Shown piece by piece: positions 1 through 64,000 of a stretch of 64,000 nucleotides of DNA; the stretch's first letter is position 1; the number at the start of each line of letters is the position of its first letter. This DNA comes from Myxococcales bacterium (GTDB lineage Bacteria > Myxococcota_A > Polyangia > Haliangiales > Haliangiaceae). The stretch lies in the NCBI GenBank assembly GCA_028287135.1, contig JAQBQE010000028.1, forward strand, positions 16,529 to 80,528, given 5' to 3'. The notes beneath the pieces are model-generated. The model was not told where the DNA came from, ran no database searches, and saw nothing but the letters and a program-made list of their open reading frames with translations. The position numbers were made by a program, and so were the translations under genes.

Positions 1-155
1 CCTGGCTCGCTGAGCTTGCCCGGGGCTGGACGCCGGCCGCGGCAGAGCCGGTGGCCTCGGGGCCGGAGGTCTCGCGGCTCGCCGAGCTGCTGCGCCGGTT
101 CGGGCCCCTCGCGCTCGCGCTGCCGTGGCGTGACGACGTCACCGCCAAGGCCTGA
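1..155 (+). CDS. C-terminal end of a protein that starts before the window (…WLAELARGWTPAAAEPVASGPEVSRLAELLRRFGPLALALPWRDDVTAKA*)
   Basis: Open frame from nt 3 to TGA at 153-155; product not recognisable from 50 aa. Confidence 0.5.
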   Translation, partial: WLAELARGWTPAAAEPVASGPEVSRLAELLRRFGPLALALPWRDDVTAKA

Positions 156-310
156 TCTCCGGCTCGCAGGACCCGCCAGCCGGCCCGGGAGCGGCTCCGA
201 AATCAGCGTCACCTGCGCCGATCCGCGCGGCGTAACTGCGCGTCCGCAATTGGCTCCCACGGTTGTGTCGCTCAGGGGTGGTCGGTACCATCGAACGCCG
301 TCCGCACCCC

Positions 311-11662
<11,352 letters not shown>

Positions 11663-11676
11663 CGTCGGTCACCGTC

Positions 11677-12204
11677 ATGGGGATGTTGAAGCAGAGGGGA
11701 CGGTTCGGTGTTCCGTTCGTGCTCGTGGTCGGCTGCAGTCAGCCCGCTCCCACGGCGCCCCGAGTGCTTGCCGTCCACGACGAGCTGGGCACGACCGAGA
11801 TCGCGGATGCTGGCGTGGATGCCGAGTCATCGGTGCCACCGCGGGTGCAGGATCCAGCGCCCGTCATGGAATCGTCGCCCCCGATCAAGAGGTCACGGCG
11901 GCGCGATTTCAGCGGGAACCCGCCAAGCCCACAGTCCGTCGACCCCATCGATCGGCGCGTCATCCTGCAGTCGGCGCTGTCGCCGAATCAGCTCCGGCTC
12001 GTGATCGGTCTGCGCGGCGCCGCGGACCCGCCAGCGATCACCGCCCGGTGGACGGGCGTGTTCCTCGCTGACGGCAAGCCAATCGCCGGCAGCGGATTCA
12101 AGGTAATCCGTGTCAGCCGGCGAATGGTCGAGGTGGTCGTCGATGGCGCTCAGCCACCGTCCAAAGACGTCCGACTGTACGCGCCCGGCGTCACGGTCCA
12201 CTGA
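11677..12204 (+). CDS. Putative lipoprotein, hypothetical
   Basis: ORF with signal/lipobox-like N-terminus MGMLKQRGRFGVPFVLVVGCSQ; ends 17 nt before a convergent gene. Confidence 0.65.
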   Translation: MGMLKQRGRFGVPFVLVVGCSQPAPTAPRVLAVHDELGTTEIADAGVDAESSVPPRVQDPAPVMESSPPIKRSRRRDFSGNPPSPQSVDPIDRRVILQSALSPNQLRLVIGLRGAADPPAITARWTGVFLADGKPIAGSGFKVIRVSRRMVEVVVDGAQPPSKDVRLYAPGVTVH

Positions 12205-12221
12205 CCGCGAAGCTCCGGCTG

Positions 12222-12644
12222 CTAGTTCGCGCTCTTCTCGGTCTGCTGCTGCGCCGCGGCCTTCTCGGCGCGCTCCTTGGCCGCCACCCCGAACACGGTG
12301 CACGTGTTGTTGCGGATCGACCAGGTCGCATCGTTCAGGCAAAGATCGATGTCGTTGATCTCGCACTCGACGCCGTCCTCGTCGACGAGCAGTGCGTCGT
12401 AGAAGTCGCAGTTGACGCCGAGGAGTAGCTCCTCGTCTGGGAACAGCACATCGCCACCGAGCAGGTTTGGCCCCCATGTCGAGCTGCCTGTGTCGGTCAG
12501 ATAGATCTGCTCGATCACGAAGTCCGAGTTGTTGACCACGCGGAGCGACGCGTCCGCGACGAATCCGTCGTCGGTCGTGCAGCCGGTGAACGCCGCGAGC
12601 GACGCGCACGCGGCCAGGACAGGGGCCAGTAGGCGATGGGTCAT
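12222..12644 (-). CDS. Putative lipoprotein, hypothetical
   Basis: ORF with MTHRLLAPVLAACASLAAFTGC lipobox; the track start at 12680 is probably too far upstream. Confidence 0.7.
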   Translation of the reverse strand: MTHRLLAPVLAACASLAAFTGCTTDDGFVADASLRVVNNSDFVIEQIYLTDTGSSTWGPNLLGGDVLFPDEELLLGVNCDFYDALLVDEDGVECEINDIDLCLNDATWSIRNNTCTVFGVAAKERAEKAAAQQQTEKSAN

Positions 12645-12860
12645 CATGACGGTGCAAGGAGCAATGGATGTGCCGCTCACGCTTCGCCGGAGATAGAGCG
12701 CGGCGACGCCAACCCGCGCACATGTTCCGCGTGATTCGCGGACCTACACAGCTGTGCGAGCGTGCACGCAGCGCGATTTCGTCACGACGCTGGTGGAGGG
12801 CCGAGCGCGCGTGGCGCAGGGCCGGGCGGTGGCGCACCGCTCGCGCGGAGATCGGTCAGA

Positions 12861-15377
12861 TCACCGACCGCATTGCGCCGCAGCACGCTTCGCGGCGACG
12901 GCAGCCTGGTCGTCGCTCCGGCCGATCGCGTCGAGCTTCAGCTTCGCCGCAGGCGGACACGCCGGGCCGAGCGCACCGAGGGCGAGCGCCGAGGCCGTGA
13001 CGATCTCGGGGAACGCGGAGTCATCGAGCGCGGCGAGCAGCGCTTCGGCAGCGCCAGGTGCGGACAGCCGCGCGATCGATGCCGCCGCGCTCTGCGCGAG
13101 CGCGAGCGCTTCCGCGCTCTCGATCGCAGCGCCCCGCCAGCGGGTGAACCGACTCACGAGGATCGGGCCGAGCCTCGGATCCGCGAGCGCGACGGCGAGG
13201 CTCACGGCCTGCGTGCGGAGCTGGATCGGCGCCTTGCTGTCGTCCCACGTGCGTACCAGCAGCTGATCGATCTCCGCCGCGTGACACTGCACGAGCGCGG
13301 TCAACGCATCGATCCGGACGTCGATCTCCTGGTCCTTGCCGACGGCGTCGACGAGCGCGCGCGCAGGACCTGGGCGCTGACAGCGAGCTCCGAGCGTTGC
13401 CGCAGCGCGGCTCCGGATCTCCGGCCACGTGTCGGCGCCGAGTGCGTTGATGATCACGCGGTCGATTCCATCCGGCCCGTCCGCGGTGTGCCACGGATCG
13501 CTCGCGTCGGTCGTGGCTCCGGCGAGCGCGGACAGCACCGCGAGCCGGACGCCGGGATCCGGATCCGTCGCGAACGACAGCAGCAGCCGGATCGCCTCGG
13601 GGCGGGGAGCGAAGCCGATCGCGCGGATCGCGACCTGGCGGAGCGCTGCGGTCTCGGCGGTCGCGGGGAGCCCACGCAGCAGGGCGTCGAGCGTTCGCAG
13701 CGCGGCCGCATCGCCGAGCGTGGCGATGCCGTCGACGAGGCGGTAGCGGCGCTCGTAGTCGGTCACGGTGGGCAGGGCCGCCAGCATCGCGGCGAGCGCT
13801 GATGCGCGCGCTGCGGGATCCGTTCGCGTCGACCGCGTCAGCGCGCGCCACAGGTCGCCCGATGCCGCCGGATCGGACTCCTTGGTTGCGGCCTCGATCA
13901 GTTCCGCGGTGGGTGCCTCCGCGAGCTGGTCGATCACGGCACGCCGCACGGGATGAGGTCCCGTGCCTGCGAGGTCGATGAGCAGCGGCAGGTCCTTGCC
14001 CGATGGAGCCAGCCGATGAGCCGCGGCGACTCGCGCGTCGATCGCGAGGCCTCCGCTCCCTGCGAGATCGTGGAGCTCTTGCCCGAGCCCGTTGCGCGCG
14101 AGCGCGTCGATCAGATCGAGCAGCTCGGGACCGGTGACCCAGCCCTCGGTCGCCGCTCGCGACAGGGACGCGGCCGCCGCGGGATCCTGGATCTTCACGA
14201 GCACGGCGATCAGCCGGCGGCGTGCATGTGCATCCGTGGTCTTGGCGAGCTCGGCATCGATCGCCGATGCACCGGCAGTGCCACGGCGCGAGAGCGCAGC
14301 GGCGGCATTGACCGCACCCTCCTTGCCCTCGGCGACCACCTTGGCGAGCATCGCGTCTCCGCCCCCAGCGCGCTCGCCCTCGGCGAACACCTCGAGCTCG
14401 GCGATCGCGGTCGCGCCCAGCGCCGGTCCGTACGTGCTCTCGAGCACCACCGTCACGCAGCCGCTGACCGCCTCCGGCAGGTCGACGACGTAGGCCGTCC
14501 CGAGCGGATCGTTCGCGGCATCGGGGAGCTCGACGCGCCACGCGCGGGCCGGCGTCGCGATCGCGATCTGGCGCGGACGGTTGACGCTCTTCATCGTCGC
14601 GGCGGACGCGGGATTGCCGCTGACGATCCGGATCTGCTTTGCCTTGGCGCCGGCGATCCGTGGCTCGAACGTGAAGAACTGGCCCTCGCCGGTGCTCGCG
14701 CTGAGCTCCTCGCGCCACAGCGTGTCGGTGCGCCCGTCATCGAGCTCCTTCGGGATCCCGAGCCCACCTGCATCCGTGGCCCCGGGTTGGATCGAAGCCA
14801 CGCGGGCCTGATAGAGCTGGGGCGCTGCCTGGGTGGCCGAGTCGGCGCGAGCGGGCAGGGTGGGAACGCCATCGGGCACACCGCTCGGGATCTTCGTGAG
14901 CCGCCGGAACCGCGTGCCGTCGAAGCCCTCGGCGAACAGGTACGCCGGCCGTGCATCGCAGCGACGGAGCCCATCGCGGGTCTGGTACCGGTAGAGGCCA
15001 CCGGGTCCCGCATCGAGCTCGACCCCGTAGTCACCATCGAGCCCGACGCCGCCGAGCTTCACCGTGGTGATCACGGCGAGCGCTGCGCCCCGGTACTCGA
15101 CGATCGTGGCTTCGCGCGCCGCGCCGCGGGTGACCTGGACCACGAGCATCGATCGCCCCCGGTGCGGAGCGATGGCGAGCTCCGCGCGCGAGATGCCGCC
15201 GCCGAGCGCGAGCTTGGCCCGCGACCCGCCGGCGACCGTGAGCACGCCATCGGCGGACAGCTCGACGGTCTCGGCCGAGCCGTCACCATCGAGATCCTCG
15301 CGAAGGGTTGCGAGCGGCGCGGCGGTCGCGACCGACGTCAGGACAAGCAGCGTCGTGGCGGAACCGAGCGTTCGCAT
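12861..15377 (-). CDS. Secreted HEAT-repeat protein with N-terminal FG-GAP/VCBS-like motif (DLDGDGSAETVELSADG)
   Basis: Signal peptide MRTLGSATTLLVLTSVATAAP; C-terminal two thirds carry HEAT-like helices (AVLSALAGATTD…, RAAATLGARC…, VSLAVALADPRLGP…). Confidence 0.8.
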   Translation of the reverse strand: MRTLGSATTLLVLTSVATAAPLATLREDLDGDGSAETVELSADGVLTVAGGSRAKLALGGGISRAELAIAPHRGRSMLVVQVTRGAAREATIVEYRGAALAVITTVKLGGVGLDGDYGVELDAGPGGLYRYQTRDGLRRCDARPAYLFAEGFDGTRFRRLTKIPSGVPDGVPTLPARADSATQAAPQLYQARVASIQPGATDAGGLGIPKELDDGRTDTLWREELSASTGEGQFFTFEPRIAGAKAKQIRIVSGNPASAATMKSVNRPRQIAIATPARAWRVELPDAANDPLGTAYVVDLPEAVSGCVTVVLESTYGPALGATAIAELEVFAEGERAGGGDAMLAKVVAEGKEGAVNAAAALSRRGTAGASAIDAELAKTTDAHARRRLIAVLVKIQDPAAAASLSRAATEGWVTGPELLDLIDALARNGLGQELHDLAGSGGLAIDARVAAAHRLAPSGKDLPLLIDLAGTGPHPVRRAVIDQLAEAPTAELIEAATKESDPAASGDLWRALTRSTRTDPAARASALAAMLAALPTVTDYERRYRLVDGIATLGDAAALRTLDALLRGLPATAETAALRQVAIRAIGFAPRPEAIRLLLSFATDPDPGVRLAVLSALAGATTDASDPWHTADGPDGIDRVIINALGADTWPEIRSRAAATLGARCQRPGPARALVDAVGKDQEIDVRIDALTALVQCHAAEIDQLLVRTWDDSKAPIQLRTQAVSLAVALADPRLGPILVSRFTRWRGAAIESAEALALAQSAAASIARLSAPGAAEALLAALDDSAFPEIVTASALALGALGPACPPAAKLKLDAIGRSDDQAAVAAKRAAAQCGR

Positions 15378-15485
15378 CGCGCGCAATCTAGCATCCCCGC
15401 GTGCCGGCCAGCTCATGGCCATCGAGACACGCCCACGACCGCGTGATTGCAGCTGCGAACACCGCGTGTGCTAGCGTGCGCCGCC

Positions 15486-18790
<3,305 letters not shown>

Positions 18791-18898
18791 CCCCATCTGG
18801 GGCCAGTGCTACGCAACCGCTGCTTTTTCCGAGTCTTTCCGCCGGGTCGCCAGCGGGCTCGGTCGTTGCCGTTTTCACGTCGATCCAGGAGTGCGCCG

Positions 18899-19195
18899 AT
18901 GCAAGCAATGCAGCCGATTCTGATGATGCTGGTGATGTTCGGGATCTTCTATTTCATCCTGATCCGTCCCCAGGTTCGCAAGCAGAAGGAGCACCAGGCG
19001 CTTCTCTCGAAGCTCGGCAAGGGCGACGAGGTGATCACTCGCGGTGGCGTGATCGGCAAGATCACCGGCATCTCGGATGATGGCGTGCTCGTGCTCGAGC
19101 TCCAGGAGAAGGTCCGTGTCCGCGTTCCCCGTGCCTACGTCGAGGGCAAGTGGGAAGGCAAGGTCCCCGAAGGCGCTGAAAAGCGCGCTGCTTGA
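18899..19195 (+). CDS. yajC: Preprotein translocase subunit YajC
   Basis: MQAMQPILMMLVMFGIFYFILIRPQVRKQKEHQALLSKLGKGDEVITRGGVIGKI; located between tgt and secD. Confidence 0.93.
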   Translation: MQAMQPILMMLVMFGIFYFILIRPQVRKQKEHQALLSKLGKGDEVITRGGVIGKITGISDDGVLVLELQEKVRVRVPRAYVEGKWEGKVPEGAEKRAA

Positions 19196-19246
19196 TCCTG
19201 GCGACGATTCGCGTTTCGGCCTGTCTGGTCTCGTTCGAGGTGGTTC

Positions 19247-21181
19247 ATGGACCGTAGTCTCAAGTGGCGCACACTCGCTCTGATCGCGAGCATCTTCCTC
19301 TGCATCGGAGTGCTCGCGCCGAGCTTTGTCGATAACGACAAGTTGCCGTGGTGGTTCCCGTTCGAGAAGAAGATCAACCTGGGGCTCGATCTCCAGGGCG
19401 GTCTTCACATCGTCTACAGCATCGATCTCGATCGCGCCGTCGACGACAAGGCGTCGGAGATCAAGCGCGATCTCGACTCGCGGTTCGCCGACGACAAGAT
19501 CAAGGCGACGGTCAAGACGCTCGAGACGCCGGTCGGTGGCGTCGTCGTGCTGCTCGAGGACGCCACGAAGCGCGATCAGGTGAAGGCTGCGATCAACAGC
19601 GACTACGGCAAGGACATCAGCGCGCGTGAGTGCGCGCCGACCGATGGCCCGAACGCGATCTGCTTCCGGGTCTCGTCGACGTTTGCCGACACCATCAAGA
19701 AGTCCGCGCTCGCCAACGCCGTCACGACGATCCGCGAGCGGATCGACGAGAAGGGCGTCGCCGAGCCGACCGTGGTCGAGAAGGGCGACGAGATCCTCGT
19801 CGAGCTCCCCGGTCTCAACAAGGAAGTCATCGAGGAGACGCGGAACATCATCCGCCGCACCGCGAAGCTCGAGTTCAAGGTCGTCGATGACGGCTCCGAG
19901 TACATGCGCAAGCTGTTCGCCAAGGTCGGCAGCGCGGGCAAGAAGGGCGATCCCACGGACCCGCTCGCCATCAAGGACGAGATTCGCGCCGAGATCGATC
20001 AGTGGCGCCCTGAAGAGGGCAACACGATGCACACCGACTACTACCTGGTCGCTCGCGACCGCAAGGAGTGGGTCACGGCCGAGGAGGCCAAGGAGCTCGA
20101 GTGCTCCGCCCGCACCGACAAGAAGGCGTTCAAGGACGGCAAGGTCGAGTGCAACGTGCCCGGCCGGTTCGTGATCGACCGCTACGTCAAGGCGCTCGCC
20201 GCGCAGGACCCGTCGTTCAAGATCCCCGACGATCGCCAGCTGGCGTACGAGCTCAACGACGCCGCGCCGACGGACAGCGACACGCGTCCGACCTGGCGGT
20301 CGTACTGGCTCGACAAGGCCGTGCGCCTCACCGGCAGCGGCATCAACGACGCGCAGGGTAGCTACGACCCCAACACGAATCGTCCGATCGTCCTGCTCGA
20401 CTTCAACCGCTACGGCAGCCGCGTGTTCGGCGACCTGACCGCGGAGATCGTCGGCAAGAAGCTCGCGACGATCCTCGACGACAAGGTCAAGAGCGCGCCG
20501 ATCATCAACGGCGCCATCCGTGGCGGCCGCGCATCGATCACGATGGGCGGAAGCGATCCGACCCGCCAGGAGATCGAGCGTAACGAGCTCGTCAACGTGC
20601 TGAAGACCGGCTCGCTGCCGGCGCCGCTCAAGGAAGAGTCGGCATCGGAGATCGGCCCGACGCTCGGCATGGATGCGATCGAGAAGACCCGGCTGTCGTT
20701 CGGTCTCGGCGTCCTGCTCGTGTTCGCGATCATGCTCGGCGTCTACAAGTGGTCCGGGATGGTCGCGGTGTTCGCGGTCCTCTATCACGTGCTGCTCACC
20801 CTCGCGGTGATGGCGGCGTTCGGCGCGACCCTCACGCTCCCCGGCATCGCCGCGGTCGTGCTGTCGGTCGGCATGACCGTCGACGGCAACATCCTGATCT
20901 ACGAACGCATACGAGACGAGCTGTTACTCGGAAAGAGTGTACGAGGTGCGATCGACCTCGGGTTCTCACGCGCGTTCTCCGCCATCCTCGACGGTCAGCT
21001 GACCACCGCAGCCGCTGGCTGGGTGCTCCTGCAGTACGGCTCGGGCCCGATCAAGGGCTTCGCCGTGATGCTGCTCGTCGGTGTGTTCACCACCCTCCTC
21101 GTCAACACGTGGGTCACGCGCATCTTCTTCGACTGGAGCATCTCCAGGAAGAAGGGCACCGCGTCCACCCTTTCGATCTGA
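19247..21181 (+). CDS. secD: Protein translocase subunit SecD
   Basis: GLDLQGGLHIVYSIDLDRAV…LDFNRYGSRVFGDLTAE…SVGMTVDGNILIYERIRDELLLGKSVRGAIDLGFSRAFSAILDGQLTT. Confidence 0.96.
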   Translation: MDRSLKWRTLALIASIFLCIGVLAPSFVDNDKLPWWFPFEKKINLGLDLQGGLHIVYSIDLDRAVDDKASEIKRDLDSRFADDKIKATVKTLETPVGGVVVLLEDATKRDQVKAAINSDYGKDISARECAPTDGPNAICFRVSSTFADTIKKSALANAVTTIRERIDEKGVAEPTVVEKGDEILVELPGLNKEVIEETRNIIRRTAKLEFKVVDDGSEYMRKLFAKVGSAGKKGDPTDPLAIKDEIRAEIDQWRPEEGNTMHTDYYLVARDRKEWVTAEEAKELECSARTDKKAFKDGKVECNVPGRFVIDRYVKALAAQDPSFKIPDDRQLAYELNDAAPTDSDTRPTWRSYWLDKAVRLTGSGINDAQGSYDPNTNRPIVLLDFNRYGSRVFGDLTAEIVGKKLATILDDKVKSAPIINGAIRGGRASITMGGSDPTRQEIERNELVNVLKTGSLPAPLKEESASEIGPTLGMDAIEKTRLSFGLGVLLVFAIMLGVYKWSGMVAVFAVLYHVLLTLAVMAAFGATLTLPGIAAVVLSVGMTVDGNILIYERIRDELLLGKSVRGAIDLGFSRAFSAILDGQLTTAAAGWVLLQYGSGPIKGFAVMLLVGVFTTLLVNTWVTRIFFDWSISRKKGTASTLSI

Positions 21182-21188
21182 GCGTCCC

Positions 21189-22493
21189 ATGAGCGATCAA
21201 CACAAGTTCCGATACCTGTTGCCGCCGGGGAACAACTTCAACTTCGTCTCGAAGTTCAAGGGCTGGGTCATCTTCGCCGTCATCGCCATGATCGCGTCGA
21301 TCGGCATGCTCTTCGTGAACAAACAGGTTCGCGGCGAGTACCTGAACTGGACGATCGACTTCAAGGGTGGCACCGAGATCATCCTCGCGTTCAAGGACAA
21401 GACGACGGGCGAGTACACGAAGCCCGACCTCGGTAAGATCCGCGACGAGCTCGAGAAGGCCGACAAGACGGTCGAGCTCAGCGAGATCTCGTGGACCGCA
21501 GAGGACGCCAAGGGCGACGACGTCGCCGTCAATGGCGTGATCGTTCGCACCACGCGGTTCTCCGCACTGGTGCCGGCGACCGCGCAGAAGGTGGTCACGG
21601 ACTTCCAGGAAGCGTTCAAGGACCGCGAGCTGCACAAGGTCGCCTGGTCCGGCGATCGCCTGAGCGTCCGGTCGCAGAAGCCGATCTCCGATGCGGATGT
21701 CGCCGCGGTGTTCGCGAAGTCGGGCCTCGAGGTCAAGCCGTGGGACCAGACCGAGAAGAACCTGTACACGCGCGCCGACGAGGGCACGGGTGAGCACAAC
21801 CAGTGGTTCGCGATCTCGGGCCTCGCCAAGCAGTACGAGCTGGCGATCGAGAAGGCCGAGCCGACGACGGATGTCGTGGTCGTGCAGAGCTACGGCGTCG
21901 GTGCCAAGGCCGGCGACAAGCTGCGCGACGATGCGGTCAAGTCGCTGATCTACGCGATCTTCCTGATCATGCTCTACCTGGCGTTCCGGTTCGACATCCG
22001 GTTCGCGCCGGGTGCGGCCGTGGCGACGATCCACGACGCGATCATCGTGATCGGCGTGTTTGCGGTGACGTACACCGAGGTCTCGCTGACCTCGGTCGCC
22101 GGTCTGCTGACGGTGATGGGGTTCTCCGTCAACGACACCGTGATCGTGTTCGATCGAATTCGCGAGAACCAGGCCAAGCTCAAGGACAAGAAGCTCGAAC
22201 GGATCGTCGACATCTCGCTCAACGAGATGCTCGTGCGCTCGATCCTGACCTCGGCGACGGTGTTCTCGACGACGCTCGTCATGAACATCTTCGGCGAGGG
22301 CCTCGTGAAGAACTTCGCGTTCACGATGAACGTCGGCGTGATCGTCGGCGTGTACTCGTCGCTGTTCCTCGCGACGCCCGTGTTCCTCTGGGTGTCCAAG
22401 ACCTGGTACTCGGGCACCGGGCCCGCGCGTCGTCGTGGACTGCCGGTCGCTCCGGCCGGCACGGCGCCGACGCCGACCGCCGACGACGAGTAG
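21189..22493 (+). CDS. secF: Protein translocase subunit SecF
   Basis: WTIDFKGGTEI…YLAFRFDIRFAPGAAVATIHDAIIVIGVFAVT…MGFSVNDTVIVFDRIRENQAKLKDKKLERIVDISLNEMLVRSILTSATV; start ATG 21189. Confidence 0.95.
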   Translation: MSDQHKFRYLLPPGNNFNFVSKFKGWVIFAVIAMIASIGMLFVNKQVRGEYLNWTIDFKGGTEIILAFKDKTTGEYTKPDLGKIRDELEKADKTVELSEISWTAEDAKGDDVAVNGVIVRTTRFSALVPATAQKVVTDFQEAFKDRELHKVAWSGDRLSVRSQKPISDADVAAVFAKSGLEVKPWDQTEKNLYTRADEGTGEHNQWFAISGLAKQYELAIEKAEPTTDVVVVQSYGVGAKAGDKLRDDAVKSLIYAIFLIMLYLAFRFDIRFAPGAAVATIHDAIIVIGVFAVTYTEVSLTSVAGLLTVMGFSVNDTVIVFDRIRENQAKLKDKKLERIVDISLNEMLVRSILTSATVFSTTLVMNIFGEGLVKNFAFTMNVGVIVGVYSSLFLATPVFLWVSKTWYSGTGPARRRGLPVAPAGTAPTPTADDE

Positions 22494-22518
22494 CGACTCG
22501 GGGCGATCTCGCTCATAC

Positions 22519-22555
22519 CGCCAGTGCGATCCCGGGATCGCGCTGGCGTTCGTCG
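22519..22555 (+). terminator. Strong inverted repeat downstream of secF, candidate terminator
   Basis: CGCCAGTGCGATCCC/GGGATCGCGCTGGCG (15-nt arms, one G-T wobble) followed by TTCGTCGTTT. The U-tract is imperfect. Confidence 0.55.
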
Positions 22556-22598
22556 TTTCGGGGCGTTGGGTGTCATACCCGGGCACTAGCGTGCGCGT

Positions 22599-24338
22599 GT
22601 GCAACTGCGGCTCCGCTCGGTCGACGAGCAGCTCGTCACTCGTCTCGCGGCCGCCCTGCGCGTGCGGCCCGCCACGGCGCGCTGTCTGGTCGGTCGCGGT
22701 GTCCATGACCCACGCGAGGCTCAGGGCTTCGTCGATCCACGGCTCGCTGCGCTGCGTCCGCCGGCGGGTCTGGCGGGGCTGTCGAGCGCCGTCGGTCGGA
22801 TCGCCGATGCCGTCGTGCGCGGCGAGCGGATCGGGGTGTTCGGTGATTACGACGTCGACGGAGTCACCACCGCTGCGCTGCTGACGTCATTCCTGCGCGC
22901 TGCGGGTGCGAGCGTCGAGGTCGCGGTCGCGAGCCGTGATGCAGGCTATGGCTTCACGCCGGGCGCAGCAGCTGCGCTGATCGCCAGGGGCTGCCAGCTG
23001 ATCATCACCGGTGATTGCGGGACGAGCGACCTCGAGTCGATCGCGGTCGCCTCCGCCCACAGCGTGCCGGTGATCATCGTCGATCACCACACGGTGCCGT
23101 CCGCGGACACGCCGCATCCGGCGTTCGCCCTGGTCAACCCGTACCGCGCGGACTCGACGTTCCCGTTCCGCGGCATGGCCTCGGTCGGGCTCGCGTTCTA
23201 TGTCGCCGCGGCCGTGCGCACCGAGCTGCGCGAGCGTGGCCACTTCTCGCGGTCCGGCCGCTCGGGTCCCGAGCCCGATGTCCGCGACCTGCTCGATCTC
23301 GTCGCGCTCGGAACGATCGCGGACCTCGTGCCGCTGACCGCGGAGAACCGGATCCTCACCGCACTCGGGCTGCGCCAGCTCCAGAGCCGCAAGCGGCCCG
23401 GCGTCGCGGCATTGCTCGCGTCGGCGGGCGTCGATCTCGAGCGCGACGTGGATGCGCGGACGGTCGCGTGGAAGCTCGCGCCGCGGATCAATGCACCGGG
23501 TCGGCTGGGCGCCGCGGAGCCCTCGCTCGCGTTGCTGCTCGCGGGATCCGATACCGCCGCGGAGTGCGCGCAGGCGCTCGAGGCCGCGAACTCCGAACGC
23601 CGCACGATCCAGGATCGCGTGGTCACCGAAGCGCTCGATCAGCTCGGCGATCGAGATCCGGGCGCGGCGATCGTGATCGCCGGCGAGGGCTGGCCCACCG
23701 GCGTGGTCGGGATCGTCGCCGCCAAGCTCGTCGATCGCTACCAGCGTCCGGCGTTCGTGATCGGCATCGATCCCGTGACCGGCATCGGTCGCGGATCGGC
23801 ACGGAGCGCCGGTGGTGTCGATCTGTACCGCGCACTGTCGGAGGCGGCGCTGATCCCGGGCTGCCTCGGTCGCTTCGGCGGTCACGCCGCGGCGGCCGGC
23901 TTCACGATCCAGCGCGAGCAGATCGCGGCGCTCGCCGAGGCGCTGGGTGGTGCATGCCTCCGCCTCGCCGAGGGCTCCGGTCCGGTCGTGGCTGGACGCG
24001 AGGTCGATGCCGAGGTCCGGCTCGGCGAGATCGACGAGCGCCTCGCCACCGAGCTCGCTGGCCTCGGGCCGTTCGGCCAGCAGAACCCTGCGCCCACGCT
24101 CGCCACGCGCAATGCGCGGGTGACCGCGGTGCGCCGCGTCGGTGACGGGTCGCACATCAAGCTGACCCTCGAGGACGATCAGAGCACGACGCGAACGGCG
24201 ATCGGGTTCGGGCTCGGCGATCGGCCGGTGGACGTCGGCGCACGCGTCGATCTCGCATTCGTCCCGACGGTCTCGACGTGGCAGGGCCGGCGCAGCGCCG
24301 AGCTCGAGCTGTCGGACCTCGCGGTCCTCGGCTCCTGA
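22599..24338 (+). CDS. recJ: Single-stranded-DNA-specific exonuclease RecJ
   Basis: DHH motifs: FGDYDVDGVTTAALLTSFLRA…ITGDCGTSD…VDHHTVP…FRGMASVGLAFYVAAAV…GRFGGHAAAAGFTI; GTG start. Confidence 0.93.
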   Translation: MQLRLRSVDEQLVTRLAAALRVRPATARCLVGRGVHDPREAQGFVDPRLAALRPPAGLAGLSSAVGRIADAVVRGERIGVFGDYDVDGVTTAALLTSFLRAAGASVEVAVASRDAGYGFTPGAAAALIARGCQLIITGDCGTSDLESIAVASAHSVPVIIVDHHTVPSADTPHPAFALVNPYRADSTFPFRGMASVGLAFYVAAAVRTELRERGHFSRSGRSGPEPDVRDLLDLVALGTIADLVPLTAENRILTALGLRQLQSRKRPGVAALLASAGVDLERDVDARTVAWKLAPRINAPGRLGAAEPSLALLLAGSDTAAECAQALEAANSERRTIQDRVVTEALDQLGDRDPGAAIVIAGEGWPTGVVGIVAAKLVDRYQRPAFVIGIDPVTGIGRGSARSAGGVDLYRALSEAALIPGCLGRFGGHAAAAGFTIQREQIAALAEALGGACLRLAEGSGPVVAGREVDAEVRLGEIDERLATELAGLGPFGQQNPAPTLATRNARVTAVRRVGDGSHIKLTLEDDQSTTRTAIGFGLGDRPVDVGARVDLAFVPTVSTWQGRRSAELELSDLAVLGS

Positions 24339-24395
24339 GCCGACCGCGCGGTCGCTCCGCCTTGGTCGATACGGGCGTGCATGCTAGGCAGCTAT

Positions 24396-24701
24396 ATGCG
24401 CGTCGTGTGGATTCTTGCGGTCCTGCTGAGCGTCCTCGCTCCGGCCGGGCACGTGGGGATCACGATGGCGCCGACCGACACCGAGCAGGTCACGACGCCT
24501 CGCCCGGTCGCCAGCGGTGTGGCGCGGCGGGCTGCCTCGGATCTCGACCTTCAGGATCAGGATCTGCTCGCGCTGCCCACCGTGCGCATCGCTCGGGTGG
24601 AGCCGGCCGCCGAGCACGTAACCATGCTGCCGTCTGCCACGTACGGGCGGCTCGCGCGCCCGAGCCTCGACGCAGCGAGTCCGCGGGCGCCTCCGGCCTG
24701 A
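24396..24701 (+). CDS. Small exported hypothetical protein
   Basis: MRVVWILAVLLSVLAPAGHVGITMAPTD… signal-like N-terminus; no recognised family. Confidence 0.5.
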   Translation: MRVVWILAVLLSVLAPAGHVGITMAPTDTEQVTTPRPVASGVARRAASDLDLQDQDLLALPTVRIARVEPAAEHVTMLPSATYGRLARPSLDAASPRAPPA

Positions 24702-24770
24702 TCCGCGGTCCGTTCGTTCTCGAATCCTGAAGGCCCGAAACTCGCCGCGATGGCGACGTGGAGGTGTGCC

Positions 24771-26819
24771 ATGCACGGCGCGCACGAGTTCCTGTCGGCG
24801 TTGACGATCGTTCTCGGCGTGGCCGCCGTGACGACCCTTCTGTTCCAACGGCTCCATCAGCCGGTCGTCCTCGGCTACATCCTGGCCGGGCTGATCATCG
24901 GGCCGCACGTCCCGCTGCCGCTGATCGCGAACCGCGACGTGGTGGCCACGCTGTCCGAGCTCGGCGTGATCATGCTGATGTTCGGGCTCGGCCTCGAGTT
25001 CAGCATCGGGAAGCTGTTCCGCGCGGCACCCACCGCCGGCGTCACGGCAGTCATCCAGTGCAGCGTGATGATGCTCCTCGGCTTCGTCACCGGGCGGCTG
25101 CTCGGCTGGACGACGATGGAGAGCATCTTCGTGGGCGCCGTGATCGCGATCTCGAGCACCACGATCATCGCCAAGGCGTTCGACGAACAGAAGATCCAGG
25201 GCAAGGTGCGTGACCTCGTCGTCGCGATCCTGATCGTCGAGGATCTGATCGCCGTGCTGCTGATGGCGCTGTTGACCGGCGTATCCTCGGGGAGCGGGCT
25301 CTCGGCGACGGATCTCGCGATCACGGTCGCCGAGCTCGCCGGGTTCCTCGTCCTGCTGGTGGTGGTCGGTCTGTTCGTGGTGCCGCGCGCGATGCGCATG
25401 GTGGTTCGCGTCGGTCGTCCCGAGACGACCATCATCGCCTCGATCGCGGTGTGCTTCGGAGTCTCCTTGCTCGCACTCGAGTTCGGCTACTCGGTGGCAC
25501 TCGGCGCGTTCGTGGCCGGCATGCTGGTCGCGGAGTCCGGCGAGGCCCGCCAGATCGAGCCGCTCGTGAACCCGGTGCGCGACGTGTTCGCGGCCGTGTT
25601 CTTCGTGTCCGTCGGCATGATGATCGACCCGATGACGCTGGTCGACCACTGGTTCGCCGTCGTCGTACTGACGATCGTCGTGATCGTCGGCAAGATCGTC
25701 AGCGTGTCGATCGGTGCGTTCCTGGTCGGCACCGGCACGCGGACCTCGGTCGCCGCGGGGATGAGCCTCGCGCAGATCGGCGAGTTCTCGTTCATCATCG
25801 CGGGCCTCGGACTGACCCTCGGTGCGATCGGCGACTTCCTGTATCCGGTCGCCGTCGCAGTCTCTGCGGTGACCACGCTGACGACCCCGTGGCTGATCAA
25901 GCTCTCCGGACGCGCGGGCCAGTTCGTCGACCGCAAGCTGCCGGGACCGATGCAGACGTTCGTCGGGTTCTACGAGGGCTGGATCGAGCGCCTGCGGGCG
26001 CGCCGTGATGCCGCGTCGATCATCCGTCGCGTCGTGCGGATCCTGATGCTGGATGTCGTCGCGGTCGCGACCGTCGTGATCGCGGTCTCCCTGTCGTTCG
26101 AAGATCTGATCGAGCTGCTGGCGGTTCATCTCGAGCTCGATCGCTCGGTCGGCCGGATCGTGATCGCTGTGGTCGGGGGTGCGTTCGCACTTCCGTTCTG
26201 CGTCGGGATCCTGCTCAGCACACGCCGGCTGGCCACCGTGCTCGCGGATACGGTGGTTCCTCGCAGCGGTAGCGCGCGCGATCTCGACCTCGGGCAAGCC
26301 CCGCGTGGCGTGCTCACCGCGGCGCTGCAGCTCGCGGGTGTGTTGATCGCGGGGTTGCCGCTGGTCGCGCTCACGACGCCGTTTCTGCCCGGGTTCACCG
26401 CCGCCGCGGTCCTCGGGGCCGCGCTCGTCGTGCTCGCGATCCTGTTCTGGCGCATGGCGAGGCATCTCCACGGCCATGTCCGGGCCGCGTCGCACGTCAT
26501 CCTCGAAGCGCTCGCGGCTCAATCGTCCGCCGATTCCGCCCACGCGGCGGACGCTCACGCCGCGACCGATCCTCTGCTCCCCGGGCTGACCTCGTGGGAG
26601 CAGGTCGAGCTTCCTCCGGATGCGCGCGCGGTCGGCCGATCGCTGGCCTCCCTCGAGCTCCGCGGAACCACGGGGGCCACGGTCCTCGCGATCCGCCGGG
26701 ATGGCCACGGCATCGTCGCCCCTGACAAGAACGACCCGCTGCGCGCCGGCGATGTCCTCGCCATTGCGGGGTCCAGGGATGCGATCGAAGGCGCGATCGC
26801 CATTCTCCGCGGTACCTAG
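24771..26819 (+). CDS. CPA2-family cation:proton antiporter (KefB-like) with C-terminal TrkA-C/RCK-C-like domain
   Basis: LHQPVVLGYILAGLIIGPHVP…ELGVIMLMFGLGLEFSIGKL…ISSTTIIAKAFDEQ…VGMMIDPM…MSLAQIGEFSFIIAGLG; C-term ELRGTTGATVLAIRRDGHGIVAPDKNDPLRAGDVLAIAGS. Confidence 0.9.
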   Translation: MHGAHEFLSALTIVLGVAAVTTLLFQRLHQPVVLGYILAGLIIGPHVPLPLIANRDVVATLSELGVIMLMFGLGLEFSIGKLFRAAPTAGVTAVIQCSVMMLLGFVTGRLLGWTTMESIFVGAVIAISSTTIIAKAFDEQKIQGKVRDLVVAILIVEDLIAVLLMALLTGVSSGSGLSATDLAITVAELAGFLVLLVVVGLFVVPRAMRMVVRVGRPETTIIASIAVCFGVSLLALEFGYSVALGAFVAGMLVAESGEARQIEPLVNPVRDVFAAVFFVSVGMMIDPMTLVDHWFAVVVLTIVVIVGKIVSVSIGAFLVGTGTRTSVAAGMSLAQIGEFSFIIAGLGLTLGAIGDFLYPVAVAVSAVTTLTTPWLIKLSGRAGQFVDRKLPGPMQTFVGFYEGWIERLRARRDAASIIRRVVRILMLDVVAVATVVIAVSLSFEDLIELLAVHLELDRSVGRIVIAVVGGAFALPFCVGILLSTRRLATVLADTVVPRSGSARDLDLGQAPRGVLTAALQLAGVLIAGLPLVALTTPFLPGFTAAAVLGAALVVLAILFWRMARHLHGHVRAASHVILEALAAQSSADSAHAADAHAATDPLLPGLTSWEQVELPPDARAVGRSLASLELRGTTGATVLAIRRDGHGIVAPDKNDPLRAGDVLAIAGSRDAIEGAIAILRGT

Positions 26820-26858
26820 GATCTGGCGCCGGCGGGATCGCCGCGGTATCCCGTCCTC

Positions 26859-27257
26859 ATGAGCGTCCCCGATGGTGACGAGCCCGTTCCGCGGCTTCCC
26901 CGAGGGCGCGGCATGAAGCTCGACGGTCCGATGTTCGTGCGGATCGGGATGACGCTCGCGCTCCTGGTGATGATCATCGTCACCGCGCGGCCGTGTGCGA
27001 ACGCGACCTCGAAGTTCGTGACCGGCTTCGGCGAGCAAGGCTCCGGGACCACCGCGATGCCCAAGCCGGGCAACGTCGACGTTCCGCCGCCCAGCATGGG
27101 GAGCAGCGCCGACTACGAGCAGATCGGTCCGAACATGACCGATGCCGAGCGCCGCGCCGCGATCGAGCGCGCGAAGGCAAAGGCCGCCGCGCGCGCGGGC
27201 AGTGGTGCGGGCAGCGCATCGACCCCGCCGTCAGCACCGGCCCCGCCGGCCCCATAG
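26859..27257 (+). CDS. Hypothetical membrane-anchored protein
   Basis: One TM segment (MFVRIGMTLALLVMIIVTARP) and an Ala/Pro-rich tail. Confidence 0.6.
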   Translation: MSVPDGDEPVPRLPRGRGMKLDGPMFVRIGMTLALLVMIIVTARPCANATSKFVTGFGEQGSGTTAMPKPGNVDVPPPSMGSSADYEQIGPNMTDAERRAAIERAKAKAAARAGSGAGSASTPPSAPAPPAP

Positions 27258-27260
27258 CTG

Positions 27261-28256
27261 TCAGCGGCGTGCCGCGGCGGCGGCGTTCGCCGGGACCACC
27301 AGGACATCGCAGCAAGCGTCCCGCATGACATCGAGCGCGACGCTGCCCAGGCACGCATGGGCGAGGCCCGAGCGGCCGTGGGTGCCCAGGGCGATCAGAT
27401 CACACGCGAGGCTCGCCGCGGAGCTCTCGATCACGCCTCGCGGATGACCGCGGAGGATGTGCTGTGTCCAGGCACGTGCGCGCCACCAGCCGGTGGTCAC
27501 GAGCTTCGTGATCCACGCGGCCGCCCGGTGGTGTTGATGGTCGCGGTAGCTGGCAAGATCCTCGGCGGACGGCGTCGGATAGAGCACCGACTCGAGCGCG
27601 GTCTCGTACGCATGGACGAGCGCGAGGGGAGGACACAACGAGCCGAAGAACCGGGGCGCGAACGACAGCAAGGGGAGGGCGGTCTCGTCGAGATCGAGCG
27701 CGAGCATGGGACGGCGGTACGCGTGGACGGCGCTCCGGACCACCAGCACCGGGCGGCGCACGGCGCGGATCACCCGGCCCGCCATCGAGCCGGCCCGGTT
27801 CATCACGACCAGGTCGGCCGCGACCGCGCGCGCCTGGTCGACGATCTGCGTGCACGCGAGACCCACCGCCATCGTCGAGCTCACCGACGCGCCGGGCGGG
27901 AGCCGTCGTTCGAGCGTGCGGCCCGCTGCGACCAGCGTGGCACGGGCCTCGCGTTGCAGCCGGCTGCGGGTACGCGCTGGGCGCAGGCTCGGGATCACGT
28001 GGAGCAGCGTCAGGCGAGCATCGGGCGCGAGCGGCAGCAGCGCGGCTCGCTCGACCGCACGGACGGCGCCATCCGCACCGTCGAGCACGACGAGCACGGA
28101 GCGCAGCGGGCTCTCGATCGGCTCCATGTCGAACCGACGAGCATCCGGCGCGCCAAACCGACGCATCGGCGGGCGCTCTCGCGGCCAGCCCTCTGCGCGC
28201 GCTCGCTCCTGCGCGCGCGGGCGCTCGCTGGCGCGCAACCGACCTGCGGGAATCAC
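27261..28256 (-). CDS. Tandem universal stress protein (UspA-family) domains
   Basis: SVLVVLDGADGAVRAVERAALLPLAPDARLTLLHVIP… and C-term LIALGTHGRSGLAHACLGSVALDVMRDACCDVLVVP. Start ambiguous: GTG 28256 overlaps the upstream TGA (GTGA); MEPIESPLRSVLVV at 28127 is an alternative. Confidence 0.82.
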   Translation of the reverse strand: MIPAGRLRASERPRAQERARAEGWPRERPPMRRFGAPDARRFDMEPIESPLRSVLVVLDGADGAVRAVERAALLPLAPDARLTLLHVIPSLRPARTRSRLQREARATLVAAGRTLERRLPPGASVSSTMAVGLACTQIVDQARAVAADLVVMNRAGSMAGRVIRAVRRPVLVVRSAVHAYRRPMLALDLDETALPLLSFAPRFFGSLCPPLALVHAYETALESVLYPTPSAEDLASYRDHQHHRAAAWITKLVTTGWWRARAWTQHILRGHPRGVIESSAASLACDLIALGTHGRSGLAHACLGSVALDVMRDACCDVLVVPANAAAAARR

Positions 28257-29083
28257 TTCCAGAGAACAGCGTGGCGCAGCGCGGGCAGCTGCATCCGGCG
28301 CTTGTCGAGCGTGGCGCTATCGAGCGTGGCGACGATGACGCTGTCACCCTCGGCGCGCTCGGCGACGATCGTCCCCCATGGATCGCTGATCAGCGCGTGG
28401 CCATAGCTCTCGCGCTTCTCGTTGTGCCGGCCCCACTGCGCCGGGGCGACCACCCAGCACTGGTTCTCGACGGCGCGTGCGCGCAGCAGCAGGTGCCAGT
28501 GCGCGGCGCCGGTCGCCGCGGTGAACGCGGCCGGCACGAGCAGGATCTGGGCGCCCCGATCCTTCGCCAGCTCGCGATACAGCTCGGGAAACCGGACGTC
28601 GTAACAGATCGAGAGCCCCACCGGCACGCCCGCGATGTCGGCCACCACGAGCTGGTCGCCGGGCGCGGTGCCATCGGACTCGCGCAGGGACGTGCCGCAC
28701 GGCAGATCGACCTCGAACAGGTGGATCTTGCGATAGGCCGCGATCAGCGCGCCCGACGGATCGATGGCGACGGCGGTGTTGTAGCTGCGCTTCGGATCCT
28801 CCGAGATCCTCTCGGGCGTTCCGCCCCCGACGATCCACACGCCATGCTTCGTCGCGAGCTCGCGGAGCGTGCTCATGATCGGACCCTCACCGTCGTTCGC
28901 CTCGGCGATCTTCTGCTTGTCGCCCTCACCCCGGCCAAGGAACGAGAAACATTCGGGCAGGACGACCAGCTGGGCGCCGTCCGCGGCCGCCTGGGCCGTC
29001 AGCGTTCGACACACCTCGAGGTTGGCAGCGACATCGTCGGTCGAGCGCATCTGGACGGCGCCCACGCGTAGCTCCCAGCTCAT
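28253..29083 (-). CDS. Carbon-nitrogen hydrolase (nitrilase superfamily, Nit1/Nit2-like)
   Basis: VVLPECFSFLGRG (Glu), YRKIHLFEVDLP (Lys), GLSICYDVRFPELYREL (Cys); ATG 29083 preceded by GGAGGA. Confidence 0.92.
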   Translation of the reverse strand: MSWELRVGAVQMRSTDDVAANLEVCRTLTAQAAADGAQLVVLPECFSFLGRGEGDKQKIAEANDGEGPIMSTLRELATKHGVWIVGGGTPERISEDPKRSYNTAVAIDPSGALIAAYRKIHLFEVDLPCGTSLRESDGTAPGDQLVVADIAGVPVGLSICYDVRFPELYRELAKDRGAQILLVPAAFTAATGAAHWHLLLRARAVENQCWVVAPAQWGRHNEKRESYGHALISDPWGTIVAERAEGDSVIVATLDSATLDKRRMQLPALRHAVLWK

Positions 29084-29238
29084 TCCTCCGTGGTAGCACG
29101 GCGAAATCACGACCCAAACGATCGAGATCGCCCGGTTCTCGACGGGGTCCCCCAAGAACCCCGCACCGCCCGTTCATCCCTCTTGCCCTGGGCACAGGGC
29201 GGTGGTACCCATCCGCCAGCTTTATCGCTTCGCGGTGG

Positions 29239-29264
29239 GGTGGCCATTCGGCCACCTTTTTTTT
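29239..29264 (+). terminator. Intrinsic terminator in the leader of rimP-nusA
   Basis: GGTGGCC-ATTC-GGCCACC followed by eight Ts; 20 nt upstream of the rimP ATG; the upstream gene is divergent. Confidence 0.85.
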
Positions 29265-29283
29265 CGCCCTGACGTCACAGACC

Positions 29284-29940
29284 ATGTCCCGCAACCCCCA
29301 GCAAACACGTTTGATCTCGATCGTCGAGCCGGTGTGCCACGCCGCCGGCTACGACCTCGTCGATCTGCGCTTCCTGCTCGACCAGGGCGGCTGGGTGCTG
29401 CGCGTTGCGATCGACTTGCCGCTCGACGAGAACACGGATCCGACGCAGGTCTCCGAGGACCGCGTCGACCTCTCCGACTGCGCGAACCTGTCGCGCGAGC
29501 TATCGGCCGTGCTCGACGTCGAGGACCCGATCCCGCAGGCGTACAGCCTCGAGGTCAGCTCGCCTGGCATCGACCGCCCGCTGCGCACGCCGCACCACTA
29601 CCGCCACTTCGCGGGCAGCGACGCCAAGATCCAGCTCGCGGTGCCGGTCGCGACGCCGACCGGTGAGCGGAAGAACTTTCGCGGCATCCTGCGCGGCATC
29701 TCCGACGACAACAAGGTCGCGATCGAGGTCGACGGTCAGGAGTTCCACCTGCCGATCGACGACATCGACTCCGCCAAGCTCGTCCCGGACTGGGACGCGG
29801 TGATGGCTGGCAAGAGCGGCGTCGGCCCGAAGCAGCCAAAGCCGGTCAAGCCGGGGCATCGCCCCAGCGCCAAGAAGAATTCCTCGGGGGGCAGCAGCCC
29901 CAAGAACTCGCCCAAGCAACGGATGAAAGAACAGGGATAG
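29284..29940 (+). CDS. rimP: Ribosome maturation factor RimP
   Basis: [32 protein letters not shown]…[47 protein letters not shown]. Confidence 0.95.
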
Positions 29941-29942
29941 TC

Positions 29943-31516
<1,574 letters not shown>

Positions 31517-31520
<4 letters not shown>

Positions 31521-31918
31521 GTAGTCACGTTCCCCAGCGAACGTGTACCGGGTGCCGTGCGGTGGAACCGCAGACGGCCCTCGTGCGCGTGGCGGTCTCG
31601 GGATCTCGGCTGATCGTCGACGCGAGTCGCCGGCTGCCGGGCCGGGGTGCCTACGCGCATCCCCGAGCTGCCTGCGTCACCGTGCCGGGGCTCGCGCGGA
31701 GCCTGCGTCGGTCGGTGACCCCGAGCGACGTTCAGCGGCTGGTTTCAGAGATGTCAACGGCGGACGACAATTCGACCGGTCGTCTGCTTCACCCACGTAG
31801 TGATCTGCGAGCGAAAAACGCCCCTGGCCTTGGGCATGCAGACGCTGTAGAAACTCCCAGCCTGAGCGTGGTTGGGATCAAGGCAGAGGATGACCGGAGC
31901 GAAGATGCGCGTTTATGA
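31517..31918 (+). CDS. ylxR: YlxR (DUF448) family nucleic-acid-binding protein; probable CTG start
   Basis: Frame upstream of the track's GTG start (31562) encodes the conserved N-terminus [22 protein letters not shown]…[15 protein letters not shown]. No in-frame ATG/GTG/TTG in the ~75 nt upstream that I read; CTG 31517 has GGAGG 7 nt upstream. Confidence 0.8.
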
Positions 31919-34900
31919 GATAGCAAAAGAGGTCGGCATCCCGAACAAGGACCTCATCGCCAAGATCCGGGCACTCGGTCTCGAGGTGAACAACCATATG
32001 TCGTCCCTCGATGCGGACGATGTCGCGCGCATCAAGCGTTCGCTCGAGAAGGAAAAAGCATCGGTGGCGGCACCCGCGCAGACGAAGGTTCTGTCGACGG
32101 GTACCGTGCTCCGTCGCCGATCGAGTGGCGACAAGGCCGCTGGTGATGGTTCCGAGGAACGCTCTGTCGAGCGCGCCCCGGTCGCCGCCGCTGCGCCTGC
32201 CGCTGCGCCCGCCGCGGTGGTTCGCCGCAAGGTCGTCGCCGAGGAGCCGGCTCCGCCGGTGACCGCAGCGCCGCCCCCGGTCGCCGCACCCGTGCCTCCG
32301 CCGGCTCCGCCCGTCGTGGCGCGTCCGGTGGTCCGCGAGCCCGAGCCGCAGGTCGTCGCCGCGCCACCGCCTCGCGTCGTCGAGGAAGCGCCGGCCCCGC
32401 CTGCGCCGACCCCGCCGCCACCGCCGCCGCAGCCTCGGGTTGCGCCGGTCGTGCGCGAGATGGCACCGCCACCGCAGCAGCGCAACGATCGTCCGATCGT
32501 CGTCGAGCAGCGGCATTCGCACTCGCACTCGGCTCCGGCTCATACGCCGGCGCCGTCGAGTGATGCTCCCCGCCAGGCCCCGATGGCCGCGTCGTCGGAG
32601 CAGCCTGCCGAGCGTCCACGCTCTCGCGTGATCCTCGCGGGACCGCAGGTCGTGGGTCGTGGCAGCAACGACGGCACGCAGACCGTCGGTCGCACGCAGC
32701 CGCAGCAGCCGCCGCAGCAGTACCAGGCGCCGGCACCGTCGACGCAGCTTCCGCGTCGCGATGCGAACGCGCCGCTGACGCAGCCGCCGCCGCTGTCGGA
32801 GGCACCGCGCCCCGACGAGACGCCGCAAGATGCACGCAGCAGGTTCGAGGCGGAGCTCCAGAAGGCTCGCGCGCGGACCGTCGTGCAGGAGCGTCGTCCT
32901 CGCGGCGACACCGCTCAGATCGAGCCGCAGACCGCTGCTCCCGAGGAGTCCGCCGAGGCTCCTCCGGCACCGCCGCCTCGCGACCCGTCGCGTCCCGCCG
33001 TCGGTACGGTGATCGCGCTTCCTCCGCGGATCAAGATCACCGAGCGCACCCCGGTCGTCGGTCGTCCGCCTCCGGGCGCGCCGCCGGCGAACCCGATCCG
33101 TGGTCGGTTCGCGCAGCAGCAGCAGCGCGGTGGTCGTCCCGGTGGTCCGGGCGGTCGCCCGGGTCCGGGTAACGACTTCGGTCGCAAGAAGCTGCCCCTC
33201 GGCAAGAAGGGCAAGCAGACGACGATCACCACGCCTGCCGAGCACAAGCGCGTCATCAGGATCGAGGACTCGATCACGGTGGCCGACCTCGCGCGCGGCA
33301 TGGGTGTGAAGTCCCCCGAGGTGCTGAAGAAGCTCTGGGGCATGGGCATGACCGGCGTCAATATCAACGCCGCCATCGACTTTGACACCGCGCAGCTCCT
33401 CGCGAACGAGTTCGCGTACGAGGTGCAGAACGTCGCTTTCAAGGAAGACGACATCTTCTCGCAGAAGGTCGACGAGGCCGAGTCGATGACTCCGCGCGCG
33501 CCGGTCGTCACCGTCATGGGTCACGTCGACCACGGCAAGACCACGCTGCTCGACTCGATCCGCAAGGCTCGCGTCGCCGCTGGCGAGTCGGGTGGCATCA
33601 CCCAGCACGTCGCTGCGTACAAGGTGAAGGCGCCGGGCCACGGGGACATCGTGTTCCTCGACACCCCGGGTCACGAGGCGTTCACCGAGATGCGCGCTCG
33701 TGGCGCGCAGGCGACCGATATCGTCGTGCTCGTGGTCGCGGCGAATGACGGCGTGATGCCGCAGACCGTCGAGGCCCTCGCGCACGCGAAGGACGCGAAG
33801 GTCACGATCATCGTCGCGGTCAACAAGATCGACACGCCGGATGCGGCGCCCGATCGAGTGCGCCAGCAGCTCGCAGACAAGGGCCTGATTCCCGAGGAGT
33901 GGGGAGGAGACACGATCTACGTGAACGTCTCCGCGCTCAAGAACGAGGGCATCGACAAGCTGCTCGAGGCCATCGCGGTCTCGGCAGAGGTCCTCGAGCT
34001 CAAGGCGAACGCGAACAAGCCGGCCTCCGGTCTTGTGATCGAGGCTCGCCTCGATCGCAACCGTGGACCGATGGCGACCGTCCTGATCCAGGAAGGCACG
34101 CTGAAGACCGGTGACATCCTCGTCGCAGGTCGCGTGTTCGGTAAGGTCCGCGCGATGCTCGACGATCGCGGCCAGCCCCTCATGGAGGCCGGTCCGTCGA
34201 CGCCGATCGAAGTGCTCGGACTCGACGGCGTTCCCGAGGCAGGCGATCTGGTGAATGCGGCGGACGACGACAAGGCGGCCAAGCAGGTCGTCGAGCACCG
34301 TCGCCAGCAGCATCGCAAGCGCGAGCTCGCGTCGACGACGCGGATCTCCCTCGAGGGCATGATGGAGCGCAACTCCGTCGATGCCATCAAGGAGCTGAAG
34401 ATCGTCCTCAAGGCAGACGTTCAGGGTTCTGCCGAGGCGCTCAAGGCATCGCTGATCAAGCAGTCGACCGAGAAGGTGCGTGTCGTCGTGATCTCCGCCG
34501 GCGTTGGCGGCATCACGGAGAGCGACGTCAACCTCGCCAAGGCAGGCGGCGCGATCATCGTGGGCTTCCACGTTCGTCCCGCCGGCAAGAGCGCCAAGCT
34601 CGCCGAGCAGGAAGAGGTCGAGATCCGGCTGTACGACATCATCTACGACGCTCTCGACGAGGTGAAGCTGGCGATGGCTGGCCTGCTCGCCCCGATCAAG
34701 CGCGAGGTGCCGATCGGTCAGCTGTCGGTGCGCGACACGTTCTCGATTCCCAAGATGGGCGTCGTCGCGGGTTGCATGGTGTTGACGGGCAAGATCAACC
34801 GCAAGGCGCACCTCCGGATCATCCGGGACGCCGTGCAGGTCTACGAGGGCAAGATCGGAAGCCTTCGCCGGTTCAAGGACGACATCAGCGAGGTCGGCGT

Positions 34901-35000
34901 GGGCTTCGAGTGCGGTGTGATGGTCCAGGGCTGGAATGACATCAAGACCGGCGACGTGATCGAGGCCTACGAGGTCATCGAGGAAGCAGCGAAGCTGTAG
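31905..35000 (+). CDS. infB: Translation initiation factor IF-2 with long Pro/Ala-rich N-terminal region
   Basis: [93 protein letters not shown]. Confidence 0.97.
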
Positions 35001-35021
35001 CCGGCGGGGTAGGGTCAGGGT

Positions 35022-35438
35022 GTGTACGTCGGCATCGCCAGGCTCAGTGTCGTGATCGCCCAGAGCCATTCGCTGAAGGAAAAGCGGATGGTGATCAGGC
35101 GGGTCAAGGACCGCGTGCGTGAGCGCGTGGGCGTGGCGATCAACGAGGTCGGCGAGCACGATATCTGGCAGCGCGCGGAGCTCGGCTGCTCGGTGACGAG
35201 CAGCGACCGTGCGAAGGCCTACGAGGTCCTCGACGAGATCGTGCGGGTCGCCGCGGCCGCGATGGTCGCGGGCGACGCGCAGCTCGTCGCGGTCGCGAAG
35301 GACGTGATCAAGTTCGACGCGGCGGCCGCACCGGTCGCCGAGGTCGATGACCGCACCGGAGCTGGGGACAAGGCCGTCGGCGCCAAGGGCGACGGCGACT
35401 GGATCCCCGACGAGTGGCGCGAGGAGGCGGAGTCATGA
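35022..35438 (+). CDS. ylxP: DUF503 / YlxP-like protein
   Basis: MYVGIARLSVVIAQSHSLKEKRMVIRRVKDRVRERVGVAINEVGEHDIWQRAELGCSVTSSD; position between infB and rbfA. Confidence 0.9.
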   Translation: MYVGIARLSVVIAQSHSLKEKRMVIRRVKDRVRERVGVAINEVGEHDIWQRAELGCSVTSSDRAKAYEVLDEIVRVAAAAMVAGDAQLVAVAKDVIKFDAAAAPVAEVDDRTGAGDKAVGAKGDGDWIPDEWREEAES

Positions 35439-35881
35439 CGGCACAACGCAAGTCCCGGGTCGAGCACGCACTGCGTGACGTGCTGACCAGCGCCATCAAC
35501 AACGACGTCAAGGATCCGCGCGTGCGCGCGGCGACCTTGCTCACCGTGTCGAAGGTCGAGCTCAACGTCGACCTGTCGGTCGCGAACGTCTACGTCTCGA
35601 TCATCGGAGACGACGCGACCGCCGATGGCGTGATCGCAGGGCTCCAGAAGGCCGCGGGCTTTCTGCGTGGGCCGGTCGGCCGCGAGCTCAACCTGCAGCG
35701 CGCACCCGAGCTCCGGTTCTTCCAGGACTCGACGGTCGATGTCAGCGCCAAGCTCTCCGCGATCGTTCGCGAGGACGAGGAGCGGGCACGCGCCGCCGGG
35801 CGGGTCCCCGAGCCGCCACCCGCGCCAGCGACCCCGACCACTCCTGCCGGGCCGCCGGGTCCGAAGAAGGAGCCGACGTGA
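35435..35881 (+). CDS. rbfA: Ribosome-binding factor A
   Basis: RKSRVEHALRDVLTSAINNDVKDPRVRAATLLTVSKVELNVDLSVANVYVSI; start ATG 35435 overlaps ylxP stop. Confidence 0.93.
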   Translation: MTAQRKSRVEHALRDVLTSAINNDVKDPRVRAATLLTVSKVELNVDLSVANVYVSIIGDDATADGVIAGLQKAAGFLRGPVGRELNLQRAPELRFFQDSTVDVSAKLSAIVREDEERARAAGRVPEPPPAPATPTTPAGPPGPKKEPT

Positions 35882-36945
35882 ACGAGCACCCGCGCCGCGT
35901 CACCGAGACCGCGTCGCCGGTGCCACCCGTTGCGGAGGCGCTCGAGAAGGCGTGCGAGATCCTTCGCAAGGCCGAGCGCATCCTGCTGACCAGTCATCGC
36001 CGACCCGACGGAGACGGCACGGGCTCGATGGCGGGTCTCGCCTCGCTGCTGCGTGCGCGTGGCAAGACCGCCGTGATCTACTCGGTCGATCCGATCTCGC
36101 GCCGCTACAAGTGGCTGCCGCTCGCGAACACGACGGTCCACACGATCTCGTTCGACGAGCGGTTCGACTGCACGATCGTCGTCGACTGTGCGGATATCGC
36201 GCTGCTCGGTGACACGCTGCCGCCGCCCGAGGTATGCGGCACGCTGATCACGCTCGATCATCACGCGAGCGGTCATCCGTTCGGCGACATCGCGGTGTGG
36301 GATCCGACCGCGTCGGCGGTGGGCGTCCTCGTGTTCCGGCTCGCCGAGCGCGAGGGCTGGCCGATCACGGAGGAGTGCGCGATCCCGCTGTACGTCTCGC
36401 TGATCAGCGACACCGGCGGATTCCGCCACGCGAACACCAACGCCGAGGCGCTGCACGTGGCGTCCGAGTTGATCAAGCGCGGCGTGGTGCCGTCGACGAT
36501 CGCGTCGAGCCTCGAGGAGCGGCCGAGCCCGGGCAAGTTGCGGCTGCTCGGCGCCGTGCTGTCGACGCTCGAGCTCCACTGTGCCGGCCGGGTCGGCGTG
36601 CTGTCGGTGACCACGGACATGGTCGAGGGCGCGCGCGCCTCGTGGGAAGACATCGAAGGCATGGTCAACTGGGGCCGCAACGTCGAGGGCGTCCAGGTCG
36701 GCGTTCTTCTGACCACGGCGAAGGGCGGCGGCGTTCGCGTCTCGATGCGGTCGCGGAGCGAGAAGATCGACGTCGGGAAGGTCTGCATGACGCTCGGCGG
36801 GGGTGGTCATCCCGGCGCCGGTGGCTGTCACCTGACCGAGACCCTGGCCGTGACCAAGGACAAGATCGTTCGCGCGCTCGAGATCGCGTTCAACCGGCAG
36901 AGCCGGCCTGTGATCGACCCCGCACCCGATCCCACGCACGGGTGA
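35878..36945 (+). CDS. DHH/DHHA1 phosphoesterase, NrnA-like oligoribonuclease/pAp phosphatase
   Basis: LTSHRRPDGDGTGSMAGLASLLRARGKTAVIYS…LDHHASG…GGGGHPGAGGC; GTG start overlaps the rbfA stop. Confidence 0.9.
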   Translation: MNEHPRRVTETASPVPPVAEALEKACEILRKAERILLTSHRRPDGDGTGSMAGLASLLRARGKTAVIYSVDPISRRYKWLPLANTTVHTISFDERFDCTIVVDCADIALLGDTLPPPEVCGTLITLDHHASGHPFGDIAVWDPTASAVGVLVFRLAEREGWPITEECAIPLYVSLISDTGGFRHANTNAEALHVASELIKRGVVPSTIASSLEERPSPGKLRLLGAVLSTLELHCAGRVGVLSVTTDMVEGARASWEDIEGMVNWGRNVEGVQVGVLLTTAKGGGVRVSMRSRSEKIDVGKVCMTLGGGGHPGAGGCHLTETLAVTKDKIVRALEIAFNRQSRPVIDPAPDPTHG

Positions 36946-36949
36946 TAGG

Positions 36950-38026
36950 ATGCGCGGCATGCGCTCCTGGGGATCGGTAGTGATCGCGCTCGCGCTCGCC
37001 GCGTGTGGTGATGACGGCAAATCTGTCGTCGATGCGCCCGCGGGGGACTCCGACGGTCCCTGCACCACGTGCGTGGATACCGGCGTCGACGCGCCCTTCG
37101 CGCCGACGACGCTGGCCGACACGGGGCTGTGTGCAGATGCCGCGTGCACCACGGTCCAGACCGACGTTCGCGAGTACGCGCCGCAGTACCAGCTCTACGC
37201 GGACGGCTCGACCAAGCGCCGCTGGATCTGGTTGCCGCCGGGGACGACGATCGACACGACCGACATGAACCACTGGAAGTTCCCGGTCGGCACGAAGGTG
37301 TGGAAGGAGTTCACGCGCGGCACGGTCCGGGTCGAGACCCGGTTCATGACCAAGCTATCGTCGGACGACGCCGCGCCGGGCGCCTGGTTCTACGCGTCGT
37401 ACGAATGGAACGCGGCGCAGAACGCCACCACGCTCGCGTCGCCGCAGATGGGCGTCCCCGACGCGAACGGTACGCAGCACGACATCCCGTCGCGCTCGAA
37501 TTGCCGGCGATGCCACGAGGGCGTGCCCGGTCGCGTGCTCGGCTTCCAGGCCATCTCGCTCGACTTCGCGGCGCCCGCCGGGCAGCTCGATCTCGCCGAT
37601 GCGATCGCCGCAAATCTGCTGTCAGCGCCGCCGTCGCCGACGAACGGCCCGTACTTCCCGTTCCCTGCTGCCGCCACCGTCGCCGATCGGACCGCGTTCG
37701 GCTACCTGCACGCGAACTGCGGCGGCTGTCACAACCCGCAGGCGCCCGTGTACTCGGCGCTGACGTCGAACATGTCGCTGCGCCTCGACGTCACCAAGCT
37801 CGGCACGGTCGCGATGATTCCTGCGCGGGCGACCACGGTGGGCAACAACGGAACGGTCAGCGGAATGAACGGACCGATCGTGGCTCCGGGCAATCCCGGT
37901 GGCTCGGTGATGATCATGCGGATGAATTCGCTGACGTTCCCGACGAAGATGCCGGAGATCGGGACCGAGACGACCGATCCCGCGGGCATCGCCGCGATCA
38001 CCGCTTGGATCAACCAGCCACCTTGA
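36950..38026 (+). CDS. Lipoprotein with two CXXCH c-type heme motifs
   Basis: Lipobox ALALAACGDDG; CRRCH near 37502 and CGGCH near 37718; stop overlaps truB start. Confidence 0.82.
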   Translation: MRGMRSWGSVVIALALAACGDDGKSVVDAPAGDSDGPCTTCVDTGVDAPFAPTTLADTGLCADAACTTVQTDVREYAPQYQLYADGSTKRRWIWLPPGTTIDTTDMNHWKFPVGTKVWKEFTRGTVRVETRFMTKLSSDDAAPGAWFYASYEWNAAQNATTLASPQMGVPDANGTQHDIPSRSNCRRCHEGVPGRVLGFQAISLDFAAPAGQLDLADAIAANLLSAPPSPTNGPYFPFPAAATVADRTAFGYLHANCGGCHNPQAPVYSALTSNMSLRLDVTKLGTVAMIPARATTVGNNGTVSGMNGPIVAPGNPGGSVMIMRMNSLTFPTKMPEIGTETTDPAGIAAITAWINQPP

Positions 38027-38898
38027 TCGATCTGCACGGCATCCTCATCGTCGACAAGCCCGCTGGCGTCTCGTCCGCGCTCGCCGTCGATCGCGTCAAG
38101 CACTCGCTCGGTGTCCGCCGCGTGGGCCACGGCGGCACGCTCGATCCGCTCGCGACCGGCGTGCTCGCGATCTGCCTCGGGGGAGCGACCAAGCTCGCGC
38201 CGTACCTGCTCGCCGATGACAAGGAGTACATCGCGGACGGGATCCTCGGCGTCGAGATGGACACGCTCGATCGCACCGGTGCGATCACAGCCGAGCGCGA
38301 GGTCGCGGTCACGCGGGAGGCGATGCTCGCCGCGATCGAGCAGTTCCGCGGCGAACAGGATCAGATTCCGCCGATGTACTCGGCGATCAAGCAGGGCGGG
38401 GTGCGGATGTACGAACGCGCGCGCGCGGGCGAGGAGGTCGAGCGGGCCGCGCGCCGGATCCGGATCGATCACCTCGAGCTCGTGATGTTCGAGCCGCCGC
38501 GGTTCCGGATCGCGGTCGCGTGCAGCAAGGGGACGTACATCCGCAGCCTGGTCGCGGATCTCGGCACCGCGGTCGGAGCCGGTGCTCACCTCGCCGAGCT
38601 GCGGCGAACGCGCGCTGGAAAATTCACGATCGCGCAGGCGGTGCCGCTCGATCGCGTCGGCGTGATCGACCTCGCGCCCCACCTGTTCGGCATGAGTGCG
38701 GCGATCACCTTGCCGGCCGTGGTCGTCGCCGACGAGCTCCACCATCAGATCCGGAGCGGGCTTCAGATGCCGGTGGAAACCCTGACCGCCGAGAACCACG
38801 AGCGATTCCAGATCGTTGCCACCAGCGGCCGGCTGCTCGCGATCGTCCATCCCGAGGACGGCAAGGTGATCTACGACCGTGTGTTCCCCGAGCCTTGA
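38023..38898 (+). CDS. truB: tRNA pseudouridine(55) synthase
   Basis: GILIVDKPAGVSSALAVDRVKHSLGVRRVGHGGTLDPLATGVLAICLGGATKLAPYLLADDKEY; TTG 38023 overlapping TGA is the only plausible start. Confidence 0.93.
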   Translation: MIDLHGILIVDKPAGVSSALAVDRVKHSLGVRRVGHGGTLDPLATGVLAICLGGATKLAPYLLADDKEYIADGILGVEMDTLDRTGAITAEREVAVTREAMLAAIEQFRGEQDQIPPMYSAIKQGGVRMYERARAGEEVERAARRIRIDHLELVMFEPPRFRIAVACSKGTYIRSLVADLGTAVGAGAHLAELRRTRAGKFTIAQAVPLDRVGVIDLAPHLFGMSAAITLPAVVVADELHHQIRSGLQMPVETLTAENHERFQIVATSGRLLAIVHPEDGKVIYDRVFPEP

Positions 38899-38985
38899 CG
38901 CTCGGCCCGGTTTCCCCCAATCTCCGCCCTCGACCACGGCGCTCGTTCACGTCAGGACGCGGCCGCTGGTGACTGGAGCAACAGC

Positions 38986-39255
38986 ATGTCTCTCTCTTCC
39001 GTTCGCAAAGCCGACATCGTCACCAAGTTCGCGCAGCACCCGGGCGATACCGGTTCTCCGGAGGTCCAGGTCGCGCTGCTCTCCGAGCGCGTCACCCACC
39101 TCACCGAGCACCTCAAGAACAACGCGAAGGATCACCACAGCCGTCGTGGTCTCCTGCTGATGGTCGGCCAGCGCCGCGCGCTGCTCGACTACCTGAAGCG
39201 CAAGGATCTCTCGCGCTACAAGAAGCTGATCGAGACGCTCGGCCTCCGCCGCTAG
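38986..39255 (+). CDS. rpsO: 30S ribosomal protein S15
   Basis: [76 protein letters not shown]. Confidence 0.98.
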
Positions 39256-39266
39256 GTGGTTCGCTG

Positions 39267-39776
39267 ATGCGGGCGTCGCTGGTCGCAGTGCTTCTTCTGG
39301 AAGCGCTCGTCGGCTGCGGCAAGAGGTCATCTGATCCGGGTCCCTCGGCGACCTCACGCGAGGTCACCGGGACGATCACCGTCGACGGCACGCCGTTGAC
39401 GGTGGCGTCGTGTCGTCCGGGCCGCGACATCACGACGTATGTCGAGGCGCTGACATCCGCGGGCGTGCTGCGCTTCGAGGACCGTCAGCTGTTCTGGAGC
39501 GCGGATCCGATGGCGATCGCGCGCGGTGAGGTGCTGACCTGCGAGCAGCTCGACCGGAGCTGGGGCGGCGGCACGCGCGCCGACGGCACCGCGTACTGGC
39601 GCGGCACGCTCGTGTTCCGCTGCAAGGCGGGCGCACGATCGATCACCGGCGACCTGAAGCTCGACTGCGGCAACATCACTGCCGAGGAGCGAGCGCAGCT
39701 CGATCACAACCGCCAGGAGCTGCGCGACGAACAGACGCAGCAGCGAGACGGTGCCGGCTCGAGCGTCGCGCCGTAG
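39267..39776 (+). CDS. Putative lipoprotein, hypothetical
   Basis: MRASLVAVLLLEALVGCGKRSSDPG lipobox; 11 nt after rpsO. Confidence 0.7.
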   Translation: MRASLVAVLLLEALVGCGKRSSDPGPSATSREVTGTITVDGTPLTVASCRPGRDITTYVEALTSAGVLRFEDRQLFWSADPMAIARGEVLTCEQLDRSWGGGTRADGTAYWRGTLVFRCKAGARSITGDLKLDCGNITAEERAQLDHNRQELRDEQTQQRDGAGSSVAP

Positions 39777-40095
39777 CCAGCGCTTCGCTCTATCGCCGTT
39801 CGTGGTTTGCGGATCGGTGCGGGGGGCCCACGGCGGACGGTGCCGCCGGTTCTGTCTCGGTTTCGAGGAGTTCGCGGGTTCCGCAGTGGCAGGACCAGCG
39901 ACGGTCAGGAGCCACGCGGCAGCCAGGAAACCACCGGCATGTCGCCACGCCATGGGACCCCGCCCGTATCAGTTTGGGGGCTTGGTTTTTGAAATCTGCT
40001 GTGCCATAACGCCCACCGTTAACTAGCTAGAAACCGTCACGTAGCGTCGCAGCAAGCTCCAAGAGAATCGACCAGGTTTGATCGTTCCGTCGAGG

Positions 40096-40117
40096 CGCCC
40101 GAGCTCAGGTTCGGGCG
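40096..40117 (+). promoter_or_regulatory. Hairpin in pnp 5' leader
   Basis: CGCCCGA-GCTCAGGT-TCGGGCG, perfect 7-bp stem 68 nt upstream of the pnp ATG. Confidence 0.45.
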
Positions 40118-40184
40118 ATTGGACAGAGGGACCAGGCCACGAAACTCGGCGGCCCAGTGCGACGTGACTCAAACAGGAGCACGT

Positions 40185-42308
40185 ATGCCGTTCGTTCGTG
40201 AGTCCGCCATGGTTGGCGGAAAAGAGATCATCGTCGAGACCGGGAAGTGGGCCAAGCAGGCCGGCGGATCGGTCGTCATTCGTTGTGGCGACAGCATGTT
40301 GCTGGTCACCGCCACCGGGTCGTCGCAGCCGCGCGACATCGACTTCATGCCGCTGACCTGCGAGTACCAGGAGAAGTTCTACTCGTCGGGCAAGATCCCC
40401 GGCAGCTTCTTCCGCCGCGAGGGTCGGACGACCAACGACGAGATCCTCGTCTGCCGCCTGATGGATCGCCCGATGCGCCCGCTGTTCCCGAAGGGCTGGT
40501 TCATCGACACCCAGATCATCGCCAACGTGATCTCGTTCGATCGCGAGAATGCGACCGACGTGCTCGCGATGACCGGCGCGTCGTGCGCGCTGCACATCTC
40601 CGACCTCGTGTGGGACGGTCCGCTCGCGGGCGTCCGCATCGGTCGCATCGACGGCGAGTTCGTCGCGAACCCGACGTTCGCCGAGCGCGAGAAGTCCGAC
40701 ATGGACATCATCGTGGCCGCCTCGAAGGACGCGATCATGATGGTCGAAGGCGAGATGGAGGAGCTGCAGGAGGACACGATCATCGATGCCCTGCTGTTCG
40801 CTCATAAGGCCGTCCAGCCGCTGATCGAGCTCCAGGAGCGCCTCCGTGCCGCGAACGGCAAGGAGAAGCGCCCGTTCACGCCGCCCGTCACCGACGAGGC
40901 GCTTGCGTCGAAGGTCAAGGAGTCCGCGTGGGATCGCCTCAAGGAGGTGATGCTGATCAAGGACAAGAAGCAGCGGCGCGAGGGCATCGGCAACCTCCAC
41001 ACGGAGACCCGCACGGCGCTGACCGCCGAGGGCCAGCCGTGGGCCGGCAAGCCGAAGGACGTCGACGCGGCGTTCGCCAAGCTCCAGAAGAAGTGGGCAC
41101 GCGGTCACACGATCTCGACCAAGACCCGCATCGACGGCCGCAAGCCGAACGAGATCCGCGCGATCAGCGTGGAGACCGGCGTGCTGCCGCGCGCGCACGG
41201 CTCGGCGCTGTTCACCCGTGGCGAGACCCAGGCGCTGGTCGCCGTCACGCTCGGCACCAAGTACGACGAGAAGAAGCAAGACACCCTGATGGGTGACACG
41301 AAGAAGACCTTCTACATGGACTACAACTTCCCGCCGTTCTCGACGGGAGAGGTCAAGATGCTCCGCGGCCAGTCGCGCCGCGAGGTCGGTCACGGCTTCC
41401 TCGCCGAGCGCTCGGTCGAGGCGATCGTGCCGGTGTACGAGGACTTCCCGTACACGATCCGCGTGGTCTCGGACATCCTCGAGAGCAACGGCTCGTCGTC
41501 GATGGCGTCGGTGTGCGGCGGTTCGCTCGCACTCATGGACGCAGGCGTTCCCACCAAGTCGCCGGTCGCGGGTATCGCGATGGGCCTCATGAAGGAAGGC
41601 GATGACTACGTCGTCCTGTCCGACATCCTCGGCGACGAGGATCACCTCGGCGACATGGACTTCAAGGTCACCGGGACGCGCCGTGGCGTGACCGCGCTGC
41701 AGATGGACATCAAGGTCGACGGCCTGACCCGCGAGATCCTCGAGAAGGCGCTCGCGCAGGCGAAGGAGGGTCGCCTCCACATCCTCGACAAGATGGATTC
41801 GGCGCTCTCGGCGGCACGCGACGAGGTCTCGGTCTACGCACCGCGCATCGTCACGATCACCGTCAAGCCCGACAAGGTCCGCGACATCATCGGACCCGGT
41901 GGCAAGACCATCCGCGCGATCCAGGAGCAGACCGGCGCGCAGATCGACATCAACGACTCCGGTGTCGTGTCGATCGCATCGTCGAGCTCGAAGGCGATCG
42001 AGCAGGCGACGGCACTGATCTCCGGGCTCACGATGGAGCCCGAGGTCGGCGCTTACTACAACGGCGTCGTGAAGAAGATCGTCGAGATCGGGGCGTTCGT
42101 CGAGATCATCCCCGGCACCGACGGCCTCCTGCACATCTCCGAAGTCTCGAAGGAGCGCATCCGCTCGGTCGAGGACGTCCTCAAGGAGGGCGAGGAGGTC
42201 ATCGTCAAGTGCATCAAGGTCGACCGTGACGGCAAGATCCGTCTGTCGCGCCGCGAGGCACTCGAGGCGAACCCGGGTCCCGAGGAAGTTCACAACTACG
42301 TGATCTGA
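40185..42308 (+). CDS. pnp: Polyribonucleotide nucleotidyltransferase (PNPase)
   Basis: [27 protein letters not shown]…[29 protein letters not shown]…MPFVRE start at ATG 40185; KH/S1: [23 protein letters not shown]. Confidence 0.97.
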
Positions 42309-42344
42309 TCGTCGCTGCCTCGCGAGCTGCGAGGAGATGACGTC

Positions 42345-42375
42345 AACGGCCCCGATCACCTCGGGGCCGTTTTCG
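42345..42375 (+). terminator. Intrinsic terminator after pnp
   Basis: AACGGCCCCGA-TCACC-TCGGGGCCGTT perfect 11-bp stem followed by a T-rich tract. Confidence 0.9.
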
Positions 42376-42479
42376 GTTTCGGCGCCGGTGACTCGGGCCG
42401 CGACGACGGACGTTTCGAGCACGGTCGCGACGCGCGCTGCCGTGTCAGCGGCGTTCTGCCGGTGCTACGATGATCGGCG

Positions 42480-42920
42480 ATGCGACCGCGCGTGCAGATC
42501 AAGAAGCTGCGTCCCGATGCAGTGGTTCCGGCGTACATGAGCGAGCACGCTGCGGGCCTCGACCTGTCGGCGGCGATCGCTGCTCCGATGGTCATCCAGC
42601 CAGGCGAGCGCACCGCGATCGGCACCGGCCTCGCATTCGCGCTTCCGCCTGGATACGAAGGGCAGATTCGCCCGCGTTCAGGCCTCGCGCGCAAGCACGG
42701 CATCACGCTGGTGAACTCTCCCGGCACGCTCGATGCGGACTTTCGCGCCGAGCTGATGGTGCTCGTGATCAATCACGGAGCGGAGCCGGTGCGGATCCAG
42801 CCCGGCGATCGGATCGCGCAGATCGTGATCGCGCCCGTGGTGCAGGCCGAGCTGGTCGAGGTCGACGAGCTCGACACCACCGCCCGGGGCGCCGGCGGTT
42901 TCGGGTCGACGGGGCGATGA
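42480..42920 (+). CDS. dut: dUTP diphosphatase
   Basis: [68 protein letters not shown]…[10 protein letters not shown]…[12 protein letters not shown]. Confidence 0.96.
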
Positions 42921-43480
42921 GCGCACACGACGACGACGGTTCGCGGTTCGACGACGACATCGTCCCCACGATGATCGATCCGGAGGTCCCGACCGGAGTC
43001 CGCGATCGGCCCGCGATGTTCGATCCAACGGCTCGGCTGAAGGACAACCGGCGTTCGCTACCTCCGCAGAATGCGCGATCGTTCGTGCCGCCCGTGATCC
43101 CGATGACGAAGCCACCGGCCGAGCCGCTCCCGGTCCGGCCTCCGCGCCAGGCGGCCGGCTTCGATCCGCACGTCCGGATCGACGACAACAGCCGCACCGT
43201 CCAGGTCGACGCGGGAACCGGACCGATGCGCGTGATCTCGATGAAGACGCCGGGGCAGGGCGATGCCGCGAAGCACGATCGGGCGATCCCGGAGGTCAAG
43301 CTGCGCGCGCTCTCCGAAATTCACCAGACGCCGGCACGCGGGATGGGCAACCTCGCTGCGCCCTACGATCCGCAAGAATCCCGCTCCCGGCGCCGCCTCG
43401 ACCACGTGATCTGGGCATCCGCCGCGGTGATCGTCGCGTCGATCGTGACGCTCGCGATCTGGTTTCTCTCGCGTCGCTGA
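42917..43480 (+). CDS. Hypothetical protein with C-terminal TM anchor
   Basis: ATG 42917 overlaps dut TGA (ATGA); TM near C-terminus ([25 protein letters not shown]). Confidence 0.75.
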
Positions 43481-43529
43481 CCGCTGCCGTGGCCCCGCCA
43501 GGAGGCTGTGGTAAAAGGTCCCCGCCCCG

Positions 43530-45853
<2,324 letters not shown>

Positions 45854-45862
<9 letters not shown>

Positions 45863-46127
45863 TGCCCGAGCCAGGGACGCTTTCCACTGTCTCAACTCTC
45901 GATCCGGAAATGCGCGAATTCACAGACCCCAGAAGGGACGGTCTCCACTATCTCCGTCCTACCCCCGACCTCAGCGCTCAGCGGCACGATCGGGACATTG
46001 CGCGCCTGGCCCCACGACTCGAACCGAGAAAGTGGAGACCGTCCCTTTTGACACCAAGGATCTCGCAAGGTTCCATGTCGAGAGTTGAGAAAGTGGAAAG
46101 CGTCCCTGGCTCGGGGGCCGCGTGCTG
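45854..46127. repeat. REP/MITE-like nested inverted-repeat element between purC and purL
   Basis: Outer arms 45865-45902 and 46078-46115 (38 nt, one mismatch, inverted); inner arms 45933-45954 and 46026-46047 (22 nt, one mismatch, inverted); flanking direct repeat GCCGCGTG(A/C)TG at 45854-45864 and 46117-46127. Confidence 0.85.
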
Positions 46128-49100
46128 ATCATCGGCGGCCGCGCAGCACTGAGCGCGGCGCGGAAGGCGCGCGTACTCGCGAAGATCCGCGCGGCGTTTC
46201 CCGGTGTCACCGGGCTCGAGACGCGGTGGGCGCACCTGCTCACGACGACGCGTCCGCTAGCTGCGGCCGAGAGGGCGCAACTCGAGCAGATGCTGACGTA
46301 CGGGCCGGCAGAGACGCCGGCGGAGGCGAGCGGGCCGAGCGAGACGTTCTGGATCGCGCCGCGGCTCGGCACGATCTCGCCGTGGTCGTCCAAGGCGACC
46401 GACATCGCGCATGTCTGCGGCCTCGACGTGGTCACCCGGATCGAGCGCGCGATCGCGTACACGTTCGCGGGGCGCGGCGATCCGGCGGCGATCGGCGCGC
46501 TGCTCGCGGACCGGATGACCGAGAGCGTGATCACACGCGAGACCGACTTCGCGCTCGTGATCGGAGGTCATGGCGGGGAGCCGCGTCCTCTCGGTCACAT
46601 CGAGCTCGGCGCGAACGGAGCGGCGACCCTGCGCGAGGCAAGCAACCGGCTCGGTCTCGCACTCGCCGACGACGAGATCGAGTACCTCGTCGCCAAGTAC
46701 GGCGAGCTCGGTCGCGATCCGACGGACGTCGAGCTGATGATGTTCGCGCAGGCGAACAGCGAGCACTGCCGCCACAAGATCTTCAACGCGGAGTTCTTCG
46801 TCAGCGGCGTGAAGCAAGAGAAGTCGCTGTTCCAGCTGATCAAGCGCACGAACGAGGTCAGCCCGGGTGGCGTGCTCTCGGCGTACAAGGACAACGCGGC
46901 GGTCGTCGAGGGCTCGGTCGCGACCCGGTTCTTCCCCGGCGCCGATCACGCGTACCGCGGCATCACCGAGCCCGTGCACATCCTCGGCAAGGTCGAGACT
47001 CACAACCATCCCACTGCGATCTCACCGTTCCCCGGCGCGGCGACCGGCTCGGGTGGCGAGATCCGCGACGAGGGTGCGACCGGTCGCGGCGCCAAGCCGA
47101 AGGCTGGCCTCGTCGGGTTCACGGTCTCCGATCTGCGGTTCCCTGGCGCGCTCGAGCCGTGGGAGCCCGCGGCAGGCGAGTGGATCGGATCGCCGTCGCG
47201 GATCGCGAGCGCGCTCGAGATCATGACCGACGGCCCGCTCGGCGGCGCCGCGTTCAACAACGAGTTCGGCCGTCCCGCGATCCTCGGGTACTTCCGGACG
47301 TTCGAGCTCCCCGAGGGGGCTACCGTCCGCGGCTATCACAAGCCGGTGATGCTCGCCGGTGGCATCGGGTCCGTGCGCGAGACCCACGTCCAGAAGGCGA
47401 AGGTCTCCGCCGGCGCGGCGCTGATCGTCCTCGGCGGACCGGCATTCCTGATCGGGCTCGGCGGTGGTGCGGCGAGCTCGGTCTCGCAGGGCGCCTCGGC
47501 GGAGGATCTCGACTTCGCATCGGTGCAGCGCGAGAACGCGGAGATCCAGCGCCGCTGCCAGGAAGTGATCGATCGCTGCTGGGCCCAGGGCGACCACAAC
47601 CCGATCCTCTCGATCCACGATGTCGGCGCCGGTGGCCTGTCGAACGCCATGCCGGAGCTCGTGCACGACGCCGGCCTCGGCGGCACGCTCGAGCTCCGCG
47701 CGATTCCGACCGGCGAGCCGGATCTGTCGCCGCTCGAGCTGTGGTCGAACGAATCGCAGGAGCGCTACGTGCTCGCGATCGATCCGGCGCGCGTTCCCGA
47801 GTTCGCGGCGCTGTGCGAACGCGAGCGCGCGCCGTGGGCGCAGCTCGGTACCGCCACGCCCGATGGTCGGCTGACCGTCACCGATCGGCGCGGTGGTCCC
47901 GCACCGGTCGACCTGCCGCTCGAGGTCGTGCTCGGCAAGGCCCCACGGATGACCCGTCGCGCGGAGCCCGTCGCTCCGGCGCGGGTGCCGCTCGATCTGC
48001 GCGGTGCGACCGTCGCCGAGGCGCTCGACCGCGTGCTCGGACTGCCGACCGTCGCCGACAAGTCGTTCCTCGTCACGATCGGCGATCGCACCGTCGGTGG
48101 CATGGTCGCGCGCGACTCGATGGTCGGTCCGTTCCAGGTCCCGGTCGCGGACTGCGCGCTGACCACGGCGGGCTTCGATACCGATGCGGGCGAGGTGATG
48201 TCGCTCGGAGAGCGGCCGCCGGTCGCGCTGCTCGATGCTGCCGCCGCGTCGCGCCTCGCGATCGCCGAGGCAATCACGAACTTGATGGGCGTGCCGATCG
48301 GCGAGCTGTCGCGGATCAAGCTGTCGTGCAACTGGATGGCCGCCGCCGGGCACCCCGGTGAGGATGCGCGGCTCTACGACGGCGTGCGCGCGGCGAGCGA
48401 GACCGCGGTCGCCCTCGGCATCTCGATCCCGGTCGGCAAGGACTCGATGTCGATGCGCACGGTGTGGGCCGCCCCGCCGTACGCGGCATCGACCGGCGCA
48501 GCGGGTTCTGCGACGGCGGGCGCACCCGGATCCTCGTCAGCCACCGCCTCCGCGACCGCTGCCACGCTCGCCGACATCGAGCGTTCGATCTCCGGTGGCC
48601 CGGCGCCCGGCTCACCGGCTGCGACGCCCGAGAACGCGGCGATCGATCGCGAGCTCGCGGAGCTCGAGCGTGCTGCGCAGAAGACGCTCGATCTCGAGGA
48701 GCTCGCGCGCATGCGCGGGGATCAGCCCGGCGCGCGTGGCGACACATATGCGGCGCAGACGTACGGTTCGAAGGTCGGAGCCGCCGTCGCGGCGGCGGAT
48801 GCGATCGGCGATCGCGTTGCTGCCGGTTCATCGGTTCCCTTCGTGCCGTCCGCCACGCCGGCGACGGCCGCCGCGTCGACGCGCTCGGTGGTCTCGCCGG
48901 TCACGCTCGTCGTCACCGCGTTCGGACCGGTCACCAGCGTGCGCGCGGCGGTGACGCCCGAGCTGCGCGGCGACGGTCACGAGCTGCTGCTCGTCGATCT
49001 CGGCGCCGGCAAGGGACGGCTCGGTGGCTCGTGTCTCGCCCAGGTGTTCGGCCAGCTCGGCGACGTGCCGCCCGATCTCGACGATGCGAAGCTGCTCGCC

Positions 49101-50384
49101 CGCGTCTACGTCGCGTTCCAGGAGCTGCTCGCGGCGAGCAAGCTCACCGCGTATCACGATCGGTCCGATGGCGGCCTCGTGGTCACTGCGCTCGAGATGG
49201 CGTTCGCCTCGGGCCTCGGGCTCGAGCTCGACACGTCGAGCGTGCATGCGGATCCGTTCGCCGCGCTGTTCGCGGAGGAGCTCGGCGCGGTGATCGAGGT
49301 CGCTCCGGCCGATGCTGCTCACGTCCGCGCCACGCTCACGGCGGCGGGTGCGCAGGTCCATCCGATCGGCCGTGCGTTCAAGGGCGATCGCGTCCGCATC
49401 ACCCACGCCGGTGCGACCGTGATCGACAGCAAGCGCACCGAGCTGCGCGCGCGGTGGTCGCACGTCACCCACCAGATGCAGCTGCTGCGCGACGATCCGA
49501 CGTGCGCCGCCGAGGAGCATGCGACGCGCCTCGACCCCGATGCGCCGGGCCTCACCGCAGACCTGACGTTCGACCCGGCGATGCCCGTCGTCGCGAAGAA
49601 GACGGCGAAGCCGCCGCGCGTCGCGATCCTGCGCGAGCAGGGCGTCAACGGTCAGATCGAGATGGCGACCGCGTTCCACCTCGCGGGCTTCGAGCCGGTC
49701 GACGTCCACATGACGGATCTGATCGAGGGCCGCTTCGATCTGACCGACATGCGCGGCGCGGTCGCGTGCGGCGGGTTCTCGTTCGGCGACGTGCTCGGCG
49801 CCGGTCGCGGCTGGGCGGCGACGTTCCGCTACAACCCGCGCGCTCGCCAGGCGCTCGCGACGTTCCTTGGTCGCGACGACACGTTCCTCCTCGGTGTCTG
49901 CAACGGCTGCCAGATGCTCGCGGATCTCGCCGATCAGCTCCCGGGTGCCGCGCAGTGGCCGCGGTTCGTTCGCAATCGCTCCGAACAGTTCGAGGCGCGC
50001 GAGGTGCTGCTCGGGATCTCCGAGAGCCCGTCGATCTTCTTCCGCGGCATGGCGGGCTCACGGATCCCGGTCGCGAACGCGCACGGCGAGGGCAGGGCAG
50101 AGCTCGATCCGGCCCAGCTCGCTGCGATCGAGAGCGCGGGCCTGGTTGCCGCGCGGTTCGTCGACGGTCGCGGCGCGGTCGCTTCGACGTATCCCGCGAA
50201 TCCGAATGGCTCACCCGGCGGCATCGCGGCACTGACGACCGCCGATGGCCGGAAGACGATCATGATGCCGCACCCCGAGCGTGTGTTCCGCAACGCGCTG
50301 CTGTCCTGGCATCCGCGTGAGTGGACCGCCGACCACAGCCCGTGGATGCGGATGTTCGAGAACGCGCGCGCCTGGGTCGGCTAG
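46122..50384 (+). CDS. purL: Phosphoribosylformylglycinamidine synthase (single-chain PurL) with ~140-aa insertion
   Basis: [20 protein letters not shown]…[34 protein letters not shown]…C-term GATase: [15 protein letters not shown]…[13 protein letters not shown]…[30 protein letters not shown]; GTG start. Confidence 0.95.
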   Translation: [1420 protein letters not shown]

Positions 50385-50606
50385 CGCTGATGACAGGAGC
50401 CTGATCGATGATCGTGCGGCGGCTCGATATGGAGTGCCAGGGCGACGAGCTCTCCGATCGTTGATACGACGAAGCTTCCGAGGCGGGGCATCCCATCGAT
50501 GGCGCCCCCGCCCACCTGACGTTCCGCGGTCATCGACAACGACCAAGGTGGCGTTCAGTTCACGTTCAGGTCCTGGTCAACGTCTCCGAGCTTCCGTGCG
50601 GCTCGA

Positions 50607-51083
50607 TCACAGGAACGGCAGGACCGCGGCGAGCGCGCCCGCGGCGATCAGCCCGGCGTGAGCCCGCCGACACGAGCTCTGTGTCCGCTGCCAGCCGGTG
50701 ATCAGCACCATCGCGGCGGCCGCGCGCTTCATCGCGAGGAGGCCGGGGACCAGCGCACCGATCGCAACGAGGCCAGCGACCGCGGCGGTCAGGTTCGACG
50801 GCGCGAGCATCATCCGTGGCGCGAGGGTCGGCAGCAGCATGAGCTCGGCGATCACGACCAGGGCGATCGCCCAGCGCTGGTTTGCGAACATCGCGGTCGC
50901 TGACACCGCGAGCACCGCGGCGACCTCGGGACCGTGCCAGCTGTTCTGAGCGAGCGGGAGCGCGAGCATCGACGCGAGCAAGGCCGTGGCGGCGATCCAC
51001 ATGTCGTCGCGGCGACGACGGAGCTTTGCGGAAGCGTGACGGTGGAACCGAAGACCGGGTTCAGCGCCGAGGACATCCGCCAT
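50607..51083 (-). CDS. Small integral membrane protein, hypothetical
   Basis: Several hydrophobic segments (WIAATALLASMLALPLA, AVLAVSATAMFA, AIALVVIAELMLLPTLA, LTAAVAGLVAIGALVPGLLA). ATG 51083 (near a promoter-like element) or ATG 51002. Confidence 0.65.
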   Translation of the reverse strand: MADVLGAEPGLRFHRHASAKLRRRRDDMWIAATALLASMLALPLAQNSWHGPEVAAVLAVSATAMFANQRWAIALVVIAELMLLPTLAPRMMLAPSNLTAAVAGLVAIGALVPGLLAMKRAAAAMVLITGWQRTQSSCRRAHAGLIAAGALAAVLPFL

Positions 51084-51089
51084 TTCCTG

Positions 51090-51117
51090 ATTGTAATGGA
51101 GTGTCTACATTTGTCGA
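51090..51117 (-). promoter_or_regulatory. Sigma70-like promoter for the membrane protein gene 50607-51083
   Basis: Minus strand TCGACA-N16-TACAAT (one mismatch in each hexamer), about 6 nt before ATG 51083. Confidence 0.5.
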
Positions 51118-51281
51118 GGGCTTGTAATCACACGGTGACAATTCGCGCGTTCGAACCCCGCGCCGTTTCTCGCATTTTCGGTGAACGCTGGTCATCTGCA
51201 ATACATCGTTTTCCGGAGCGATCGCGGGTACGCGCTCCACGGGCACGGGTGGGAGGGCGGTCGCCATGCCATGCTCAGCGC

Positions 51282-51671
51282 ATGAGTGGTGGCACGGAGA
51301 TCCTGATCAAGCTCGGCGTCCGGCTGGTCGTGTTCGGGCTCGTATTCTTCATCGCGACGCGAAAGAACCCGAAGGTCATCGTCACGAAGAAGCGCGTGCT
51401 GCCGCTGATCGCGCTCGTGTTCGCGGTGCTCAACACCGGCCTGTACTGGGCGCTCAAGCCGATCCTCAACATCGCGACGCTCGGTGCGTTCGGGTTCGTG
51501 ATGCCGTTCGTCATCAACATGCTGCTGCTGATCGGCACCGTGAAGGTGTTCAGCCGCTGGAAGTGGTTCGAGATCCAGGGCGTGTTCACGACCCTGTGGA
51601 TGGCCGCGTTCCTGACGCTCGCCCACGGCGCGCTCTACCTCGGGCTCGACTACTTCCCCGCGCGGTTCTGA
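51282..51671 (+). CDS. Small multi-TM membrane protein, hypothetical
   Basis: MSGGTEILIKLGVRLVVFGLVFFIATRKNPKV…LPLIALVFAVLNTGLYWALKPILNIATLGAFGFVMPFVINMLLLIGTVKV. Confidence 0.75.
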   Translation: MSGGTEILIKLGVRLVVFGLVFFIATRKNPKVIVTKKRVLPLIALVFAVLNTGLYWALKPILNIATLGAFGFVMPFVINMLLLIGTVKVFSRWKWFEIQGVFTTLWMAAFLTLAHGALYLGLDYFPARF

Positions 51672-51698
51672 CCGAGCGTGGGGCGGCGAGCTCGCCGC

Positions 51699-52628
<930 letters not shown>

Positions 52629-52706
52629 GCCGGAAAAAGGTAAGCCAACCCTGCGAGATCCACAAGTTTGCTACGCCCGATCACCCCTCCGTGCTACTTG
52701 AGCGGC

Positions 52707-54119
<1,413 letters not shown>

Positions 54120-54159
54120 CCGACGCCCGCGCCCTCGCGTGTGCTAAGACAGCTCGGTC

Positions 54160-55285
54160 ATGGCGATCGAGTCAGTCGATATCAGCGCGGTGAAGCGGCA
54201 GCTGAAGGAGCTCGGGACGAAGGTCTCCGAGCTCCGGAGGTTACTTTGACGTCGACGCCAAGCGTCTGAAGATCGAGGAGCTCGATTCGATCGCAGCCCG
54301 ACCCAACTTCTGGGACGACCAGAAGAAGGCCCAGGGCGTGCTGAAGACCAAGAAGCAGCTCGAGCAGGTCGTCGGGATTTATGACTCGCAGCTTCGCGCG
54401 GTGTCCGATGCCGAGGTCCTGATCGAGCTCGCCGAGGAAGCGAGTGACGAGGACTCTGCCAAGGAAGCGGAAGGGCAGGTCACCGCGATCGCGAAGGCGC
54501 TCGATGACATGGAGTTCCGGCGCATGCTGTCGGGCGAGCTCGACGGCGGCGGCGCGATCCTGCAGATCACCGCAGGTGCCGGCGGCGTCGATGCGTCCGA
54601 CTGGGCCATGATGCTGATGCGGATGCTGATCCGCTACGCGGAGCGCAAGGGCTGGAAGGTCGAGGTCAACGAGGAGACCATGGCCGAGGAGGCCGGGATC
54701 AAGAGCGCGACGCTCACCGTGGCCGGCGACTACGCCTACGGTCTGCTCAAGGCCGAGAACGGGGTCCATCGCCTCGTCCGCGTGTCGCCGTTCGATGCCA
54801 ACGGCCGGCGCCAGACCTCGTTCGCCGCGGTCACCGTCACGGCCGATATCGACGATGACATCGAAGTCGACATCAAGGACGAGGACGTCCGCGTCGACAC
54901 CTACCGCGCCGGCGGCGCCGGTGGACAGCACGTCAACAAGACCGATTCGGCGGTGCGGATCACGCACATTCCGACCGGCATCGTCGTCCAGTGCCAGAAC
55001 GAGCGCAGCCAGCACTCGAACAAGGACAAGGCGTACAAGATGCTGCGCGCCAAGCTCTACGACTACGAGCTCGCGAAGCGCGAGGAGAAGGCGCACGCGG
55101 ATGCCCGGGCGCGGCTCAAGATCGAGTGGGGCTCGCAGATCCGCAGCTACGTCCTGTTCCCGTACCAGCAGGTCAACGACCACCGCACCGAGACCAAGAC
55201 GTCGGACGTCAGCGGCGTCCTCGATGGTGACCTCGACGAGCTGATCCGCACGTTCCTGCTCAAGTCCGCGAACGCGCACAGCTGA
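54160..55285 (+). CDS. prfB: Peptide chain release factor 2, expressed by programmed +1 frameshift
   Basis: 0-frame from ATG 54160 ends CTC CGG AGG TTA CTT TGA (TGA 54247-54249); +1 frame continues GAC GTC GAC GCC AAG CGT… into …[35 protein letters not shown] (GGQ motif). Confidence 0.95.
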
Positions 55286-55340
55286 CGCGGTCACGTTTCG
55301 GCTCGTCCGCACCCAGCAGTTGAGGCAGGATGCGCGCCTC

Positions 55341-56552
55341 ATGCGCGCCAGCCTCGTCTCGTGTCTCGTCCTGGTCCTCGCCTGCGGTGGTGATGATGCA
55401 GCCTCGCCGGATGGTGGCGGAGGTGGTGGCAGCGATGCGTCGGTCGCCAGCGATGCGCCGACCGGCTGCATGCGCACGACGGCGGCGGCGGATCGCCCGC
55501 GCTTCGTCGTGATCTCGCATCCGTACGACGCCGCCGGCGAGCGCGCGCCGGTGTTCGAGGTGCTCGAGCTGTCGGCCGCCGGAGCGCTCACTCGCGTGCA
55601 GCCGCCGCGGCTGTTCTCGCTGGCGAAGCGCGCATCGTTCGGGACGGTCGAGTTCACGCCCGATGGTCAGGTCGGGATCGTTGCGCTCGAGGACGGCTCG
55701 CTCGGCGTGTTCCGGCTCGACGCCGCCGGGATGCCGACGGTGGTGCACGCCGGCCTCACCGGCTCGTACTACGCGACCAAGGTCGTCATCGATCCGCGCG
55801 GCGATCGCGCCTGGATCCTCGAGGGCAACACCCGCGGCAATGGTGGCGGCATCTACCTCGTGACGATCGCGTGCGATGGGACCCTGACGGATCACGGCCT
55901 GTTCGCGGCTGCGGACCTGCCGGGTGCGCTCGCGTTCACCAACGACGGCCGCGCGATCGTCGGGGCGCGCGACGTCCTCGATGCGAACACGGAAGGGAAC
56001 GATATCCAGCTCGTGCGGTGGACCGAGCCGCCCACAGCGGTCGCGGGCGTCGACGTGTTCGGCGCCGACGAGAGCGTGGGAGGCGCTGCCCTCACCGCGG
56101 ACGGAGCGACGTTCCTGGTCGGTGACCGGAGTGGCTTTGGTGCCGCACCGAACTCGGTCGCGGTTGTCGGAGTGGGGGCCAGCTCGCTGTCGAAGGTCGG
56201 CGTGATCACGCCGCTCGAGGATCCCAACGCGATCGCGACCTCACCGTTCGGCGACGTGGCGATCGTGACGAGCGCGTTCGGTGACCACATCTTCGTCCTC
56301 GACAAGGGCGGCACCAACGGCGCGTGGCGGAGCCGCGGTACGGTGCCGTACCTCAACGGCGTGCGGCCGATGTTGCCGGGCGACCTCGCGACGGTGTCGC
56401 GCGGCATGCTCCAGGGCCACGTCTTCGTGTCCGAGAACGTCTCGGTCCGGCACCTCGCGTTTCGCGCGAGCGGGATGGTCGAGGATCTGGGATCGCTGCA
56501 GCTCGGTTCGGGGCTCGACAACATCTCGGGCGTGATCGGCGTGACGCCGTAG
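55341..56552 (+). CDS. Lipoprotein, probable beta-propeller-like repeats
   Basis: Lipobox MRASLVSCLVLVLACGGDDA; repeated 'ftpDGqvgivalEDGSLGVFRLD', 'FTNDGRAIVGARDVLD', 'LTADGATFLVGDRSG' blades. Confidence 0.75.
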   Translation: MRASLVSCLVLVLACGGDDAASPDGGGGGGSDASVASDAPTGCMRTTAAADRPRFVVISHPYDAAGERAPVFEVLELSAAGALTRVQPPRLFSLAKRASFGTVEFTPDGQVGIVALEDGSLGVFRLDAAGMPTVVHAGLTGSYYATKVVIDPRGDRAWILEGNTRGNGGGIYLVTIACDGTLTDHGLFAAADLPGALAFTNDGRAIVGARDVLDANTEGNDIQLVRWTEPPTAVAGVDVFGADESVGGAALTADGATFLVGDRSGFGAAPNSVAVVGVGASSLSKVGVITPLEDPNAIATSPFGDVAIVTSAFGDHIFVLDKGGTNGAWRSRGTVPYLNGVRPMLPGDLATVSRGMLQGHVFVSENVSVRHLAFRASGMVEDLGSLQLGSGLDNISGVIGVTP

Positions 56553-56693
56553 TCCCGCCCGGTGTGACGGTGACAGTCGTGCACAGGCATGACGTGACCT
56601 GACCACTCGACTTGCCACCCGGCTGCCAACCACGCGACATCACGACCGCTCGCGCACGGATCGCGCGGCACGGGCGCTGCTCGTGGCCGGAGC

Positions 56694-58394
56694 ATGCGTC
56701 GTCTCCCTGGTATCCTGTCGCTCGCGCTGGTGTCCGTGATCATGGCGGTCGGATGTGCCGACGAGGCCGTCGATGTCGACGACGAGTGGGGTATGGACGG
56801 CCCGGTCGAGCCGGTGCCTCCACCGGGCAAGGAGGATGCGCAGAATCGCCGCGGCCTGCTGGTCGCGACCAACACGAGCCGGACGCAGGTGTGGACCGCA
56901 CGCAACGCATGGGAGGACCGGACGTCGGCCGCCGCACGCGCACCCGGGCTGGCGTGGACCGCCGACAGCGGTCTGTCGTGGGACGAGAAGCTGTCGCGCT
57001 GGGTCGAGTCGCTCGCGTGGATCCCGTCGGTCGACGGCTACTCGATGACCGTCGAGCTCACGACCCCGTGGGGCAAGACCCTGCCGTCGCCGTACCTCGA
57101 GTGCGCCGAGATGGCGATGTTCCTCCGGATCACGTTCGCGGCCTGGTACGAGCTCCCGCTGCAGCTCGAGGCGGTGTCGAATGGCCAGCGCGTCTACTTC
57201 GGCCACTACGGCGTGCGCACGGCGGCGGGACGGTTCGCTCAGTCGCCCGAGTTCGCGATCGTCTATCGCGATCACGGTGCGAGCAACTGGCGCGCGCAGT
57301 GGCCGCGCGATGCGACGCTACGAACGCGCAAGCTACACGGTGGCATCGACGAGCAACCCGAGCTCGGCGCAAACCAGGTGTTCGGTGCGTACGTCGACGA
57401 GCTGCACGTCAACAAGCGCGCCGCGTACTTCACCGTCCTGACCCTCAACTACCTGAGCTCCGCCAATCTCGCCGACACGGCGAACACGTACAACCTCGTC
57501 CCCGACGCGATCCGCGCCGGCGACGTCCTGATCGAGCGCTGGCAGCGCACGGGCATCGGTCACACGCTCGTCGTCCATGACGTCCGCGAGTTCGGCGAAG
57601 GCAACCTCGACGTCACGATGCTGTCGGGCTCGATGCCGCGCCGGCAGGGTGTGCGCGAAGCGGGACAGGCGTCGAAGGGCTACTTCACGAGCGAGTACGC
57701 CGGTGGCCCGGGGACCGCACCGAGTGGCGAGCCGTACGCAAAGCTCGGTGGCGGGCTCAAGCGGTGGCGCGTGACGAAGAACGTCGGCGGCTACTGGACC
57801 AACACCTGGATGAGCGGCGACGAGGCGCACTGGATCAACTCGACGGACTACCCGCGGATCGCGGCGCGCACGTCACGGTTCGCCGCGCTGCTCGGTCAGG
57901 TGTCCCCACAGCAGCAGCGAGCCGAGCTGCTGTCGGTGATCGCGGATGCGCGACATCACCTCGGCCAGTACCCCGCGTCGTGTGCAGCGCGCGAGAGGCG
58001 CGAGCACGCGTTCCGCGAGCTCTACGATCTCGGCGAGCGCGAGATCGGAATGACGAGGGCCCAGATCGATTCCGAGCATCGCGAGCTCGAGGACTACGTG
58101 CTCGGCGAGCTCGACTACACGACGAGCAAGACCTGCTGCTGGAACTCGTCGACCAGCGCGATGTTCGAGATCGTTCTCGCCAAGGCACGCGCCGAGCAGG
58201 CGAGCGGAACGTGTGTGCCACCGACGGTGTTCCGCGCGCGCCCCGATGGCTATCGCACGTGGTCGGACTTCGCACAGTCGCTCGGTCGCAGCAGCGACTG
58301 GCGTGCGTGGTCCGAAGACGAGGCCTGTGCCCAGCGCAACGTGGCCGAGGACACCGTCCTGCCGCTCGCCGCGACGCCGTACTGCGAGCTGTGA
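56694..58394 (+). CDS. Lipoprotein with possible papain-like (NlpC/P60-type) Cys/His core, hypothetical
   Basis: Lipobox SVIMAVGCADE; PYLECAEMAMFLRITFAAW and GIGHTLVVHDVREFGEGNLDV segments. Confidence 0.65.
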   Translation: MRRLPGILSLALVSVIMAVGCADEAVDVDDEWGMDGPVEPVPPPGKEDAQNRRGLLVATNTSRTQVWTARNAWEDRTSAAARAPGLAWTADSGLSWDEKLSRWVESLAWIPSVDGYSMTVELTTPWGKTLPSPYLECAEMAMFLRITFAAWYELPLQLEAVSNGQRVYFGHYGVRTAAGRFAQSPEFAIVYRDHGASNWRAQWPRDATLRTRKLHGGIDEQPELGANQVFGAYVDELHVNKRAAYFTVLTLNYLSSANLADTANTYNLVPDAIRAGDVLIERWQRTGIGHTLVVHDVREFGEGNLDVTMLSGSMPRRQGVREAGQASKGYFTSEYAGGPGTAPSGEPYAKLGGGLKRWRVTKNVGGYWTNTWMSGDEAHWINSTDYPRIAARTSRFAALLGQVSPQQQRAELLSVIADARHHLGQYPASCAARERREHAFRELYDLGEREIGMTRAQIDSEHRELEDYVLGELDYTTSKTCCWNSSTSAMFEIVLAKARAEQASGTCVPPTVFRARPDGYRTWSDFAQSLGRSSDWRAWSEDEACAQRNVAEDTVLPLAATPYCEL

Positions 58395-59864
58395 TCAGTT
58401 CGATGCCGGCACGGCGGCGGTGGCGCCCGATCCGGTAGCCGGGCTACCCGGTCCCGCGCTGCCCGTCGACGCGCTGCCTGCAGAGCCACTGCCGGTCGCA
58501 GCACTGCCGGCCGCCGGTGCGTCGAGCTTCGCGAGCGCGGCCTTGGCTTTCTCGAGCGACTCCTCGTTCGCGTGGCCGGTCGGTAGCAACTCCCACATCG
58601 CCACGACCTGCGTGCGATAGGTCCGCTCTCCCGCGGCATCGCCTTGCTTCGCCGCGATCTCGGCGCGCTGCGACAGGACGCGGGCCTTGCGCGGGCCATA
58701 GGACAGCGCGATCGCCTTGTCGGTCCACTGCGCGGCCTCGGTCAGCTTGCCGGCCTTCAGGTAGAGGCTGCCGAGCCGGGCAGGCGGGTCGTACTCGGTC
58801 GGCAGATCCGTGGCCGACTTCTCGAGCACGGGCACCGCGTCCAGCGGTCGGCCGAGGTACGCGTAGACGTCCGCGAGCTGATAGATGTACGTCATCGCCG
58901 CGAGCGGGCTCGTAGCTTTCTGCGATGCCTCGTCGAGCAACGCGCGCTGCTTTTCGGCGACCTCGACCGCCTTCGCCTTCTGCCCGAGCGCGTCGTGCAG
59001 CTCGCGCAGGTAGACCATCGCGTCGGAGCGATCATCGTACGACAGGGGAGCGGTCGGATCGGCGAGCACCGCCTCGAGCCGCGTCGCAGCGCGCTCGCCG
59101 AACGCCCGGATCCGCTCGGGCGGGGCGGTCTTGTACTGATTCGCGCATTCGATCGCCGTGCCGATGAAGTCGGTCGCACTCGCGGCATTGCCGGTCTGAT
59201 CCATCGACGCCTCCGCGAGATCGAGGCAGCCCTCGAGATCGCCGCGCTTGCGGAGCGTGTTGAGCAACGAGCCGAGCGCGTCTGGCTTGCGCACCCAGCC
59301 GGTGGGCGCACTGGACAGCGCCGCGGACAGCTCGGTCTCGGCCGTCGCGAGATCCTTGCGCGCGATCGCGCGCTCGGCCGCGAGCAGGTGCTTGTCGGCC
59401 CCTTCGACCCCGACCCCCGCCTTGGCGCCGGCATCGAGGAATGCATGGAGCTGGACCAGGCTCGCCGCGCCGACGAAGCGCGCGAGCACGGTCTCGTCGG
59501 TCCCGATCACGTAGAACGTCGGCCACGCGGACAGCGGGAACTTCGCAACGATCGGTGCGTTGCCCTCGCGATCCGTGTCGAACGAGGCGAACACGAATCG
59601 GCGAGCGTCCTTCTTCAGCGACGGATCCATGAACACCGTCGACTTCATCGAGAGGCACGTGTGGCACCAGGGCGCCCACAGGTCGAGGACGAGGGGGACC
59701 TTGCGCGCGGTTGCACAGGCCAGCGCCGCGGGATAGTCGTCCTCGATCCACGCGATCGGACCCTCCTGCTTGGCCTTCGCACAGGCGGGGTTCGATGCGC
59801 CGTCGTCCGTGTCCTTCTTGCAGGCAGGCGCGACGAGCGCCACGAGCACGAGCAACCGGTACAT
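58395..59864 (-). CDS. Thioredoxin-fold lipoprotein with C-terminal TPRs
   Basis: Lipobox LLVLVALVAPACKKD; VPLVLDLWAPWCHTCLSMKSTVFMDPSLKK (WCxxC); helical TPR-like C-terminal half. Start at 59864 rather than the track's 60002. Confidence 0.82.
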   Translation of the reverse strand: MYRLLVLVALVAPACKKDTDDGASNPACAKAKQEGPIAWIEDDYPAALACATARKVPLVLDLWAPWCHTCLSMKSTVFMDPSLKKDARRFVFASFDTDREGNAPIVAKFPLSAWPTFYVIGTDETVLARFVGAASLVQLHAFLDAGAKAGVGVEGADKHLLAAERAIARKDLATAETELSAALSSAPTGWVRKPDALGSLLNTLRKRGDLEGCLDLAEASMDQTGNAASATDFIGTAIECANQYKTAPPERIRAFGERAATRLEAVLADPTAPLSYDDRSDAMVYLRELHDALGQKAKAVEVAEKQRALLDEASQKATSPLAAMTYIYQLADVYAYLGRPLDAVPVLEKSATDLPTEYDPPARLGSLYLKAGKLTEAAQWTDKAIALSYGPRKARVLSQRAEIAAKQGDAAGERTYRTQVVAMWELLPTGHANEESLEKAKAALAKLDAPAAGSAATGSGSAGSASTGSAGPGSPATGSGATAAVPASN

Positions 59865-59916
59865 GCGCACCTGATAGCACGGCCGGATCCGCGAGGATGA
59901 GGTAAGGTGCGCGGCC

Positions 59917-61635
<1,719 letters not shown>

Positions 61636-61640
61636 CCGAC

Positions 61641-63830
61641 GTGGACAAGCAGCCCGGTCATATGCGCGCCTGGATCGAAGTGGTCGTCGGGCTGCTGCTC
61701 GCGATCGCGGGTGTGGTGATCACGCTCACCACGTTCACGAAGGACCAGGAAGGCAGCGGCGGTCATTACCTGATCGCGTTCGGGCCGATCGTCGTCGGCG
61801 TCGCACTCGCGATGCACGGGATCTCGGAGCTCAGTGGCTATCGGTCGTACGTCGCGCTCCGCTACCTGCTGGTGCCCGAGCCGAAGGTCACACGGCGGGT
61901 CAAGATCACGCTCGCCATCGCTCTCGGGGTCCGCATCGTGTGGGCTCTGCTCAACGAAGGTGGCCTCGGCGCGCGGGCGTGGGGCGCGACCCTGGTGCTC
62001 GTCATCATCGTGGTGGTCGGCGTGCTGCGATACTCGCGACCGGCGCTGTGGGTGTTCATCATCGGCGTCACCCTCGCGGTCGCATCCGCGGTGCTGACCA
62101 GCCTGATCTCCGCTGACATGCTCCCCTTCGTCCGCGCGGACAACCCCGAGGTGAAGATCCTGGTGCTCCAGGGCCTCGGGATCTCGATGCTCGTCGGTGG
62201 TGGGCTCGGCGGCCTCTCATGCTTCTTCGGCTGCCTGCGTGCGTTCTTCACGTTCTTCACCACGGTGCCGATCGGTGGCGTGTGGATCGGCACGGCGGCA
62301 CTCGTCATCGTGCTCTCCGTCATGAGCGGCTTCGAGACCGACCTGCGCGAGAAGATCCTCGGCTCGAACGCGCACATCCAGATCACGCGCGAGGACGGCG
62401 AGTTCGTCGAGTGGCGCACGATCAAGGATCGGATCGATCGGATCCCCGGTGTCGTCGCCTCCACCCCGTACGCCGTGAGCGAGGTCGTGATCGCCGCGCA
62501 CAACAACGGGATGAACGTCATCATCAAGGGGATCGATCCGGAGACCGTCGGCAAGGTCACGGATCTGATCTCCGATCTCGAGGACAAGGAAGCGATCCAC
62601 CGGCTCGAGCCGCTGATCGATGATTCGCGCGACCTCTCGGTGCCGCAGAAGCCGCGCGGCACCGACGTGCTCGACCCGCCGCCCGACGACATGCCCAATG
62701 GCGGCGAGCCGATCGACTTCTCCGGCGAGAAGACGGCTCCGCAGACCGACGACTCCGCCGACGTGGCTCCGATGCCAGGCAGCGCGTCGGGCCCGCTGCT
62801 CGAGCCGCCGGTCGGCTACGGCGGTGACGCACCCGCGATCCTGGGCGTTGACGACGCGCCGCTCGCGGCCGGCCCGGTGCTCGACCCTGCGCCGTCCGAC
62901 ATGCTGACCCCGGCGGAGCCACCGATCGACTTCAGCGGCAAGGACGAGGACGAGACCGCGATCGATGTCACCGACATCCCGCTCGAGCCGTCGTTGTCGC
63001 GCCGCACGCAGGCACTGCCGGGCATCCTCGTCGGACGCGAGCTGGTCAAGCAGACCCACCTCTACACGGGCGAGGAGGTCCGGGTGGTCTCGCCGCTCTC
63101 CGATCCGTCCAACCCCGATGCGACCGGCACCCCGATCCCGTTCAATCGCGACTACCGCGTCGCCGGCATCTTCTTCACCGGGATGTACGAGTACGACCTG
63201 AAGTACGTCTACGTGACGCTCGACTCCCTCCAGGACTTCCTCGATCGCGGCGAGTCGATCGATGGCATCGAGGTCCGGATCCAGGATCCGGATGACACCG
63301 AGCGGTTCGTGCCGACGGATGCTGGTCCTGGCCTGATCGGTCAGGCCCTGGGACCTGGCTATCGCATCGTCGACTGGCGCGAGCTCAACCGGAGCCTGTT
63401 CTCCGCGCTCAAGCTCGAGAAGATCGCGATGTTCCTCGTCCTCGGGATCGTCATCCTCGTGGCGTCGTTCTCGATCGTCGGCAACCTGATCATGGTCGTC
63501 GTCGAGAAGGCGCGCGAGATCGCGCTGCTCAAGACGCTCGGCGCCTCGAACTTCGGCGTCATGCAGCTGTTCGCGATCCAGGGCCTGCTGATCGGCATGA
63601 TCGGGACGGTGCTCGGGGTGGTGACCGGGTTACTCGGGTGCTGGGCCGGCAAGCGGTTCGGGCTGCCGCTCAACCCGGACGTCTATTACATCGACCGGCT
63701 ACCGATCCACGTCGACCCGCAATCCGTCGCCGCGGCCGCGGCCGCGGGTGTCGTGATCAGCATCGCGGCCACGCTGTACCCGGCACTCCTCGCCGCTCGG
63801 GTCAGGCCCGCGGCCGGCATGCGCCACTAG
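61641..63830 (+). CDS. LolC/LolE-type (FtsX-family) ABC transporter permease, enlarged
   Basis: [31 protein letters not shown]…C-term [56 protein letters not shown]; follows lysS. Confidence 0.87.
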
Positions 63831-63946
63831 CTCCCGCGGGGCGACCGCACCGGGCGACCATCGCCGGTAGGGTCGGGGGCGCCCGCGGCAGAAATGCGTC
63901 ACCCAGGTCGTGAAGTTGTGAAAATCCATCGGCGCGTACAGTTGCG

Positions 63947-63978
63947 GTGGGCGTGAATCCGCCCACTTGTGGGATTCA
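63947..63978. repeat. Overlapping, mutually exclusive inverted repeats
   Basis: GTGGGCG-TGAATC-CGCCCAC (63947-63966) and TGAAT-CCG-CCCAC-TT-GTGGG-ATTCA (63954-63978). Confidence 0.6.
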
Positions 63979-63984
63979 GCGCGG

Positions 63985-64000
63985 TGGCACGGCGAATGCT
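63985..64000 (+). promoter_or_regulatory. Sigma-54 (-24/-12) promoter-like element
   Basis: TGGCACG-GCGA-ATGCT; GG (63986-63987) and GC (63998-63999) at the canonical 12-nt phasing. Confidence 0.5.

Follow-up and report, generated by a model that had tools for sequence, protein, structure and literature searches.

A twin-motif inverted-repeat pair, probably of the TIRYT/TIRtron type, between purC and purL in a myxobacterial genome

TIRYT/TIRtron elements, as described in the text of Di Nocera et al. 2013 (PMC3733652), carry a Y1 gene within long inverted repeats, one arm of which overlaps the 3′ end of the transposase gene, and the same repeats also occur elsewhere in the genome singly, as dimers or in groups. 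The repeats reported here share all of these features, and the sequence GGGGWSAS, given in that text for some TIRs but not all, agrees with GGGGACGS here at 7/8 positions. They differ from the published description in that each arm consists of two direct motif copies at a fixed spacing of 56-61 nt, and in the myxobacterial host. Most TIRYT/TIRtron members fall within subclass 2.1 of a later TnpA-REP survey, for which its text gives a C-terminal HTH domain (PMC6006769). The text of neither paper (PMC3733652, PMC6006769) mentions a twin-motif repeat of fixed spacing, and any claim to novelty is limited to that text. With the terms applied, an open-access literature search returned neither a REP insertion between purC and purL nor myxobacterial REPs. 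Like the present repeats, the REPs and REPINs associated with RAYTs (PMC3116915) are non-autonomous, are dispersed alongside a Y1 transposase that is single-copy and vertically kept, and occupy gene ends, where they supply TAG stops; RAYTs are also stated to be vertically kept in PMC8049555, and the text of PMC3733652 reports that GTAG REPs provide TAG stops in a comparable way. Bacterial MITEs such as NEMIS and ERIC, as summarised in the text of PMC3733652, are likewise short inverted-repeat elements by genes that can fold in mRNA, whereas the units here are Y1-linked and lack both a conserved interior and a general target duplication.

The window, a 64,000-nt stretch of a Myxococcales assembly (GCA_028287135.1, contig JAQBQE010000028.1, positions 16,529 to 80,528), holds a 251-nt element (45865-46115) that separates the stop of purC from the GTG of purL (Table 1). 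It contains four exact copies of GGGACGsTyTCCACTnTCTC, two on each strand. Reading of the sequence bears out an earlier description of these as two nested inverted pairs, with outer arms of 38 nt and inner arms of 22 nt and one mismatch in each, and a repeat finder merges the motifs into 93-nt arms that are 78% complementary, with 65 nt between them. The imperfect 11-nt direct repeat proposed for the flanks is also present, GCCGCGTGATG with the purC TGA and GCCGCGTGCTG with the purL GTG being identical at 10/11 positions. The long RNA hairpin suggested at the same time is reproduced by prediction, the junction RNA having a folding energy of -158.7 kcal/mol (shuffled sequences, -96.9 ± 4.9; z = -12.6, far past chance). 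We read the insert as a non-autonomous inverted pair of TIRYT/TIRtron terminal-repeat units, with a probability of roughly 0.8.

Table 1. Features of the purC-purL junction (positions in the window).
Feature	Position	Strand	Remarks
purC	44864-45862	+	332-aa ORF; TGA 45860-45862; orthologues 65-85% identity in 13 genus mates
Left flanking direct repeat GCCGCGTGATG	45854-45864	+	holds purC stop; scored against mismatched flank pairs and shuffles
Inverted repeat, left 93-nt arm	45865-45957	+	repeat finder
Left 81-nt unit	45874-45954	+	motif A 45874-45893, motif B 45935-45954, 61 nt apart
Spacer separating the two B motifs	45955-46025	.	unrelated to spacers of other pairs
Inverted repeat, right 93-nt arm	46023-46115	-	repeat finder
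Right 81-nt unit	46026-46106	-	motif A 46087-46106, motif B 46026-46045
GGGGG ahead of purL start	46113-46117	+	possible ribosome-binding site
Right flanking direct repeat GCCGCGTGCTG	46117-46127	+	holds purL start GTG 46122-46124; scored against flank pairs and shuffles
purL	46122-50384	+	1420-aa ORF

The element is not single-copy. In the assembly of the source genome (G000; 4.84 Mb in 71 contigs, 59.5% complete) 31 full 81-nt units were readable, in agreement with the sequence-only reading, which had expected a multi-copy repeat; about 30 units thus lie dispersed elsewhere in the assembly. In each unit motif A (GGGACGCTTTCCACTsTCTC) is followed, after about 41 less conserved bases, by motif B (GGGACGGTCTCCACTTTCTC) in the same direction, with an A-B distance of 61 nt in 29/31 units and 60 nt in the remaining two, and conservation starts near GAGCyA ahead of A and ends at the end of B. 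About ten inverted pairs are formed, always with B on the inside (A>B..<B<A), and the remaining units are single or in tandem. The spacers of the pairs are mutually unrelated, and the arms of one pair are no closer to each other than arms from different pairs. Consequently, the basic unit is taken to be A-B, and the element in the window two such units face to face. Formation of the pairs by inverted duplication of one unit was rejected, as same-pair arms were no closer than random units. At two loci (L057:2656-3100 and L047:2427-2614) whole units with flanking bases stand in direct tandem, with periods of 149 and 106 nt, which indicates that some copies arose by local duplication.

The proposed link to a Y1/RAYT-type transposase was found on contig C44, where a pair of units (C44:37423-37503(+) and 38489-38568(-)) encloses a 324-aa ORF instead of a spacer. 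The encoded protein passes the Pfam Y1_Tnp cut-off (25.8 bits, cut-off 23) and scores 37.4 bits, below the cut-off of 80, against the NCBIfam model REP_Tyr_transpos (REP-associated tyrosine transposase). NH.H and YIHNNP are kept in six of its relatives; relatives with 41-54% identity occur in the same genus and in metagenome genomes named as Myxococcales or Deltaproteobacteria, and a search by sequence for relatives of solved structure gave none of use. At the C-terminus, HTH-like and Bac_DnaA_C matches were obtained, all under the curated cut-offs, and the final residues (..GEKVETVP*) and the stop codon are encoded within motif B of the flanking unit. The gene adjoins argB in G000, G008 and G001, and scoB in G000 and G013. 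As the same neighbourhood thus recurs in several species, the transposase gene looks vertically kept. Across L045:7481-8455 with its flanks (C44), L126, L242, L251 and L081, the position of the transposase locus by argB and/or scoB appears constant in several species of the genus, and the repeats are species-specific. Two more Y1 transposase genes lie about 8 kb apart on contig C55 (L046; 43636-43980 and 51980-52330), with the motif absent nearby.

The same layout is seen in other genomes of the genus. Twin direct GGGACGsT motifs stand at both ends of the cognate transposase in G013 (56 and 56 nt), G001 (61 and 61 nt) and L126 (61 and 61 nt), and at one end only in G003 (60 nt); each genome with such ends has its own motif sequence. 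Among the G013 units read, 33/34 have the 56-nt spacing and one has 57. The G004 transposase has spacings of 35 nt on one side and 67 nt on the other, and a single motif is found at each transposase end in UBA2376 and SXJR.

In four relatives (G014, G005, G003 and G001) the site is empty and purC runs into purL, with NTGA overlaps at the junctions of G014 (GCCGCGTGATC), G005 (ACGTGATC) and G003 (GCGTGAAG). The ancestral GTGA overlap and empty site postulated from the window are thus recovered in sister genomes, and comparison with them shows that the insertion abolishes the overlap of the two genes. The outcomes that the sequence-only reading named as refuting it, a single-copy sequence conserved with purC/purL in distant relatives or empty sites lacking the GCCGCGTGnTG junction, were not observed. 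Other members of the genus carry inserts of their own: G013 a single unit of the G013 family, G007 (L067 / L177) 344 nt with GCTTTGCGG tandem repeats that recur elsewhere in that genome, and G004 (L064) a nearly single-copy 181-nt insert readable as a short ORF from TGATG to just before the purL start. Assignment of the G007 insert to the same family was rejected, as it holds the unrelated GCTTTGCGG-type short repeat. Judged across these genomes, the junction is filled repeatedly in the genus.

An alternative is an ancestral insert that passed to G000 and G013 and that the other genomes lost precisely through recombination between the flanking repeats. A unit does occupy the junction in both, and further sites are shared, for instance a Rieske-type convergent junction (L056:2960-3260; L227, L220, L221), where G000 and G013 have unit pairs specific to each species, G008 and G005 carry other repeats, and just a few bases are present in G004, G007, G014 and G002; likewise, a gene end on contig C32 is common to a G000 unit and a G004 element. 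At the Rieske-type junction of G005 (L221) several copies of a different palindromic repeat, GGGGTCCGACCCC, are present, which likely belongs to another Y1 transposase family. Against inheritance, the G000 and G013 units each belong to their own family, and the G013 and G007 flanks offer no duplication to recombine. The tree would moreover demand several separate precise losses: built from distant genomes on PurC and PurL, the two genes at issue, it groups G000 with the empty G003 and G005 at a support of 98. An ancestral insert is therefore unlikely, and separate insertion events are favoured; sites shared between species could reflect hot spots or concerted rewriting.

The flanking repeat bears on a second alternative, in which a classical cut-and-paste MITE moved the 251-nt element whole and left an 8-11 nt target-site duplication. 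The element has inverted-repeat ends, its flank pair (GGAGCCGCGTG/GGGGCCGCGTG, 10/11 identical) outscores all 72 mismatched flank pairs, and the empty G014 site shows the expected junction (GCCGCGTGATCGTCATC). Conversely, the flanks of the eight further pairs tested score no higher than mismatched ones, leaving a duplication at 1/9, and duplication as a general property of the element was rejected accordingly. The unrelated spacers and the equal distances within and between pairs are unlike copies of one master. In addition, the linked enzyme is of the Y1 type, and Y1 transposases are not known to generate target duplications. Transfer of the element in this manner is hence quite improbable. 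Composition shuffles of the junction flanks gave p about 0.02 for the window, 0.05 for G004, 0.82 for G007 and 0.98 for G013; as an account of all four inserts, a junction duplication judged by flank similarity does not hold in G007 or G013, and in G004 it is borderline. The target duplication of the sequence-only reading is thus real at purC-purL, modestly past chance, and does not extend to the family. It probably reflects stop and start signals retained locally under selection rather than a signature of transposition, because an insertion in the overlap survives only if purC keeps its stop and purL its ribosome-binding site and start. In relatives with an empty site, the G-rich run ahead of the purL start falls in the last purC codons (the counterpart of 46113-46117 in G014 among them), which suggests that the duplicated stretch is what purL needs.

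A third alternative treats the units as true REPs or REPINs of a RAYT; the motif would then be a palindromic REP, and the pair would form a REPIN or BIME. The REP-type Y1 transposase and the many dispersed extragenic copies are in line with it. However, the motifs taken singly barely fold (energies of -0.8 and -1.1 kcal/mol, with z = -1.0 and z = -0.2, within the shuffles), the recurring doublet is direct with a 61-nt distance instead of inverted, and a GTAG or CGTC tag with an adjoining palindrome is absent, all at variance with the REP/REPIN pattern (PMC3116915). With single motifs hardly palindromic and a direct doublet, only the higher-order pair being inverted, the third alternative is very unlikely. 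Of the initial REP/MITE-like label, the multi-copy repeat with a Y1 link stands, and the REP in its strict sense does not fit. The organisation of the units instead matches that of the TIRs of a TIRYT. A last alternative regards the insert not as a mobile repeat but as a regulatory RNA element retained in the pur operon (an attenuator or processing site). Its very stable predicted fold and its place between two cistrons of one pathway speak for this reading, which is extremely improbable given about 30 copies elsewhere, its absence from the junction in sister genomes, and searches of the insert in which nothing in Rfam matched at E ≤ 1 and which gave neither a terminator nor a promoter; a single-copy regulatory element was rejected by copy number.

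The units also abut stop codons. In G000, nine unit ends create a TAG stop, in frame and at a constant offset, right at the edge of the unit, and 16/33 units do so in G013, where eight more have a stop within 3 nt (coding frames were called by a simple method, from codon-position G+C). In G000, G008 and G007 argB ends in AGC TAG GGACG, followed in each by an element, and full argB genes in other genomes end in TGA or TAA; a G013 fragment ends in TAG with no GGACG after it. The G001 argB retains its TGA despite the transposase element downstream, which shows that a unit-supplied stop is common and not universal. A broader scheme, offered tentatively and held at well under even odds, is that a domesticated Y1 transposase, fixed near argB/scoB in this genus, drives twin-motif units which insert specifically at stop codons, often swapping in their own TAG, with units at the same gene ends rewritten to the motif of each species and transposase and repeats changing in concert.

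In the mechanism proposed for the TIRYT-type pair, the C44 transposase would act in trans on A-B units via the single-strand cleavage that characterises IS200/IS605 enzymes, and units would settle beside stop codons. A unit pair would then have landed within the purC-purL overlap (GTGA); it may have moved as one piece or as separate units, since arms within pairs are no closer than random units. On its left side the surviving insertion would have kept the stop, and on its right a G-rich ribosome-binding site with GTG, through the local duplication of about 11 nt. By ending the overlap and placing a very stable predicted hairpin between the cistrons, it may weaken the translational coupling of purL to purC, partly sequester the GGGGG before the GTG and so lower purL translation, or plausibly protect the upstream mRNA. 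Effects of this sort on mRNA have been proposed for REPs and MITEs.

The locus thus provides a natural experiment, in which a mobile repeat splits overlapping genes of a core pathway, with empty-site sisters at hand and a second hit at the junction by a different repeat family. The transposase gene appears stationary, and its dispersed repeats adhere to a strict two-motif arrangement and lie at stop codons. In combination, this makes the target choice and host retention of RAYT/TIRYT systems directly testable.
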